The notes beneath the pieces were generated by a model that worked only from the letters and a program-made list of their open reading frames with translations, ran no database searches and was not told the origin of the DNA. Made by a program: the position numbers and the translations under genes. A DNA stretch of 64,000 nt from positions 1 through 64,000 of the forward strand of contig NZ_VTDM01000017.1 in the NCBI RefSeq assembly GCF_015627105.1, written 5' to 3'. This document shows, one piece after another, positions 1 to 64,000 of the stretch. Origin of the DNA: Acinetobacter baretiae (lineage in GTDB: Bacteria > Pseudomonadota > Gammaproteobacteria > Pseudomonadales > Moraxellaceae). Within the stretch, counting starts at the first letter, position 1; every line of letters begins with the position of its first letter.

Positions 1-3000
1 TAAGCTTTGCAGGTGACAGCGGTACAGATGTTGCTCGTAAACTCGGTGATACCCTCAATATTAAAGGTGGTGCAGACAGCACAAAACTCACCGACAACAA
101 CATTGGCGTGGTTGCCAACGGTACAGATGGTCTTGAGGTTAAACTTGCCAAAGATCTGAACCTTGGCAAAGACGGTAGCGTCACAGCAGGTAATACTGCG
201 TTGAGCAATAATGGCTTAACGATAAATAATGGTCCAAGCATTACGACATCTGGTATTAATGCTGCAGGTACTAAAGTGACGAATGTTGCTGATGGTACTG
301 ATACTCAAGATGCCGTGAATAAAGGTCAATTAAATAATCTAGAATCTGAAGTTAATAATAAATTTAACGATCTTTCAACTAAGGGCAGTTCAACACAGGA
401 TACTTCAGGGAATAGCTCGAGTACTACAGCATCTGGAACAACAGTTGCAGATAAAGATGGTAATACAAATACCTCTACATCTACAGGTAATACTGTTGCT
501 GGTAAAGATGGTAATAGCACGACAACGACCGCTGATGGAACAACAAGCAAAGACAAAGATGGCAATAGTACAACCACAACAGCTGGTGGTAGCACTACTC
601 AAGATCAAAACGGTAATAGCAATACCTCAACTGCAACCAATAATTCGCTTGCTGACAAAGACGGTAATAGTAATACCTCAACTGCGACAAGTAATACACT
701 TGCTGGTAAAGATGGTAATAGCACGACAACGACCGCCGATGGTACGACCGTTAAAGACAAAAATGGGAATAGTAATACATCGACAGCGACAAGCAATACG
801 CTCACAGATGGTAAAAATACGACCACAACTACAGCATCTGGTACAACCTATGGCAGTGCAGATCCATCTGATAAAACCAGCACGAATATTGGTCAAAATG
901 GTCTAAGCTTTACAGATACCTCTGGCAATAAAACAGGTCCAAGTGTGACAGCATCAGGGATTGATGCTGGTAATGAAAAAATTACCAATGTTGCAGATGG
1001 TGCGGTGGGCCCAACATCTAAAGATGCAGTAAATGGTAGTCAGCTTTATACAGCAACAACAGACTTAACAAATAAGGGTCTGAATTTTGCAGATAGTAAT
1101 GGCACGGTAACGCATAAAAACTTAGGTGAAACATTAACAATTAAAGGGACAGGTGCAAAATCTGATGATCAGTACAATACTGATAATCTAAAAACAACCA
1201 CAGATAGTAATGGCAATATTGTGGTTGGGCTAGATAAAAATGCAAGTTTTAACAGCTTAAATGTAGCTGGAACGACTGTAAATGCTACTGGCTTAACCAT
1301 AAACAATGGGCCAAGTATTACAACGTCGGGTATTAATGCCGCAGGAACGAAAGTAACTAATATTGCTGATGGTACTGACACTCAAGATGCTGTAAATAAA
1401 GGTCAACTCAATACATTACAATCAGAAATGAACAGTAAATTTGACAATCTGTCTACGCAAGGAAGTTCAACACAGGATACTTCAGGGAATAGTTCGAGTA
1501 CCACAGCATCTGGAACAACAGTTGCAGATAAAAATGGTAATAGTAATATCTCTACATCTACAGGTAATACCGTTGCTGGCAAAGATGGCAATAGTACGAC
1601 AACAACTGCTGACGGAACAATAAGCAAAGACAAAGATGGCAATAGTACAACCACAACAGCTGGTGGTACCACTACTCAAGATCAAAACGGTAATAGCAAT
1701 AGCTCAACTGCGACAAGTAATACACTTGCTGGCAAAGATGGCAATAGCACGACAACAACTGCTGACGGAACAATAAGCAAAGACAAAGATGGTAATAGTA
1801 CAACCACAACAGCTAGTGGTAGCACTACCCAAGATCAAAACGGTAATAGCAATACATCAACTGCGACAAGTAATACACTTGCTGGTAAAGATGGTAATAG
1901 TACGACAACGACTGCTGATGGAACAATAAGCAAAGACAAAGATGGTAATAGTACAACCACAACAGCTAGTGGTAGCACTACCCAAGATCAAAACGGTAAT
2001 AGCAATACTTCAACTGCAACAAGCAATACACTTGCTGGTAAAGATGGTAATAGCACGACAACGACCGCCGATGGTACGACCGTTAAAGACAAAAATGGGA
2101 ATAGTAATACATCGACAGCAACAAGCAATACGCTTACAGATGGTAAAAATACGACCACAACTACAGCATCTGGTACAACCTATGGCAGTGCAGATCCATC
2201 TGATAAAACCAGCACGAATATTGGTCAAAATGGTCTAAGTTTTACAGATACCTCTGGCAATAAAACAGGTCCAAGTGTGACAGCATCAGGTATTGATGCT
2301 GGTAATGAAAAAATTACCAATGTTGCAGATGGTGCGGTGGGCCCAACATCTAAAGATGCAGTAAATGGTAGCCAGCTTTATACAGCAACAACAGACTTAA
2401 CAAATAAGGGTCTGAATTTTGCAGATAGTAATGGCACGGTAACGCATAAAAACTTAGGTGAAACATTAACAATTAAAGGGACAGGTGCAAAATCTGATGA
2501 TCAGTACAATACTGATAATCTAAAAACAACCACAGATAGTAATGGCAACATTGTGGTTGGATTAGATAGAAATGCAAGTTTCGATAGTCTTGCCCTAGGT
2601 GGAACAACATTAAATTCTAGTGGCTTAACCATAAACAATGGTCCAAGCATTACAGCATCAGGTATTAATGCCGCAGGAACGAAAGTGACCAATCTTGCAA
2701 ATGGTACAGATGCCCAAGATGCGGTGAACAAAGGACAATTGGATGCCTTAGCAACGAACATTAGCAATAATGTAACCAATGTCACAGATGGTAATGGAAA
2801 TAAAGTTAATGTAAGTAATGAGGTTGTTAACAGTACACCAAATAGCAGTAATACAGACTCAGTATTCTTAACCTATGACAAAACAGGACAAGAAACAACA
2901 GATCGTTTAACGATTGGTCAAACTGTGCAAAAAATGAATACCGAAGGGGTCAAATACTCACATACTAATGGTAGTACAGAGGTTGTAGATGGTAGAACAA

Positions 3001-4970
3001 ATGACTCGAGTGCAGGAGGTACAAACTCGACTGCAATTGGTGTAAATTCGATTATCGATTCGGGTGCAGATAACACAATTGCTTTAGGTAAGAGTACATC
3101 TGCCTCTGGAGTAGCAACAAACTCCGTTGTTATTGGTAACAAGTCGAGTGTCACAGGTGCTTCTTCTGTTGCCATTGGTGATGGTGCTTTGGCTTCGGGT
3201 ACTCAATCTATTAGTGTGGGTACAGGAAACCAAGTCAAAGGTAACCATTCTGGTGCATTTGGTGACCCAAGTACAATTACAGGCAATGAAAGCTATGTAC
3301 TTGGTAATAACAATACAGTAAGCACAGATAATACATTTGTTGTTGGTAACAATGTACAAGCAACGACAACAGGATCCGTTGTTTTAGGCAATAATTCTGC
3401 TGCTCGCACAGGTGCAAATGTGAGTGGTTATGTACCAACGGGTGCAACAAGTGCTAATCAATCTGCAATTAATGCAACCACATCAACCACAGGTGCAATC
3501 GCAGTTGGTGATGCACAAAATAATGTGTATCGTCAAATTACGGGCGTTGCGGCAGGAACAGCAAATAGCGATGCAGTGAATGTTGCACAGTTAAAAGCGG
3601 TCGATGACAAAATACTTGCTTTAAAAACTGAAGGAAACACAGTTAGTGATTCTTCTGGCAATACAAATGTGAGTAACGCAACAGGAAATATCGTATCTGG
3701 TAATACCAATAATGGTGGTACAACCAGTTCAAATACCACTGCTGCAGGTATAGTCGTGACGGAGAAAGATGCAAATGGCAATACGACAAATGCAAACTAT
3801 GGGGCAAATGATGCCAAATATACAAATGCAGATGGCTCAAGTACAACTGTTGGAGGTAATGGTGTTAGCTTTGCAGATCAAAGTGGTAACAAGACAGGTC
3901 CAAGTATCACTGCTTCAGGCTTAGATGCAGGCAATCAGAAAGTCACAAATGTTGCTGATGGTACGGTGAGTTCAACCTCTAAAGATGCTGTCAATGGAAG
4001 TCAATTGTATTCTGTACAAAACCAGTTAGATTCTTTGAAAACTTCTGGAAATAATGTCACTGACACTGCAGGTAACAATAATCAATCGACTGCAACAGGT
4101 AATACTGTTAAAGATGCGTCAGGGAATACAAACCAAGCAACAGCAACATCAAATACACTCAGCGGTAAAGATGCATCTGGAAATGCAGTGAGCTCTGCAA
4201 CAACAGCATCAGGAACAACAGTGACGACCAAAGACAGCTCAGGTAACGCCATTAACAATGCCAATTATTCATCGACTCAAGCAAGCTTGTCAGATGCGAA
4301 AGGAAATTCTGCAACCACAACAGCAACAGGAACCACGTATACAGGTGCAGATAAAACAAGCTCAACGGTTAATAATAATGGTTTAAGCTTTAAAGATGCT
4401 TCTGGAACAGCAACAGGTCCAAGTGTAACAGCGTCAGGAATCGATGCAGGGAATCAGAAAGTGACAAATGTTACAAATGGTGCTGTGAGTTCAACTTCTA
4501 AAGATGCTGTGAATGGTTCACAAGTATATGCTGCAAATGCTTCGGTTGCGGCGGCACTAGGTGGCAGTGCGGCGGTAAATGCAGATGGAACAGTGTCTAG
4601 TCCAAGCTATAAAGTGGCGAATAGTAGTTACAATAACGTGGGTGAGGCATTAACAGCTGTGGATAACCGTGTTGGAAATGTGGAAAACAATTTAAACCAA
4701 GCATTTACCTACACCAATAATCGAATTAACAAACTTGAAGATAAATTATCTTCAGGGATTGCTGCCGCAGCTGCTTTAGAGCAAGCACCATTTGTTGCAG
4801 GTAAATGGACGTATGCAGCAGGTGCTTCTTATTACAATAACCAAGGTGCAATTGGTGCGACACTACGTCGTACAGCAGACAATGGCCGTTGGTCTATGAC
4901 AGGTGGTGTAGCAGGTGGTACAAACGGTTCTCCGCTCGTCCGCGTAGGTGTCTCAGGTGTGATTGACTAA
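1..4970 (+). CDS. ata: Trimeric autotransporter adhesin (Ata/AtaA/YadA class), 5' end outside window
   Basis: The reading frame is open from base 3, so the gene starts upstream; the first in-window start-like codon (GTG at 108) is internal. From there about 1620 residues are visible. They comprise two stalk blocks rich in Thr/Ser/Asn/Gly with a 17-residue period, neck-like stretches with DAVNGSQL or DAVNKGQL motifs, and a YadA-type head of AIG/VIG/AIGDGA turns at about 3000-3400. A neck ([17 protein letters not shown]) lies near 3540, followed by more degenerate stalk and a C-terminal anchor at about 4670-4967. The anchor has a coiled coil then four beta strands, including [20 protein letters not shown]. 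Such proteins form homotrimers on the outer membrane and mediate adhesion to surfaces, matrix or cells. The partner gene tpgA lies directly downstream. Cysteine-free and highly polar composition fits a surface fibre. Confidence 0.95.
700..1246 (+). repeat. Long direct repeat, copy A (partner about 2032-2578)
   Basis: About 545 bp here recurs 1332 bp downstream (444 codons) with only scattered substitutions. It covers the end of one 17-residue block, a [19 protein letters not shown] segment, a DAVNGSQL neck and the [15 protein letters not shown] segment. Residue differences are minimal (for example DKNASF against DRNASF). Confidence 0.85.
1572..2030 (+). repeat. 153-bp tandem repeat, three full copies, inside the adhesin stalk
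   Basis: Copies begin at 1572, 1725 and 1878, and a fourth partial copy starts at 2031. Each 153-bp unit encodes three 17-residue subrepeats whose common core is DGNSxTxTA. Neighbouring copies differ at few bases, which indicates recent duplication or gene conversion. Confidence 0.9.
2032..2578 (+). repeat. Long direct repeat, copy B (partner about 700-1246)
   Basis: Second copy of the stalk/neck module, offset by 1332 bp from copy A. The larger spacing than the module length is explained by the extra 153-bp tandem units that precede this copy. Confidence 0.85.
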
Positions 4971-4988
4971 GTTATCGATTAGACAAAA

Positions 4989-5021
4989 TGAGATCGTTTA
5001 ACTCCATGCTAAACGATCTCA
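4989..5021 (+). terminator. 12-bp perfect hairpin between adhesin gene and tpgA
   Basis: TGAGATCGTTTA (4989-5000) pairs with TAAACGATCTCA (5010-5021) around a 9-nt loop. It begins 18 bases after the adhesin stop codon. The following T-rich stretch is interrupted (GTTTTCATCATTT), so it looks like a leaky terminator or mRNA-stabilising stem, not a full stop. It also argues against translation starting at the in-frame ATG at 4988, which lies in the stem. Confidence 0.75.
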
Positions 5022-5056
5022 CATCATGTTTTCATCATTTCAAGAGTATAAAACAA

Positions 5057-5866
5057 ATGAAAAAAATAATATCTACGTTATGCATGAGCACGGCACTGAC
5101 CTTAGGTGTGTTATCAATGTCGGTCAATGCACATGAAGTCAATACAACAGCCAATTCTGATATTCAATTTCCTGATGTAAAAGACAGCTATTTAAAACAA
5201 GTCCCACGTTATGAGTATGGAACCATTGCGAACTTATCTACAGGCTTAACCAAAGATCAGTATCGTCACCTATTGGGTAATCCTCAATTTAGTGAAGGTC
5301 TACTGTTTGTACACACATGGAACTATGTTTTAGATATTCGTATCCCGAATACACAACAATATAAACGTTGCCAATTACGTATAGATTTTGACAAACATTA
5401 CATAGGTGAGCATTTGTATTGGAAGGGTGAAGAATGTCAGGGCTTACTAGATTGGGGGGTAAATAACCGTCCTGTTGTTATTCCTGCACCGATACCCGTT
5501 AAATCAATGGCGAGTACGGCTTATGTCTTATTTGCATTTGATCGTGCAGATAAAGCCGCAATTATTTCTAATCAACACTCAATTGCAACCATTGCCAAAG
5601 ACATTAAAGACAGTCAAAGTCAAAGCGTTACCGTCACAGGTTATACCGATGCGACAGGCTCTTATAGTTATAATCATAAACTTTCACAAGCTCGTGCAAA
5701 AACAGTTGAGCAACAGTTGATTGATGCAGGTATACCTGCACAAAATATTCGGATTATTGCGGCAAATAAAACCCAACAATTTGAGCACTGTAAAGGTGAA
5801 CAACGTACTGTGACCAAGCGTTCATGTGAGTCTCCAAACCGCCGTGTTGTGGTCGATTGGAAATAA
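5057..5866 (+). CDS. tpgA: TpgA-like periplasmic partner of the trimeric autotransporter (BamE-like plus OmpA domains)
   Basis: 269 residues from the ATG at 5057, which begins a clear signal peptide ([20 protein letters not shown], cleavage after VNA). The frame is open back to 4988, but that start would bury the signal peptide and lies in a hairpin. A SmpA/OmlA (BamE)-like region follows at about residues 30-150 ([19 protein letters not shown]). An OmpA-family peptidoglycan-binding domain follows at about 170-269, with the diaminopimelate-binding pattern TGYTDATGS and SQARA. TpgA of Acinetobacter sp. Tol 5 has this architecture and is known to form a complex with its adhesin and peptidoglycan. 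Position directly behind the adhesin supports the same role here. Four cysteines in the mature protein could form disulfides. Confidence 0.85.
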
Positions 5867-5874
5867 TATGAAAC

Positions 5875-5912
5875 ATGAAAAGAATACCTATAAAATGAGG
5901 TGTTCTTTTCAT
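5875..5912 (+). terminator. Intrinsic terminator after tpgA
   Basis: ATGAAAAGAATACC (5875-5888) pairs with GGTGTTCTTTTCAT (5899-5912) with one G-U pair and a 10-nt loop. It starts 8 bases after the tpgA stop. The run after the stem is A-rich, not T-rich. Confidence 0.65.
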
Positions 5913-6419
5913 ATAAAAAAAATTCATAGCATTAAAAATAAAAATTCATGCAAGTTTTGAGCACGATTGGTGCATTAAAGCGGTTTTTAGCTTTTAGAAC
6001 ATCCAACTGTTCTATAGAATGGAAAATACGACATCGAATCAATGAGTCGATTGGCATTTTATCCAAAACCACCAAAACCACTCATTGATGATTAGATTTT
6101 GAGAATACGCCTTTAAGTTTAACCGACTTAAAGTTGGTTTTAATGATGAAAGCTCACCCGACCTATACTTTAGGTATTGCTTCTTCCAATATGCGTGATT
6201 TTCAATCTCTACCATGACATGTGAATCTTTACACTACAAAATTGCTCACTTTTCGTGACGCAAGTGATGTGTAAAAGCATGCAATATGACCAGATATTTA
6301 TTCTGATTCACAATAACTTCATAGTATGATGGTGCAATATTTGACTATATTTCATACTTGAAGAAGTATTATTTAGCCAGAGATTGTGACCATCTCAAGC
6401 ATACATTTGGAAAAAACAC
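5913..6419. other. 507-bp intergenic region before ilvD
   Basis: No open frame with a ribosome-binding site and no recognisable RNA gene. It must hold the ilvD promoter and leader. A TTGACT at about 6340 is a possible -35, but no -10 with normal spacing follows, so I do not call a promoter. Confidence 0.5.
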
Positions 6420-8249
6420 ATGCCAGATTATCGTTCAAAAACATCGACACATGGAAGAAATATGGCTGGAGCACGTGGATTATGGCGTGCAACAGGTATG
6501 AAAGACGACGACTTTGGTAAGCCGATTATTGCCGTTGTTAACTCATTTACTCAATTTGTACCCGGCCATGTACATCTCAAAGACTTAGGTCAACTGGTCG
6601 CAAGACAAATTGAAGCGTCAGGTGGTGTGGCGAAAGAGTTTAATACCATTGCTGTCGATGATGGAATTGCGATGGGGCATGATGGCATGCTGTATTCTTT
6701 ACCTTCACGTGATTTGATTGCAGATTCAGTCGAATATATGGTGAGTGCACACTGTGCCGATGCAATGGTGTGTATTTCAAACTGCGATAAAATCACACCC
6801 GGAATGCTTATGGCATCCATGCGTTTGAATATTCCTGTGATCTTTGTCTCTGGTGGGCCAATGGAAGCAGGTAAAGTGAAATTCAGAGGCAATGAAAAAG
6901 CGATTGACTTGGTTGATGCCATGATCGTTGCAGCAGATGAAAGTTATACAGATGAAGAAGTGAAAGAATTTGAGCGTTCTGCTTGTCCAACGTGTGGTTC
7001 ATGTTCAGGTATGTTTACTGCAAACTCAATGAACTGTTTAACGGAAGCGTTAGGTTTGTCACTGCCGGGTAATGGTTCTATTGTCGCTACACATGCAAAT
7101 CGTGAAAAACTATTTTTACGTGCAGGTGAACTCATTGTCGATGTGGCAAAACGTCATTATGAACAAAATGACTATAGTTTATTACCACGCTCAATTGCCA
7201 CGAAAGCTGCTTTTGAAAATGCAATGACACTTGATGTGTCTATGGGTGGTTCGACCAATACAGTATTGCATTTATTGGCTGCTGCAAGTGAAGCAGGTGT
7301 TGATTTTACGATGGAAGATATTGACCGTATTTCTCGTCATGTCCCTGTTCTATGTAAAGTTGCTCCTGCTAAACAAGATGTACATATGGAAGATGTACAT
7401 CGTGCAGGTGGTATTATGGCCATCTTAGGTGAGCTATCACGTGCTAATTTATTAAATACAGATGTGAGCACAGTACACGAAAAAACCTTAGCTGATGCGA
7501 TTAAAAAATGGGATATTATCTCTACTGAAGATGCTGATATCTACGAATTTTATCGTTCTTCACCCGGTGGTGTACCTACGCAAACGGCATTTTCACAAAA
7601 TCGTTATTACCCAACGCTTGATGGCAACCGTGAAACCGGTGTGATTCGTAATGCAGCACATGCATTTTCACAAGATGGTGGTCTTGCTGTACTGTTTGGT
7701 AATATTGCACTCGATGGTTGTATTGTAAAAACTGCGGGTGTAGATGATTCAATTTTAAAATTTACAGGCCAAGCGAGAGTTTTTGAAAGCCAAGATGCGG
7801 CTGTAGATGCTATTTTGAACTTGCGTATTAAAGCAGGAGACATTGTTGTTATTCGCTACGAAGGTCCACGTGGTGGCCCAGGTATGCAAGAAATGTTGTA
7901 TCCAACCAGTTACCTAAAATCAAAAGGTTTAGGTAAAGAGTGTGCACTGATTACAGATGGTCGTTTCTCAGGGGGGTCTTCAGGTCTTTCAATTGGTCAT
8001 ATCTCCCCAGAAGCTGCTGAGGGTGGTGCGGTTGGTTTGGTTGAAGATGGTGATATCATTGATATTGATATTCCAAACCGTACCATTAACGTGCGTGTAG
8101 ACGATGAAACTTTAGCATTACGCCGTGTGAAACAAGAACAACATGGTTGGCATCCTAAAGAAGAACGTCCACGTAAAGTGTCTAAAGCACTTAAAATTTA
8201 TGCACAGCATACCACCAGTGCTGCAAAAGGTGCTGTACGTATTTTATAA
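6420..8249 (+). CDS. ilvD: Dihydroxy-acid dehydratase
   Basis: 609 residues, full family length. It dehydrates 2,3-dihydroxy-isovalerate and 2,3-dihydroxy-3-methylvalerate to the 2-keto acids, the third step of valine and isoleucine synthesis, in the cytoplasm. Seen in the sequence: the N-terminal [20 protein letters not shown] block; [10 protein letters not shown] with Cys122 and Lys124 (cluster ligand and Mg-binding carbamylated Lys in the family); [18 protein letters not shown] with Cys195 as a further Fe-S ligand; and GGRFSGGS-type C-terminal motif ([10 protein letters not shown]). It stands alone, with a terminator immediately downstream, so it is probably monocistronic. Confidence 0.97.
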
Positions 8250-8262
8250 AACATAGTCCATC

Positions 8263-8305
8263 TAGGCCATGATGTTGCACAGACTTCATCATGGCCTATT
8301 TTTTT
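8263..8305 (+). terminator. Intrinsic terminator after ilvD
   Basis: TAGGCCATGATG (8263-8274) and CATCATGGCCTA (8287-8298) form a perfect 12-bp stem with a 12-nt loop, followed by a run of seven T. It lies 13 bases after the stop codon. Confidence 0.9.
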
Positions 8306-8473
8306 GAGCCTGTTATAGTGATTCTTATAAAAATCTGAATAAAAATGAAAATTTAGTTTTAAATCTGACAAAGCTCCACCTATTTTTTGTTAAACTGAGG
8401 CATATACGTTGTATTCCCGCTCTCATGCAGACATACCGTGCGCAATGAGCAATGATAGATAGAGGCTTGTGTA

Positions 8474-9763
8474 ATGTCTTTTTTCCGCCGATGGTTTGAC
8501 CCTGTTCGATCGAGGCTATTTTATCAACAGCCTAAACGCCAAGCAGTGCTACCGATAGAAAAAGGATTAAGCATACATTTACGCTTAGATGATGTGTATA
8601 GCTACTTGATTGTACAGCAACTCACTCAGCTCAATGAGATTTTAAGTGAGGACATTAAACCTTTAAATATTATCATTTCAAGTCAAGTCGCTGATCCTCC
8701 AAATGCCATGAGCCAAGAAAAATGGCAAAAATATTGTTTAAACGATGCAAAAATTTTAGCAAAACAGCACGGTTTTGGTTATGACGATCAACCTGAACTA
8801 CCGAGTGCAGAGGCTTTAAATCAAGCACAAGTGATTTTACAAAATACGCCATTACGTGGTGAGCATTTTTTATATTTACTTGAAGATGTCTTCCATATGC
8901 TTTGGCAACAGCAATATGGAAAATTGCGTATGCTGTATGTGATGGCAAGCAGGCAACACCAAGCACAGCAGTTCCCTGAACGTATTTTTAATGATGACCC
9001 CTTATTGGTGAGCTATTTTGAATTTGGTGGTCGTCAATACAATGCTGTAGACAATTTATTACGCTTAACTCGCCGTTTAAAACAACAAAAATTACTCACA
9101 GATAATCCTATCTTCTTAATTAATCACATCGAATGGCGAGAGCATTTGATGGGAGATGCAGAAGATTTAGCCTGTATACAGGCCATGCATCCCACTTTAG
9201 ATTTGTATGTGGCCTTAGAAGACCCCATTAGTTGGTTATTACTGGCATATATTAAAGAAGATTTAGCAGGGTATTACAACATTCAATTAAATGTACATCC
9301 ACTAAGCTATCACGGACGTGATCAGTTTGATTGGTCGCTTGCAACACGGTTGTCGAAAAGAGTTGAAGTTGCCTTTACACCATTTTGTCGTCCAACAGAA
9401 AAGTCTGTTATTGATATGGCAAAATTATACTACAGTGTTGCTGAAGATGAGCGTGTTGAAGCCATGTATCAGATTTTAAAATCTGTATGGACAAGAGGTA
9501 AAGACTTATCCTATGCACCACATTTTCAACGTGTAAAAAATAAGCTTGCTATAGAACATCTAACACATTTAGATGTAATTAAGCAATTAAAGCAAAATGA
9601 TGCGGTGTGTGCTTCGAAAGATCAACCTGATTTTCCAGTTCTTGTACTGAACGTAGATGGCCGTACGTATACATTTAATAGTTTATATCGAGTGTGGATG
9701 ATAGAGAGTATTTTTAATAATGTATTAGAGCAAAAATATCGTGCCACACCGACCAAATACTAA
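8474..9763 (+). CDS. Conserved protein of uncertain function, possible tandem DsbA-like thioredoxin folds
   Basis: 429 residues, start ATG supported by GATAGAGG upstream. No signal peptide or membrane segment, so cytoplasmic. I do not recognise a named family with certainty. Two regions look alike in layout: IHLRLDDVYSYLIVQQLTQL near residue 32 and LDLYVALEDPISWLLLAYIK near 240. Each is a beta strand ending in D-x-x-S-x-L and leading into a helix, as in DsbA/2-hydroxychromene-2-carboxylate isomerase (GST-kappa) proteins, but without a CxxC active site. A double, redox-inactive thioredoxin-fold protein is therefore an inference. It is flanked by ilvD (terminated) and convergent ankB, so context gives no function. 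Confidence 0.6.
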   Translation: MSFFRRWFDPVRSRLFYQQPKRQAVLPIEKGLSIHLRLDDVYSYLIVQQLTQLNEILSEDIKPLNIIISSQVADPPNAMSQEKWQKYCLNDAKILAKQHGFGYDDQPELPSAEALNQAQVILQNTPLRGEHFLYLLEDVFHMLWQQQYGKLRMLYVMASRQHQAQQFPERIFNDDPLLVSYFEFGGRQYNAVDNLLRLTRRLKQQKLLTDNPIFLINHIEWREHLMGDAEDLACIQAMHPTLDLYVALEDPISWLLLAYIKEDLAGYYNIQLNVHPLSYHGRDQFDWSLATRLSKRVEVAFTPFCRPTEKSVIDMAKLYYSVAEDERVEAMYQILKSVWTRGKDLSYAPHFQRVKNKLAIEHLTHLDVIKQLKQNDAVCASKDQPDFPVLVLNVDGRTYTFNSLYRVWMIESIFNNVLEQKYRATPTKY

Positions 9764-9788
9764 AACTAATGCTTAAAGCGTAAAAGCG

Positions 9789-10331
9789 TTATTTAAACTC
9801 TCCATGACTCAGATTATCGACACTATTTCCTCGGTGATCTTTAATCTGGGTGTTAGCACCATTTTTGATTAAATCATCCAAAATTTCTTTTCTTTGAAAC
9901 AATGCAGCATACATACTTGCAGTTTGTCCAGATACGTTCTGTTGATTTGGAGAACATGCTGTTTTCATTAATAATCGAGCTATTTTTAACTCACCTTTAA
10001 AAATCGCCCCCATAAGCGCAGTATTTCCAGAGTGATCTTGGCTGCATGGATCGGCACCTGCGTTGAGCAATCGCTCAACCATAGCTTTGTGGCCATGATA
10101 TGCAGCTAACGTTAATGCCGTATGACCTTTAGCATCTTGTGTATTTAAGTCAAACCCTGCTTGAATAAACTCGTTGAGCATTGGAATATTGCCATTACGA
10201 GCGGCATCAAAATAATATTGTCGTAAGGTGTTTTGAGTATCTGTAGGTACGGTATTTTCTGGTGTAGATGCTAAGCTATATTGAGGTACACTCATGATGA
10301 TGCTAAGTAATAATCCATAAAAATATTTCAT
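9789..10331 (-). CDS. ankB: Secreted ankyrin-repeat protein, AnkB-like
   Basis: 180 residues. A signal peptide (MKYFYGLLLSIIMSVPQYSLA) is followed by about four ankyrin repeats, recognisable by GHTALTLAAYHGHKAMVERL, GNTALMGAIFKGELKIARLL and GQTASMYAALFQRKEILDDL. The start has AGGTGA close upstream. It is transcribed behind the catalase gene after an 81-bp gap that holds a terminator hairpin. In Pseudomonas aeruginosa ankB lies directly after katB and is needed for full KatB activity. The same order and a periplasmic partner here support a role in maturation or support of the periplasmic catalase. Confidence 0.85.
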   Translation of the reverse strand: MKYFYGLLLSIIMSVPQYSLASTPENTVPTDTQNTLRQYYFDAARNGNIPMLNEFIQAGFDLNTQDAKGHTALTLAAYHGHKAMVERLLNAGADPCSQDHSGNTALMGAIFKGELKIARLLMKTACSPNQQNVSGQTASMYAALFQRKEILDDLIKNGANTQIKDHRGNSVDNLSHGEFK

Positions 10332-10358
10332 AAATCACCTGCTAGTAAAAGAAAAAAA

Positions 10359-10384
10359 TGATATGCCCAATGAAGGGCATATCA
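10359..10384 (-). terminator. Intrinsic terminator between katB and ankB
   Basis: On the minus strand TGATATGCCC and GGGCATATCA form a perfect 10-bp stem with a 6-nt loop, directly followed by seven T. It lies after the katB stop and before the ankB ribosome-binding site, so ankB would depend on read-through or its own weak promoter. Confidence 0.85.
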
Positions 10385-10412
10385 CTATGTTGCTACTGCC
10401 ATCATAGAGAGA

Positions 10413-11939
10413 TTAATCTTCTAATTGTTCAGCCATTGCTTTCACACGATTCACATCTGCTTTGGCAACTTTAGCAACCCCTGCACCGTACTCAGGATCT
10501 GCTTTATACAAGAATGAAGCAATTTTATATTTTGCTTGTTCATCTGCACCCGCTAATGCACCACCAAAGTTTTGGATAAGATCTTTACGGTCTGATACAG
10601 AGAATGAACGATATAGATCACCTGCTTGTTTAAAGTTTTGCTCTTTTTGAATTTTCACTTGTTGGGTTGTACCCGTAAGTGGCATCACACTGTAACGTGC
10701 ATGATTGGCTTGTGGGCGAGGCTCACGTGCACTTGGTTCATAATTTACGTCTGATGTTGTGTGATTTATATTCATTGAACCATCTTGATTGCCATTATTG
10801 ACTTTAGTAACAGGACGGTTGATTGGTAAGCTTAAACCATTTGTACCAATACGATAGATTTGAGTATCGGCATATGAAAATAAACGACCTTGAAGTAAAC
10901 GATCTTCTGATGGCTCAATACCTGGTACGATATTTGATGGCGCCATAGCCACTTGCTCAGTTTCTTGGAAGTAGTTGTCTACATTCTTATTTAACACCAT
11001 TTGACCAATTTTTTGACTTGGGACATTCGGCCAAATTTTCGTTGCATCTAATGGGTTAAAATCAAACTTATTGAGATCTTCAGGTGTAATCACTTGAACG
11101 TATAAATCCCATTTCGGAAATTCACCACGGTTAATGCTGTTGACTAAATCAGTCGTCATGTGGCTGAAATCTTGACCTTGCACCACAGGCACTTCTTTTG
11201 GTGTTAAGTTTTTAATGCCTTGTAAACTTTTCCAATGGAATTTTACATAATGTACTTGACCTTGTGCATTCACAAACTTATATGCGTGTACACCGTTGCC
11301 ATCCATAAAACGGTAGCTTACAGGTGTACCATTGTTTGATAATAATTCTGTGAGTGTACGGGTTGATTCTGGGATATGTTGGAAAAAGTCAAATGTACGT
11401 GACATATCACCAAGGTTAGTTTTTGGACTTGGTTTAAAAGCATGTACCATGTCTGGGAATTTAATCGCATCACGAATAAAGAATGTCGGGAAGTTATTGC
11501 CGACTAAGTCCCAGTTACCTTCTTGGGTGTAAAATTTAGTGGCAAAACCACGTGGATCTCGTAGTGTTTCAGGAGAATGGTTGCCATGTACTACTGAAGA
11601 AAAACGAACAAATACAGGTGTTTGAGTACCTGGTTTAAATAATTGTGCAATCGTTAAATTCGAAATATCTGCAGATGGGGTAAATACACCGTGCGCGCCT
11701 GTACCGCGAGCATGTACAACACGCTCAGGAATACGTTCACGATCAAAACGTTGTAACTTTTGAATGAGCTGTACATCTTGTAATAGTGTTGGACCATTTG
11801 GGCCTGCAGTTTGAGAATTTTGGTTATCACCGACAGGTGCACCGTTGTCACGAGTAAGAACTTCTGCTGCAATAGCGTATGATGAAACAAAGCTAGGTGT
11901 AATGATGATTGCCGCGGCAATTGCATTCTTAAAATACAT
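10413..11939 (-). CDS. katB: Periplasmic catalase KatB
   Basis: 508 residues. It disproportionates hydrogen peroxide. The chosen start (11939) has AGGA 8 bases upstream and begins a signal peptide ending in YAIAA; a longer in-frame start at 11990 has no ribosome-binding site. The mature protein begins EVLTRDNGAPVGDNQNSQTA, the clade pattern of P. aeruginosa KatB. The catalytic block FDRERIPERVVHARGTGAHG carries the active-site His, NNFPTFFIRDA carries the distal Asn, and RLFSYADTQIYRIG carries the haem-ligand Tyr. Export makes it a defence against external or periplasmic peroxide. Co-location with ankB fits the Pseudomonas arrangement, where katB is peroxide-induced through OxyR; I cannot confirm an OxyR site here. 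Confidence 0.95.
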   Translation of the reverse strand: MYFKNAIAAAIIITPSFVSSYAIAAEVLTRDNGAPVGDNQNSQTAGPNGPTLLQDVQLIQKLQRFDRERIPERVVHARGTGAHGVFTPSADISNLTIAQLFKPGTQTPVFVRFSSVVHGNHSPETLRDPRGFATKFYTQEGNWDLVGNNFPTFFIRDAIKFPDMVHAFKPSPKTNLGDMSRTFDFFQHIPESTRTLTELLSNNGTPVSYRFMDGNGVHAYKFVNAQGQVHYVKFHWKSLQGIKNLTPKEVPVVQGQDFSHMTTDLVNSINRGEFPKWDLYVQVITPEDLNKFDFNPLDATKIWPNVPSQKIGQMVLNKNVDNYFQETEQVAMAPSNIVPGIEPSEDRLLQGRLFSYADTQIYRIGTNGLSLPINRPVTKVNNGNQDGSMNINHTTSDVNYEPSAREPRPQANHARYSVMPLTGTTQQVKIQKEQNFKQAGDLYRSFSVSDRKDLIQNFGGALAGADEQAKYKIASFLYKADPEYGAGVAKVAKADVNRVKAMAEQLED

Positions 11940-11990
11940 ATTATTTTTTCCTGACAGATCTGCTGGGTGGTTTAACGATTCTAAGATCAT

Positions 11991-12658
11991 TTTGTTAATT
12001 TTAAAATTAGATTAAATGAATAAAATTAATCGTTTAAAACGATTAATAAATTACTTTGGCTCGAAATTGTAGGGCTATAGTAACGCTAATTATTCTACAT
12101 TTTATAAAGATGTAGATAATTCAATATTTACGAGAGCTCATTCGTATTTATACAAAGATTATACAGATCGATCATCAAGCGATAAGATGTAGAGACAAGT
12201 CATGTAAAATATATTCATACAATAATTTATATGTTTTGTACATTTGTATTTATAGGGGGTTTACCGTTAAGACCTGCTTAATACAGACAGATTCATCGGG
12301 ATAATTATACATATTGTCTTTTTAATCATTTGAGTGCTAGTTTGAATCACTGACAAAATGAAGAGTGTTTAATGTAAATGTGTTTTTATTATTGGTTTGT
12401 GTCTATTCAGTTTACATTTAAATATTATGCAGATAAAAAATCTATAATCAAACCATCTAATTCTTTATACAGCGACTAAAGCCAACGTCTTATCTCACTA
12501 TGTTCTTTCATTTGTATGTATTATGCGTAAACGGTTTCATTATAACTTCGAGAGAGTTTGTTTTTGCAATGCCATGTGTATTTTTTTCAAAATAAAGGCA
12601 TTGATCACCAAGAAAAACACCCAATTTCACGCGGAAAAATCTTTGTATAAAAATGAAA
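11991..12658. other. About 670-bp AT-rich intergenic region between katB and the metal transporter
   Basis: No supported gene. It holds a perfect palindrome at 12025-12047, the presumed katB promoter, and at 12450-12490 a short sequence that recurs near 21718. The rest is unassigned. Confidence 0.5.
12025..12047. promoter_or_regulatory. Perfect 23-bp palindrome upstream of katB
   Basis: ATTAATCGTTT (12025-12035), one central A, AAACGATTAAT (12037-12047). It lies about 85 bp before the katB start codon, a plausible operator position. It does not match the four-part ATAG/CTAT OxyR consensus, so the regulator is unknown. Confidence 0.5.
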
Positions 12659-13681
12659 CTAACTCATTGTATTTGATATTGAATTGATTTCTATACTGCT
12701 ATGAACAATTTGATGATATTTTGAAATTAACAACTTAATATATTGTGGATTAATTTGTGAATGATCCGTTTCAACTGCAATAATACAGGCATACTTTTGT
12801 GCACCGACCTGCCACAAATGTAGATCACTAATGATCAAATCATGCTTTTGTAGTTCTTGCATTACTTGTGCGGTTAAAGGGGTATCCATTTCTGCATCGA
12901 GTAGCGTTTTTGAAGTTTGTTTCAGTAATCCCCATGACCATATCGCAACAATGATCGCACCGACCACGCCAAGAATTGAATCTAGAGCATCCCATCCTAA
13001 ATATTTACCTGCAAAAAGTGCAATAATTGCAAAAACAGAGGTCGCAGCATCAGCAATAATATGTACAAAGGCTGCTTTTTGATTTAAATCTTCGTGACCG
13101 TGACCGTGACCGTGACCGTGACCGTGACCGTGACCGTGACCGTGACCGTGACCGTGACCGTGACCGTGACCGTGACCGTGACCGTGACCGTGACCGTGAC
13201 CGTGACCGTCATGGTGTGAATCTTTGAGTAACCACGCACAAATTAAATTTACGACAAGACCAATGATTGCAATAATAATGGCATCATTATATTGAATCAT
13301 AACAGGATTAAATAAACGCTCTATTGAACTAAAAGCCATTAGTAAAGCAACGATCATTAAAATAATAGCACTGCTGTATGCAGCTAAGATTTCAATTTTC
13401 CACGAACCAAAACAAAATCGAGGATCATTGGCATAGTATTTTGCAGCTCTATAGGCAAAATATGCTAAACCTAGTGCCACCATATGAGAACTCATATGCC
13501 AGCCATCTGCCAAAAGAGCCATTGAATTAAAAAAAATACCCGTCATAATTTCAACCACCATCATCAATCCCGTAAAGATTGTGGCGATCAATATTTTTCG
13601 TTGACCCAATGGATTGCCATGATCAAATATATGCTGATGTTGTGTTGGTCTTGATATGGTGGTAAATGAAGATTTGTTCAT
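12659..13681 (-). CDS. dmeF: CDF-family Co(II)/Ni(II) efflux transporter, DmeF-like, with 19 Gly-His repeats
   Basis: 340 residues with six predicted membrane spans. It exports divalent metal from the cytoplasm by proton antiport. DmeF-type features seen: N-terminal HQHIFDHGNPLGQRK, the transmembrane 2 metal site in LLADGWHMSSHM, the transmembrane 5 site in HIIADAATSVFAI, and a histidine-rich cytoplasmic loop between spans 4 and 5. That loop is a perfect run of 19 Gly-His dipeptides. A short C-terminal cytoplasmic domain follows. The gene is divergent from an RcnR-like repressor and has its operator 19-39 bp before its start, so it is almost certainly induced by the metal that this repressor senses. 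Zinc cannot be excluded as substrate. Confidence 0.9.
   Translation of the reverse strand: MNKSSFTTISRPTQHQHIFDHGNPLGQRKILIATIFTGLMMVVEIMTGIFFNSMALLADGWHMSSHMVALGLAYFAYRAAKYYANDPRFCFGSWKIEILAAYSSAIILMIVALLMAFSSIERLFNPVMIQYNDAIIIAIIGLVVNLICAWLLKDSHHDGHGHGHGHGHGHGHGHGHGHGHGHGHGHGHGHGHGHGHEDLNQKAAFVHIIADAATSVFAIIALFAGKYLGWDALDSILGVVGAIIVAIWSWGLLKQTSKTLLDAEMDTPLTAQVMQELQKHDLIISDLHLWQVGAQKYACIIAVETDHSQINPQYIKLLISKYHQIVHSSIEINSISNTMS
13094..13207 (-). repeat. Hexanucleotide microsatellite, 19 perfect copies (Gly-His codons)
   Basis: GTGACC on the plus strand (GGTCAC on the coding strand) is repeated 19 times without a mismatch, encoding (Gly-His)19 in the metal-binding loop of the CDF transporter. 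The unit length keeps the frame, so copy-number change would alter loop length only. Confidence 0.97.
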
Positions 13682-13699
13682 TGTTTACATGATATTAAT

Positions 13700-13720
13700 A
13701 TACTATACCCCCTATAGTAT
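13700..13720. promoter_or_regulatory. CsoR/RcnR-family operator in the divergent promoter
   Basis: ATACTATA (13700-13707), CCCCC (13708-13712), TATAGTAT (13713-13720): a perfect 8-bp inverted repeat around a C tract. This is the form of operator bound by RcnR/FrmR/InrS-type repressors. It lies between the efflux gene start (13681) and the repressor start (13747) and can control both. Confidence 0.85.
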
Positions 13721-13746
13721 ATATTTCTCTGGAGAGTGTCTACTAT

Positions 13747-14013
13747 ATGAGTCATTTATATAATGATCGAAAAATTATTAATCGTATTAATCGTTTACAA
13801 GGACAGATCAGTGCTGTTCATAAAACAGTACTTGATAAAGATAAGGAGTGTCTTGAAGTCATACAGCAAGTGGCTGCAGTGAAAGGTGCGGTCAATGGTT
13901 TGATGAATGAATTAATAGAAGCTCATTTGCGTCATCATGTACTTCATGATAATGATGAACATCAAGTAGAAATAGAAGAGTTTTTTAAAATTTTAAAAAA
14001 ATATCGGGAATAA
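13747..14013 (+). CDS. dmeR: RcnR/DmeR-like metal-sensing repressor
   Basis: 88 residues, all-helical CsoR/RcnR family, which binds DNA as a tetramer and releases it on metal binding. His3, Cys35, His60 and His64 are all present, the exact set used by E. coli RcnR for Ni(II)/Co(II). The formaldehyde sensor FrmR lacks this His3/His64 set. GGAG lies 12 bases before the ATG. The gene is divergent from the DmeF-like exporter with a shared operator, so it should repress both. The stop codon lies inside the ppc terminator hairpin of the opposite strand. Confidence 0.9.
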   Translation: MSHLYNDRKIINRINRLQGQISAVHKTVLDKDKECLEVIQQVAAVKGAVNGLMNELIEAHLRHHVLHDNDEHQVEIEEFFKILKKYRE

Positions 14014-14027
14014 TGTTATTCCCGATA
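14001..14027 (-). terminator. Terminator of ppc, overlapping the repressor stop codon
   Basis: ATATCGGGAATAA and TTATTCCCGATAT form a perfect stem. Read on the minus strand it is followed by TTTTTTTAAAATTTT, so it terminates ppc transcripts. The plus-strand repressor stop codon TAA (14011-14013) is within the hairpin. Confidence 0.8.
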
Positions 14028-14052
14028 TATACAATAAGATCAATGCTTAAGA

Positions 14053-16737
14053 TTAACCTGTATTGCGTAATCCTGCTGCAATGCCTGTAATACTTACCAT
14101 GAGTGCATGGTCTACAGGACTATGTTCGGCTTGATGATGGTTTAAATAATCTCTACGACGACGCATTAACTCTGCCTGTAATAAATGCAATGGCATGAGA
14201 TAGGTTTTACGAACACGCATGGCTTGGTCTAATACTTCATTTTGACTCAACAACTCAGACTCACCAATTAAACGTAATAAGGTATCAATGGCATCTTGTA
14301 GGCGTTGGCGTAATTCTTGTCCTAAAGTATGTAGATTTGGATTATCCGTCAGGCGCATTTCATAATATTGAGCAACTTCTGCATCTGATTTAGATAAAAC
14401 CATTTCTAGCATGTCAATGAGGGTTTTAAAATATGGCCATTGTTCAAGCATTTCATCAAGTTGGGCTTTTTTATTGTCATCGAGGACTTCATCTAACGCT
14501 GCACCTGTTCCTAACCATGCAGGAAGCATTAAACGAATTTGTGTCCATGCAAACACCCAAGGAATTGCTCGTAGAGATTCAATGCCACCACTGACTTTGC
14601 GTTTTGCAGGGCGTGACCCAAGTGGTAACATTTGTAACTCAAGCTCGGGAGTTACTGTACGTAAATACTCCACAAAATGCGGATTTTCTCTGACAGTTTG
14701 GCGGTAGAGCTTCACAGATGTTTCCGTCATTTGGTCCATCAAATCACGCCACTGTTGTTTTGGTACAGGTGGTGGCAATAGTGTGGCTTCTAGTGTAGCA
14801 GCTGTGTAGATTTCTAAGTTTTGCAGTGCAATATCTTCTACACCGAATTTAAAGCGAATCATTTCGCCTTGTTCCGTCACACGAATGGCACCAGAGATGG
14901 AGCCAGGTGGTTGAGAGTATAGCGCTTGTTGTGTTGGTGCACCGCCACGGCTGATCGAACCACCACGACCATGAAATAATGTCAATCGAACATCATGAGT
15001 TTTAGCAACATCTGTGAGTTCTTCTTGTGCACGATATTGAGCCCAATTGGCAGACATAAATCCTGCATCTTTGGCTGAATCTGAATAGCCAATCATGACT
15101 TCATGTTTGCCTTGAATATGCTGTTTATACCATTGCATATTAAATAAAGCATCCATGGTGTGTGCGGCATCATCTAAATCTTTAAGTGTTTCAAACAGTG
15201 GAACTACACGTAAAAAATCTTCGATGCCTGCTTCTTTTTGTAAAAGCAATACGGCCAATACATCACTTGGATATTCAGCCATCGAAATAATATATGCACC
15301 CAATGAGTCTTTTGGCTGCTCTGCCAAAGTTCGCATGGTGGCAAAGACTTCTTTGACATCGGGGTGATTAATTAAATCACCTTCTGAAGCGTGAATCACT
15401 TTGGGTAATAGCGGACGTTTGTTTTGTAACTCATTGAGTAAGAAGTTTTGTCGAGCTTGTTCTGTCCATGTGTCAAAATGACCTAAACCTAAATATTCTG
15501 TAATGGCAGAAATGGCTTGACGATGGCGCCCCGATTCTTGACGAATATCTAGTCGAAGAAGTTCAATGCCAAAACAATGTACTCGATGAATGAAATCGAG
15601 CAAATTACCATTGGCAATTTCAGCCAAGTTACATTCATTGAGTGAGCGATAACACAGCATGAGTGGATCAAGTAAGTCATTTTTATGATGAATTAATCGA
15701 ATATCGTCATCTGTGGTTTTTTTCCCTTGCATTTTGTCTGCAAGCCATTGTCTTGTGACCAATAAGCGTTCGCGCGTGGCACGTAGGTATTCGCGGTATG
15801 GTTCTGCATGTGCATTACCTAAGGCTTCTCTTAGTTCAGAAGTACACTCTTGAATAGAAAGCTCCCAACGTAGGCTTTCTAAGTCACGTAAGTAAAGATC
15901 TGTTGCTTGCCAACGTGAAAACCAAAGCACTTGCTGGGTAACTTTATGAGTGACGTTAGGGTTGCCATCTCTATCTCCACCCATCCAAGAAGCAAAGCGA
16001 ATTGGAGTGGCATCAATCGGTAAGCGCTGGCCACATTTGTCGTCGACAAGATCACCTAATTCACGAATAAAACGAGGAACAGCTTTCCATAAGGTTTGCT
16101 CAATCACGGCAAAGCCCCACTTTGCTTCATCTAAAGGGGTTGGTTTTTGTTGACGAATTTCATCGGTATGCCATGCTGAACAAATCAAGTGTTTTAGATT
16201 TTCAATGGTCTTGGTTCGTTGGCTCGGTGTTAATTTCTTTTGATCAAGCGTTTCTAAACAGCGATTGATATTGTCATATTTTTGAATGAGTGTACGGCGA
16301 CTAACTTCAGTTGGGTGAGCCGTCAGTACAAGCTCAATATTCAGATCACAAACTTGTTGAAATAGTTGCTCTTGGCTAATGTCGTGTTGTTTTAACTTAT
16401 CAAACAAAGGTTGCAATGGGTTGGTGTGCTGCTGAGCGATCTCTGCTTCACGGCGACTGCGAACCACATGGTATTGTTCTGCAATGTTTGCAAAGTTAAG
16501 AAAGTGTGTGAATGCACGGGTAATTGGCAGAAATGCATCGTCATCTAGATTTAAAAACAATGCTTCAAGCTGTTTTTCGGCTTCTAACTGACCGTCACTT
16601 GCATCTTTGGCTAAGCTACGAATTTGTTCAACCTGATTAAATAAATCCTCTCCGACATGCTTTTTAATGGTTTCTCCAAGTAAATTACCAAGAAGACGTA
16701 CATCTTCACGCAGTGGAGTATCAACATTTGGTGCCAT
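14053..16737 (-). CDS. ppc: Phosphoenolpyruvate carboxylase
   Basis: 894 residues. It carboxylates phosphoenolpyruvate to oxaloacetate, the main anaplerotic step in the cytoplasm. The start at 16737 has AAGGA 7 bases upstream; the longer frame to 16806 has no such site. Motifs: LVLTAHPTEVSRRTL with the catalytic His, GYSDSAKDAGFMSANW, FHGRGGSISRGGAPTQQA (mobile loop and glycine-rich catalytic region), and a C-terminal NTG ending typical of the family. It is convergent with the metal repressor and stands alone. An inverted repeat in its upstream region could be regulatory. Confidence 0.97.
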   Translation of the reverse strand: MAPNVDTPLREDVRLLGNLLGETIKKHVGEDLFNQVEQIRSLAKDASDGQLEAEKQLEALFLNLDDDAFLPITRAFTHFLNFANIAEQYHVVRSRREAEIAQQHTNPLQPLFDKLKQHDISQEQLFQQVCDLNIELVLTAHPTEVSRRTLIQKYDNINRCLETLDQKKLTPSQRTKTIENLKHLICSAWHTDEIRQQKPTPLDEAKWGFAVIEQTLWKAVPRFIRELGDLVDDKCGQRLPIDATPIRFASWMGGDRDGNPNVTHKVTQQVLWFSRWQATDLYLRDLESLRWELSIQECTSELREALGNAHAEPYREYLRATRERLLVTRQWLADKMQGKKTTDDDIRLIHHKNDLLDPLMLCYRSLNECNLAEIANGNLLDFIHRVHCFGIELLRLDIRQESGRHRQAISAITEYLGLGHFDTWTEQARQNFLLNELQNKRPLLPKVIHASEGDLINHPDVKEVFATMRTLAEQPKDSLGAYIISMAEYPSDVLAVLLLQKEAGIEDFLRVVPLFETLKDLDDAAHTMDALFNMQWYKQHIQGKHEVMIGYSDSAKDAGFMSANWAQYRAQEELTDVAKTHDVRLTLFHGRGGSISRGGAPTQQALYSQPPGSISGAIRVTEQGEMIRFKFGVEDIALQNLEIYTAATLEATLLPPPVPKQQWRDLMDQMTETSVKLYRQTVRENPHFVEYLRTVTPELELQMLPLGSRPAKRKVSGGIESLRAIPWVFAWTQIRLMLPAWLGTGAALDEVLDDNKKAQLDEMLEQWPYFKTLIDMLEMVLSKSDAEVAQYYEMRLTDNPNLHTLGQELRQRLQDAIDTLLRLIGESELLSQNEVLDQAMRVRKTYLMPLHLLQAELMRRRRDYLNHHQAEHSPVDHALMVSITGIAAGLRNTG

Positions 16738-16835
16738 AACACATTCCTTTATTGGAGTTTGATTTTTATTGACTAGAACGTCTGCCTCAATCCTTGAATT
16801 TACCATAGCAAATTTGGCAATAAATACCTTTAGCT

Positions 16836-16880
16836 ATTGGTCTAGCATGAACGATCGATAGTGTCATTTTCTAGACCAAT
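16836..16880. promoter_or_regulatory. Spaced inverted repeat upstream of ppc
   Basis: ATTGGTCTAG (16836-16845) and CTAGACCAAT (16871-16880), perfect 10-bp arms separated by 25 bp, about 100-140 bp before the ppc start. It could be a pair of operator half-sites or a leader hairpin. The facing small membrane-protein gene is over 200 bp away. Confidence 0.4.
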
Positions 16881-17092
16881 TTAGCATAGTTTGAAATGCC
16901 TTGAATAGGCGAAATAATTATTTACATTTTGTTGACCTGTATATAAATTTTTATCACATTTTTTGTGATTTTTAGATGATAAAATGCTGAAACTGTCCTA
17001 TAGTAAATAGCAATCGATTGTGTTTAAAAAATAAAGAACTTTATAAATCGATTCGACAAAAAACAAACAAGAGTAAATAAGGTTTAAAAGAC

Positions 17093-17470
17093 ATGGGGCA
17101 AAAAACGATTCAACAGCAACGCCGTTTAATGACTTTGGCGTATGTGTGTATGTTTTTTGCCTTAATAACAGTGTTTACCAGTATATTGGCTTATGGACTG
17201 GCCTCGAAAGTGGCCAATACAGAGGGCACTGAGGTTTGGATACAAACACAAGCACTTTGGGTTGTACGAAATATCACTTTATTTATTATGGTGGCTGCTT
17301 TTGGTGGTTTATGGTTTAGTCCACTTTATTTTTATTCTTGGGACGCTTACCAATGGGTTACAGGACTTACCGTGGTGGGTATTATTTTTTGCTTTATTGC
17401 ATGGATGCTTTTACTTAATGCGTTTTGCAAAGGTTTTTTTAAATACTTAAAACATAAGGCTGTTTTTTAG
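17093..17470 (+). CDS. Small inner-membrane protein, function unknown
   Basis: 125 residues with three clear hydrophobic segments at about 15-38, 60-80 and 87-112, and basic ends, so an integral inner-membrane protein. I do not recognise a family. It lies 108 bp before dnaJ in the same direction, but the heat-shock-like promoter between them suggests separate control. Confidence 0.7.
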   Translation: MGQKTIQQQRRLMTLAYVCMFFALITVFTSILAYGLASKVANTEGTEVWIQTQALWVVRNITLFIMVAAFGGLWFSPLYFYSWDAYQWVTGLTVVGIIFCFIAWMLLLNAFCKGFFKYLKHKAVF

Positions 17471-17497
17471 AATTTTCGAATTTTATCTGATTTTACC

Positions 17498-17526
17498 CTT
17501 TAAAAATATCAAAACGCCCCCAACAT
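17498..17526 (+). promoter_or_regulatory. Candidate sigma-32 heat-shock promoter for dnaJ
   Basis: CTTTAAA (17498-17504), 13-bp spacer, CCCCAACAT (17518-17526), compared with the sigma-32 consensus CTTGAAA-N13-CCCCATNT. It is 53 bp before the dnaJ ATG. The match is good but not perfect. Confidence 0.45.
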
Positions 17527-17578
17527 ATCGAAATAAGTTTTACATTTATTTTGAATTCCGTAAGGAGCGTCGCCGATT

Positions 17579-18697
17579 ATGGCTAAACGTGATTATTATG
17601 AAGTTTTAGCAGTGGCTAAAACGGCAAGTGATGATGAAATTAAAAAAGCCTACCGCAAGTTGGCGATGAAGTATCATCCAGACCGTAACCCAGATAACCC
17701 AGAAGCTGAAGAAAAGTTTAAAGAAGCGACTGAAGCTTACGAAGTGCTTTCAAATGCTGAAAAGCGTAGCATGTATGACCGTATGGGTCACAATGCATTT
17801 GAGGGCGGTGGAGCAGGTGGTGGATATGGCGGCTTCGGCGGTGGTGGTTTTAGCGCAGAGGATATTTTCAGTCAATTTGGTGATATTTTTGGTGGTGGCC
17901 GCCGTCAACAACAACGCCAACGTACAGGCTCAGACCTACGTTATGTTCTCGACCTTTCTTTAGAAGAAGCGGTAAAAGGCATCAAAAAAACCATTACATT
18001 TACCGCGCCTGCACCGTGTGGTTCGTGTCATGGTAAGGGATCTGAAAATCCAAATGATGTTGAAACATGCGGTACCTGTCATGGTGCAGGGCAAGTACGT
18101 ATTCAACAAGGCTTCTTTGCAGTACAACAAACATGTAGTACTTGTCATGGTTTGGGTAAAATTATTAAAAACCCATGTAAAACATGTCATGGTGCTGGGG
18201 TTAAAGACCGTCAGCAAACGCTTGAAGTCACTATACCTGCTGGTGTAGACAACGGCGATCGTGTACGTTTGACAGGAAAAGGCGAGGCAATTCGTGATGG
18301 CCAAGCTGGTGACTTGTATGTTGAAGTTGCAGTACGCGAGCACGAAGTTTTTCAACGTGATGGGGCTGACTTGTATATGGATGTGCCTGTCAATGTTGTC
18401 GATGCTGCCTTAGGGAAAGAAATTGAAATTCCGACACTCGATGGTCGTTTAAGTCTTAAAATTCCAGAAGGTACTCAAAGTGGAAAAGTATTCCGCTTAC
18501 GTGGTAAAGGGGTTCGTCCGGTTCGAGCAAGCATGGTCGGTGACTTACTTTGCCGTGTGGTTGTCGAAACCCCTGTGAATCTTACTAGCCGTCAACGCGA
18601 GTTATTTAAAGAACTCCAAGCCTCTATGGAAGGTAATGGTTCGGAAAAACACTCAAGTGAAAAGAAAAAATCATTTATTGATCGCTTATTTGATTAA
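17579..18697 (+). CDS. dnaJ: Chaperone protein DnaJ
   Basis: 372 residues, type I Hsp40. It delivers unfolded clients to DnaK and stimulates its ATPase. Domain order: J domain with the HPD motif at residues 33-35; a Gly/Phe-rich linker ([12 protein letters not shown]); four CxxCxGxG zinc-binding repeats ([32 protein letters not shown]); and C-terminal substrate-binding domains. AAGGAG lies 11 bases before the start. dnaK is not adjacent; the next gene is dapB, behind a terminator. Confidence 0.98.
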
Positions 18698-18710
18698 TAA
18701 ACACGAAATA

Positions 18711-18739
18711 AAAAACCTGTCTAAATGACAGGTTTTTTT
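18711..18739 (+). terminator. Intrinsic terminator after dnaJ
   Basis: AAAAACCTGTC (18711-18721), loop TAAAT, GACAGGTTTTT from 18727 running into seven T. Short loop, strong stem and U-tract. Confidence 0.92.
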
Positions 18740-18803
18740 ATTATCAGAACATAGATCGCTTCAGTTTTGTTATAGTAAAGCGCATTAAAAATAGATCATT
18801 TAG

Positions 18804-19634
<831 letters not shown>

Positions 19635-19643
19635 TTTTAATGC

Positions 19644-19677
19644 CCTTGCCTATGATTTAAAGCAAGGTATGTTATTT
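19644..19677 (+). terminator. Weak terminator after dapB
   Basis: CCTTGC (19644-19649) and GCAAGG (19662-19667) with a 12-nt loop, followed by TATGTTATTTTTT. The stem is short, so confidence is moderate. Confidence 0.45.
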
Positions 19678-19774
19678 TTTATACGTTTTTTATGTCTATA
19701 ATGTACTCGTCAACCCATTGTCATAGTTGGTGGTTAAGCTAGCGCTCAATATACCACCACTATGAATCACGACC

Positions 19775-20302
19775 ATGATCTTAAGAAATAATGTAGAGAT
19801 TATCTCTGAACAAGTACGGTTACGAGTGTTTACAGAACATGATTCAATTGAGGCATTTGAAGCCATTACACCTAACTTAGCAAAATTTATGAGTTGGGAA
19901 CCACCTAAAGATATGTACGATTTTGAAAAAATATGGCGTGGGTGGGCTGATCATTTGAAAAAAGGGTCAGAAATTGTCTTCGCTGTGCGTGATCTGAAAA
20001 ATAATGAATTTTTAGGTTTGGTCGGCTTGCATCGTATTTTAATTGACCCACGTATAGGTGTCTGGATTAAGGAGAAACGCCATAGTCAGGGCTATGGAAT
20101 TGCTGCTGTGCAAGCATTAATGGAGTGGGCCGCATTAGAATTAGAAATAGATCAATTTACATATTTGGTGGCCGATGAAAATCTTGCGAGTCAAAAAATT
20201 GCGATTGCCTTAGGTGGAATCAAAAACGGTTATACGCTGTGTTCAAAATATAATGCTCAAATTTATAAAATTATTTATTCGGCAAAACGAGTATGTGCTT
20301 AA
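19775..20302 (+). CDS. GNAT-family N-acetyltransferase (RimJ/RimL-like)
   Basis: 175 residues. N-terminal RLRVFTEHDSIEAFEAI, the central GVWIKEKRHSQGYGIAAVQALMEWA with the acetyl-CoA pyrophosphate-binding RxxGxG-like element (HSQGYG), and VADENLASQKIAIALGG near the C terminus all follow the RimJ/RimL ribosomal-protein or amino-acid acetyltransferase pattern. The substrate is not predictable. The gene is alone between dapB and a gene-poor region. Confidence 0.85.
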   Translation: MILRNNVEIISEQVRLRVFTEHDSIEAFEAITPNLAKFMSWEPPKDMYDFEKIWRGWADHLKKGSEIVFAVRDLKNNEFLGLVGLHRILIDPRIGVWIKEKRHSQGYGIAAVQALMEWAALELEIDQFTYLVADENLASQKIAIALGGIKNGYTLCSKYNAQIYKIIYSAKRVCA

Positions 20303-20785
20303 AAATGCAGTGGTTTTAAGTTTTGCTCAAATATGTAATGGCTTGGTTGCTTAAAAATATTGATTTAACGTATTTTAACCGTATTTTTATGAGAGATTGC
20401 TTAAAACATATAGGGTAGGGTGTAGCGTCATCTCAAAGATTATCATATGTGTATAAAGAGCAGATCTAGTCATACATCGTTTAAATGTTCTTAGAGTGAT
20501 ATTCTTTGAATAAAAAATAAGAAATCATGTGGAGTAAATATAAATTCCATACGGCTGCATGCTTTGAACAATAAAAATACTTGTGAAAGATAATAAACAT
20601 TTGCCATAAAAAAGTGAAAGGTATAAACGTGAAATTGATTAGTGTTAATGAAACCCTCACAAAAAATTTCAAAGAATATGGCTTTCAATAAAGATATATT
20701 TTAATTAAGGAGTGTATATGAATGTGATTGATGCTAAAAATGATGTTATCGCACAGATTTAAAATATTTATGAGAAGACTATTTT
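20303..20785. other. About 480-bp very AT-rich region with tiny ORFs
   Basis: Overlapping minus-strand frames here have no coding character. Two very short plus-strand ORFs have ribosome-binding sites: 20629-20691 (GTG start, 20 codons, AAAGG upstream) and 20718-20762. They could be leader peptides or remnants of a lost gene. Confidence 0.4.
20718..20762 (+). CDS. Possible 14-residue leader or remnant ORF
   Basis: ATG at 20718 preceded by an ideal AAGGAG with 6-base spacing, encoding MNVIDAKNDVIAQI then TAA. It ends 23 bases before the AraC-type regulator start. The strong ribosome-binding site is the only evidence; translational coupling to the regulator, or a decayed gene start, are both possible. 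Confidence 0.25.
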   Translation: MNVIDAKNDVIAQI

Positions 20786-21604
20786 TTGAAAACAGCTAAT
20801 TTTCTTTATCCATCGATTGAATTAGGGAAATATATCAGTAAATACTGGTATTGTGAAAATGTAGATTTTATGCCCATATTACCCCCCGGTTCAGGCTGTG
20901 AGCTATTTATTTTTGATAAAAAAATAACAGTATTAGATACTTCACAGTCTCATTCTATTGATCATGTAGATAGTATTTTAGTAAGACCTAGACATGGATC
21001 TATTCAATTTTTATCAGACGGCCCCATTAGTTTTATTGCAATACGATTTCGTTTAGGATGTATTAATTACTTTACTGATTACTTAGAAAGTGATTACCAA
21101 ACATTAGTGAGTCCATATGCCCTTTGGGGAAAAGACTTTTATAAACTAAGAGAAAATATATTAAATAATATAAAAATATCTTCAAGAGTTAATTTTATAG
21201 AATGTTTTTTAAAACAAAATATGTATTTACAGTCGGTTGGAAAAATTGATTTGGCAATTTTTTTTTTAGATCAACTGTATTACAATCATGATCGCTTATC
21301 GCTCGCAAAGCTTATTACGAACACAGGCTATAGTGAAAGACATTTACAAAAAACAGTTAAACTTGTCACAGGACTTACGCTGATTGAAGTCAAAAAATTA
21401 ATACGATTTGAGCAAACATTAAAAGCTATGTTTTCTAAAGATGTGATTGATGTTAACCAAGCATATTTACATGGCTACTATGATCAATCTCATTTCATCA
21501 AGGATTTTAAAGTATTTACAGGTATGCCACCGATGAGTTTTTTGACAAGTCATCAAGACAGTGCACTCTTTTATAAAAAAATGGCATTAAAACATCAAGA
21601 TTGA
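20786..21604 (+). CDS. AraC-family transcriptional regulator
   Basis: 272 residues from a TTG start (no in-frame ATG until the conserved N-terminal region has been passed; GAGAAG lies upstream). The N-terminal two-thirds is a sensor-like region of unknown ligand beginning P-S-I-E-L-G-K-Y-I-S-K-Y-W. The C-terminal 100 residues are two helix-turn-helix motifs ending in GYYDQSHFIKDFKVFTGMPPMSF, the AraC signature. It is the only regulator near the ABM-fold/acetolactate decarboxylase pair 340 bp downstream, which it may control. Codons are more A/T-rich than in neighbouring core genes. Confidence 0.85.
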   Translation: MKTANFLYPSIELGKYISKYWYCENVDFMPILPPGSGCELFIFDKKITVLDTSQSHSIDHVDSILVRPRHGSIQFLSDGPISFIAIRFRLGCINYFTDYLESDYQTLVSPYALWGKDFYKLRENILNNIKISSRVNFIECFLKQNMYLQSVGKIDLAIFFLDQLYYNHDRLSLAKLITNTGYSERHLQKTVKLVTGLTLIEVKKLIRFEQTLKAMFSKDVIDVNQAYLHGYYDQSHFIKDFKVFTGMPPMSFLTSHQDSALFYKKMALKHQD

Positions 21605-21944
21605 TAATTTTCTTTAGAGTAAAAAAAGTATTTGATATCCGTGAGAGTTCGGATTCTTACAATACAAAAAAATGAATATTACTATAATAAGATATTCTCA
21701 ATAGAGTCTTATATAGTAAAACCATCTAATTGTTCATACAGTTAATCCTGCTAAAGCCTTATGTAGCCGTATTTGGTAATTTTTAATTGTATGTGGTTTT
21801 GAGTGGTTTGACTATATTACATGACATAAATAGATTCACTTTATATTCAAAGTTAAAACTATTTTGATGGTGTGCATGCATGTTAAATCGATATGTCAGA
21901 TGATTAAAAATGAAATATGACTGTTATTCAATTGGAGCAATGAC
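21605..21944. other. 340-bp intergenic region
   Basis: AT-rich, no gene. It contains at 21718-21760 a sequence related to 12450-12490 and presumably the promoter of the ABM/acetolactate decarboxylase pair. Confidence 0.5.
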
Positions 21945-22253
21945 ATGAGTTTGGTACATATATTAGCAACAATCAGTTTTTCTCATGAGCACCTTGAAAA
22001 GGGCAAACAAAAACTGATAGAGGTATTGGCTCCTTCAAGGGCTGAACATGGAAATGTTTCATATTTATTGTTTCAAGATCAATCAGATCCACATTGCTTT
22101 ATTTTTCAGGAAATATGGCAAAGTACAACCGCTTTTGAAATGCATCAAAAAACTTCACATTTTTTGAATCTTTTTAACTATTTAAAGGTATATGCTCAAT
22201 CTGTTGACATTAAAACACTTGCTGATTTCAATGAACCATTCAGTGAGGATTAA
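21945..22253 (+). CDS. Antibiotic-biosynthesis-monooxygenase (ABM) fold protein, YgiN-like
   Basis: 102 residues, a single ferredoxin-like ABM domain. Family signs: an N-terminal strand, NVSYLLFQDQSDPHCFIFQEIWQS (matching the usual G-x-x-x-Y-x-x-x-x-x-x-x-x-x-F-x-x-x-E-x-W pattern) and FEMHQKTSHF with the conserved H-x-x-x-x-H/F. Such proteins are quinol monooxygenases or haem or substrate-binding homodimers; substrate unknown here. GGAG lies 7 bases upstream. Three bases separate it from the acetolactate decarboxylase gene, so they are co-transcribed. Confidence 0.8.
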   Translation: MSLVHILATISFSHEHLEKGKQKLIEVLAPSRAEHGNVSYLLFQDQSDPHCFIFQEIWQSTTAFEMHQKTSHFLNLFNYLKVYAQSVDIKTLADFNEPFSED

Positions 22254-22256
22254 AAG

Positions 22257-22955
22257 ATGGGTAAAATCTATCAGTTTTCTTCAATTGGGGCATTAATGTC
22301 TGGTTATTTTCAACCAGATCAAGATGTTTACAATGTATGTACTTGCTCAAGCATTGGTTTAGGTTGTTCTGAACAATTAAATGCTGAGGTCACTATTTTA
22401 AATGGCAAAGTATATACAGCAACTGCACATCAAGCCATTGAGCGCCCTAAAGCCCCCTTTTATACGCCATTTTATCAGGTTACAGATTTTTCTAATTTTA
22501 AAGAGCAACAGATATTAAATACAATGCAAAATACCTTGGAGCAAGAGCTTAAACATTTTGTAGTATTAAATAATCAATTTATTGCGCTTCGTATCGATGG
22601 TTTTTTTCATCAATTGACACTCAGGCGTCCTCAAGCATCTGACAAAAAAAGAACGATTAAAGAAGTATCAGCCAAGCAGGAAGTGATCGCTTATCAAGAC
22701 ATTCGTGGTTGTTTAATTGGCTTTTGGACGCCAGAAATATTTTCTCGAATTTCAGTGCCTGGGCTTCATTTACATTTTTTAAGTCATGATGCATCTATTA
22801 GTGGACATGTACTTGCTTATCATATTGAGTCTGCAAAATTGCAGTATGAAGAGAAACCAACAATAGAAATTACGCATCCTCAAACGACTGAATTTTCTCA
22901 ATTGAATATTGATTTAAAATCTTTAGATCAAATGATTGAGAGTGTCGAAAAGTAA
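22257..22955 (+). CDS. budA: Alpha-acetolactate decarboxylase
   Basis: 232 residues. It decarboxylates acetolactate to acetoin. N-terminal IYQFSSIGALMSGYF is the family start, and GLHLHFLSHDASISGHVLAY carries the three zinc-binding His of the family. No dedicated acetolactate synthase (budB/alsS) adjoins, so the substrate would come from IlvB-type synthases of branched-chain amino acid synthesis. It could relieve acetolactate build-up or make acetoin for overflow or signalling. Also known as alsD. Confidence 0.92.
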   Translation: MGKIYQFSSIGALMSGYFQPDQDVYNVCTCSSIGLGCSEQLNAEVTILNGKVYTATAHQAIERPKAPFYTPFYQVTDFSNFKEQQILNTMQNTLEQELKHFVVLNNQFIALRIDGFFHQLTLRRPQASDKKRTIKEVSAKQEVIAYQDIRGCLIGFWTPEIFSRISVPGLHLHFLSHDASISGHVLAYHIESAKLQYEEKPTIEITHPQTTEFSQLNIDLKSLDQMIESVEK

Positions 22956-22968
22956 AAAACAATGAGGC

Positions 22969-22990
22969 AACTGAGGGAAATTCAGTTTTT
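22969..22990 (+). terminator. Weak terminator after acetolactate decarboxylase
   Basis: AACTGA (22969-22974), 7-nt loop, TCAGTT (22982-22987) followed by T3. Only a 6-bp stem, but it lies between convergent genes. Confidence 0.45.
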
Positions 22991-23009
22991 ATAACGGTAA
23001 AAGGCATTA

Positions 23010-23591
23010 TTACTCATGATGAGAGAGGGTATTTTTTTGTGCTAACCAGCAATCTTTTTCATGATCATTGACCATGCCTGAAGCCTGCATAAATGCATAA
23101 CAAATGGTTGGCCCAACAAATTTAAAGCCATGTTTTTTGAGTATTTGAGACAGTTTTTGGCTTTGTGTTGAATAAGTCATGGGTTGATGGTGGATGGGCG
23201 TGGGGTATTCTGCAAAAGACCATAGCCATTCAGACATATTGGGGTAAATACATTGAAGATTTTGCCATGCAATCGCATTATCTCGAATGGATTTTAGCTT
23301 GCCTAAGTGGCGAATCAGGCCTTGATCTGTGCATTTGTGTATGATGTCTTGATCACTCAATAAGGCAATATATGCAATGGAATGATTAAAAAAGTGGCTT
23401 CTGTAACATGCACGTTTTTTTAAGACAGTCAGCCATGATAAACCTGCTTGCTGTCCTTCTAAGCAGAGTAATTCAAATAATGCTGCTTCATGATGTATTG
23501 GTTTTCCCCACTCAAGATCGTGGTAAGACATATATAAAGGATCTTGCGTACACCAAGAACAGCGTGGGAGAGAGGTATTAGTATTTGTCAT
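23010..23591 (-). CDS. tag: DNA-3-methyladenine glycosylase I
   Basis: 193 residues from 23591, close to the E. coli length. It excises 3-methyladenine in base excision repair. Zinc-binding and family motifs seen: RCSWCTQDPLYMSYHDLEWG at the N terminus, LELLCLEG-type FELLCLEGQQAGLSWLTVL (helix-hairpin-helix region), and C-terminal GFKFVGPTICYAFMQASGMVNDH. Extending the frame to 23699 would add sequence with no family match. It overlaps the upstream small gene by 14 bp, so it is the last gene of the mutY operon. Confidence 0.95.
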   Translation of the reverse strand: MTNTNTSLPRCSWCTQDPLYMSYHDLEWGKPIHHEAALFELLCLEGQQAGLSWLTVLKKRACYRSHFFNHSIAYIALLSDQDIIHKCTDQGLIRHLGKLKSIRDNAIAWQNLQCIYPNMSEWLWSFAEYPTPIHHQPMTYSTQSQKLSQILKKHGFKFVGPTICYAFMQASGMVNDHEKDCWLAQKNTLSHHE

Positions 23592-23838
23592 GAGATGAGA
23601 CAAAAGCTTGCCATATATTGGTTTTGGTGTCCCAAAAAAATAATTTGGCATGTTTGAGTTCATCCATTGAAATCGAAACATCTTTGCCCACTTTTTCATT
23701 ATAGCCTGTACTCATTACTAAGCCATCTTCAGTAATTTCCATGACCCAACCTTGATGAGTGACCTGCTCAAGTTGAATTTTTTGTTGATTACCTGCTTCT
23801 GCAAATGCAACCAAATGTTGTAAAAATTGATCTGACAT
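23578..23838 (-). CDS. Small conserved protein, function unknown
   Basis: 86 residues, soluble, no signal peptide. VTHQGWVMEITEDGLVMSTG suggests a small beta-barrel. It overlaps the lipoprotein gene by 1 bp (TAATG type junction) and tag by 14 bp, which supports real translation within this operon. Family not recognised. Confidence 0.75.
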   Translation of the reverse strand: MSDQFLQHLVAFAEAGNQQKIQLEQVTHQGWVMEITEDGLVMSTGYNEKVGKDVSISMDELKHAKLFFWDTKTNIWQAFVSSHDKY

Positions 23839-24401
23839 TAAACACCACCATATAAGTAAGGATAAGGGTTCACAGCGCCACGACCTTTGCCGTTTAAATA
23901 GATGCTGTAATGTAAATGACTCACAGTGTTTTTGGCATTGCCTGTATTGCCTACACTGCCAATACGTTGACCTGCTTTAACCTGTTGTCCTACGTGTAAG
24001 CTTCTTGCAAGTGAGTCTAAATGTGCATAGTAATGCCACGCACCTGCAGGACCAATGATCCATACCACTGTGCCACCGAGTGTACTTGGTTTTAAGCTTG
24101 CAACAATACCATGGGTGGTACTCACCACAGATGTTCCACGTGGAGCAACAATATCAATACCATCATGTGTTCGTCCACCACTTCGTTTTGCCCCCCATGT
24201 GTCACGTAATTGCTTTTTAGGAACCCCCTTGACTGGTATGGGTAATTGGGGGTTAAAAGGCTCTGCTTTAAGTTGATTTACTACAGGTGTGGGCAGGATG
24301 ACAGCTTTTTGATGGGTACTACAAGCCATGACTGTTAGACTAAGTACAAGACAACATAAGGGTTTGAGTCTGTGTTGAATGAATTTACTCTGCGGCTTCA
24401 T
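23838..24401 (-). CDS. M23-family (LytM domain) lipoprotein
   Basis: 187 residues. A lipoprotein signal peptide ends in the lipobox LTVMAC, so it is anchored to a membrane. The C-terminal LytM domain carries HDGID (first zinc His and Asp) and SHLHYSIYLNG (HxH), together with THGIVASL and GNTGNAKNTVSHLH. All zinc ligands appear present, so it may be an active peptidoglycan endopeptidase, or an amidase activator in the manner of NlpD/EnvC. The ATG overlaps the mutY stop by 4 bp. Confidence 0.88.
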   Translation of the reverse strand: MKPQSKFIQHRLKPLCCLVLSLTVMACSTHQKAVILPTPVVNQLKAEPFNPQLPIPVKGVPKKQLRDTWGAKRSGGRTHDGIDIVAPRGTSVVSTTHGIVASLKPSTLGGTVVWIIGPAGAWHYYAHLDSLARSLHVGQQVKAGQRIGSVGNTGNAKNTVSHLHYSIYLNGKGRGAVNPYPYLYGGV

Positions 24402-25438
24402 GAGTTCGATCTCTGATCATGGTCGATCAGTTTTTGCATTGCAGTCGGTATACCTTTGTTTATGGCATCTTTTTTGGATAGCCAATGGCCTGTTAAATCG
24501 CTGAGTGTGTTGGTGTGTGCAACTTGTACGACATATACCTGTAAGTGCCAAGTAAAGTGAGTAAATTGGTGGGTAAGCTGAAAATTTGGTGTTGAAGATG
24601 CAGTTAATTTGAGTAAGTTAATTTGATGATTTAGCTCGTCTTGGGTGTTAAAAATGGGTAAGCACCATAATCCACCCCATAAACCATTATTTTCACGTTG
24701 TTGCCAAAACCATGTTTCTTGTTGTTGTAAACATAGTACAAATCCGACTTTTTCAGGCACTGTTTTTTTGGGCTTTTTAAATGGAATATACGTTTGACTG
24801 CCTTGAGCATAGGCTTGGCAATGTTGTTGCATTGGGCAGTATAAACACAATGGTTTTTTAGGAGTGCAGATGGTTGCCCCTAAGTCCATAATGGCTTGAG
24901 TATAGTCGTGATTACGTTCGGTTGGGCAGAGTGTTGTTGCAATATGCCACATGTTTTTTTCATGTATTGTTTTACTTAAGTCATCAGTAATGGCAAAAAA
25001 TCGTGCCAATACACGTTTTACATTGCCATCTAAAATGACTCCGTATTGACGTAAACCCAACGACATAATTGCGCCTGCTGTAGAGCGCCCAATGCCTGGC
25101 AATGCAATCCAACCGTCTAAACTGGTGGGTAGAGCACCGCCACCTTGGAAAATTTGAGTGGCTGCTTTGTGTAAATTTCTTGCACGTGCATAGTAACCTA
25201 GCCCTGCCCAATATGGTGCAACATCATCCCAGCTGGCTTGCCCAAGCAAACTTGCACTAGGAAAGCGTGTGATGAAACGGTCAAAATACTTGAGTACCGT
25301 TTTAACTTGAGTTTGTTGAAGCATAATTTCAGACACCCATACTTTATACGGATCGTCTGCGACCTGCCAAGGTAGGTCATGGCGACCATACTGATCGAAC
25401 CATGTAAGTAAGGCATCTGAAAATTGAAACGAAGGCAT
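24398..25438 (-). CDS. mutY: Adenine DNA glycosylase MutY
   Basis: 346 residues from the ATG at 25438, aligning with the usual start (M-P-S-F-Q-F-S-D). It removes adenine opposite 8-oxoguanine. Seen: YGRHDLPWQ, VSEIMLQQTQVKTV, the helix-hairpin-helix GIGRSTAGAIMSL with catalytic Asp in GVILDGNVKRVLAR, the Fe-S cluster motif C-x6-C-x2-C-x5-C (CTPKKPLCLYCPMQQHC), and a C-terminal NUDIX-like 8-oxoG-recognition domain. First gene of a four-gene overlapping operon. Confidence 0.97.
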   Translation of the reverse strand: MPSFQFSDALLTWFDQYGRHDLPWQVADDPYKVWVSEIMLQQTQVKTVLKYFDRFITRFPSASLLGQASWDDVAPYWAGLGYYARARNLHKAATQIFQGGGALPTSLDGWIALPGIGRSTAGAIMSLGLRQYGVILDGNVKRVLARFFAITDDLSKTIHEKNMWHIATTLCPTERNHDYTQAIMDLGATICTPKKPLCLYCPMQQHCQAYAQGSQTYIPFKKPKKTVPEKVGFVLCLQQQETWFWQQRENNGLWGGLWCLPIFNTQDELNHQINLLKLTASSTPNFQLTHQFTHFTWHLQVYVVQVAHTNTLSDLTGHWLSKKDAINKGIPTAMQKLIDHDQRSNS

Positions 25439-25724
25439 AGCAGTTTTACATAAGAATCTAAGCTGATTATAAAGCAATTTGTAGTATGGTTACATCATGG
25501 TGTAACCATCTTGCTCGAGTATATTCACATATCATCTGATAGCAATATGAAAATACCTCTCTTGATTCTTTTCATTTTATAAAGATTGAATATATAAAAT
25601 GAATAATACAATGAATGGATTCAATTAACGAAAGTCAATCCGCTTTATTTTTTCATCCACTTCGCTCAGGTATTATTTGTGTTGTCTATATAAGCGCATG
25701 CACATTCAACACAAGATCATTGAA

Positions 25725-26273
25725 TTATGTATGTTGTGGTGGACTTAAAAGTACATAGATCGTGTGTTGAATTTTTTGTGCAACGTTTGAATCAAAACCA
25801 TCAATTAAAAAACGACTGATCAATCCTTCAATGAGCGTATAAATGATTTCATTCGCTTCTGGATGTCCTGCTATTAAGCAATGCTTTGTAATGAGTTGTT
25901 TAACCCATTGTTTATGTGCAATAGAAATCGCACAAATCTCTTGATGGTCTGTCGCTTCTGAAAAGGCTCTAATAAATAAACAGCCTTTGAAGTCATCTTG
26001 TTGAAACCATTTCATGTGCCAATCTAAAATCTGATGAATGGCCGTTGCACCATAACTGTCTCCGATATGTTCAAGTATACGGTGTTGAAACCTTTGGTCA
26101 CGCGCAGTTAATACTGAATGAATTAACTGTGTTTTATTTTTGAAATGGGTATACATGGTTGTTTTTGAGCAACCTGATTCATCACGAATGAAGTCGACTC
26201 CGACACCAATAAAGCTATTGTGATTAAATAATTTTTCTGCTGTATTTAAAATTTTTAATGCTGACTTTGACAA
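25725..26273 (-). CDS. TetR-family transcriptional regulator
   Basis: 182 residues from a TTG start with AAGGAG 8 bases upstream. The N-terminal helix-turn-helix reads FNHNSFIGVGVDFIRDESGCSKTTMYTHFKNKTQLI. The ligand-binding part resembles the YcdC/AcrR group but gives no ligand. Divergent from the HPP-family gene; an inverted repeat in the 86-bp gap is a candidate operator for both. Confidence 0.88.
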   Translation of the reverse strand: MSKSALKILNTAEKLFNHNSFIGVGVDFIRDESGCSKTTMYTHFKNKTQLIHSVLTARDQRFQHRILEHIGDSYGATAIHQILDWHMKWFQQDDFKGCLFIRAFSEATDHQEICAISIAHKQWVKQLITKHCLIAGHPEANEIIYTLIEGLISRFLIDGFDSNVAQKIQHTIYVLLSPPQHT

Positions 26274-26297
26274 GAGAATAACTCCTTTGAATAAAAA

Positions 26298-26313
26298 AGT
26301 ACAATTCTGTACT
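26298..26313. promoter_or_regulatory. Candidate TetR operator
   Basis: AGTACA (26298-26303), ATTC, TGTACT (26308-26313), a perfect 6-bp inverted repeat between the divergent TetR regulator and HPP-family genes. A related GTAC-containing element follows at about 26330. Confidence 0.5.
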
Positions 26314-26359
26314 ATTTGTAATTTTGTATGTACTATATACCTAAAACAATATCTAAGCG

Positions 26360-26908
26360 ATGGTAACCATGCAGTCTATAAAAAATATAAAAGAAAAGTT
26401 AATGCCATCTGTTCATGTGATTACGGTTTTAAAAGGATTAATTGGTGGAACATTAAGTATTTTTATATTGTTAATTCTGACAAAATTCTTTAATCATCTA
26501 TATATTATGGCGCCATTTGGTGCAAGTTGTGTTCTTTTATATGCTGTACCACAGTCACCATTGGCTCAACCAAAAAATATTATATTAGGGCATTTCATTT
26601 CTGCATTTATTGGATTATTTTTTCTAAAATTTTTTACGTTATCTGCATTTACCATTGCGTTATCTGTTGGGTGTGCAATTGCATCTATGCAACTACTACG
26701 CTGTGTACATCCACCAGCGGGTGCCAACCCATTGGTGATTTTGCTCACAGCACAGAGCGTTCACTATGAGTGGACATTTCTTTTGTTTCCAGTTTTATTG
26801 GGTACGGTCATTTTAGTATTAATTGCCACTGTGATTAATAATATAAAAAGCGATACTCAATGGCCTAATCATACTTTTAACTTTAAAATAAAGCGTCGTC
26901 GCTCATAA
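26360..26908 (+). CDS. HPP-family membrane protein
   Basis: 182 residues with four hydrophobic segments and the family motif VHPPAGANP after the third. HPP proteins are inner-membrane proteins; plant and cyanobacterial members have been linked to nitrite transport, but substrate in this organism is unknown. The start is uncertain (ATG 26360 or 26369) because no clear ribosome-binding site is present. Divergent from a TetR regulator that probably controls it. Confidence 0.85.
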   Translation: MVTMQSIKNIKEKLMPSVHVITVLKGLIGGTLSIFILLILTKFFNHLYIMAPFGASCVLLYAVPQSPLAQPKNIILGHFISAFIGLFFLKFFTLSAFTIALSVGCAIASMQLLRCVHPPAGANPLVILLTAQSVHYEWTFLLFPVLLGTVILVLIATVINNIKSDTQWPNHTFNFKIKRRRS

Positions 26909-26952
26909 AAAATGCTCTTTGTAGGAATGATCAAGATACAAAGTAAATAGTT

Positions 26953-26971
26953 GATAATGATTATTGTTAAT
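26953..26971 (+). promoter_or_regulatory. Fur box upstream of the TonB-dependent receptor
   Basis: GATAATGATTATTGTTAAT matches the 19-bp Fur consensus GATAATGATAATCATTATC at 14 positions. It is about 70-90 bp before the receptor start and overlaps the likely promoter, so the receptor should be repressed by Fur in iron-replete cells. Confidence 0.85.
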
Positions 26972-27042
26972 AATTATTTTAAGATACTATGTGTATTTTT
27001 GTAATCAATTTGGTAAGAGATGGCATTAAGTCATTATTTTTT

Positions 27043-29136
27043 ATGAAAAAGACTATTTTATTGGTTTCTATATTGTCTTCATTTTCTGGGCTAGGTTATG
27101 CAGATGAGGTTGCGGCATTACCTTCTATTCGAAGTAAAGCCAATCAACAAACATTAAAGCAAGAAGTAACACAGGCTTCAACAGCAACGAAAGGCGCTTT
27201 ACAACTCAAAGACGTACCTCAGACTGTAAATGTTATTCCGCAAGAAATTTTAAGAGAGCAGGCAGTAACTTCAGTTCAAGGTGCATTACAAAATGTGCCG
27301 GGTGTGGGGTTTAGCACAGGGGATGGACAGCGAGATCAAGTCTCTATTCGAGGATTTAACTCAGTATATGATAGCTATATTGATGGTTTTCGTGATGACG
27401 CAATGTATTACAGAGATTTATCCAATACAGAGCGTATAGAAGTCGTTAAAGGCCCTGCATCTGTATTATATGGTCGTGGTTCTGCGGGTGGATTAATTAA
27501 CCGCATTACCAAAAAGCCAATGGCAGAACCTTTACGTGAAATCACGTTAATGGGAAGTACATTAGGCCAACGCCGTTCTCAATTTGATGTGAATCAGCCT
27601 CTTTCAGATCAGGTGAAAATGCGTCTGACAGGTGCAGTTGAAGATTCAGATGGATACAGAAATCAGGCTTTCTTAAAGCGTCAGGCCATTGCACCTTCTA
27701 TGAGTTGGGATATTTCGGACAAAACCAAATTATTGGTTCAAGCCGATTATTTGCATGATGATCGTTTGGCAGATCAAGGATTTCCGATGGATCCAACCAC
27801 CCATCGACCACTTGCTTTAGATCGAAAAGTTTTTTTAGGCCCTGCCAATGCAAAAGATAGTGCAGATACAGATACAGAAGTAAAAAGTGCAACAGTCACA
27901 TTAGATCATACCTTTGATAATGCATGGAAATATCATGGTGTGGTGCATGCCTATAAGTATTCTTTAGATCGTCAACTACCAAATTCATCATATAATGCGA
28001 AAAATCAAACCATTTCCATTACACCATCACGCCGTTTTCGTAATGAAAAAGGTGTAGCAACACAACAAGAATTATCTGGTCAATTTAAAACAGGCAGTAT
28101 TGAACATAATGTACTTGTTGGTTTAGAGCTTAACCATCAAAATAAAGATGATAAAATATTTGCTAGTCCTCCTGCATCTACCTTGCAGTTGAATAATATT
28201 GTTTTGCCGATATGGCAATCGATTTCAACAGTTACACCAACGACCAATAATAAAAACAACAGCACCAATAAAGCATTGTATATACAAGACATGCTGGCAT
28301 TAAATACGCAACTTAAAGTATTAATTGGGGCTCGTTACGATGATTTGGAACAAAAACGTTCAGCTTTAGCGGTGCAAAAAAATGTGATAACACCATACAA
28401 TCGTACCGATCATAAGTTTTCTCCACGTGTCGGGCTTGTGTATGAACCGATTGAACAATTGTCTTTATACGCCTCTTATAACCAGTCTTTTCAGCCATTA
28501 TCTGATGCTTTAACGGTATATCGTAATTTATCAGGATTACAACCAACAAAAACGCAAAGTTATGAAGTGGGTGCCAAGTGGGATGTTACGCCAGACTACA
28601 ATGTCTCGTTGTCTATATTTAACACCACACAAAACAATGTCTTACAGTCAGATCCTGCTGACAAAACAGGACAAACTGCACTGGTTGCAGGCGAACAACG
28701 CAGCCGTGGTGTAGAAGTAACTGCTGTTGGCCAATTAACTGATAAGCTGTCTATTTTGGCAGGTTATGCATATTTAGATGCAAAAATCACAAAATCTGTA
28801 TTGGCAAGTGTTCCTGTGGGATCATTGGCTGCGCTTACACCTAAAAACTCTGCAAATGTATGGGCAAAATATCAGTTCAATGATCATTGGTATGCAGCCG
28901 TGGGTGGTCGAGCACAAACCAGTCAATATGCTGCATCTACCAATGTGTTGAAATTACCAGGATATGCAGTGATGAATGCTGCGGTAGGGTATAACCATGA
29001 GCGTTATGATGTTGGATTGAATGTAAACAATATTTTTGACCGTCATTATTTTGTTTCTGCGCATGGGTTGTCTGACCAAGGTGCATTGATTGGTAACCCT
29101 GTAAATGCACAATTAACTTTGCGTTACCGTTTCTAA
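27043..29136 (+). CDS. TonB-dependent siderophore receptor (Fiu/PiuA-like)
   Basis: 697 residues from the ATG at 27043, which begins a signal peptide (MKKTILLVSILSSFSGLGYA); the in-frame ATG at 26989 would add 18 residues in front of it. The plug domain shows LKDVPQTVNVIPQEIL, QVSIRGFNSVYDSYIDGFRD and ERIEVVKGPASVLYGRGSAGG, followed by a 22-strand barrel ending in aromatic Phe (LTLRYRF). The plug pattern is that of catecholate receptors such as Fiu/PiuA, though hydroxamate use cannot be excluded. Energised by TonB-ExbBD. Fur box upstream, terminator downstream, so a single iron-regulated unit. Confidence 0.93.
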   Translation: MKKTILLVSILSSFSGLGYADEVAALPSIRSKANQQTLKQEVTQASTATKGALQLKDVPQTVNVIPQEILREQAVTSVQGALQNVPGVGFSTGDGQRDQVSIRGFNSVYDSYIDGFRDDAMYYRDLSNTERIEVVKGPASVLYGRGSAGGLINRITKKPMAEPLREITLMGSTLGQRRSQFDVNQPLSDQVKMRLTGAVEDSDGYRNQAFLKRQAIAPSMSWDISDKTKLLVQADYLHDDRLADQGFPMDPTTHRPLALDRKVFLGPANAKDSADTDTEVKSATVTLDHTFDNAWKYHGVVHAYKYSLDRQLPNSSYNAKNQTISITPSRRFRNEKGVATQQELSGQFKTGSIEHNVLVGLELNHQNKDDKIFASPPASTLQLNNIVLPIWQSISTVTPTTNNKNNSTNKALYIQDMLALNTQLKVLIGARYDDLEQKRSALAVQKNVITPYNRTDHKFSPRVGLVYEPIEQLSLYASYNQSFQPLSDALTVYRNLSGLQPTKTQSYEVGAKWDVTPDYNVSLSIFNTTQNNVLQSDPADKTGQTALVAGEQRSRGVEVTAVGQLTDKLSILAGYAYLDAKITKSVLASVPVGSLAALTPKNSANVWAKYQFNDHWYAAVGGRAQTSQYAASTNVLKLPGYAVMNAAVGYNHERYDVGLNVNNIFDRHYFVSAHGLSDQGALIGNPVNAQLTLRYRF

Positions 29137-29155
29137 GACTATCGTTAATGTGTTG

Positions 29156-29196
29156 AGCAGGTTAAAGCGAGTTTACTTTAACCTGCTTATTCTTGG
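29156..29196 (+). terminator. Intrinsic terminator after the TonB-dependent receptor
   Basis: AGCAGGTTAAAG (29156-29167) and CTTTAACCTGCT (29176-29187) form a perfect 12-bp stem with an 8-nt loop, followed by TATTCTT. Confidence 0.8.
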
Positions 29197-29273
29197 TTTT
29201 TACAACATGCGTGAATGTATATTACTTAGTGTGTTAAGCGCATTTATTTTGGATCAGTGTATGTTTGCATAGA

Positions 29274-30014
29274 TTAATGGGTAGGGAAGCGTTTTTTTAA
29301 AAGTTCAGCCAATGTATCAAGACTTTTTTGTTCAGCCACAGCATTATATGCGACATCTACCCCTGTTTTTGCATGTCTTTCATCTGATTTAGGGTTAGTA
29401 AACCCGTGTTTTGCATCTTCTAATCTTAAAATTTGATATGCAACATCGGCATGTTGTAATTCTTGTTCAATGCGGTCGACATCTTCTAGTGAAATCATAC
29501 TGTCATCGATACCATGACAAATCAAAACATCACCTTTGATCATACCTAATTTTGCAGGACGATCTGTTTTAAGTGTCCCGTGAAAAGAAGCAATCACTTC
29601 AAGTGGTGCACCGCTACGTGCAAGTTCTAATGCAATTTTTCCACCAAAGCAAAACCCGATGGTAGCAAGTTTTTTAGGGTCAACTTCAGGTTGTGCCGCT
29701 AACATGGCTAAACCAGCTTGTGCACGATCAAGTAAGGTATTGGGTTTTTCAAAAACTTCACTCATATATGCGCTGGCTTCTGTGGCCACTTCAGTACATG
29801 CCTTGTTGCCGTACATGTCTATTGCAAATGTTGCATAGCCTTGAGCTGCAAATTGCATTGCACGTTCGACCATATATTCATCGCGACCCCACCACTCGGG
29901 CCCAAGAATAAGACCGGGCAAGGCGTGTTGTACTTCTGGCGCAGCAAAAAAACCAATCAAGGTTTTACCATCATGTGCTGTATATTCGATTTCACGGGTA
30001 ATAATATTGTGCAT
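29274..30014 (-). CDS. Dienelactone hydrolase family protein
   Basis: 246 residues from 30014, where GGCAGG precedes the ATG; an in-frame start at 30032 has none. Alpha/beta hydrolase with the family triad: nucleophile Cys in GFCFGGKIALE, Asp in CHGIDDSMIS, His in DAKHGFTNP. Cytoplasmic, no signal peptide. No catechol-pathway genes adjoin, so it is likely a general carboxymethylenebutenolidase-like hydrolase of unknown substrate. Confidence 0.9.
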   Translation of the reverse strand: MHNIITREIEYTAHDGKTLIGFFAAPEVQHALPGLILGPEWWGRDEYMVERAMQFAAQGYATFAIDMYGNKACTEVATEASAYMSEVFEKPNTLLDRAQAGLAMLAAQPEVDPKKLATIGFCFGGKIALELARSGAPLEVIASFHGTLKTDRPAKLGMIKGDVLICHGIDDSMISLEDVDRIEQELQHADVAYQILRLEDAKHGFTNPKSDERHAKTGVDVAYNAVAEQKSLDTLAELLKKRFPTH

Positions 30015-30220
30015 GTGCCTGCCTATCAACATATGAATGAAAAGATCTGTGACTTAATCAAAGATGCGTTTTATTTCATCATAATGGAAAAAATCTTTAT
30101 GCATTGTGAGTAATTTTTTGATGATGTAAAGAATTGTAATGGTGATGCTGTGGTCGATGCTATCAATTTATGTGTTCAGCCATGTTACACTACAAGTGTT
30201 GTGTTTATATCGGGTTCAGC

Positions 30221-30670
30221 ATGTCTTTACGCCCTCAATTTTGGCAAAAATACCCCCTTGATGCATTAAGTACACAAGAGTGGGAAGCACTGTGCGATGG
30301 TTGCGGTCTGTGCTGTTTAATTAAATTAGAAGATGATGATACGCAAGATGTGGCATACACTAAGGTGGCATGCCATTTATTAGATTGTTCTACAGGGCAC
30401 TGTTCTGACTATGTTCATCGAAAAAAATTCGTACCTGACTGTATTCAATTAGATTTAAAAACCATTGATCAAATTGCCTATTGGCTACCTTCAACTTGTG
30501 CATATCGACGTCGATATGAGGGTAAGAAACTACCCTCGTGGCATTATTTAAATACAGGCTCTCGACAAAGTGTGATCACTGCTAAAAAATCTGTGGCAGG
30601 TCGTTGTATTTCTGAACATGATGTTCCTGAAGATGACATTGACCAATATATTGTTCGATGGGTACGTTAA
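30221..30670 (+). CDS. ycgN: YcgN-family cysteine-cluster protein
   Basis: 149 residues from the ATG at 30221 (S-L-R-P-Q-F-W-Q-K-Y), the usual family start. Conserved Cys clusters: EALCDGCGLCCL, ACHLLDCSTGHCSDY and VPDCIQL, plus LPSTCAYRRRYEGK. This UPF0260/YkgJ-like family has a predicted metal or Fe-S site; no biochemical function is established. Its 3' end is 8 bp from the convergent metal transporter gene. Confidence 0.92.
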   Translation: MSLRPQFWQKYPLDALSTQEWEALCDGCGLCCLIKLEDDDTQDVAYTKVACHLLDCSTGHCSDYVHRKKFVPDCIQLDLKTIDQIAYWLPSTCAYRRRYEGKKLPSWHYLNTGSRQSVITAKKSVAGRCISEHDVPEDDIDQYIVRWVR

Positions 30671-30678
30671 TTTTAAGA

Positions 30679-31311
30679 TTAATGTACAGGTGTGTAACGG
30701 CTTTTTTGACGTTCGGCACGGGCTTGTTTGATTACTTGTAAACCACCTGAGAAACCGAGAATCGCCATAATAAAGGCCACCAATAAATCAGGGAACATGC
30801 TTTGCGTACCAAAGACACCAAGAGCGGCCAATAATACAGCCACGTTACCAATGGCATCGTTACGGCTACACAACCACACCGAGCGCATATTTGAATCGCC
30901 ATCTCTAAAGGTATAAAGCACAAAAGCACTAATGATATTGGCAAGTAAGGCCAATACACCAATAACACCCATAGTCATGGCTTCAGGGGGTTGACCAATG
31001 CTATACGACCACACAACCTTTCCAACAACAAGGCCTGCAAATAAAACCATCATGCCGCCTTTGAGCAATGCTGCATTGGCTCGCCAATACAAACTCATGC
31101 CTAAAGCAATTAAAGAAATAATATAGTTAAATGAGTCACCAGCAAAATCGAGCGAATCTGCCCAAAGTGATGCTGAACCCGATTGCATACCGCCAACCAC
31201 TTCAATTAAAAACAAAGAGAGATTGAGCACCAATGCAATCCAAAGCGCATTGCGAAATTTTTTAGAATGCGTTTTTGTTGGTGCTTCGTGATGACAATGA
31301 CAACCAGCCAT
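30679..31311 (-). CDS. Short CDF-type cation transporter lacking the C-terminal domain
   Basis: 210 residues with six predicted membrane spans and almost nothing after the last one, whereas typical CDF exporters have a further cytoplasmic metallochaperone-like domain. The N terminus is metal-binding in character (MAGCHCHHEAPTKTH). Transmembrane sites: ADSLDFAGDSFNY and CSRNDAIGNVAV. GAGGAG lies 8 bases before the start. Divergent from a CadR/PbrR-like regulator across a promoter with the 19-bp spacer typical of MerR control, so it likely exports Cd, Pb or Zn when induced. Confidence 0.88.
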   Translation of the reverse strand: MAGCHCHHEAPTKTHSKKFRNALWIALVLNLSLFLIEVVGGMQSGSASLWADSLDFAGDSFNYIISLIALGMSLYWRANAALLKGGMMVLFAGLVVGKVVWSYSIGQPPEAMTMGVIGVLALLANIISAFVLYTFRDGDSNMRSVWLCSRNDAIGNVAVLLAALGVFGTQSMFPDLLVAFIMAILGFSGGLQVIKQARAERQKSRYTPVH

Positions 31312-31341
31312 TTGAAAATCTCCTCTAACAGATTTAAACTG

Positions 31342-31372
31342 ATTAAAAAGCTTGGTGTAGCTCTAAGGTCAA
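31342..31372 (-). promoter_or_regulatory. MerR-type promoter for the short CDF transporter
   Basis: On the minus strand TTGACC (complement of 31367-31372), a 19-bp spacer, then TTTAAT (complement of 31342-31347). The over-long spacer is the hallmark of promoters activated by MerR-family regulators that twist DNA. The regulator gene starts 11 bp away on the plus strand. Confidence 0.7.
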
Positions 31373-31382
31373 GGAGAATTTT

Positions 31383-31829
31383 ATGCAATTTACAATTGGT
31401 GAATTGGCGAAAAAAGCCAAACTCAGTGCAGATACCATTCGGTTTTATGAAAAAAAGCAATTGATTCGTCCACCACTACGTGCGGACAACAATTATCGGT
31501 ACTATGATCAAGACAGCTTAACGCGCCTTGTTTTTATTCGTCACTGCCGTGAATTAGGAATGTCTTTGAAAGAAATTCAAGCATTGCATGAACAATTACA
31601 AGAACCTGAACAAAATTGTGTGCATGTGAATGAAGTGATTCGTGACCATTTACATCATGTCACTGAAAAAATTAATCAACTAGAGCAATTTAAAGTGCAA
31701 CTTGAACAACTAGAAAAGTCATGCCAAGCCAATGCATCTGTCAAAGATTGTGAAATTATACAAGCTTTACAGCGACCTGATGATCGTGATGATCCTTTAA
31801 CGTTAAGTCGCTTAGATTTACACGCATAA
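31383..31829 (+). CDS. cadR: MerR-family Cd(II)/Pb(II)-responsive regulator (CadR/PbrR-like)
   Basis: 148 residues. N-terminal winged helix FTIGELAKKAKLSADTIRFYEKKQLIRPP, then a dimerisation helix. Metal-ligand candidates Cys79, Cys114 and Cys123 match the three-cysteine arrangement of CadR/PbrR and differ from ZntR and CueR. AAGGAG lies 6 bases before the ATG. Divergent from the CDF transporter, which it should activate. The cation specificity is inferred from the cysteines only. Confidence 0.88.
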   Translation: MQFTIGELAKKAKLSADTIRFYEKKQLIRPPLRADNNYRYYDQDSLTRLVFIRHCRELGMSLKEIQALHEQLQEPEQNCVHVNEVIRDHLHHVTEKINQLEQFKVQLEQLEKSCQANASVKDCEIIQALQRPDDRDDPLTLSRLDLHA

Positions 31830-31875
31830 CATATACCACATGTTGGTCTAACCACAGTCAAAGATAGATTTACTT

Positions 31876-33150
31876 ATGAACGATAGTTGTAATATTCCAC
31901 TGCCAGAACGTTTACGTCCCCGTGATTTATCTGAAATTTTAGGGCAGGGGCATTTATTAAATGCAGATGCACCGTTTCGTCAAATGATTGATCAGGGGCA
32001 TTTACCTTCTATTATTTTTTGGGGGCCACCGGGCGTTGGGAAAACCACATTAGCATCTTTGCTTGCGCAAGCCGTAGATCGTCCATTTTTGAGCTTATCT
32101 GCATTAAATACTGGCGTGAAAGAATTAAGAGAAATTATTGCAGAAAGTGGTGATCTACTCACGCCTGTGGTATTTATTGACGAAATTCATCGATTTAATA
32201 AATCACAACAAGATGCGTTATTAGGCGCGGTTGAAAAAGGAAAAATTACCTTAGTGGGAGCAACCACAGAAAATCCCTCTTTTGAAGTCAATAGTGCTTT
32301 ATTATCTCGTTGTCAGGTCTATACGTTAAATGCTTTAGATCATGAAGCGATTCAACAATTGCTTGATCAAGCATTAAGCCGTGATTCTATTTTGCAAAAT
32401 CGCCACGTATATATTGATGAATATGAAGCACTCATTCAATTTTCAGGCGGAGATGCTAGAAAGGCATTGAATTTGCTTGATTTAGTGGTTAATACTTTTG
32501 ATGTAGAGCAAGATGAACATCATATTAATAATGCCATCGTGGTCAAAATTGCTCAACAAACCACTGCTCGTTATGACAAGACCGGTGAACAGCATTACGA
32601 TTTAGCATCGGCACTGATTAAATCTATTCGTGGAAGTGACCCCGATGCTGCTTTGTATTGGCTTGCCCGTATGCTCAAAGGGGGAGAAGATCCTGTTTTT
32701 ATTGCTCGTCGTTTGCTGATTTCAGCGTCAGAAGATATTGGAAATTCAAATCCAAATGCTTTGTTGCTTGCTGGAGAAAGTATGCGGGCTGTACAGGCGA
32801 TTGGTATGCCTGAAGCACGTATTGTTTTAGGGCAATGCGTGGTGTACTTGGCAACCAGTGCCAAAAGCAATAGTACGTATTTGGCGATTAATAAAGCCAT
32901 GGCATTGGCCGAAAAGACCGCAGATGTTGCTGTTCCTCTGCATTTACGCAATGCACCTACAGGTTTAATGAAAGCACAGGGTTACGGAGAAGATTATTTA
33001 TACCCACATGATTATCCAGAACATTTTGTGAAACAAAATTATCTACCGCCTGAATTAATGGGCACGAAATTGTATGAGTCGGCACGAAATAAGCGTGAAG
33101 TTGAAGGTGAAAAGCTACAACAACGCCGTTGGCAAGACACTCAATCGTGA
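31876..33150 (+). CDS. rarA: Replication-associated recombination protein A (RarA/MgsA)
   Basis: 424 residues. AAA+ ATPase of the clamp-loader clade that acts at stalled forks and interacts with SSB. Seen: LAERLRP-type start (LPERLRPRDLSEILGQGHLL), Walker A GPPGVGKT at 50-57, Walker B VVFIDEIHRFNKSQQDALL, sensor GATTENPSFEVNSALLSR, and the C-terminal tetramerisation region with DYPEHFVKQNYLPPEL. Its last 10 bp overlap the 3' end of the convergent esterase gene. Confidence 0.96.
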   Translation: MNDSCNIPLPERLRPRDLSEILGQGHLLNADAPFRQMIDQGHLPSIIFWGPPGVGKTTLASLLAQAVDRPFLSLSALNTGVKELREIIAESGDLLTPVVFIDEIHRFNKSQQDALLGAVEKGKITLVGATTENPSFEVNSALLSRCQVYTLNALDHEAIQQLLDQALSRDSILQNRHVYIDEYEALIQFSGGDARKALNLLDLVVNTFDVEQDEHHINNAIVVKIAQQTTARYDKTGEQHYDLASALIKSIRGSDPDAALYWLARMLKGGEDPVFIARRLLISASEDIGNSNPNALLLAGESMRAVQAIGMPEARIVLGQCVVYLATSAKSNSTYLAINKAMALAEKTADVAVPLHLRNAPTGLMKAQGYGEDYLYPHDYPEHFVKQNYLPPELMGTKLYESARNKREVEGEKLQQRRWQDTQS

Positions 33151-34013
33151 TGCTGTTGCCATTGTAAAAATAAGTTTGGCCATTGCTGGGTTTGCGTATT
33201 ATTTCCTAAGCCCCAACCATGCCCACCATGGTCAAATAAAATAAGTTGATTGCTGATATGTTGCTGTATTAATGCTTGATGTAGTAATTGGCTATTGGCC
33301 ACAGGTGAAATAGCATCATCACGAGCATGTGCAATAAACATTGGGGGGGTATCCGAGCGAACATTTTGATTGACACTATATTGGCGTAATAAAGCATCAC
33401 TACTGTGTTCATTAAACAATACATGATATGCATGGGTGTGGTTTAACGGTGCTTGCATACTGACGATGGGATAGAGCAGTACTGCAAAATCAGGTCGAGC
33501 AGACAATGTATCTATATGATCGACTGCAAAATAAAAGGGCGTTGTCCACTGTGTGGCTAACATTCCTGCAACATGCCCACCGGCAGAAAAACCCATCACA
33601 CCTACCTGTTTGTATTTGGATGTTGCTTTAATGAGTCGTAATGCACGCTGTGCATCTGCAAAAGGGAAATCACGTGTTTGGCTTTGTTGTTGAAGGTGAG
33701 GTAAACGATAGAGTAATTCAAATACAGTAAAACCGTGTTGTTGTAGCCATTGTGCTGTGGGGGTACCTTCTTTATTGAGTACTTCATGGGCGTAACCACC
33801 ACCACTGAGAACTAAAATCGCAGTATGATTAGATTGTTCAGGAAAATACACCGCCATAAATGGTGTTGCCACGGTATGTACGTTGTTTTTTAATTGATGT
33901 TTTGGGTGATGCGGTGGTTCATCGTTTGGCCAAAGCGAAATAATGTCAATAGGTGTTGCTTGTGTAACTGTGCTGAAAAAAAATGCAAAAGCGAAAGTGT
34001 AATAGCTTTTCAT
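33141..34013 (-). CDS. Secreted alpha/beta hydrolase (acetylesterase-like)
   Basis: 290 residues. Signal peptide MKSYYTFAFAFFFSTVTQA. Esterase/BD-FAE-like hydrolase: oxyanion region LSGGGYAHEV, nucleophile in GVMGFSAGGHVAGML, Asp in IAHARDDAIS, His in DHGGHGWGLG. Periplasmic or secreted; substrate unknown, probably an acetylated sugar or small ester. Convergent overlap of 10 bp with rarA. Confidence 0.87.
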   Translation of the reverse strand: MKSYYTFAFAFFFSTVTQATPIDIISLWPNDEPPHHPKHQLKNNVHTVATPFMAVYFPEQSNHTAILVLSGGGYAHEVLNKEGTPTAQWLQQHGFTVFELLYRLPHLQQQSQTRDFPFADAQRALRLIKATSKYKQVGVMGFSAGGHVAGMLATQWTTPFYFAVDHIDTLSARPDFAVLLYPIVSMQAPLNHTHAYHVLFNEHSSDALLRQYSVNQNVRSDTPPMFIAHARDDAISPVANSQLLHQALIQQHISNQLILFDHGGHGWGLGNNTQTQQWPNLFLQWQQHHD

Positions 34014-34060
34014 ATAGATGCTCTGTTTTAAACAGAATATGAGGCACTGAGCTTACATTA

Positions 34061-34087
34061 AAAAACCGAGCTAGAAAGCTCGGTTTT
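34061..34087 (-). terminator. Intrinsic terminator after purC
   Basis: AAAACCGAGCT (34062-34072), loop AGAA, AGCTCGGTTTT (34077-34087). Read on the minus strand it continues into further T residues. It closes the dapA-bamC-purC unit. Confidence 0.9.
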
Positions 34088-34103
34088 GTAAAGCAGATTC
34101 AAT

Positions 34104-34823
34104 TTAGATGCTATCTAGATTAATGCCTAGACGTGTTGCAACTTCTTCGTATGCTTCAACAACATCGCCTAACCCTTGACGGAAGCGATCTTTGTCTAAT
34201 TTCTTTTTCGTTTCTTTGTCCCATAAACGACAGCCATCTGGTGAAAACTCATCACCCAGTACAATGCGGTCGTGGAAAACACCAAACTCTAGTTTAAAGT
34301 CAACCAAGAGCATACCGCCTTGCTCAAACAAATCTGTCAGGACTTGATTTACTTGGTATGTTAATACTTTCATTTGTTCAAGTTGTTCTGCCGTTGCCCA
34401 GCCCAATGCAATGGATTGAGATTCGTTCACCATTGGATCGCCTAAGGCATCATCTTTGAAGAACAGCTCAAATGTTGGTGGAGTAAGTACTTTTCCTTCT
34501 TCTACACCTAAGCGACGACAAAGTGAACCTGCAGCGTAGTTACGAATAACACACTCTACAGGAATCATGTCTAAACGCTTTACTAGAACTTCGCTTGGAT
34601 TAATCAATTTTTCAAAATGCGTTTCAATGCCTGCTTCAGCAAGTTTTTCCATGATAAACGCATTAAATAGATTATTTACCTTGCCCTTACGGTCGAGTTG
34701 TGCAATTTTTTCGCCATTGAATGCCGAAGCATCATCACGAAATACTAAAATTAAAAGGTCTGGGTTATCTGTGGTGTAGACAGATTTGGCTTTACCGGTA
34801 TAGAGCAGGGTGTTTTTTAACAT
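34104..34823 (-). CDS. purC: Phosphoribosylaminoimidazole-succinocarboxamide synthase
   Basis: 239 residues. It joins CAIR and aspartate in purine synthesis (SAICAR synthetase). Seen: [17 protein letters not shown] at the N terminus, [33 protein letters not shown] and [12 protein letters not shown], all family signatures. Last gene of dapA-bamC-purC, the same order as in E. coli. Confidence 0.98.
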
Positions 34824-34859
34824 GGGGCTAACCTGTTTTTAAAAATAAGTCCTAGTGTA

Positions 34860-35480
34860 CTAGGCTGGCCAATTCTGTGCGATTTGACCTAAAAGTTCTT
34901 CCGCTTGAGTCTGATCGGCAAAACTATTATCAGGGTTAAACAACACCAATGTATTTTCTTTGCCAATTGCAGAGAGTTTTAACAGGTATGTTTTTTGGTT
35001 GACCTGAATGGTTGCTTCGTAGCGTGTTGGGTTTTGCCCTGTAACGCTATAATTTAGACTGCTAAGCGTTGCCAATGTGTACTGCCAAATGGTATCAGAT
35101 TTGCCACTAACTTTCAGTAGTGGATTGCGTTTTGCATCAAATAAAACTGTCGGGCGAAGGTACTGATTTTGCGCTTTTTTAGCCAATGAACGGTTTTGTA
35201 CCTGTTCTAGTGGGCGAGGCATTGCAAAGCGATTACCTTTTTGATTTTCAAAATCAGGTGCTTTTTCAAGTGCCACAGGGTTAATAATAGGCGCAGGATA
35301 CAGTGGTGTTACTGCACGCGCATCTATACCTTGTGGGTATTTTAAAGGTTCAATTGTGTCAGCTTTTTTGTAATCTAATGAGCCATTATTGACTGCAAGT
35401 TTGGTACTTAGGGTGCTACACCCTGTTATGCCCAGCGTAGAAAGTAATGCTATGCTAATGCCTACACGTAATTGCATCAT
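34860..35480 (-). CDS. bamC: Outer-membrane lipoprotein BamC-like
   Basis: 206 residues with lipobox LGITGC. The sequence is divergent and shorter than E. coli BamC, but position between dapA and purC is the conserved location of bamC (nlpB). The N-terminal disordered LKYPQGIDARAVTPLYPAP segment resembles the BamC lasso that binds BamD, and one helix-grip-like domain follows (about 115-205) where E. coli has two. AAAGG lies upstream of the tandem ATG start. Role: accessory lipoprotein of the beta-barrel assembly machine. Confidence 0.82.
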   Translation of the reverse strand: MMQLRVGISIALLSTLGITGCSTLSTKLAVNNGSLDYKKADTIEPLKYPQGIDARAVTPLYPAPIINPVALEKAPDFENQKGNRFAMPRPLEQVQNRSLAKKAQNQYLRPTVLFDAKRNPLLKVSGKSDTIWQYTLATLSSLNYSVTGQNPTRYEATIQVNQKTYLLKLSAIGKENTLVLFNPDNSFADQTQAEELLGQIAQNWPA

Positions 35481-35491
35481 AAAAAGTACCT

Positions 35492-36385
35492 TTAAATAAG
35501 TTTTGCAGACTTGAGTGCATCGCGTACATCTGCATGATATTGTTCTGCCAATGGCGTGAGTGGTAAGCGAATACCACTACAAATCATTCCCATTTCACAA
35601 AGTGCCCATTTGACAGGAATTGGGTTAGATTCGCAAAATAAAATATTGTTTAGATTTGCAATGTTCTGTGCTAGCTTTCTAGTGTTTTCAGCATCGCCTG
35701 CAAGTGCATATTGGCAAATTTTGCTCACAGTGTTTGGAGCAATATTGGCCGTCACCGAAATATTGCCTTGACCACCGACCAACATGAGTTCAGCTGCTGT
35801 ATCGTCATCCCCTGAGTAAACGGCAATTTTTCCTTGAAGGCTTTCAATCAGCGCTTGACCACGAGGTACATCTCCTGTGGCATCTTTAATTCCAATAATA
35901 TTTTCAATGTCTGCTAAGCGTAATACCGTCTCATTACTCAAATCTGCAACAGTGCGCCCGGGTACATTGTATAAAATAACAGGAATATTGGCAGATGCTG
36001 CGATGGCTTTGAAATGTTGATATAAACCTTCTTGCGTTGGTTTATTATAATAAGGAACGACAGAAAGTACTGCATCTGCACCAAAAGAATGGGCTTCTTG
36101 AGTGAGCTTAATGGCTTCGTGGGTAGAGTTTGCCCCTGTACCTGCAATAATGGGAATGCGTTTATTGGCAATACGGATCACTTCTTGAATCACTTTTGCA
36201 TGTTCTTGCATCGTGAGTGTTGATGATTCGCCCGAGGTGCCTACAGCCACGATGGCATTTGTCCCTTCTTGGATATGCCACTCAACGAGCTTCTCTAGGC
36301 CTTTCCAATCTACGTTACCATCTTCAAGCATAGGGGTGACGAGTGCGACGATTGAGCCTTGAATGTTCTGAGCTAGCTGAGTCAT
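35492..36385 (-). CDS. dapA: 4-hydroxy-tetrahydrodipicolinate synthase
   Basis: 297 residues. It condenses pyruvate with aspartate semialdehyde, the first committed step to diaminopimelate and lysine. Seen: GTSGESSTL near residue 50, PYYNKPTQEGLYQHF, catalytic Tyr139 in VILYNVPGRT and Schiff-base Lys167 in IIGIKDATGD. 12 bp upstream of bamC in one operon. Confidence 0.98.
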   Translation of the reverse strand: MTQLAQNIQGSIVALVTPMLEDGNVDWKGLEKLVEWHIQEGTNAIVAVGTSGESSTLTMQEHAKVIQEVIRIANKRIPIIAGTGANSTHEAIKLTQEAHSFGADAVLSVVPYYNKPTQEGLYQHFKAIAASANIPVILYNVPGRTVADLSNETVLRLADIENIIGIKDATGDVPRGQALIESLQGKIAVYSGDDDTAAELMLVGGQGNISVTANIAPNTVSKICQYALAGDAENTRKLAQNIANLNNILFCESNPIPVKWALCEMGMICSGIRLPLTPLAEQYHADVRDALKSAKLI

Positions 36386-36710
36386 TTTGAAAAAATATCC
36401 TGTTGGGCCATACCTATTTTATTTGAATCAATAAAGCAGATGGTTCATATTTAGAATTTAAAAAAACCGTTAATTCGGTGTGAATCATGATATGTTGCTG
36501 TATCTGTATTATGGTAGCGTAAATTGTTGCTTATGGCATAATTTAAGACACATCTAATCAACTTTATAGACATTTTTTGCTATTTTTTCAACCATATTTA
36601 CGATGATTGTGAGATACAGTATCGTGAATGTAGGGCTTTTTCAAAAAACAGTGACTTGATTGGCTTAAAATAGGCATTTTGAAAAAACAAGTCTCGATGG
36701 AGTCATATTT
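36386..36710. other. 325-bp divergent intergenic region (dapA/pncA)
   Basis: Holds the promoters of dapA (minus) and pncA (plus). I see no operator or RNA motif I can name. Confidence 0.5.
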
Positions 36711-37334
36711 ATGTTCGATAAAGTATCAGCATTGATTGTTGTTGATGTACAAAATGGTTTTACTCCGGGTGGACAACTCGCTGTAGAGCATGCCGATCGA
36801 ATTATTCCTCGTATTAATCAATTGGCCAAAAAATTTAATCATGTGATTTTAACGCAAGATTGGCATACAGCAGATCATATTTCTTTTGCTGACCAGCATA
36901 CAGGTCAACAGCCGTTTGATGTGATTACTTTAGATTATGGCCCACAGGTGTTATGGCCTAGACACTGTGTACAAGGTACACATGATGCTGAATTTCATCC
37001 ATTATTGGATATTCCAACAGCACAGCTGATCATTCGTAAAGGGTTTCATCAACATATTGATAGTTACTCTGCTTTTTTAGAAGCAGATCATGTAACCTCT
37101 ACAGGTTTAGCAGGGTATTTACATGCTCGTGGCATTGATACGGTGTATATTGTTGGAATTGCAACCGATTTTTGTGTGGCATGGACAGCCATTGATGCTG
37201 TGAAACTTGGCTTTAAAGCCTATGTCATTGAAGATGCAACAGCTGCCATTGATTTAAATGGATCTTTAGCACAGGCATGGCAACAAATGAGTGAGTGTGG
37301 TGTTCTCAAATTAAGTAGTTCTGATTTATCATAA
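36711..37334 (+). CDS. pncA: Nicotinamidase
   Basis: 207 residues. It hydrolyses nicotinamide to nicotinate in NAD salvage. Isochorismatase-like fold with catalytic Asp in LIVVDVQNGF, Lys in LIIRKGFH and Cys in IATDFCVAWTA; metal site in TQDWHTADHISF. It is longer isochorismatase-family homologue of rutB at 55169 but has the nicotinamidase-type metal motif. Confidence 0.95.
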   Translation: MFDKVSALIVVDVQNGFTPGGQLAVEHADRIIPRINQLAKKFNHVILTQDWHTADHISFADQHTGQQPFDVITLDYGPQVLWPRHCVQGTHDAEFHPLLDIPTAQLIIRKGFHQHIDSYSAFLEADHVTSTGLAGYLHARGIDTVYIVGIATDFCVAWTAIDAVKLGFKAYVIEDATAAIDLNGSLAQAWQQMSECGVLKLSSSDLS

Positions 37335-38006
37335 AAAAAACAGCAGTCACTGGAGTTAAGCAACTTGCTGTTAATAGGTAGTATAAGTAAAACGACGGCT
37401 TTTTACTGACACCAATTGCAGTTTAAAACTGCATTTCTTAGTATTTTATACAGATATTTCCATCATATGGGTAAAGATTAAAGATAACCTATACGGCCTA
37501 CGGTCGCTTTAAACTTTGTATATGATTGGTTTTACTGATAAATATTATCTACTACTTTTAGTGAAATAGATAGACTGCTTTGTGTAATTGGTAGAAAATG
37601 ATAACTCATTACATGTTTAGCCTGACCTTGTGATGTAAAAGCCATGTGCTTTTATAGCATTTTCAATGGTTGATTGTGCTTTAAAATGGTGCGAACTACT
37701 TATCTGTACGCGATGAAATAATATAAAAAGCCAATCATTAGACTTAAATCACTGGTAATGTCATGTGAAGAAAATATAAAAATACCAAAAAATAGATTGA
37801 TTTTAAAAGCACATTACATCGAGAATTCTAGCTTAATATATCGGTTAAATATGTAGAAATGTGTATTGTGTATGTGATGATACAACAGACTTTTGTGGTT
37901 ATGATCAAAGCAAAAAAAATTTAATCTTTCAAAGTATGAATTGAGTATGACAGCCAGTGTTTGAACTGGCATTAACATTGGGGTTAAAGATCATGTTGGA
38001 CAGAAT
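37335..38006. other. About 670-bp intergenic region, no gene seen
   Basis: AT-rich with stops in all frames. A small GCCAGT/ACTGGC hairpin occurs near 37950. I cannot assign anything else; an unannotated small RNA is possible but unsupported. Confidence 0.45.
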
Positions 38007-38621
38007 ATGAATGGGTTTGAATTATTCACCTATATGGTGACAGTGATTGTCATGATTGCCACACCAGGGCCTGTAATGTTACTTGTTGCGAGTGCTGGTT
38101 TAAAAGGCGGGTATCGCAAGGCATTACATACAATTTTTGGAACTAATCTAGCATCGTTATGCCTGATTGCGATCTCTGTTTTAGTGCTTAAAGGGTTGTT
38201 GAGCATCAATGAACAGATCTTTATTATGATCAAAATATTGGGTTGTTTATATATTTTATACTTGGCTGTACAGTTATTTCGTGAGGCGTGGTCACAGCAC
38301 AATGACATGATGCATCCTGAGCATTCACAACATGGCGGTTTTAAAAAAGGTTTTTTGGTGGGAATCTCTAACCCGAAGGATATTATTTTCTTTTCCGCAT
38401 TTTTCCCGCAATTTGTTCATGTGACTTCAGATTTAAATATGAGTTTGTTGTTGCTGACTGTGGTTTGGGTTGTTTTAGATTTCATGACGCTATCTTTGGT
38501 TTATATCGGATTTAATCGCCTGTCTCAGAGTCGTCATTATGGCAAAATGCTGATGTTATGTGCTTTAATTTTAATGTCAGTTGCACTGTATGGAATCGTG
38601 AGTTCGGCATTGCTGTATTAG
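38007..38621 (+). CDS. LysE/RhtB-family amino-acid exporter
   Basis: 204 residues with five to six membrane spans. MIATPGPVMLLVASAGLKGGYRKALHTIFG near the N terminus and GFLVGISNPKDIIFFSAFFPQFV are LysE/RhtB signatures. Substrate unknown (homoserine, threonine or other amino acids). It probably shares a transcript with the next gene, 35 bp downstream. Distinct from the ArgO-type exporter at 45738. Confidence 0.9.
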   Translation: MNGFELFTYMVTVIVMIATPGPVMLLVASAGLKGGYRKALHTIFGTNLASLCLIAISVLVLKGLLSINEQIFIMIKILGCLYILYLAVQLFREAWSQHNDMMHPEHSQHGGFKKGFLVGISNPKDIIFFSAFFPQFVHVTSDLNMSLLLLTVVWVVLDFMTLSLVYIGFNRLSQSRHYGKMLMLCALILMSVALYGIVSSALLY

Positions 38622-38656
38622 TCATGTTTTAATGTCTTTTAATCTAAGGTGATGCG

Positions 38657-39085
38657 ATGAACTTATTTTTAGATTGTGAATTTAATGGTTTTGGTGGGTC
38701 ATTAATTTCTATGGCTTTAGTCGATGAAAATCAGCATTATTTTTATGAAGTTTTAGCATGTGAATCACCTATACCTTGGGTTGAAACACATGTAATGCCC
38801 CAATTAAATCAACCTGTGATTGAGTGGGATCAGTTTCAGTGGAAATTAAGGCATTTTTTACAAAGTTATCAGCATGTTCATATTATTGCAGATTGGCCTG
38901 AAGATCTTTCACTGTTTTTAAATGCGTTAATTGTTCATCCGGGGAATCATATGGCAGTTCCTGCGCTCACCATGGCGTTATGGAAGCCTACGCAAAACGA
39001 TCATTTTATTGATGCGAAGCAACCCCATAATGCATTATCCGATGCAATTGCGTTACAAAAAAATTATCAGAGCATGAACAAGTGA
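38657..39085 (+). CDS. Predicted 3'-5' exoribonuclease-like protein (DEDD fold)
   Basis: 142 residues. Starts MNLFLDCEFNGFGGSLISMAL, carrying the first D-x-E pair of DEDD nucleases; HIIADWPEDLSLF gives a third acidic position; and HNALSDAIALQ supplies the final His/Asp of the DEDDh type. This matches the small exoribonuclease family typified by mycobacterial Rv2179c. GGTGATGCG upstream of the ATG. Function on RNA is inferred from the fold pattern. Confidence 0.75.
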   Translation: MNLFLDCEFNGFGGSLISMALVDENQHYFYEVLACESPIPWVETHVMPQLNQPVIEWDQFQWKLRHFLQSYQHVHIIADWPEDLSLFLNALIVHPGNHMAVPALTMALWKPTQNDHFIDAKQPHNALSDAIALQKNYQSMNK

Positions 39086-39281
39086 AATACACATTTGATG
39101 ATGAGTGAACAAGGTTTTTTACTGTAAGTCTTGTAAAAATATAAAAATTTTATTCAAATGGTTTAGAAGATTTTTAGTACTTATGCAGACACAGGCGGAC
39201 GTTCAATGTACGCTTATTTAGTATCAAACGCGTTGACTTATACTGTGTTCAGTAAATATTGGTTGAGTAAAGGAAGAAGAT

Positions 39282-39650
39282 ATGTTGTGTCCTCAGTGTC
39301 ATGCATCTGATGTTGAAATCAGAGACCATGAGCAACAATTAAAGAGAGTTGGTGGTGTAATGTTAGGGTCGGCAGGTGTTGCTGCGGGTGCCGTTGGTGG
39401 TGCAGCTGCGGGTGCATCTACAGGCGCTGCGATTGGTACTTTGGCAGGGCCTTTGGGCATTATTACAGGTGCAACTATTGGTACATTTGTTGGTGCAATC
39501 AGTGCAGGCGTGACAGGTGGTTTTTTAGGTCGCCGTGTTGGGCATAAAGCAGGTACTGTGGTGGATAAAAACATTTTTTTTGATTACACTTGCTTAGCAT
39601 GTGGGCATCGATTTAATGCCTCTAAACATAAACAAAGCGAGCTTAAATAA
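39282..39650 (+). CDS. Split zinc-ribbon protein with inserted glycine-zipper membrane hairpin
   Basis: 122 residues. It opens with a CPQC zinc knuckle at residues 3-6 and closes with CLACGH at about 104-109. Between them is a long Gly/Ala-rich stretch (about 25-85) full of GxxxG-type spacing, such as GAAAGASTGAAIGTLAGP, typical of glycine-zipper membrane segments. The two cysteine pairs could complete one zinc ribbon when the hydrophobic hairpin folds back. GGAAGAAG lies before the ATG. No family name recognised. Confidence 0.75.
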   Translation: MLCPQCHASDVEIRDHEQQLKRVGGVMLGSAGVAAGAVGGAAAGASTGAAIGTLAGPLGIITGATIGTFVGAISAGVTGGFLGRRVGHKAGTVVDKNIFFDYTCLACGHRFNASKHKQSELK

Positions 39651-39677
39651 GCTCACTTTATACTTTAACATTGTGTA

Positions 39678-41123
39678 TTAATTGGAAATATCGACACACA
39701 GATATTTCATTTCAAGATATTCTTCAATCCCTTCTTGTGAACCTTCACGGCCAAGCCCTGATTGTTTAACACCACCAAAGGGGGCAACTTCATTAGAAAT
39801 AGCGCCTGTGTTGATACCAACCATGCCATATTCAAGTTGCTCCGCCACACGCCATTGTCGCGCTGTGCTTTGAGTAAATACATATGCGGCTAAGCCAAAT
39901 TCTGTATCGTTGGCAAATGCAATCGCTTCATCTTCTTGTTCAAAGCAAAATAAAGGAGCAAGTGGGCCAAAAGTTTCTTCTTTAGCAACATGCATCTGTT
40001 GTGTGACATCTGCTAATACGGTGGGTTGAAAGAAGCGTTTTCCTTGTGATGTAGATGTACCACCGATCAAAATACGTGCACCTTTTTCAGTGGCATCATG
40101 AATATGCGACAATACTTTATCGACTGCTGATTGCGAAATCAGAGGCCCTTGTGTTGTACTTTGTTCACGACCATCGCCTACTTTAAGTGTTGCAACAGAT
40201 TCAACGAGTTTTTGACTTAATTTCTCATAAATACCCGCTTGGACATAAATACGGTTTGCGCATACACAGGTTTGCCCACTATTACGGAATTTGCTTGCCA
40301 TAATGCCTTGTACAGCTTGATCAAGATTTGCATCATCAAAAATAATGACGGGTGCATTGCCACCTAATTCTAAAGATAGTTTTTTGATGGTTGGTGCACA
40401 TTGCTGCATCAAAATTCGACCAACGTGGGTTGAACCTGTAAAGCTTAATTTACGTACAATGTCACTTTCACATAATGTTTTTCCTACTTCAGCTGCATCA
40501 CCATTAATTGTAATAAGTAAGTCTTGTGGTAGGCCAGCCTGTAGAGCCAACACTTCTAAAGCGTAGGCAGTTAGTGGTGTGAGTTCAGCAGGTTTGACCA
40601 CCATCGAGCAACCTGCTGCAAGTGCAGGAGCAACTTTACGTGTAATCATTGCTGCAGGAAAATTCCAAGGTGTAATGGCTGCAGTAACACCTATCGGTTG
40701 TTTTAAAACTAAAAGGCGCTGTTGTTGTTGAGTTGGTGCAATAATGTTGCCTTCAATACGGCGTGCTTGTTCGGCAAACCAACGAATAAATGACGCAGCA
40801 TAAGTAATTTCACCTCGTGCTTCAGTGAAAGGTTTGCCTTGTTCTGCGGTTAAAATTTCTGCCAATGCCGATGTGTTTTCAAGTACAGCACTATGCCATG
40901 CCAATAAAATGTCAGCACGTGCCAATGCCGTTTTTTGTTTCCAAGCCGACTGCGCAATTTGAGCGCGCTCAATGGCATGTTTGATTTCGGCTTGAGTGTG
41001 TTTTTTCACCCATGCCAATGAAGCTTCAGTGGCTGCATCTGTCACTTCTATGGCAGGGTAGTCGGGTGCAACAAAGCAAAGGTCGGGGTGTGTGAGTAAA
41101 TGTTGTAAGTGGGTTGAAATCAT
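39678..41123 (-). CDS. gabD: Succinate-semialdehyde dehydrogenase
   Basis: 481 residues. It oxidises succinate semialdehyde to succinate with NAD(P). Aldehyde dehydrogenase features: ITPWNFPAAMITRKVAPALAAG, FTGSTHVGRIL, catalytic Glu in LSLELGGNAPVI and catalytic Cys in NSGQTCVCANRIYVQ. The start overlaps the gabT stop by 4 bp. With gabT it takes 4-aminobutyrate to succinate. Confidence 0.96.
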   Translation of the reverse strand: MISTHLQHLLTHPDLCFVAPDYPAIEVTDAATEASLAWVKKHTQAEIKHAIERAQIAQSAWKQKTALARADILLAWHSAVLENTSALAEILTAEQGKPFTEARGEITYAASFIRWFAEQARRIEGNIIAPTQQQQRLLVLKQPIGVTAAITPWNFPAAMITRKVAPALAAGCSMVVKPAELTPLTAYALEVLALQAGLPQDLLITINGDAAEVGKTLCESDIVRKLSFTGSTHVGRILMQQCAPTIKKLSLELGGNAPVIIFDDANLDQAVQGIMASKFRNSGQTCVCANRIYVQAGIYEKLSQKLVESVATLKVGDGREQSTTQGPLISQSAVDKVLSHIHDATEKGARILIGGTSTSQGKRFFQPTVLADVTQQMHVAKEETFGPLAPLFCFEQEDEAIAFANDTEFGLAAYVFTQSTARQWRVAEQLEYGMVGINTGAISNEVAPFGGVKQSGLGREGSQEGIEEYLEMKYLCVDISN

Positions 41124-42418
41124 GCAGATTGCTCCGAATGTGAGTGTACAGTGTCAGGCAAATCAATTGAGCGAAAACCTTGTTTTAAAATATGAAGTGC
41201 ATGTTCAAACTGTGATGTTGGAATGGTTAAAGGGTACAAAAAGCGAAGAACATTACCATGTTTACCACAGGTTAAAAGCAGTAAGTGATGTTGCATTGCG
41301 TAATCTTGTACAGCTTTTGCAAGAGCAGCCGTTTCAACTTCAACAGCAATCATTGAACCCAATGCACGAATATCTGTAATGAGATGTGGTTGTGCGTGCG
41401 CGATCTCTTTTAAGGTGCGGACTAAGGTGTGTCCTAATGTATTGGCGCGCTCGCATAAATCTTCTTCTTCAATGGCTTCAATTACCGCATGGGCAGCTGC
41501 AACAGCCAATGGGTTACCTGCATAGGTACCGCCTAATCCACCTGAATGAGGTGCATCCATAATATCTGCACGGCCAACCACACCAGAAATAGGAAAGCCA
41601 CCTCCTAAACTTTTGGCCATCGTGATTAAATCTGCTTTAGCAGAGTAGTGTTGCATTGCAAACAGCTGTCCTGTACGTGCAAAACCAGATTGTACTTCGT
41701 CTGCAATCAGTAAAATGCCATGCGTATCACACAGTTGACGTAAACGATCTAAGAACTCAGAAGGCACAATATGAAATCCACCTTCGCCTTGTACTGGCTC
41801 AAGTACAATTGCTGCAACATCGTGAGCTGAAATATCTTCACTAAAAATATCTTCAATGCTTGAAATGGCCGCATTTACACTGATGCCTTGTTGTGGCACA
41901 GGATAGCGTGCATGAAAAACACCTGCCGGCATAACACCAAAGTCACGTTTGTAAGGTGCGGTTTTTCCTGTCATGGCCATAGTCATGAATGAGCGTCCAT
42001 GAAATCCATTACCAAATGTAATAATACCGTGACGACCTGTATATGAACGTGCAATTTTTACTGCATTTTCTACAGCCTCTGCACCTGTGGTAAAAAATGC
42101 GGTTTTTGCCATACCGTCAATGGGTGCGCGTGCATTAATTTTTTCTGCCAATGAAATATAACTTTCATAGGGAGTGACTTGATAGGCTGTATGTGTAAAT
42201 TGCTCTAATTGCGCTTTTACTGCTGCAATGACTTTGGGGTGACGATGTCCTGTATTCAGCACTGCAATTCCACCTGCAAAATCGGTATACGCTTGGCCTT
42301 GTTGATCCCAAATGGTTGCATTTTCGGCTTTGTCTGCATACCACTGACACATCACACCTACTCCACGTGGTGTTGCTTGTTGCTTGCGTTGATTTAAATC
42401 GTGATTTGAGGTGTTCAT
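41120..42418 (-). CDS. gabT: 4-aminobutyrate aminotransferase
   Basis: 432 residues. Class III PLP aminotransferase that moves the amino group of GABA to 2-oxoglutarate. Seen: DFAGGIAVLNTGHRHP, FFTTGAEAVENAVKIAR, LIADEVQSGFARTG and PLP lysine in LITMAKSLGGGFPISG. First gene of gabT-gabD, divergent from the MocR-type regulator gabR. Confidence 0.95.
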   Translation of the reverse strand: MNTSNHDLNQRKQQATPRGVGVMCQWYADKAENATIWDQQGQAYTDFAGGIAVLNTGHRHPKVIAAVKAQLEQFTHTAYQVTPYESYISLAEKINARAPIDGMAKTAFFTTGAEAVENAVKIARSYTGRHGIITFGNGFHGRSFMTMAMTGKTAPYKRDFGVMPAGVFHARYPVPQQGISVNAAISSIEDIFSEDISAHDVAAIVLEPVQGEGGFHIVPSEFLDRLRQLCDTHGILLIADEVQSGFARTGQLFAMQHYSAKADLITMAKSLGGGFPISGVVGRADIMDAPHSGGLGGTYAGNPLAVAAAHAVIEAIEEEDLCERANTLGHTLVRTLKEIAHAQPHLITDIRALGSMIAVEVETAALAKAVQDYAMQHHLLLLTCGKHGNVLRFLYPLTIPTSQFEHALHILKQGFRSIDLPDTVHSHSEQSA

Positions 42419-42472
42419 ATCTTATCCTTTATTTGTGTGGTGTAGGCATTGGTTGTGATTGCATAGATATAT

Positions 42473-42526
42473 CGTATGCACGATGAGATGTTCTACAATG
42501 CGTATGATGTCATCAATGTGTCGTAT
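42473..42526. promoter_or_regulatory. Candidate GabR operator, spaced direct repeats
   Basis: CGTATG at 42473 and 42501 and CGTAT at 42522, with GATG nearby each, lie in the gabT/gabR divergent gap. MocR regulators usually bind spaced direct repeats in such gaps. Assignment is by position and pattern only. Confidence 0.4.
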
Positions 42527-42574
42527 TTATACTTTTTTTACGAGAGCCACTTTTACGGTTGAGGGGGGAGCCAA

Positions 42575-44080
42575 TTGCGTCGTTTATTGGGCGATTATTT
42601 ATTGCAAAGATTACAGCAAGCGCAAAGTGGTACATTACAACAGCGTTTGTTTGATTGTTTGCGGGGTGCAATATTAGACGGTATATTGCACCCCAAAACA
42701 CGGTTGCCTGCATCGAGAGATTTAGCACAAGAAATCAAAGTTTCTCGAAATACAGTACTCAATGCTTATGATCAATTACAAGCAGAAGGATATGTTGAGG
42801 CACGTATTGGGCATGGTACATGGGTCTCTGAACAATTACCTGATCTTTATTTATCTTTACCGACAGCAATATTAGACCATCAAACTCAAAGTGTTCAGTC
42901 GAGTGCAGTGTTATCCCAACGAGGACATCAATTAGTAGAAACGGCAGCTGCATCGCCACATCAGTGGGGAGCTTTTGTGCCCGGTGCACCCGATGTAACA
43001 GAATTTCCGCATCATATTTTTACACGGATTCAAAATAAATTAAATAAATCACCAAAGGTGGAGCAGCTCATTTATAGCAATGACGGCGGTTGTATATTGT
43101 TACGTCAAGCTTTGGCTGAATATTTGAGAATGGCACGTTCAGTACAGTGTGATGCAGATCAAATTATTATTACTGAAGGAATTCATCAAGCCATTGATTT
43201 AGTTACACGTACTTTAAGCGATGTTGGCGATCGAGTTTGGATTGAAGATCCGGCATATTGGGGGGTGCGAAATAATTTAAACGTCAATGGTGCAGATATT
43301 TACCCTCTACCTGTTGATGCAGAAGGTATTGTACCTGAGCTGTATCCAGATCAAAGCCCAAAGCTTATTTTTGTAACACCGTCACATCAATATCCGTTAG
43401 GTGTGCATTTGAGTGTATCTCGGCGTAAACAATTGCTACAGATTGCACGAAAGCATGGCAGTTGGATTGTAGAAGATGATTATGACAGTGAGTTTCGTTT
43501 TTCAGGGTTGCCGTATCCGTCATTGCAGGGTTTAGAAAAAAACAGTCGTGTGATTTATATGGGAACATTTAGTAAAACCATTTATCCTGCGCTACGAATT
43601 GGCTATGTGGTTGTACCTAAAGTCCTTAGTGTGCCTTTACGTACGGCAGCGGCTGAATTATACCGTGGGGGGCATGTGTTGATTCAAAGTGCCTTGGCTG
43701 AATTTATTAAAGATGGGCATTATGAGGCTCATATACGCCGTATGCGATTGCTATATGGTAAACGACGTAAATATTTAATTGATTTGATTCTTCGTTATTT
43801 AGGTGAATCTTTTTTACATGAATTTGATGATGCTTCAGGACTACATTTGGTGTTAAAACTTCCTTTGTATGTCGATGATGTTGCCCTAGCGAAGCATAGC
43901 TTGGCACAGGGGATTAAAGTCAGGGCTTTGTCGCAGTACTATATGCATCGTCAAACTTGTCATCAGCGTGGATTATTACTCGGCTTTGCTTGCGTAGAAG
44001 AGTCTGAAATGATGTCTGCTTTTACGATTTTATTGGCCTGTTTACGTGAAGTGCTTGATGAAAAAACGGTACCACACTGA
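42575..44080 (+). CDS. gabR: MocR-family regulator, GabR-like
   Basis: 501 residues from a TTG start preceded by GAGGGGGGAG; no good upstream ATG. An N-terminal GntR winged helix (LPASRDLAQEIKVSRNTVLNAYDQLQAEGYVEARIGHGTWV) is fused to a class I aminotransferase-like domain with PLP lysine in MGTFSKTIYPALRIGY. GabR binds PLP and GABA and activates gabTD; divergent placement supports the same role. Confidence 0.92.
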   Translation: MRRLLGDYLLQRLQQAQSGTLQQRLFDCLRGAILDGILHPKTRLPASRDLAQEIKVSRNTVLNAYDQLQAEGYVEARIGHGTWVSEQLPDLYLSLPTAILDHQTQSVQSSAVLSQRGHQLVETAAASPHQWGAFVPGAPDVTEFPHHIFTRIQNKLNKSPKVEQLIYSNDGGCILLRQALAEYLRMARSVQCDADQIIITEGIHQAIDLVTRTLSDVGDRVWIEDPAYWGVRNNLNVNGADIYPLPVDAEGIVPELYPDQSPKLIFVTPSHQYPLGVHLSVSRRKQLLQIARKHGSWIVEDDYDSEFRFSGLPYPSLQGLEKNSRVIYMGTFSKTIYPALRIGYVVVPKVLSVPLRTAAAELYRGGHVLIQSALAEFIKDGHYEAHIRRMRLLYGKRRKYLIDLILRYLGESFLHEFDDASGLHLVLKLPLYVDDVALAKHSLAQGIKVRALSQYYMHRQTCHQRGLLLGFACVEESEMMSAFTILLACLREVLDEKTVPH

Positions 44081-44193
44081 ACTAATCATAGATTGCATAT
44101 TGAATTGGTTTTACTTTGTGTTAATGTGTAAGTGTGCTCAATAAAGCACCATAATTAATAATGCCTTAGAAAAACTAAAATATTTGAGTTTAC

Positions 44194-44766
44194 ATGATGA
44201 AAAATTGTGGAAGATGGCTTGCATTGGCCGGAACAATGCTTATACAAGGGTGTCAAATGCCCTTAATACATCAAAAAACCAACGTTTTAATGACTCAATC
44301 TTATCAAAGTTTTGCCATGACACCTGAACAATTTCGTTTGGCAATGAATCAAAAAATTGAATCAGAAAAGATGTCAGGACTGATTTCATTGGCACCTTTT
44401 TTGATCAATAATCAGTTTTTTTCAGTGGCCAATATTTCAAATGCACAGGTTACATTAGAGGGTAAATCCAATGTCGATGGACAACTCACGCTCGTGCGTT
44501 ACCGTAGTTATTTAGTGGATGAAAAAAGTTTGGTCATTGCCATGACTTTAATTAAAAATACGGCAAAAGTTTTGCCTCCATCGGTCAGTGAACAAGACAA
44601 AGAGGATTGGATGGAACAAGTGATGGAAGATGCCGTGGCAAGCCCTGAAGGTTTTGCAGAAAAAGAGGTGCATCAGGGGATAATTTACTCGGCATCTATC
44701 TCATCTACGGGGTTGTTTGAAGTGTCATATCGGGTGTTACCTTCATCTTGTTGTAAACGTATTTGA
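44194..44766 (+). CDS. Putative lipoprotein, function unknown
   Basis: 190 residues. Signal peptide ending in lipobox LIQGC. The rest is an unrecognised alpha/beta domain (MTPEQFRLAMNQKIESE, then LEGKSNVDGQLTLVRYRSYL). The last 82 bp overlap, tail to tail, the end of argP on the opposite strand. Ribosome-binding site weak; tandem ATG start. Confidence 0.72.
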   Translation: MMKNCGRWLALAGTMLIQGCQMPLIHQKTNVLMTQSYQSFAMTPEQFRLAMNQKIESEKMSGLISLAPFLINNQFFSVANISNAQVTLEGKSNVDGQLTLVRYRSYLVDEKSLVIAMTLIKNTAKVLPPSVSEQDKEDWMEQVMEDAVASPEGFAEKEVHQGIIYSASISSTGLFEVSYRVLPSSCCKRI

Positions 44767-45626
44767 GCTTGTTGTTGGATATGCAAAGTGAGTTTTTTCA
44801 TTTGGTCAGACTGTTGTTGCCAGTGATGCCAGTACAATTCAATTTCTGTACTTAATGCAGGCGACAACACCACCAAATCAGTGCCTTGAATTTGAAGGTC
44901 TGGTAGCATGCCATAACCAAAACCCATTTCTATGGCTTGTAAAAATGACTCAGAAGATGGAATTAAATGGTATGGGTAAACGGTTTTACTTAATCCAAAA
45001 TGATGCAATAAACTGTTGATATGCATTTCATCTTTACGATTGAAAATAACAGCAGGTGCAGTTCTGAGTGCTTGGCGTGTAAGGCCGTGAGGAAACCATT
45101 GTTGAATAAAAGATGGGCAGGCCACCATATGATAACCAATTTTACCTAAATATATGGCATGACAGCCTTTTTGTGTGATTGCATTACTAGATATACAGGC
45201 ATTGACTTGGCCTGAGCTGAGTAAATGGTGAGTATGATCTTGATCATCTAAATGAATTTTTAAAATTATTTTTTCTTTTAATAACATGTCTTTTAATGCA
45301 GGTAAAAACCATGTGGCTAAGCTGTCTGCATTGATGGCAATATGTGCTTGATAAAATGAATTTTCGGGGTGCTTTCCTGTAAATTGATGAAACAAATCTT
45401 GTTCAAGTAACATAATTTTATTCAAATACTGTAATAAATCTTGTCCTGCTTGTGTTGGGTAACATGGTCGCTCTCGAATAAGTAAAATATGTCCTAAAGA
45501 TCGCTCTAATGCTTTAACACGGAGCGTAATTGCAGATGCAGTGACATTTAACTGTGTTGCCGCGTGCTCAAAACTTCCTGTTTCTATGACTGCTAAAAAC
45601 GCTTGGCATTGCTTATGATCTAGCAT
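44685..45626 (-). CDS. argP: LysR-type regulator ArgP/IciA
   Basis: 313 residues. N-terminal helix-turn-helix FEHAATQLNVTASAITLRVKALERSLGHILLIRERPCYPTQAG in pieces matches ArgP/LysG. It activates the arginine/lysine exporter gene in response to basic amino acids; the argO-like gene is divergent across 111 bp. The C-terminal ~17 residues (DTSNNPVDEIDAE end) extend beyond the usual end and lie in the overlap with the convergent lipoprotein gene. Confidence 0.93.
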   Translation of the reverse strand: MLDHKQCQAFLAVIETGSFEHAATQLNVTASAITLRVKALERSLGHILLIRERPCYPTQAGQDLLQYLNKIMLLEQDLFHQFTGKHPENSFYQAHIAINADSLATWFLPALKDMLLKEKIILKIHLDDQDHTHHLLSSGQVNACISSNAITQKGCHAIYLGKIGYHMVACPSFIQQWFPHGLTRQALRTAPAVIFNRKDEMHINSLLHHFGLSKTVYPYHLIPSSESFLQAIEMGFGYGMLPDLQIQGTDLVVLSPALSTEIELYWHHWQQQSDQMKKLTLHIQQQAQIRLQQDEGNTRYDTSNNPVDEIDAE

Positions 45627-45737
45627 GAATTATCCTAAAAAAAATTTAGTGAAGCTTATCATTTCTTAGTTTTTATTTATTTCATTTGAAGTATGAATAA
45701 TATAACCCATTAGCAAATAAAGCGATGGAAGATAGTC

Positions 45738-46358
45738 ATGTTATGGACAAGTTTTGCCCAAGGTTTAGGCATAGGTGCAGGTTTGATTGTGGCTATTGGT
45801 GCGCAAAATGCGCATGTTTTACGCATGGCCATTCAAAAACAGCATGTTTGGATCACGATATTTGGCTGTATTTTATGTGATTCGATTGCCATTATGATTG
45901 GTATAGCAGGGCTTGGGCAGTCATTACAGCAATCTAGTTTTTTGATGTCGATTGCTCGTTGGGGGGGGATTATTTTTTTATTATGGTATGCATTACAAGC
46001 ACTCAAGCGGAGTGTTTTTTCTCAACATGGCTTACAAGTACAACAATTAAATGAACAACAAATGCATATTATGGTTGCTGTTCGTTTGGTTTTGGCTGTA
46101 TCGCTACTGAACCCACACTTTTATTTAGATACGATTGTTTTATTGGGTGCTATTGGAAGTCAGCAACCCACAACCCTATTGCAGTATGCGTTTGGATTTG
46201 GAGCAATTTGTGCGTCTACACTGTGGTTTATTCTATTGGGTGGTACAGCTAAATGGCTTTCACCGTGGTTAAATAATGCCACTGCATGGCGTTTTATAGA
46301 TGCAATGATTGCTGTCATGATGTTAACGGTCGCTTATTTATTGTTTCGAAGCCGTTAA
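45738..46358 (+). CDS. argO: Arginine/lysine exporter ArgO (LysE family)
   Basis: 206 residues, about six membrane spans. FAQGLGIGAGLIVAIGAQNAHVL at the N terminus and AVSLLNPHFYLDTIVLLG in the middle are ArgO/LysE signatures. It exports basic amino acids under ArgP control; the two genes are divergent. Confidence 0.93.
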   Translation: MLWTSFAQGLGIGAGLIVAIGAQNAHVLRMAIQKQHVWITIFGCILCDSIAIMIGIAGLGQSLQQSSFLMSIARWGGIIFLLWYALQALKRSVFSQHGLQVQQLNEQQMHIMVAVRLVLAVSLLNPHFYLDTIVLLGAIGSQQPTTLLQYAFGFGAICASTLWFILLGGTAKWLSPWLNNATAWRFIDAMIAVMMLTVAYLLFRSR

Positions 46359-46557
46359 TTTATCAAAAAATGAGCGTTGGTTTAAGATGTAATTATTGTA
46401 GAATAAACAGCAATGTGAACAAAAATAAACAGATAGATTCATCTAAGTTATGTTATCTCTAGTCATTATTTATGTGATTGTATGGTCTTGGTGTAATTTG
46501 AATCAAACCGTTTAGATTCACACTATCCTCTTTGCGATTCATTTGGCGACTTTGCTG

Positions 46558-47271
46558 ATGAGTTTTCTTAGTGATGTATTTTTTAAAGAGATCGGCATGC
46601 TGTTTTATTCTTTAGTTTTTTTAAAGTTTTTTGTGGGCTTTGTTATTGTCATTATTCACTTAAATTTGTCAGGAAAAACACAGTTATCTCAAATGACCCC
46701 GGTTGACTTTATTGGTAACTTTGTTTTGGGTGGTATTATTGGTGGTGTAATTTATAGTCGTGCGATTCCATTTCATGAATATATTTTGGTCTTGCTGATC
46801 GGTGTATTTTTAATTTCATCTTTAAATTATATTTCTAAGCATGTCTATTTACTTCGAAATTTTACTATTGGTGAGCCGATTCCGATTATTAAAAAACGTC
46901 AATTTTTGATGGATAATATTTTAGCGAAGCAAAATAAAATTGATATTATCAATATTGTGTCACAGTTACACTCACAAGGAATTTACTCATTTGAACAGGT
47001 ATATTATGCGCAAATTGAGCCTAATGGGGAGCTGACTGTTATTTGTGATCCATCTGAAATGCCTTCTGTCATTTTAATTAAAGAAGGATCATTAAGAAGC
47101 AATGAATTAAAACATATTAAACGTGATGAAGTGTGGTTAGAACAAAAATTAGTGGACTTAAATATCGATTTGGAAGATGTATTTATTGCTGAATTTTGGA
47201 AAAATAAACTGCGTTTTATTTTAAGAAGTGGTGATGTCATTGAGCAAGAAAATGCATTTGATAAATTATAA
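46558..47271 (+). CDS. DUF421 (YetF-like) membrane protein
   Basis: 237 residues from the ATG at 46558; the frame also has a TTG at 46543 and neither start has a good ribosome-binding site. Three membrane segments in the first 85 residues are followed by a cytoplasmic DUF421 domain with RQFLMDNILAKQNKI and FEQVYYAQIEPNGELTVI. Biological role of DUF421 proteins is not settled. 136 bp before the O-acetylation cluster, which has its own promoter-like sequence. Confidence 0.85.
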   Translation: MSFLSDVFFKEIGMLFYSLVFLKFFVGFVIVIIHLNLSGKTQLSQMTPVDFIGNFVLGGIIGGVIYSRAIPFHEYILVLLIGVFLISSLNYISKHVYLLRNFTIGEPIPIIKKRQFLMDNILAKQNKIDIINIVSQLHSQGIYSFEQVYYAQIEPNGELTVICDPSEMPSVILIKEGSLRSNELKHIKRDEVWLEQKLVDLNIDLEDVFIAEFWKNKLRFILRSGDVIEQENAFDKL

Positions 47272-47346
47272 TTGGCACTGTAGTCAGATTTAAAAAGTAC
47301 AATCGCCAAGTTACAATATTCTGTTAAGCGTATGTTATTTTCTTGT

Positions 47347-47374
47347 TTGAAAATCGTATGCTGAGTGCTATATT
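47347..47374 (+). promoter_or_regulatory. Candidate sigma-70 promoter for the acyltransferase cluster
   Basis: TTGAAA (47347-47352), 16-bp spacer, TATATT (47369-47374), 34 bp before the acyltransferase start. Confidence 0.5.
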
Positions 47375-47407
47375 TGCCGCCTGAATATAATAGTAAAAAA
47401 GTGTTGT

Positions 47408-48907
47408 ATGTTCTCATTTTTGTCCATCGAATTTTCCCTATGTTTTATTGTATTTTTTGTTGTGTACTGGGCCTTTCGTTTTAGTCCTAAACTTCAAAAT
47501 ATACTGTTGGTGGTTGCAAGCTATGCTGTAATTTACTTGATGGCCAATGAAATTGCACTGTTGTGTATTTTTGTGTTTAGTTTACTTATTTTTTTGCTGT
47601 CTATAGGCATGCAAAAATTTGAAAAATATAAAAAAATATTGATGTTGTCAGGTATTTTTTTGACTGTACTACAGTTGTTTATTTTTAAATTTTATGACTT
47701 TTTTAGACCGGTGATTGCCCAAAGCTTAGATCGGGTACAATTAGATAGTTCAGGTTTAGTCGCCAATCTTTTATTGCCACTAGGCTTGTCATATTATTCA
47801 TTTCAGGCCATTAGTTATTTGGTCAGTTGTTATAAAGCACAACAGACTGTCGCACCCTTAAAATTTAATGAACTTTTACTCCATTTTTCGTTTTTTTGTA
47901 CCATCACCGCAGGGCCTATTGCCCGTGTTGAGTCTGTGAAGGGCTTAACAGATATTAAGCAACAACCTTGTGGCATGCGTGAACAAATCTGTACAACACA
48001 AAAGCGTCAGATTTTATGGCCAAGCCTCGCTTTTTTACTATTAATACTGGCTTTGCTTAAAAAATGGTGGTTGGCCACATGGCTTGCAGACAACTGGGTG
48101 AATCCTGTGTTTGCAAATCCTATGCAGTATCATAGTTTAGAAATTCTCACAGCCATTTATGGGTATACCTTACAGTTATTTTTAGATTTTTCAGGCTATA
48201 GTGAAATGATGATTGCATTTGCACTATTGTTGGGTTTTCGATTGCCTGTAAATTTTAAAGCCCCATTGCTTGCACATAACATTCGAGAATTTTGGAACCG
48301 TTGGCATATCAGTCTTTCTACATGGATTCGTGACTATATTTATATTCCGCTAGGTGGCAGTCGTGGTGGTTTTGTCAGAACCCAAATCAACTTACTCAGT
48401 GCTATGGTTTTATCTGGTATTTGGCATGGTTCAGGTTGGAATTTTTTGTTGTGGGGATTGTTTCACGGTTTGGCTTTGGTGCTATTAAATACCGCAGATC
48501 TTGTATATGCAAAAATATTTAAAGTCAGTATGAAAGATGCGCAAAATGTACTATATCGTTCAAGTGGGTTGGGTAAAGTTTTAGGTATATTATTCACAAT
48601 ACATTTTGTATGTTTTTGCTTTGTTTTCTTTAGAGCAAAAACATTCGATGAAGCTATGAATGTTTTTCATTCTCTGTTTTTTAATATGAATAATGTACAG
48701 TGGTCAAGTAACCCATTGTATTTAATGACGTTACTAACATTAAGTTGGATTGCTTATCCTTTTGTAAGAACAATGTTCGTTCAATTGCAAAGCAAAGACA
48801 TTCAACATGCTAAGTATCGTCTGTTTGTACCTTTGCTTCTTATTTTTGTTTTAATTTTAGTATGTGCACCCTCTGGAATTCCAGGATTTATTTATGCAAA
48901 TTTCTAA
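47408..48907 (+). CDS. patA: MBOAT O-acyltransferase, PatA/AlgI-like
   Basis: 499 residues, about ten or more membrane spans. MBOAT core: FWNRWHISLSTWIRDYIYIPLGGSRGG and the catalytic His in LSGIWHGSGWNFLLWGLFHG. It would move acetyl groups across the inner membrane to a periplasmic acceptor system. The gene overlaps by 14 bp a DUF459-type SGNH protein and is followed by an Ape1-like SGNH protein, the composition of Gram-negative peptidoglycan O-acetylation clusters. AlgI-type polysaccharide acetylation is the alternative, but no polysaccharide synthesis genes adjoin. Confidence 0.88.
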   Translation: MFSFLSIEFSLCFIVFFVVYWAFRFSPKLQNILLVVASYAVIYLMANEIALLCIFVFSLLIFLLSIGMQKFEKYKKILMLSGIFLTVLQLFIFKFYDFFRPVIAQSLDRVQLDSSGLVANLLLPLGLSYYSFQAISYLVSCYKAQQTVAPLKFNELLLHFSFFCTITAGPIARVESVKGLTDIKQQPCGMREQICTTQKRQILWPSLAFLLLILALLKKWWLATWLADNWVNPVFANPMQYHSLEILTAIYGYTLQLFLDFSGYSEMMIAFALLLGFRLPVNFKAPLLAHNIREFWNRWHISLSTWIRDYIYIPLGGSRGGFVRTQINLLSAMVLSGIWHGSGWNFLLWGLFHGLALVLLNTADLVYAKIFKVSMKDAQNVLYRSSGLGKVLGILFTIHFVCFCFVFFRAKTFDEAMNVFHSLFFNMNNVQWSSNPLYLMTLLTLSWIAYPFVRTMFVQLQSKDIQHAKYRLFVPLLLIFVLILVCAPSGIPGFIYANF

Positions 48908-49976
48908 GCCAACACTTCCAAACGTGCCACATTCAAATTTTGCATGTAGCAGTACAGACCAAACCCATTATATGGGTGTTTTATATACGCTGATTGTGTT
49001 GATCACAGGTGCAATCACAGGGCTATGGTTATTGCAAAACTCAGTCAATGCATACTATGAACAAACTTACCATGCAGAAAGCCCATTACATGTGTTGGAT
49101 CAATATCGTTTATGGCAACAAGGGGCACAGTGGGGAAGTATACTCTACCAAAAGCGAGATGTAATGGCGAAAAACATTGCACAAAACAATCAAATCATCA
49201 CAGATGTGTTTAATCAAAAGTATGCGTATAGTGTTGAATATACACAACGTCTTCAACAGAAAATAGCAGTAGAAAAACAACATCAGCAACACCTTTTAGC
49301 AGTGCAAGAACAACAAAAAGCGCAAGATGATTTAAGCCAAAAATTTACGTTAACTGCAAATGATCAAGTGTTTTTTGCCGGTGATTCTATGATGCAAGGT
49401 GTTGCACCACATGTGCAAAAAGCCTTACTTGAACAGTTTAAAATTAAAACAGTCAATTTAAGTAAACAAAGTACAGGCTTGGCATACCCTAAATTTTTTG
49501 ATTGGCCAAAAACGATTAAAGACACTCTTGTTTCCCATCCAAATATTAAAGTATTGGTGGTTTTTTTGGGGCCCAATGACCCATGGGATATGCCTAACCC
49601 ACATGGAGGAAGTTATTTAAAATATGAAAGTCCTGAGTGGGAACAACTTTATCGTTCACGTGTGGCAGATATTATTCAAACTGCAAATCAACATCATGTG
49701 AGTGTGATGTGGATTACACCACCGAATATGAGAAAACCTGTATTAAATAAACAGATGATGTATTTGAATCATGTGGTTGCAGATGAAGTACAAAAAAACA
49801 ATGCTTTATCTATCGATTCTCGTGAAATACTTGGCAATATAAATAATATTTACAGCGACTATTTTTATGAAAATGGTCAAGCCGTAAAAGCACGTAGTGC
49901 AGATGGTATTCATTTCTCGCCAGATGGTCAAAAGCGTATTGCGAACACTATTTTACACTATTTAAAGGTCAGCTAA
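48894..49976 (+). CDS. patB: DUF459-type SGNH protein, PatB-like O-acetyltransferase
   Basis: 360 residues from the ATG at 48894 (the open frame to 48864 reaches further into patA). One N-terminal membrane anchor at about 25-45, a coiled coil rich in Gln/Lys to about 145, then an SGNH domain: FFAGDSMMQGVAPHVQ with nucleophile Ser, STGLAYPKFFDWPKTI, VVFLGPNDPWDMP with the Asn block, and DGIHFSPDGQKRIA with the Asp/His pair. This is the layout of neisserial PatB, which transfers acetyl groups to MurNAc. Translationally coupled to patA. Confidence 0.82.
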   Translation: MQISKPTLPNVPHSNFACSSTDQTHYMGVLYTLIVLITGAITGLWLLQNSVNAYYEQTYHAESPLHVLDQYRLWQQGAQWGSILYQKRDVMAKNIAQNNQIITDVFNQKYAYSVEYTQRLQQKIAVEKQHQQHLLAVQEQQKAQDDLSQKFTLTANDQVFFAGDSMMQGVAPHVQKALLEQFKIKTVNLSKQSTGLAYPKFFDWPKTIKDTLVSHPNIKVLVVFLGPNDPWDMPNPHGGSYLKYESPEWEQLYRSRVADIIQTANQHHVSVMWITPPNMRKPVLNKQMMYLNHVVADEVQKNNALSIDSREILGNINNIYSDYFYENGQAVKARSADGIHFSPDGQKRIANTILHYLKVS

Positions 49977-49998
49977 CGAACGCTCTGAGTGAGATTGC

Positions 49999-51204
49999 AT
50001 GAACGTATTTTTAAGAGTTGCATTGGCACTGTCGGTCACTACAGCAGTACATGCAGATGTTTTTAATAATTTTAATGAACCAAATACAGCGAAACTACAA
50101 CAGGCTTTGCGTACTAAAACAGCCAACATTGTTCAACTAGGTGACTCGCATACCGCTGCAGATTTAATGACAGGTAGCCTACGAACGGTTTTACAACAAC
50201 AGTTGGCAGATGGTGGTATGGGGTGGGGCATGCCTATGTTTTTTGCAGGGCAACGCTTATCTTTATATGGGTACGACAATGCGGGTTGGCAAGCGATTTC
50301 TAGCCGTACACAGCAAAATGAAGACTATAGTTTGGGCGGATTGTTGGCCGTACCGAAAAGTAATGGTGCGATGTTGACGATTAAAGCCAAAATACCACAA
50401 CCTGAACAGCGTATTGTGGTGAGTATACGTCAAAATTCAACAGATGAAGCGCTCACAGTCGTAGATGCGCACGGTAAACATTTTAATCTAGATGCTCCAA
50501 TGAAAAACAATACATGGCAATTTGCAAGCTTTACAGCCACTTTACCATTTACTGTGACAGCACCGCACAGCACAGGTACAGCAATTGGCGGTTGGTGGGC
50601 AAAAAATGCCAATGGACAAGGTGTTGTGGTATCTGCGTTGGGAATTAATGGCTCTGAACTATCGCAATGGGATCGTTGGAATACTCAAGCATGGCAACGT
50701 GAAGTGACAGAAATTGCACCAGATTTAATTATTTTGGCTTATGGTACCAATGAAGCATACAACGATCGTTTGAATGTTGTACAAACCAAACAAGTGTTGA
50801 TCGAACGTATTCGACAAATTCGCCAAGCCAGTCCAAATAGTGCGATTATGATTATATCTGCCCCTGAAAGCCTCAAAAATACTGCGGGGATTTGTGGTAC
50901 GCGGCCAATTCATTTAACTGCTGTGCAAGACATGCAAAAAGAAGTGGCAGAAACTGAACATACCTTGTTTTGGAGTTGGCAACAAGCGATGGGTGGCCAA
51001 TGCAGTATGAAAAAATGGATGACACAAGGGTTAGGTCGTGGTGATGGTGTACATTTTACAGCAGCAGGTTATCAGCAATTGGGACAAGCTTTAGCCAAAG
51101 ACATTTTAAGTATAGATACTTCAGCACAAGAGCCGAGTACAGCTGTAAAAACCCCTAACACTGTGGGGCATAAAATGAGCATTTCATGGTCTAGCTCTGA
51201 GTAA
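49999..51204 (+). CDS. ape1: Ape1-like SGNH esterase (probable O-acetylpeptidoglycan esterase)
   Basis: 401 residues. Signal peptide MNVFLRVALALSVTTAVHA. SGNH blocks: IVQLGDSHTAADLMTGSLR, LAYGTNEAYNDR and DGVHFTAAGYQQLG. Between blocks I and III, about residues 105-205, lies a beta-rich insert (GAMLTIKAKIPQPEQRIVV onward) like the CBM35 domain inserted in Neisseria Ape1. Ape1 removes O-acetyl groups so that lytic transglycosylases can act. 22 bp behind patB in one operon. Confidence 0.78.
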   Translation: MNVFLRVALALSVTTAVHADVFNNFNEPNTAKLQQALRTKTANIVQLGDSHTAADLMTGSLRTVLQQQLADGGMGWGMPMFFAGQRLSLYGYDNAGWQAISSRTQQNEDYSLGGLLAVPKSNGAMLTIKAKIPQPEQRIVVSIRQNSTDEALTVVDAHGKHFNLDAPMKNNTWQFASFTATLPFTVTAPHSTGTAIGGWWAKNANGQGVVVSALGINGSELSQWDRWNTQAWQREVTEIAPDLIILAYGTNEAYNDRLNVVQTKQVLIERIRQIRQASPNSAIMIISAPESLKNTAGICGTRPIHLTAVQDMQKEVAETEHTLFWSWQQAMGGQCSMKKWMTQGLGRGDGVHFTAAGYQQLGQALAKDILSIDTSAQEPSTAVKTPNTVGHKMSISWSSSE

Positions 51205-51252
51205 GATCAATAGACCATCTTTTTTAATTATTGATATTCGTTTGTGCAATGG

Positions 51253-51293
51253 TCTAGGTGAATAGATGTTTTGAAAAAATCTAAACACCTAGA
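51253..51293. terminator. Hairpin between convergent ape1 and aminotransferase genes
   Basis: TCTAGGTG (51253-51260) pairs with CACCTAGA (51286-51293), and the loop can form an inner AGATGTTTT/AAAAAATCT stem. On the plus strand it is followed by ATTTTTAATTT. Probably bidirectional. Confidence 0.6.
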
Positions 51294-51302
51294 ATTTTTA
51301 AT

Positions 51303-52619
51303 TTAATCAGTTAAATACAGTTGCTCACCCACAGCGTGAAAAAGGCGATCTAAATCATCGACTTTACTGTTAAACATAGGGCCAAACTGTAAAGTATCTC
51401 CACCAAAGCGAACATAAAACCCTGCTTTCCAAAGTGCAATACCTGCTTCAAAAGGACGTATGGTGGGGTCACCCTCTTTGGCATGTAATTGAATAGCACC
51501 GACTAATCCACAATTACGAATGTCAACGACATGCGGGCATGTTTTTAAGCCATGAATGAGTTGCTCAAACTTTGGAGCTAAGTTTTTGGATTGTTCGATT
51601 AAGTGCTCCTCTTTTAGTAATTGCAGTGTGGCTAAACCTGCTGCACAGGCCACAGGGTGGGCTGAATAGGTATAACCATGTGCAAACTCAATGGCATGTT
51701 CGGGCAAGTCTTGTTGCATGAAAGCATGGTAAATTTTAGAACTTGCAACAACGCCACCTAAAGGGATACTGCCATTGGTAATTTGTTTGGCAAAATTTAA
51801 AATGTCTGGTGTAACACCAAAATATTCTGCACCTGTCCATGTGCCTAAACGGCCAAAGCCTGTAATGACTTCATCAAAAATAAGTAAAATATCGTGCTGA
51901 TCACAAATTTCACGCAAACGCTGTAAATAGCCTTTTGGTGGAATAATTGCCCCTGCCGAACCCGATAACGGTTCAACGATGACCGCTGCAATATTAGATG
52001 CATCGTGCAGTTCAATAAGTTTTAACATGTCGTTGGCCAGTGCTATACCGCCATCTTCTGCCATACCTTGGGTAAACGCATGACCTGTTTGTAAGGTATG
52101 AGGTAAATGGTCTACATCTAAAAATTGACCAAAAGCTTTTCGATTACCTGAAATACCACCAAGACTCGTTCCTGCTAAATTCACGCCGTGATAGCCTTTC
52201 ATACGACCAATAAATTTGGTTTTAGAAGCTTTGCCTTGAATCCGCCAGTAGGCTTTGGCTAATTTTACCGCTGTGTCTGCACATTCAGAGCCCGATCCTG
52301 TAAATAAAACATGATTGAGCCCTTGAGGCATCAGTTCAACAATTTTATCTGCCAATTCAAACGATAAAGGGTGTGCATATTGGAAAGCAGGTGAGTAATC
52401 GAGTGTTGCTAACTGTTTTGTGACTGCTTGACCAATACTACTGCGAGTATGTCCTGCGCCACAGGTCCATAAACCAGATAAAGAATCGTAGATTTGTCGA
52501 CCATGATCATCGGTTAAGTGGTGGTGGTGAGCAGATACAACCACTCGGGGATCTTTGTGAAAGCTTCGGTTGGCACTAAACGCAAGCCAATGCGCATTTG
52601 AGTATGTTTTTGTAGTCAT
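51303..52619 (-). CDS. Beta-alanine:pyruvate (omega-amino acid) aminotransferase
   Basis: 438 residues, class III PLP aminotransferase. Closest recalled pattern is the Pseudomonas omega-amino acid:pyruvate transaminase: LFTGSGSECADTAVKLAKAY, LLIFDEVITGFGRLGTW, PLP lysine in LNFAKQITNGSIPLGG, EFAHGYTYSAHPVACAAGLA and AGFYVRFGGDTLQFGP. It interconverts malonate semialdehyde plus alanine with beta-alanine plus pyruvate. It lies 101 bp behind rutG on the same strand, and the Rut pathway yields malonate semialdehyde, so it can replace the missing RutE reductase. That coupling is inference. Confidence 0.88.
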   Translation of the reverse strand: MTTKTYSNAHWLAFSANRSFHKDPRVVVSAHHHHLTDDHGRQIYDSLSGLWTCGAGHTRSSIGQAVTKQLATLDYSPAFQYAHPLSFELADKIVELMPQGLNHVLFTGSGSECADTAVKLAKAYWRIQGKASKTKFIGRMKGYHGVNLAGTSLGGISGNRKAFGQFLDVDHLPHTLQTGHAFTQGMAEDGGIALANDMLKLIELHDASNIAAVIVEPLSGSAGAIIPPKGYLQRLREICDQHDILLIFDEVITGFGRLGTWTGAEYFGVTPDILNFAKQITNGSIPLGGVVASSKIYHAFMQQDLPEHAIEFAHGYTYSAHPVACAAGLATLQLLKEEHLIEQSKNLAPKFEQLIHGLKTCPHVVDIRNCGLVGAIQLHAKEGDPTIRPFEAGIALWKAGFYVRFGGDTLQFGPMFNSKVDDLDRLFHAVGEQLYLTD

Positions 52620-52720
52620 GCTTGCCTCAGTGATAAAGAGATTTTTTAGTGATTGATGTTTTATTTTTTAAGGGTAATGTACGCAGTGTTTGATCACTGC
52701 GTTTTCATTATTGTATGGTA

Positions 52721-54016
52721 CTAGGCGTGTGTTTTACGGTTTAAAATGAGATTGAGTACAATCGCAGCAAATGTTGCAGTACCAATGCCACCTAAATCGA
52801 GGCTACCGATGTGTAAAGCATAGTTTCCAGCACCCATAATAATTGTTACGGCTGCAACAAACATATTGCCATTTTGGCTAAAATCGACGTTATGATTGAT
52901 CCAAATACGAATACCCGAAATGGTGATTAATCCAAATACTACAATAGATGCACCCCCTAAAATTGCATTTGGAATGGTACTAATTAATGCGCCAAATTTA
53001 GGGGATAATCCTAAAGCAATTGCAAATATACCAGCCACAACAAAAATGATGGTTGAGTAAATTTTGGTTGCAGCCATCACACCAATATTTTCAGCATATG
53101 TGGTCATACCTGTACCCCCAATCATTCCGGAAATACTTGTGCAAACACCATCAGCAAGAAATGCACGTCCCATATAAGGTGAAATATTTTGACCTGTCAT
53201 CGCACTGACAGCTTTAAAGTGTCCTAAATTTTCTGCCACTAAAATAATCACAACAGGAATGATCAGTAGGGCTGCATTCATGGTAAATACAGGACTGTGA
53301 AAGGTGGGTAAACCGAACCAAGCTGCTTGTTGAATAGGTGCAAAATCAATAGGTTTACCAAAACCCATCACGTTAGAAAGGACAAAGTAAATAATGTAAG
53401 ACAGCACTAAGCCAACAAGAAGAAGCAAACGGCGCAGTAAACCTGTGGTAAATACAGCCACTGAGCCAATACATAACACAGTCACAAAGGCTAACCAACT
53501 GTCAAATGCATTGCCAGATACGCCTTTAATGGTCACAGGTGCAAGGTTTAAGCCAATGATCATGACAATCGCACCAGTCACGACAGGTGGTAATAGATTT
53601 TCAATCCATTGTGTTCCTGTTTTCATCACCAGTAAACCAATGACAGCATAGACCACACCACATAAAACAATACCACCTAATGCAAGTTCAATATGTGGGT
53701 TTGCACCCACACCGCTATAACCTGTTGCTGCGGCTACTGCACCAATAAAAGCAAAGCTTGAACCGAGATAACTTGGGACTCGTCCTCCTGTGATGAGGAA
53801 AAATAAAATAGTACCAATTCCTGTCATGAGCATGGTTAAGCTTGGATTAAAGCCCATGAGTAAAGGAGCTAAAATAGTGGCACCAAACATGGCAAAAGCA
53901 TGTTGTGCTCCCAAAACAATAGATTGCCCTGCAGGTAAGTATTCATTCATTGCTACGGGTGTTTTTTCTAAATCACCTTTAAATGGTTTCCATGTATTAA
54001 ACCAGCGTTCACTCAT
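52721..54016 (-). CDS. rutG: Uracil permease RutG (nucleobase:cation symporter-2)
   Basis: 431 residues, about 14 membrane segments. Seen: QHAFAMFGATILAPLLMGFNP, GGRVPSYLGSSFAFIG, the NCS2 motif region VAENLGHFKAVSAMTGQNI and GGTGMTTYAENIGVMAATKIYS. The sequence follows E. coli RutG closely. It imports uracil (or other pyrimidines) for the Rut pathway encoded immediately upstream. Confidence 0.95.
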   Translation of the reverse strand: MSERWFNTWKPFKGDLEKTPVAMNEYLPAGQSIVLGAQHAFAMFGATILAPLLMGFNPSLTMLMTGIGTILFFLITGGRVPSYLGSSFAFIGAVAAATGYSGVGANPHIELALGGIVLCGVVYAVIGLLVMKTGTQWIENLLPPVVTGAIVMIIGLNLAPVTIKGVSGNAFDSWLAFVTVLCIGSVAVFTTGLLRRLLLLVGLVLSYIIYFVLSNVMGFGKPIDFAPIQQAAWFGLPTFHSPVFTMNAALLIIPVVIILVAENLGHFKAVSAMTGQNISPYMGRAFLADGVCTSISGMIGGTGMTTYAENIGVMAATKIYSTIIFVVAGIFAIALGLSPKFGALISTIPNAILGGASIVVFGLITISGIRIWINHNVDFSQNGNMFVAAVTIIMGAGNYALHIGSLDLGGIGTATFAAIVLNLILNRKTHA

Positions 54017-54061
54017 TGGATGAATTCCCCTTGATGTACAAAAAAAGTGTGAGTGATAAAT

Positions 54062-54646
54062 TTAAGGGTGACGATTTAAGTTGTGATAGGCACGGTCAAA
54101 ATAAATCAGGCCATGTCCTGTTCCTATTTTGGTTTCTAGTACTTCACAAAATAAAACATCATGTGTACCCACACTTGAAATGTTTGTGATTTTACAATCA
54201 AAAGCCACTACAGCATCATCTAGTACAGGAGATGATGTGCATAAATAATGCCAAGTTGCTTTTTCAAAGCGTTCTGGCATTGGTGTCTTACCACCAAAGG
54301 TATTGGAGAGTGTAGCGTGGTGTTGCCCTAGCGTATTTACGCATAAAACTTGATTGGTTTTAAAGGTTTCATATACCGAAGCATTACGGTTTAGACAAAC
54401 CAATAATGTAGGAGGCTGATCTGTTACGCTACATACTGCAGAGGCTGTAAAACCTGCCTGACCTGCAGGGCCATTTGTAGTAATCACATTAACTGCAGTT
54501 GCCAATTGGCTCATCGCATTACGAAAATTTTGCTGTGCATCAGAAAGTATAGGTTTATTCATGAGAGATAGAGGAGTGTTTTGATGAGATGGAGTAGGGA
54601 TGGTATGTTCTACATTTACACGAGATGATCGAGCGTTATCTAACAT
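54062..54646 (-). CDS. rutF: Flavin reductase RutF
   Basis: 194 residues, about 30 longer at the N terminus than E. coli RutF, yet the start has GAGG 7 bases upstream and no better start lies inside. Core motifs [37 protein letters not shown] in pieces, [13 protein letters not shown] and [11 protein letters not shown] match RutF. It supplies reduced FMN to the RutA monooxygenase using NADH. Confidence 0.95.
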
Positions 54647-54758
54647 GGTGTATCCTCATGGTAAAAAACAAGTGACGATCTACCTATAAATACAGTAGCA
54701 CCATGATATATGCGATATGGTACTACTGTATGCCAAATGATCTATACAAAGATTGACT

Positions 54759-55139
54759 TTATAGGTGAGCGATTGATGAAATTTCAATCAATGCATCGGG
54801 TTTAACTAAACCACATTGTATGCAATAACGTGCAGGTTTATCTCCCGGAAAGTATTCTGCATACACTGCATTGACTGCGGCATAATCTGCCCAATCTTTA
54901 ATAAAAATAGAATTAAATGTCACGTCATCCATACTTCCGCCTGCTGTTTCAATGACTGTTTGAATGGTTGTGAGTACATGATGAGTTTGTGCTGTGGCAT
55001 CGCCAACATGAACAACGTTGTTTTGGTGATCTAGTGGCAGTGTGCCTGAAACATAAACAATGTTGTCTGCACGGGTAGCAGGAACATATGGTGCAAGTGG
55101 TTTTCCTGTTCCTTCAGGTAAAATAATAGTTTTTGGCAT
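54759..55139 (-). CDS. rutC: 3-aminoacrylate deaminase RutC (RidA family)
   Basis: 126 residues. RidA/YjgF fold: [43 protein letters not shown] and the conserved Arg in [20 protein letters not shown]. In the Rut pathway it speeds deamination of 3-aminoacrylate to malonate semialdehyde. Order rutA-B-C-F-G supports RutC over a general RidA. Confidence 0.95.
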
Positions 55140-55168
55140 GATGTATTTTCCTTTTTAATCAGTAAAAT

Positions 55169-55885
55169 TTATGAATGAAATGTTTCGACAAAGTTTTGAG
55201 TATTGGATACCCAACCAAAAAAGGTTTTAACATTAAATAAAGTGGCATCATGTGCCGAGGAAGGGCCAGCTTGATAGCAAGCATCATCAAGCAATACACC
55301 AAAGTATTCTAAAAAGAAGCCATCTCTGAGTGTAGATTCAACGCATACATTGGTTGCAATGCCTGTAAACACCAAATTGCGAATGCCTTGAGCACGTAAA
55401 ATACTGTCAAACTGTGTATTAAAAAATCCGCTATAGCGTGGTTTAGGAATGACAATATCTTGTGGTTGTGGTGTAAGCTGATCGATTAATTCATAATCCC
55501 AACCACCTTTGGCCAAAAGTGTGCCTTGTAATTCTGGGCGTTTACGCATGGTTTTGAGTGCATTTGATTTATGGAAGTTGGGCGAACCTGCACCACCTGC
55601 TTCTACATATTGATCATCCCAACCATTTTTAAAGAAAATAACTTGAATGCCTGCTTGATGAGCCGTTTTAATGGCTTGTTGAATTTTTTCGATCACTGGT
55701 TGTGTGGTAGAGACATCAAACCCTGCTAAATCTAAATAGCCTCCAAGGGTTGAATAGGCATTTTGCATATCAACAACAATAAGCGCAGTTTGTTTCGGGT
55801 CAAGGCGAATAGATTCAGGTTCAGCAGTCAGCACAGGGCTAGTTTCTGAGGTAAATTCGGCAGAAACAAGGTTTATTTCACTCAT
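55169..55885 (-). CDS. rutB: Ureidoacrylate amidohydrolase RutB
   Basis: 238 residues, isochorismatase-like hydrolase: catalytic Asp in [21 protein letters not shown], Lys in [13 protein letters not shown], Cys in [20 protein letters not shown]. It cleaves ureidoacrylate, the RutA product, to aminoacrylate with loss of carbamate. ATG overlaps the rutA stop by 4 bp. Confidence 0.96.
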
Positions 55886-57000
55886 ACGGTTACATCCTCT
55901 GTTATATCTTTGACTTGACTCAGCACAGGGCTGTCTATATGGATACGACTTTTCATGAGTGGTTGAATTTTTTCACCAAAGTCGTTCACGCCTTGTATAA
56001 AATCATCAAAGGTCAGTAAAATTCCTGCTGTGCCTTTAATGTGTGAAATTTCATCTAACATGGCTGCTACCTTTTCAAATGAACCAACCAGCGTGCCCAT
56101 ATTAATATTGACTGGTGAAACACTTGATGCCATATGTTTAATGTTGGTGTCTGAACCCGATGTTTTATCTTTTGATCCTTGATCTTGTAACCAAGCAATT
56201 GCTTCTAAATCAGCGCCTTCATTGTATTTCACCCATTTTTCCATCGCTTCTTCATTGCTAGGTGCAGCAATGACCATAAATAATGCTAAGGTTTCAACAT
56301 GACGTCCTGTTTTGTCTGTTTGTTGTTTTAAGCGTTCGTTGATCGGTGCAAATGCTGTAGGGGTGTTTAAACCTTTACCAAAAACAAAATTATAGGTGGC
56401 ATATTTGGCAGAAAATGCTAAACCTGCATCTGATTGTCCTGCACAAATAATACTGAGCTCTTTTGATGGTGTTGGTTTAACATGACAGTCATCCATTTGA
56501 AAAAACTCGCCTTTGAAATCTGATGCTCCTGTACGCCAAAGGTCTTTAAGTACATGCACATATTCAGCAAGATATTCATAACGTTTACCAAAAAAGGCAT
56601 CACCCGGCCACATGCCCATTTGGCTGTATTCAGGCCGTTGCCAACCCGTAACGACATTTAAACCGAAACGACCATTGGATATTGAATCTAGAGTTGTTGC
56701 CATACGTGCCACAATGGCAGGTGGCATGACCAATGTGGCGGACGTTGCAAAAATTTTAATTTTAGAGGTAACAGCCGCTAAGCCTGACATGAGTGTGAAA
56801 CTTTCAAGATTGTAGTCCCAAAATTCTGTTTCCCCTCCAAAGCCACGAAGTTTGATCATCGATAAGGCAAAATCAAAACCATATTTTTCTGCACTCAAGA
56901 CAATTTCTTTGTTTAATTCAAATGTGGGTTTGTACTGAGGTGAGTTTTTTGAAATTAACCAACCATTGTTTCCAATCGGACAAAAAATACCTACTTGCAT
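55882..57000 (-). CDS. rutA: Pyrimidine monooxygenase RutA
   Basis: 372 residues from 57000, where GAGG lies 6 bases upstream; a 4-codon longer frame is less likely. Luciferase-like FMNH2-dependent monooxygenase that opens the uracil ring. It follows E. coli RutA closely: [60 protein letters not shown] and [16 protein letters not shown]. First gene of the rut operon, divergent from rutR. Confidence 0.97.
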
Positions 57001-57120
57001 GTGGCACCTCATTGATAATATGGTTTTTTAAACCTGTTATTTTTATTTATGCATAATATATGCCAATATTATTTTTATAATATAAACAATATTTTATATA
57101 TTTTTTATTGTTTTTTTAGT

Positions 57121-57136
57121 TGGACTAAATAGTCCA
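57121..57136. promoter_or_regulatory. RutR operator
   Basis: TGGACTA-AA-TAGTCCA is a perfect 7-2-7 palindrome in the rutA/rutR gap. E. coli RutR binds TTGACCAnnTGGTCAA, the same 7-2-7 geometry. It lies 121 bp before rutA and 133 bp before rutR. Confidence 0.8.
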
Positions 57137-57268
57137 CTTTATGCACCCAAATAAAACACATACTCTTTTTCTGCACAAATTTTATGCAGAAAATGCTAAA
57201 GTACAGCAAGTTGTATATACTCAGCTAAACCCACTAAAGGTCAATCATAGGTGTTGATGTGAGTGCAA

Positions 57269-57901
57269 ATGAGTCGCAGTAAGAAAACGCAAGTAATGGC
57301 ATCTAAAGAACAGCATATTGTTTTATCTGCATTGTCGGTATTTTCACATTATGGTTTGCAAGGTGCCAGCATGGAAAAAATTGCTGAAGCGGCAGGTGTG
57401 TCTAAATCTAATTTATTTTATTATTTTAAAAACAAAGAGCACTTATATATAGAGGTACTGTCTTATGTGTTGACCGAATGGTTAACGCCTTTGAATTATT
57501 TTTCTGAAGAAAGTGACCCTCAACAGGTCTTAGAAAGTTATATTGAACTTAAATATGAGATGTCAAAGAACAATCCTCAGGCTTCTCGTTTGTATGCTTT
57601 AGAAATCATTCAAGGCTCACCTTATTTAATGAAGGTATTAAAAACTGCATTAAAACCGTTGGTACTGAAAAAAGTACAGATTATTGAATACTGGATTGCA
57701 CAAAAGAAAATTAAACCTGTATCGCCAATTCATCTCATTTTTCATATTTGGGCAGTGACACAGCATTATGCAGATTTTGCCACGCAAGTTCAGGTTGTGT
57801 CGGGTAAAACACTGAGCAATAAAGCATTTAAACAAGATGCAATTGCCACGACCAAGCAATTACTCGTAAATAGTATTTTACCAGACACTTTTTTAGATTA
57901 A
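57269..57901 (+). CDS. rutR: TetR-family regulator RutR
   Basis: 210 residues from the ATG at 57269 (GTG 57263 is possible). N-terminal HTH: FSHYGLQGASMEKIAEAAGVSKSNLFYYFKNKEHLYIEVL split over helices 1-3. The C-terminal domain with QASRLYALEIIQGSPYLM and HLIFHIWAVTQHYADFATQV follows E. coli RutR, which is released from rut DNA by uracil or thymine. Divergent from rutA and convergent with rutD, whose stop overlaps by 4 bp. Confidence 0.93.
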   Translation: MSRSKKTQVMASKEQHIVLSALSVFSHYGLQGASMEKIAEAAGVSKSNLFYYFKNKEHLYIEVLSYVLTEWLTPLNYFSEESDPQQVLESYIELKYEMSKNNPQASRLYALEIIQGSPYLMKVLKTALKPLVLKKVQIIEYWIAQKKIKPVSPIHLIFHIWAVTQHYADFATQVQVVSGKTLSNKAFKQDAIATTKQLLVNSILPDTFLD

Positions 57902-58671
57902 GGCATTAAAAATTTGAATAAACAGTCATTTATTTGGGACGTTTGAGTGACTGTAGAAGCATGTGCTCCTGTATCAAATAATTCAAATTGACTGTGAGTA
58001 ATGGCTTTAGAGAGTGCAAGACCGCGCTGCCAAGGTACTAAAAAATCATCTTGATTACTGATAATTAAACAAGGCATATCAATGGCATGAATGGCATGTA
58101 ATGGTTGATAGCTTTTAAGTGCATGTAGTCGAGTTTTAATATTATGCGTGGTGCACGCTTGATCTATCATGTACTGTTCTTGCTGTTTAAGCTGTTGGTC
58201 ATGTTGTGAAATCCATGCAGGTGGATATAAAAACAATGCTTGGGCTTGAATGTATGCTGAAATACCTGCATGTTCGAGTAACTTAAGACGTGTGTTAAAA
58301 CAACGTATTGTATGTGGGTCTAGTTCTTCCCATGGATTAATCATAATGATTTTTTCAATCTGTTTCGGTGCGATTTTGGCTAATTCCATGCCAATAAATG
58401 CACCTAAAGCATGACCTATAAAATAACAGGTTTTAATCTGTGCATGCTCTATGATTTGATATAACTCACGTGCCATGTCTGTTAATGTATAATCTTGAGG
58501 TAGATCGGCACTTTGATGATGAATACCGACATGATCATAGGTAAGTACATTAAAATGTTGTGTTAGTGCTTCAAGTTGTGGTGCCCAAAATTGAGCATGT
58601 CCTCCTAAACCTGAACTGAGAACAATCGTTTTGGCCTCGGATTGTTGACTTGGATAAATGGTATATGTCAT
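57898..58671 (-). CDS. rutD: Alpha/beta hydrolase RutD
   Basis: 257 residues. Follows E. coli RutD: VLSSGLGGHAQFWAPQLEAL, YFIGHALGAFIGMELA (Ala in place of the usual serine nucleophile, as I recall for RutD), MINPWEELDPHTIRCFNTRLKLLEHAG in pieces, and DTGAHASTV with the His. Proposed to hydrolyse aminoacrylate/carbamate in the Rut pathway. It is not in the rutA-G operon; it lies on the other side of rutR, convergent with it, and needs its own promoter. Confidence 0.93.
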   Translation of the reverse strand: MTYTIYPSQQSEAKTIVLSSGLGGHAQFWAPQLEALTQHFNVLTYDHVGIHHQSADLPQDYTLTDMARELYQIIEHAQIKTCYFIGHALGAFIGMELAKIAPKQIEKIIMINPWEELDPHTIRCFNTRLKLLEHAGISAYIQAQALFLYPPAWISQHDQQLKQQEQYMIDQACTTHNIKTRLHALKSYQPLHAIHAIDMPCLIISNQDDFLVPWQRGLALSKAITHSQFELFDTGAHASTVTQTSQINDCLFKFLMP

Positions 58672-58847
58672 GTGAAAACCAAAAAAGAAAAAAGATTTCC
58701 TTTTCTAAAGCAAAAACTATACCTGTTCACACTTAAGTAAATTTTAATGGCTTTGTGGCAGAGTAATTGTTATACGCTTCTGGTCGCAGTATTTTTTAAG
58801 TATTTGATTTTAATTTAGTTGATTGTCTTTATACAACATGGTTCCTT

Positions 58848-60311
58848 ATGTTACTTCATTATCAAAAACAATGGTTTGGTCATATTCGTAAAGATGTTTT
58901 GGCAGGGCTTGTGGTTGGTCTGGCATTAATTCCTGAAGCGATTTCTTTTTCAGTGATTGCAGGTGTTGATCCAAGTGTTGGATTATATGCTGCTTTTTCG
59001 ATGGCTGTGGTGAGTGCATTTGTGGGGGGGCGCCCTGCAATGATTTCGGCTGCCACAGGTGCGATGGCATTGCTCATGGTCACACTCGTTAAAGAACACG
59101 GATTACAGTATTTATTGGCAACAACCATTTTAACGGGGTTACTGCAAATTACCATTGGTAAGATTCGTTTAGCAAAATTAATGCGCTTTGTACCAAAACC
59201 TGTTGTAGTTGGTTTTGTAAATGCTTTAGCCATTGTGACATTCATGGCGCAATTACCACACCTTATTCATGTGCCGTATGTGGTATATGGTCTAGTGGCT
59301 TTGGGGTTGTTAATTATTTATTTGTTTCCAAAAATTCCTAAAATAGGGCAAATGCTTCCTCCGTCATTGGTGTGTATAGTTGTTTTGACTGTGCTCACAT
59401 TATTTTTTTCTACCCCTATTAAAACTGTAGGAGATATGGGGAATTTACCCCATAGTTTCCCTGTTTTTTTAATTCCAGATATTCCATTCACATGGCAAAC
59501 ACTATGGATTATTCTTCCATATGCGGTGGCAATGGCGTTTGTTGGATTGCTTGAATCTGTGATGACTGCAAAACTGATTGATCAAATTACACATACCGAC
59601 AGTAATAAGCATCAAGAGTGTATTGGACAAGGCGTTGCAAATATCGTCACTGGTTTTTTAGGCGGTATGGCAGGGTGTGCAATTATTGGCCAGTCTATGA
59701 TTAATGTAAAATCAGGTGCAAGAGGTCGACTATCTACCTTTGTTGCAGGGGCATTTCTACTGATTTTAGTGCTGTTTTTAACGGCTTGGCTGAAAGTGAT
59801 TCCTATGGCTGCGTTGGTTGCAGTGATGATTGTGGTGTGTATTCATACTTTTGATTGGACATCTATTACTGCATTTAATAAACAATCGACCAGTAATAAT
59901 GTGGTGATGTTAGTGACAGTTGGGGTGGTCTTATATAGTCATAATTTAGCGTTAGGTGTGCTTGCAGGGGTTTTAATTTCAGCATTATGTTTGGTTGCAC
60001 AACTTGAACAAAGTGTTGAAGTTGAAGCATTGCCTTTGTCTGGGCATACCCAAGTATATCGGGTAACAGGACAGTTATTTTTTAGTTCGTCTGACATCTT
60101 TTTTAAAGCTTTTGATTTTAATATAGAGAAAGTAGAACGCGTTGTTATTGATTTAACCGCAGCAAATGTTTGGGATATCAATGCAGTAGAAACTTTGGAC
60201 GTATTGGTGCAGCAATATCAGCATCTTCAAGTGGAATGTACTGTGATTGGGTTAAATGAAAAAAGTTTAAACGTCATGCAACGTTATAGTCGCAACAGTA
60301 TGCCCACGTAA
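58848..60311 (+). CDS. SulP-family anion transporter with C-terminal STAS domain
   Basis: 487 residues with ten to twelve membrane segments. SulP signatures: [23 protein letters not shown] and [33 protein letters not shown] split in two, then [37 protein letters not shown] region. A STAS domain covers about 395-480 ([19 protein letters not shown]). Substrate unknown; sulfate, bicarbonate or a dicarboxylate are all found in this family. No sulfur-assimilation genes adjoin. Confidence 0.92.
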
Positions 60312-60380
60312 TGTTCGTGATGATTAAAACAGTATGATATTGATAGATTGTAATGGGCCAATAGGTTGTATAGGAACGAT

Positions 60381-62384
60381 ATGCTAAGCCACATGTTAAA
60401 AAAAACTCGCCGTAGCTGTATGGCTATGGCCATGCTTGCAACAAGTGCAACAACACTTTATGCACAACTGCCCTCGAACACGGCAGACCCTTTAACCGTC
60501 ATTGGTTATCATGAAGTAACCAATGAATCAAACGATGCTGTGATTCCACTGTATGCAGTCACCACAGAAAATTTTGAAGCACAAATTAATTATTTGAAAA
60601 ATAATGGGTTCCATTTTATTTCTACCGACCAATTAATCAAGGCGCATGCAGGTCAAATCAGTTTGCCTACAAAACCTGTTTTGTTGACCGTTGATGATGG
60701 CTATGAATCATTTTATAGCAATATTTATCCATTTGTGAAAGCCAATAAAATTCCTGTTGTTCTTGCCATTGTAGGTTCTTGGGTGGATACACCAAGTCAT
60801 CAAGAAGTACATTTTGGTGACAGTGAAGTGGCACGTAATAAAATTCTGACATGGGCTCAAATTAAAGAAATGAGCGACAGTGGCTATGTTGAAATTGCCA
60901 GTCATAGTTATGATTTACATCATGGTGTGCTTGGAAACCCACAGGGTAATTCACAACCTGCGGCAACCACACGTATATATAACCCAAAAACCAAAGGTTA
61001 TGAAAATGATCAACAATATGCCCAACGCATTTATGAAGATTTGAAAAAAAATAATGAGCGTATGAAAGCCAATGGCATTGCATCACCACGCGTAATGGTG
61101 TGGCCATACGGTCGTTATAATACGGAAACAGTCGCCGTGGCAAAAAAATTAGGTATGCCAATCACCGTGAGTTTGGATGATGGCCCTGTATTTGTAAATC
61201 AATCGATTAGTGCGATTAATCGAATTTTAATTGAACGAAAAATGACGGTCGAAGATTTAGGCAAAGAAATTTATAATCGTCAGCATGATTTAGGTGATAA
61301 CTATCGTGCACAAAAGATTATGCATGTAGACCTTGACTACATTTATGACAAAGATGAAAAGCAAGAAGAAAAAAATCTAGGGTTATTGTTAGATCGTATT
61401 CAGCAAATGAATGTCAATACGGTATATCTACAAGCTTTTTCTGACAGTGATGCCAATGGCTCAGCAGATATGGTGTATTTCCCAAATCGCTATATTCCTA
61501 TGCGTCAGGATTTATTTAACCGTGTGGCATGGCAAATTGAAAAACGTACGCAGGTAAAACGTATTTATGCATGGATGCCATTGTTGGCTTGGGAACTACC
61601 AAAAAGTAATCCTGTATCTAAAGATTTGGTAAAAACAGAGCAGCCTAAAGCCAGCGATCATTTAAATATGGGTTACATTCGTTTATCGCCATATTCTGCA
61701 CCTGCACGTAAAGTGATCGAGGGTATTTTTGAAGATTTAGGTAAATCTGCAACGTTCGATGGTGTATTGTTCCATGACGACACCACATTGTCTGACTATG
61801 AAGATGCAAGCCCAGCTGCGTTAAAAGCGTATGCAAAAGCAGGATTGTCAACCAATTTAGATTTTGTTCGCAACAATGATCGAGCATTACAGCAGTGGAC
61901 TGCATTTAAAACCAAAACCATTGATGATTTAGCCATGCAAGTGGCAAAAGATGTCAGACAGTATCAACCTGCGTTATTAACTGCACGAAATATGTATGCC
62001 CAAGTGGTGTTGAATCCGTATGCAGAAAATTGGTATTCTCAATCGCTTGAACAATCGCTGAATCGCTATGATTTTACTGCGATTATGGCCATGCCTTATA
62101 TGGAACAGGCAAAAGATAAAGATCAGTTTTATCAAGATATTGTGAATCGTTTAAAACAGTATCCAAATGGTCTGCGTAAAGCAGTGGTTGAGTTACAAGC
62201 AGTCAATTGGCGTAAAGATAACGCACCTATTCCTTCACAAGAATTGGCCGATACCATTACATCTTTATATGGGCAAGGTGTTATTCATGTTGGATATTAC
62301 CCAGATGATCCAATTAAAGGACATCCAGACCCTGCAGTATTGCGAAAAGTATTTGACTTAAAACCGAATCGTGTTGAACCATAA
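60381..62384 (+). CDS. pgaB: PgaB-like poly-N-acetylglucosamine deacetylase, secreted, orphan
   Basis: 667 residues from the ATG at 60381 (AGGA 5 bases upstream; the frame extends to a TTG at 60366). Signal peptide ending SATTLYA. The N-terminal polysaccharide deacetylase domain (about 35-300) has TVDDGYESF (catalytic and metal Asp pair), metal His in ASHSYDLHHG and VWPYGRYN. The C-terminal GHL13 glycoside-hydrolase domain (about 310-660) has MHVDLDYIYD, VYLQAFSDSDANG and FHDDTTLSDYEDA. E. coli PgaB is a lipoprotein encoded in pgaABCD; here no lipobox is seen and pgaA, pgaC and pgaD are not adjacent. Confidence 0.9.
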   Translation: MLSHMLKKTRRSCMAMAMLATSATTLYAQLPSNTADPLTVIGYHEVTNESNDAVIPLYAVTTENFEAQINYLKNNGFHFISTDQLIKAHAGQISLPTKPVLLTVDDGYESFYSNIYPFVKANKIPVVLAIVGSWVDTPSHQEVHFGDSEVARNKILTWAQIKEMSDSGYVEIASHSYDLHHGVLGNPQGNSQPAATTRIYNPKTKGYENDQQYAQRIYEDLKKNNERMKANGIASPRVMVWPYGRYNTETVAVAKKLGMPITVSLDDGPVFVNQSISAINRILIERKMTVEDLGKEIYNRQHDLGDNYRAQKIMHVDLDYIYDKDEKQEEKNLGLLLDRIQQMNVNTVYLQAFSDSDANGSADMVYFPNRYIPMRQDLFNRVAWQIEKRTQVKRIYAWMPLLAWELPKSNPVSKDLVKTEQPKASDHLNMGYIRLSPYSAPARKVIEGIFEDLGKSATFDGVLFHDDTTLSDYEDASPAALKAYAKAGLSTNLDFVRNNDRALQQWTAFKTKTIDDLAMQVAKDVRQYQPALLTARNMYAQVVLNPYAENWYSQSLEQSLNRYDFTAIMAMPYMEQAKDKDQFYQDIVNRLKQYPNGLRKAVVELQAVNWRKDNAPIPSQELADTITSLYGQGVIHVGYYPDDPIKGHPDPAVLRKVFDLKPNRVEP

Positions 62385-62401
62385 CGATTTTGTCATGTTA
62401 T

Positions 62402-62428
62402 AAAAGCGAGGATATCCTCGCTTTTTTA
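62402..62428 (+). terminator. Intrinsic terminator after pgaB
   Basis: AAAAGCGAGGAT followed directly by ATCCTCGCTTTT (62402-62425), then more T. Perfect stem; 18 bases after the stop codon. Confidence 0.92.
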
Positions 62429-62463
62429 TTGGGTAGGTCAACGCGTGCAATACAAACTGCACA

Positions 62464-62494
62464 GTGGGAAAATCACACAATGTGATTTTCCCAC
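62464..62494. terminator. Hairpin at the end of qorB
   Basis: GTGGGAAAATCACA (62464-62477), loop CAA, TGTGATTTTCCCAC (62481-62494): a perfect 14-bp stem 8 bases beyond the qorB stop. No T-run on either strand, so it may be an mRNA 3'-end stabiliser instead of a simple terminator. Confidence 0.6.
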
Positions 62495-62501
62495 ATTCAG
62501 A

Positions 62502-63359
62502 TTAAGCCGTTTTTTGTTGTTCGATAAGGTGTTGAAGCGATGTTGTTTCATGTCCAAGCAGTGTGGCTAGGTCATTTGATTCGCTGTACATAGCGCCTTG
62601 AGTCGCCTGTATATCTGCATCTACAATGACATTGACTAAACCTTGTGGCAATCCTGCAGCAACAAGCGCCTGACTGTATTCTGTTGCTGTTAAATTAATA
62701 TATTCAACAGGTGTGTTGTAGACTTGACCAATGGTCGATGCCAATTCAGCAAGCGTAAAGGCAGGTGAACCTGCAAGTTCATACACTGGATTACCCGATG
62801 GTGCTTTGATTAATACATTGGCTGCTGCTTGTGCATAATCTTGACGTGAAGCTGCACTAATTTTACTCGTTTCAGCTGCACCGTAAAGTTTACCTTCGGC
62901 CACTGTATGGGCGAGGCTACCCAAATAATTTTCGATGTACCAATTATTACGTAGTAGTGCGTATGCTAAACCACTGTCTTGAATCAAAGCTTCAGTTGCT
63001 TTATGTTCAGCCGCTAAACTGAGTGGATTCGTATCTGCATGTAATAAGCTTGTATATGCAATATAAGGTACAGATGCCTGAACAGCCGCATCGATAACCG
63101 CTTGATGTTGAGGAACACGCTGTCCAACTTCACTGCCTGAAATAAGAAGTAGGCGATCTACACCATCTAAAGCAGGGCGTAAGCTTTCAGATTGACTATA
63201 ATCGAAAAACCGAACATCAATCCCTTGTTCTACAAAATGTTGCGCCTTTTTTGTATCACGAACTAACGCAATAATATTTTCAGGTGCAGTCTGTTGACTC
63301 AATGCTTGAATGACTAAATGACCTAATTGACCTGTTGCACCTGTAACTGCAATTTTCAT
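62502..63359 (-). CDS. qorB: NAD(P)H-binding quinone oxidoreductase, QorB/YtfG-like
   Basis: 285 residues, atypical short-chain (NmrA-like) fold: MKIAVTGATGQLGHLVIQAL nucleotide motif, IAYTSLLHADTNPLSLA and RNNWYIENYL. E. coli QorB reduces quinones with NADPH and lies divergent from the HxlR-type gene ytfH, exactly as here. Expected to protect against quinone or aldehyde stress. Confidence 0.92.
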   Translation of the reverse strand: MKIAVTGATGQLGHLVIQALSQQTAPENIIALVRDTKKAQHFVEQGIDVRFFDYSQSESLRPALDGVDRLLLISGSEVGQRVPQHQAVIDAAVQASVPYIAYTSLLHADTNPLSLAAEHKATEALIQDSGLAYALLRNNWYIENYLGSLAHTVAEGKLYGAAETSKISAASRQDYAQAAANVLIKAPSGNPVYELAGSPAFTLAELASTIGQVYNTPVEYINLTATEYSQALVAAGLPQGLVNVIVDADIQATQGAMYSESNDLATLLGHETTSLQHLIEQQKTA

Positions 63360-63418
63360 ATAAAACCTCTTGTTAAATGGTAGGGTTATTTACTGAACGA
63401 TATTTATGCTATGCTAAA

Positions 63419-63455
63419 TACTTACTAATTGTAAGTACTTACCTAAAAGTAAGTA
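63419..63455. promoter_or_regulatory. Double palindromic operator between qorB and the HxlR regulator
   Basis: TACTTAC-N5-GTAAGTA (63419-63437) overlaps TACTTAC-N6-GTAAGTA (63436-63455). The middle is itself the palindrome GTAAGTACTTAC. HxlR/YodB-type regulators bind TACT-N-AGTA sites, so two adjacent dimers are likely. Confidence 0.8.
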
Positions 63456-63476
63456 TAGTAAAAAAGGAAATAAATA

Positions 63477-63842
63477 ATGTCTAATATGTCACTTCAAGGT
63501 TATGTTTTATCGAGTCAATGCCCATCTAGACAAATTTTAGAGCGTTTGACCAGTAAATGGTCTGTACTTATTTTACGCTGTTTGAGTCAACATGCTGTGT
63601 TGCGATTTAGTGAATTAAAGCAACATATTGATGGTGTAAGTGAAAAAATGCTCTCTCAAACATTAAAAATGCTTGAACAAGATGATTTTATTTCACGACA
63701 AGTGTATGCCGAAATTCCACCGAAAGTAGAATATCGTTTAACCGCCTTAGGCCAGCAAGCGGCAGAAAAAATAGCCTATTTGGTCTATTGGATTGAAGAT
63801 AATCTTGAAGAAATTTTGGCACATCGACAGCAGGCACAATAG
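63477..63842 (+). CDS. ytfH: HxlR-family regulator, YtfH/QorR-like
   Basis: 121 residues. Winged-helix HxlR protein: CPSRQILERLTSKWSVLILRCL with the conserved redox Cys at the start, LRFSELKQHIDGVSEKMLSQTLKMLEQDDFISR in pieces, and PKVEYRLTALGQQ. Related YodB/HypR proteins sense quinones or disulfide stress through this Cys. Divergent from qorB with a palindromic operator between, so it should control qorB and itself. AAGGA precedes the start. Confidence 0.93.
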   Translation: MSNMSLQGYVLSSQCPSRQILERLTSKWSVLILRCLSQHAVLRFSELKQHIDGVSEKMLSQTLKMLEQDDFISRQVYAEIPPKVEYRLTALGQQAAEKIAYLVYWIEDNLEEILAHRQQAQ

Positions 63843-64000
63843 TGCGCAGTACCAATAATTGATTTGATCAATGGTCTATTATATGGCAATTGGTCAAACA
63901 CGAAGTAAAACATCGCATAATACGTACTTTTTTAGTGCAGTATTTCATACACATGCTGTGCTTTGTGTATCTAAATGACAAGGCACTGATGAAATCAAAT

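Follow-up and report, generated by a model that had tools for sequence, protein, structure and literature searches.

The adhesin gene and its repeat blocks

The window (the whole 64,000-nt stretch of DNA that was analysed) opens inside the gene of an adhesin, a trimeric autotransporter of the AtaA-like type. Its reading frame (frame 3, + strand) is already open where the contig begins and continues for 1655 codons without a stop (nt 3-4970), giving the C-terminal 1655 residues of the protein; all adhesin features described below lie on this strand. A YadA-like head, akin to the N-terminal head of AtaA, is encoded at 2745-3620 (residues 915-1206; match to 3wp8, 1.3e-90), and a membrane anchor at 4656-4967 (residues 1552-1655; match to 9vnj, the AtaA transmembrane domain, 1.5e-34). 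The NCBIfam model auto_Ata matched at 9.6e-115, which is under the model's own cut-off. With a C-terminal anchor homologous to those of known members, and with head, necks and stalk segments present, the protein is a type Vc autotransporter. It is followed by tpgA (4988-5866, + strand; NF047726, 361.5 bits for a cut-off of 350; OmpA and BamE domains), the partner that ties the adhesin to the peptidoglycan. AtaA of Acinetobacter sp. Tol 5 (PMC3498257) belongs to the same family, with a closely related head and anchor, a TpgA partner and few coiled coils in the stalk; its repeats are 58-243 residues long (PMC3498257), and 17-residue arrays in AtaA were not described in the literature examined.

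The adhesin gene is split by the assembly, and contig C59 of the same genome probably carries the missing N-terminal half: it encodes the N terminus of an adhesin, including an extended signal peptide, and it ends in the module type that opens the window (1-100). Among named species, Acinetobacter pollinis and A. nectaris are the closest, and the host is therefore probably a flower- or bee-associated Acinetobacter. Elsewhere in the window, a cation-efflux-like transporter gene (12659-13681, - strand) holds 19.5 perfect hexanucleotide copies at 13093-13209, which encode a Gly-His run.

Two blocks of 17-residue units precede the head, and with the unit start defined as the G of (D/N)GN their limits could be set exactly. 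Block 1 (408-812) consists of seven exact units starting at residues 136, 153, 170, 187, 204, 221 and 238 (nt 408-764), followed by a shortened eighth unit from nt 765; block 2 (1485-2144) consists of twelve, starting at residues 495, 512 and so on to 682 (nt 1485-2096), followed by a shortened thirteenth from nt 2097. The residue identity at lag 17 was 0.49 in block 1 and 0.46 in block 2, far above the highest values reached at any lag in 2000 shuffles (0.31 and 0.27, respectively). The preliminary description had reported two such blocks with seven and twelve full units, and both the period and the counts hold. In block 2 the units are further organized in a three-unit super-repeat of 153 bp, with a DNA identity of 0.85 at lag 153 vs 0.58 at lag 51, which was also detected by TRF. 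Behind the head, a unit search revealed a divergent array of the same unit (about 4068-4440), part of which could be modelled with confidence, while a degenerate and weakly related beta region, recognized in the sequence, lies between the head and the last neck (3651-3900).

Composition and predicted fold of the unit

Thr, Gly, Asn and Ser are abundant in both blocks, and V, I, L, M, F, Y and W together account for 3.9% of the residues in block 1 and 4.6% in block 2, in agreement with the earlier remark that these repeats have almost no hydrophobic residues. When 106 distinct units from the adhesin and related proteins were compared, the consensus was G-N-S-x-x-x-T-A-x-G-T-x-V-x-D-x-x, with Ala at position 8 in 72% of the units, Gly at position 10 in 67% and Asp at position 15 in 75%; the rule used to find the units itself fixed or restricted G1 and N2. 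The hydrophobic fraction was 0.78 at position 13 and 0.38 at position 6, the other positions being mostly polar. Blocks 1 and 2 are the most hydrophilic extreme of this range (an example from a related array is GNETVLTATGTQVKDGEGNEAEYGAKGISLKDQD), and position 13 lacks a hydrophobic residue in two thirds of the units within the repeating part of block 2.

This grammar bears on whether the unit could be one coil of a left-handed parallel beta-roll, comparable to the YadA head repeat but with 17 residues and, like BpaC, a hydrophilic core. In BpaC, the C-terminal head is a roll of this kind, with Thr and Asn in its core and a super-repeat of three layers (PMC9543794), and the arrays share with it the tandem repeats, the setting in a trimeric adhesin, a Thr/Asn-type composition and, in block 2, a three-unit super-repeat; two short strands and two glycines per unit would also suit such a coil. 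The BpaC repeat, however, has 14 residues and an invariant Gly 8, and YadA-like rolls have periods of 14-15, whereas the period here is 17 and the position equivalent to Gly 8 is mostly Thr (54%). Since the model of the divergent array, described below, also matches antiparallel sheets, we regard a parallel roll as improbable.

Structure predictions were performed on monomers with AlphaFold2. For the divergent array (nt 4023-4532) the model shows antiparallel strands, two per unit, at unit positions of about 3-7 and 10-14, with a pLDDT of about 86-93 over residues 51-130; the overall value was 69.5 in one of five runs and 43-55 in the others, with 7 aligned rows. For block 1 the prediction had no confidence (mean pLDDT 42.8, pTM 0.21, 5 aligned rows). 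No helix was predicted in either array. An ordinary coiled-coil stalk could be suspected, given that a short coiled-coil segment precedes the blocks and that YadA_stalk matches eight stretches of the protein (7e-54); the best of these matches (residues 326-368) lies outside both blocks, and the arrays are rich in Thr, Gly, Asn and Ser, with under 5% hydrophobic residues and without a heptad-like pattern. On composition and structure prediction, this reading was rejected, and its probability is close to nil.

The divergent-array model was then compared with known structures. With VIA-align it resembled OspA (Z 10.4) and the CPAP G-box (Z 10.3, rmsd 2.2, 80 aligned), both of which we take to be single-layer antiparallel sheets, as well as the phage spikes of phiKZ (6orj; Z 10.0, rmsd 4.2, 83 aligned), PhiTE (9cuy; Z 8.6, rmsd 3.7, 78 aligned) and phi92 (3pqh; Z 8.3, rmsd 2.2, 59 aligned). 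In Foldseek no match of the model passed an E value of 0.001 and the top matches were not trimeric fibres; against viral models most matches were unrelated sheets, and phi92 gp138 ranked 13th. The adhesin GIN domain was absent from the list of similar structures, which leaves room for a likeness to it. When the hairpin register was examined by covariation, unit subfamilies probably dominated the signal.

The main rival to a folded array is that blocks 1 and 2 are flexible, mostly unfolded spacers, even if their more hydrophobic relatives fold. It draws on the scarcity of hydrophobic residues (under 5%), on the pLDDT of 43 for block 1 and on the many block 2 units that lack a hydrophobic position 13. 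Against it, the 17-residue phase is strict and insertions and deletions comprise whole units, Gly at position 10 and Val or Leu at position 13 recur, the close sister array behind the head is predicted to be folded, and at least one adhesin domain is known to fold around Thr and Asn (PMC9543794). Nor does a poor pLDDT carry much weight for a Thr-rich repeat when five rows are aligned. Taken together, we consider unfolded spacers unlikely, though less so than a parallel roll.

Insertion site and kinship with injection-system spikes

In BadA, the GIN domain (3d9x) forms a beta-prism whose meanders lie transverse to the fibre, and it ends in G-I-N/D ahead of the neck (PMC2483945), and GID is a listed variant of GIN (PMC7688925). 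Both repeat blocks are closed by such a motif (as defined in PMC7688925 and PMC2483945): module 1 ends with GPS...GIDAG and the neck DAVNGSQL at 936-1052, and module 2 ends in the same way at 2268-2384, 1332 nt further on, the downstream flanks of the two modules being 99% identical. Ahead of the arrays the picture is different. In relatives such as the L017 adhesin the first GIN hairpin is retained before the array, whereas the arrays of blocks 1 and 2 directly follow a coiled-coil segment, with neither a Trp-ring nor the first hairpin before them; of the GIN element these blocks keep just the GPS...GIDAG end and the neck.

Many relatives have, ahead of the neck, a short hairpin and then GPS and GIN or GID, with 15 residues from the start of the hairpin to GPS. 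Where 17-mers are present, this span measures 55, 72, 89, 106, 123 or 395 residues, all of which are 4 modulo 17; the exceptions are two spans of 105 residues (one short) and one of 176 (off by two). Arrays in other genera of the family occupy the equivalent site. Because the spans mostly grow in steps of 17 at this site, the 17-mers appear to be an expansion of the known transverse beta element. The blocks themselves vary in the same manner: compared with block 1, homologous blocks in the window, in A. pollinis (L042) and in A. nectaris (L043) differ by +85, +34, 0 and -85 residues, each a multiple of 17. The repeat arrays may thus serve as an adjustable spacer, with a unit number that differs between relatives. 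The likeness to the GIN of BadA and to its GID variants lies in the position of the 17-mers at that place in relatives; GIN, however, has five strands per chain and is non-repetitive, while the arrays would have a hydrophilic core and add as many as 13 hairpins, and in relatives even more.

A profile of the 17-mers was also searched against 398 genomes of the phylum. Outside its own genome it matched three baseplate-spike proteins, two of them confirmed by Phage_base_V (Pfam), and one unrelated repeat protein. The spike matches scored 28-43 bits, vs at most 12.1 for 6000 shuffles and 59 unit-permuted profiles, and hhalign of the 17-mer set with the spikes gave a probability of 89.5% (E 2e-6). 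A long open frame with short D-G-S-rich repeats (NADGSGSW...; L049, G265:C503), apparently unrelated to the adhesins, was set aside as a relative of the 17-mers.

The 17-residue unit is also contained in the solved injection-system spikes 7aef and 7b5h, and the entries 7aef, 7b5h and 8kea hold three chains each. A profile search of the PDB returned four weak matches, among which only 7aef_q was sensible and none was a solved adhesin. The label of 7aef chain q, phosphoserine phosphatase SerB, looks wrong, as its sequence matches injection-system spike proteins.

By profile, the spikes (phi92 gp138, phiKZ, Algoriphagus 7aef, Anabaena 7b5h) share with the arrays a 17-residue D-x-x-G-N hairpin unit, with a similar predicted strand order. 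In the few spike units available, the hydrophobic residues tend to fall at positions 4, 6, 11 and 13, which from the sequence would be one face of the hairpin; in the adhesin units position 13 stays hydrophobic, while 4, 6 and 11 become Thr, Ser or Asn. Unlike the adhesin arrays, the spikes have hydrophobic core positions, only few units and an OB domain (Phage_base_V), which was found in the spike proteins and not in the adhesin. Spikes pierce membranes, whereas the arrays would act as spacers, and a likeness seen in sequence and model fits descent and convergence alike.

A proposed length-adjustable beta-prism and the spread of the arrays

Taking into consideration the predicted strands, the insertion site and the kinship with spikes, we favour, with a probability of about 0.6, a model in which each unit is a hairpin across the fibre axis, the three chains form a long beta-prism with a Thr/Ser/Asn-rich core, and the unit number sets the length. 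In this model positions of about 3-7 would form strand A and those of about 10-14 strand B of a two-stranded beta-hairpin, joined by a tight turn at 8-9, and a D-x-x-G-N turn would lead from each hairpin to the next unit, so that consecutive units build an antiparallel meander with its strands transverse to the axis. The three chains would each supply a side of a triangular prism, and positions 4, 6, 11 and 13 would point into it; in the adhesin these would be mostly Thr, Ser and Asn, often with Val, Leu or Ile at 13. The array would then be an expansion of the transverse beta element found ahead of the neck of GIN-type modules, and we infer a mechanical role as a stiff rod between two coiled-coil or neck segments. 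If the strands stack at 4.7-4.8 A, the rise per unit would be about 0.9-1.0 nm; the length, and with it the reach of adhesion, may shift by whole units through recombination or slippage between the 51-bp repeats.

The proposal in the preliminary description of a beta-type trimeric fibre rather than a coiled coil thus gains support from the strands of the divergent array, the insertion into the transverse GIN-to-neck element and the kinship with solved trimeric spikes. Its further suggestion of a different fold is probably too strong, since the arrays resemble an elongated form of a known class, the transverse beta-prism or beta spike; its alternative, a flexible spacer, keeps some probability for the two most hydrophilic blocks. 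We put forward more tentatively that the arrays form a long, length-adjustable trimeric beta-prism with a nearly all-hydrophilic core, a stalk architecture undescribed in adhesins, and that it uses the hairpin unit of contractile-injection spikes, by descent or strong convergence.

The profile matched 28 of the 175 Acinetobacter species genomes searched, and a sample of 199 genomes of the family gave matches in 17, spread over three genera; no adhesin-type 17-mer array was seen outside the family in the 398-genome sample of the phylum. Several further repeat loci were noted. G000:C33:40000-45962 encodes another truncated adhesin, 1155 residues long, in which the 17-mer array is more varied, and a 7452-codon open frame at G051:C2:128125-138951 contains many near-identical 594-bp (198-residue) repeats with a weak match to the 17-mer block. 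Plasmid NZ_CP113935.1 (2572-2772) of Acinetobacter sp. ESL0695, from the stingless bee Melipona lateralis, has four places related to the array.

With the 17-mers as query, neither Pfam nor PHROGs yielded a convincing match, and no Pfam model fits. The papers found on GIN, Trp-ring, FGG, HANS, neck and beta-roll modules contain no 17-residue array, although the unit may have been named earlier in domain dictionaries; we regard the array as a variation on known beta modules rather than a wholly new kind. Periscope proteins are defined as monomeric, with near-identical tandem domains of varying number (PMC9704523); repeat number varies here too, but the restriction to monomers excludes these adhesins. 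The same review states that trimeric adhesins lack tandem repeat domains (PMC9704523).

In the usual picture, trimeric adhesin stalks are coiled coils with inserted beta connectors. Here it is the beta element that is repeated, probably as a rod whose length changes by whole units, built from a unit that is common to phage and injection-system spikes. These arrays offer a simple means to measure the evolution of adhesin reach, and a test of the minimum hydrophobic core that a trimeric beta fibre requires.

Follow-up and report, generated by a model that had tools for sequence, protein, structure and literature searches.

A rut operon that lacks rutE and ends in a beta-alanine:pyruvate aminotransferase gene in panD-less Acinetobacter baretiae

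In Acinetobacter baretiae, the genes of the oxidative Rut pathway of uracil degradation lack rutE and run into a gene for a beta-alanine:pyruvate aminotransferase (hereafter AT), in a genome that has also lost panD, whose product normally supplies the beta-alanine of vitamin B5 and coenzyme A. We favour, as just on the probable side, the explanation that RutE was lost from this operon and replaced by the BauA-type AT, which would make beta-alanine and act both as a replacement for PanD and as an aldehyde sink. The wider proposal, that oxidative Rut was turned from nitrogen scavenging into the main supply of beta-alanine, pantothenate and coenzyme A of a PanD-less Acinetobacter lineage by means of a reversed catabolic aminotransferase, is tentative and in our estimate falls somewhat short of being probable.

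Organization of the rut locus and its aminotransferase gene

The window, i.e., the whole stretch of 64,000 nucleotides that was analysed, belongs to the A. baretiae assembly GCF_015627105.1 (2.58 Mb, 70 contigs, 99.98% complete), which represents a small-genome Acinetobacter akin to flower-nectar species. Genes were called with NCBIfam models, the bit score of each match being compared with the cut-off of its model, and all open reading frames across positions 51303-58671 are intact. The minus strand carries the order rutA-rutB-rutC-rutF-rutG-AT, and both the model matches and the intact reading frames confirm the sequence-only reading, which had placed rutA, B, C, F and G, followed by AT, on one strand; the genes that it named in this span stand, and rutR (57263-57901) and rutD (57898-58671), which it had left unnamed, complete the following list.

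51303-52619, minus strand: AT, BauA/AptA-type omega-amino acid aminotransferase of 438 aa (NF052567, 668 bits, cut-off 500)
52620-52720, minus strand: rutG-AT gap of 101 bp, containing a hairpin with an 8-bp stem (MFE -16.5 kcal/mol, z -4.75)
52721-54016, minus strand: rutG, pyrimidine permease (NCS2) (TIGR03616, 728 bits, cut-off 759; below the cut-off, yet the best match)
54062-54646, minus strand: rutF, FMN reductase, start codon uncertain (TIGR03615, 248 bits, cut-off 255; below the cut-off, best match)
54759-55139, minus strand: rutC, 3-aminoacrylate deaminase (TIGR03610, 243 bits, cut-off 169)
55169-55885, minus strand: rutB, ureidoacrylate amidohydrolase (TIGR03614, 424 bits, cut-off 378)
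55882-57012, minus strand: rutA, pyrimidine oxygenase (TIGR03612, 667 bits, cut-off 498)
57120-57137, plus strand: palindrome TTGGACTAAATAGTCCAC in the rutR-rutA intergenic region, putative RutR operator (single copy in the window at <=3 mismatches)
57263-57901, plus strand: rutR, TetR-family regulator, divergent from rutA (TIGR03613, 241 bits, cut-off 368; clearly below the cut-off, best match)
57898-58671, minus strand: rutD, alpha/beta hydrolase, a separate unit convergent with rutR (TIGR03611, 313 bits, cut-off 238.5)

RutA, RutB and RutC, which mark the locus as a Rut operon, are thus accompanied by RutD, RutF, RutG and RutR, and RutE is absent. Compared with a second model, PRK15008, rutR scored 221 bits against a cut-off of 230.

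By its full-length, equivalog-level match and its catalytic motifs, AT is predicted to be a canonical BauA/AptA enzyme. Its nearest solved structures are the Pseudomonas beta-alanine:pyruvate transaminases 4b98, 4uhm and 3a8u (E values of 9e-222 for BauA 4b98 and 4e-221 for 4uhm), and both the PLP lysine (AKQ at 277) and the flipping, carboxylate-binding arginine (YVRFGG at 402) are retained and match the aligned BauA residues. Comparison with the A. boissieri gene gave a dN/dS of 0.035 (NG86), the same as for rutG and rutA and a rough value since dS exceeds 1, which points to strong purifying selection on AT between the two genomes.

The hairpin in the gap between rutG and AT lacks a T-tract on the operon strand and was for that reason rejected as an intrinsic terminator of operon transcription. 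A hairpin occupies the equivalent site in A. boissieri and A. rathckeae, the arm sequences differing across the three species while pairing is kept. The structure could lower AT expression, and AT is presumably co-transcribed with rutG. Palindromes of the TTGGACTAAATAGTCCAC type are expected by chance in the window at a mean of 0.34 copies with <=3 mismatches; the window scan at this threshold located a RutR-like palindrome before rutA only and none before AT. Equivalent palindromes occur in A. boissieri and A. rathckeae, and TTTGACCATATGGTCAAA in A. populi.

Exits for malonate semialdehyde in the genome and at related rut loci

RutA/RutF, RutB and RutC/RutD together convert uracil into malonate semialdehyde and two molecules of ammonia. 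The earlier claim that rutE is missing was borne out both for the operon and for the whole genome, in which a model search returned nothing over the cut-off of 152 and the best score (60 bits) belonged to an NfsB-type nitroreductase; the possibility that RutE hides among the four nitroreductases of the genome was rejected on model scores. MmsA, also sought by a whole-genome model search, had no match over its cut-off of 448.5, and the top-scoring gene (302 bits) was rejected as a betaine-aldehyde dehydrogenase, a family in which it scores 864 bits. The adjacent CoA-acylating malonate semialdehyde dehydrogenase that marks a BauA-MmsA catabolic operon is therefore absent here, MmsA being found neither in the locus nor in the genome. 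The same search, which the sequence-only reading had proposed for rutE, ydfG and mmsA, did locate a YdfG orthologue on contig C1, which scores 336 bits (cut-off 411, model NF007829) and shares 55% identity with E. coli YdfG across 248 residues.

In E. coli, YdfG reduces malonate semialdehyde in vitro and RutE is considered the physiological enzyme (PMC8113886). A rutE null mutant cannot use pyrimidines as its only nitrogen source for growth, a defect that nemR suppressors relieve in ntrB(Con) strains (PMC3045373); as E. coli has ydfG, the defect of the mutant occurs despite that gene.

A scan for RutA across 84,980 species genomes yielded 80 loci, among which AT follows rutG only in the window, in A. 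boissieri (L005) and, split by an insertion sequence (IS), in A. rathckeae (L006), a conservation that argues against a chance arrangement. RutE is absent from all three genomes (family model; RutE was scored in 12 genomes), and no MmsA turned up among the best five candidates scored per genome for A. boissieri, A. rathckeae and genome G020. The suggestion that AT provides an exit for malonate semialdehyde is supported by the absence of RutE and MmsA, by the fact that A. boissieri and A. rathckeae have AT at the same place in the operon, and by purifying selection on the gene. Its further point, that this exit operates instead of reduction to 3-hydroxypropionate, is weakened, as the presence of a YdfG orthologue makes the aminotransferase exit probably not exclusive.

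Other exits are found at related loci. The rut locus of A. nectaris has MmsA at the exit position, Psychrobacter and Alteromonas-type loci have MmsA and RutE, A. brisouii and A. populi have RutE beside rutD, and A. pittii and A. lactucae have RutE together with an MmsB-like dehydrogenase. One rhizobial locus, which has also kept RutE, contains an AT homologue (49%) at a distance of 8.5 kb from rutA. Two further features of these loci were recorded. The last genes of the A. nectaris rut locus encode MmsA and a PF00881-type nitroreductase that no NCBIfam model matches, a possible uncharacterised malonate semialdehyde-related enzyme, of which a 65%-identical homologue is encoded elsewhere in the A. 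baretiae genome (L008 15661-16254; L004 1432-2052). In A. puyangensis and A. populi, a second rutG and an MmsB-like gene lie a few kb past the rut genes (L013 and L014, about 18250-19620).

Loss of panD and the proposed source of beta-alanine

A panD gene scored over the cut-off in 144 of the 149 Acinetobacter genomes. It is missing from the A. baretiae genome, A. boissieri ANC 4422 (G099) and A. rathckeae EC24 (G026); G020 has a stop-bearing remnant with 31% identity at the equivalent position, and panD was not found in G030, a genome that is 65% complete. In A. nectaris CIP 110549 (G103), pth is followed by panD and a ribB-like gene; from A. baretiae, A. boissieri and A. rathckeae this panD-ribB segment has been excised, and 8 bp separate the end of pth from the following gene. 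The assignment of G099, G026 and G103 to these strains follows from their RutA coordinates. The ribB-like gene was thus lost along with panD in this clade (L170 4505-4513, L171 and L172, compared with L152 6745-8244).

The remaining pantothenate genes were retained. In A. baretiae and A. boissieri panB and panC are adjacent and intact, and each of the 14 genomes checked has panC; with panD absent, this is the gene content of PanD-less, PanBC-dependent pantothenate synthesis. The sole group II PLP decarboxylase of the A. baretiae genome adjoins a Dat-like aminotransferase and is nearest to diaminobutyrate decarboxylase; it was rejected as a PanP-type replacement for PanD (185 bits, cut-off 606). 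By these annotations the genome appears to keep a consumer of beta-alanine, PanC, and no known decarboxylase that makes it.

Since panBC was kept while panD was deleted, a source of beta-alanine is needed, and with panD lost the rut operon may be the replacement. The malonate semialdehyde delivered by the Rut enzymes would be aminated by AT, working in the synthetic direction, with L-alanine as donor, yielding beta-alanine and pyruvate. PanC would then join this beta-alanine to pantoate to form pantothenate, AT thereby standing in for the deleted PanD, and the same reaction would clear the toxic aldehyde, any excess of which may be taken by the YdfG orthologue. The synthetic direction requires no new chemistry of a BauA-type enzyme; a transaminase of this kind that forms beta-alanine from L-alanine and 3-oxopropanoate is described in PMC7142369.

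Of the consequences foreseen by the sequence-only reading, the use of beta-alanine for pantothenate gains much strength from the finding that panD was deleted and panBC kept. The salvage of carbon and nitrogen found no support: canonical Rut recovers both nitrogens and amination of malonate semialdehyde costs one, and without MmsA this genome offers no known way to process beta-alanine in bulk. What is gained from an aminotransferase exit is a vitamin precursor, at small flux.

AT, intact or broken, occurs in all four fairly complete panD-less genomes versus 40 of the 144 panD-positive ones, a correlation of little statistical weight, since all panD losses lie in one clade and may go back to a single event.

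Competing roles of the aminotransferase and known systems

Detoxification as the main task of AT is unlikely in our judgement; malonate semialdehyde would then be aminated and the beta-alanine excreted or stored, and the loss of panD would be incidental to genome reduction. The terminal position of AT in a RutE-less rut operon, the requirement of E. coli for RutE (PMC3045373), the other exits (MmsA, MmsB-like proteins, RutE) at related rut loci and the gene loss documented in nectar Acinetobacter (PMC11774029) would all agree with such a role, but panBC kept with panD deleted demands a beta-alanine source, and amination spends nitrogen and an amino donor on an aldehyde that YdfG could simply reduce.

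The distribution of AT bears on a second alternative. An orthologue is carried by 44 of the 149 Acinetobacter genomes, and in most of the examined loci that lie outside the clade of A. baretiae it stands beside MmsA and a LysR regulator, the layout of beta-alanine catabolism; the Pseudomonas relative likewise acts in beta-alanine catabolism together with an MmsA-type dehydrogenase (PMC4907197). These facts speak for a catabolic AT that would degrade beta-alanine and other omega-amino acids supplied by pollen, nectar or bees to malonate semialdehyde, which YdfG would then reduce, the linkage to rut pooling both sources of the aldehyde. We regard this as rather improbable, given that MmsA is gone from the A. 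baretiae genome, was undetected among the best five candidates in each of A. boissieri, A. rathckeae and G020, and that it is hard to see what a strain without RutE would gain from an extra load of toxic aldehyde. Within the A. brisouii group (L105-L109), AT adjoins an adenosine deaminase and a LysR regulator, not MmsA, which is another link of AT with nucleobase metabolism. In the AT tree, A. baretiae and A. boissieri cluster with G020 and have the A. brisouii group as neighbour; as this agrees with the PanC tree, AT was inherited vertically as a gene of beta-alanine metabolism and became linked to rut in the clade of A. baretiae.

Genome G020 (2.4 Mb) has an intact solitary AT and no functional panD, and RutA was not detected among its best five candidates scored; AT may therefore use another aldehyde there, for example one derived from 1,3-diaminopropane. 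Extended to A. baretiae, this would make AT a producer of beta-alanine from 1,3-diaminopropane (Dat/Ddc) via 3-aminopropanal and an aminoaldehyde/betaine-aldehyde dehydrogenase, its position in the rut locus being incidental. The genome does encode a Dat-Ddc-like pair and a betaine-aldehyde dehydrogenase, a Pseudomonas AAC homologue has been assayed with 1,3-diaminopropane (PMC4907197), and the retention of AT in G020 without Rut would be accounted for; nevertheless, we give this route very little credence, as no gene of the pathway is linked to AT, and neither the move of AT into the rut locus nor the loss of RutE would be explained.

In A. rathckeae EC24, AT is split by an IS-like element (L006 14382-16585) with terminal repeats AGACCTCTTGCGAAATAA / TTATTTCGCAAAAGGTCT and transposase frames on the minus strand. 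By its sequence EC24, which lacks panD, is a natural knockout of AT. AT would thus be dispensable in this strain, in which it is interrupted though panD is gone and panC is kept, and EC24 must import beta-alanine or pantothenate or use another source. Together with G020, which apparently lacks Rut, the broken gene speaks against AT being essential. Least probable of all is that these strains simply cannot make beta-alanine or pantothenate and obtain it from nectar, pollen or bees, AT having some other omega-amino acid or amine role: the deletion of panD in three species, the broken AT of EC24 and the nutrient-rich niche (PMC11774029) would suit it, but not the strong purifying selection on AT between A. 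baretiae and A. boissieri nor the location of the gene at rut.

The supply of beta-alanine by Rut and AT, if true, would constitute a third natural route from a central metabolite to beta-alanine for coenzyme A, besides aspartate decarboxylation and reductive uracil degradation; it would couple the formation of coenzyme A to the turnover of pyrimidines, account for the loss of panD from a free-living bacterium and exemplify the recruitment of a catabolic aminotransferase in reverse. The idea is directly testable in culturable type strains (A. boissieri, A. nectaris), with A. rathckeae EC24 as natural knockout. A study of genome evolution in nectar Acinetobacter describes genome reduction, and its main text is silent on pantothenate, panD, uracil and pyrimidines (PMC11774029). 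No description of a combination of Rut with an aminotransferase was found in the literature searched, in which older Rut papers were incompletely covered, so that priority for this variant is not certain.

Compared with the Rut system of E. coli (rutABCDEFG, rutR), the A. baretiae locus shares rutA, B, C, D, F, G and R, the divergent orientation of rutR and an operator-like palindrome before rutA; it differs in the absence of RutE, in AT as the last gene of the operon and in a separate rutD convergent with rutR. With BauA (4b98, 4uhm, 3a8u) and Caulobacter AptA, AT shares the full-length match and the lysine and flipping-arginine motifs, but those enzymes are usually paired with a malonate semialdehyde dehydrogenase for beta-alanine catabolism, whereas AT is found with rut and is proposed to work in reverse. 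The rut loci with an MmsA exit in A. nectaris and in Psychrobacter and Alteromonas relatives likewise end in an additional malonate semialdehyde enzyme, in their case a CoA-acylating dehydrogenase leading to acetyl-CoA and not an aminotransferase; RutE is mostly kept in the Psychrobacter and Alteromonas loci, but not in A. nectaris. A functional parallel is Rhizobium etli, in which uracil, degraded by the reductive route (AmaB), feeds beta-alanine into pantothenate without PanD (PMC7142369). Uracil degradation as the beta-alanine supply of a PanD-less bacterium would be common to both; in R. etli beta-alanine arises directly from N-carbamoyl-beta-alanine, whereas in A. baretiae it would be made by oxidative Rut and a transaminase.
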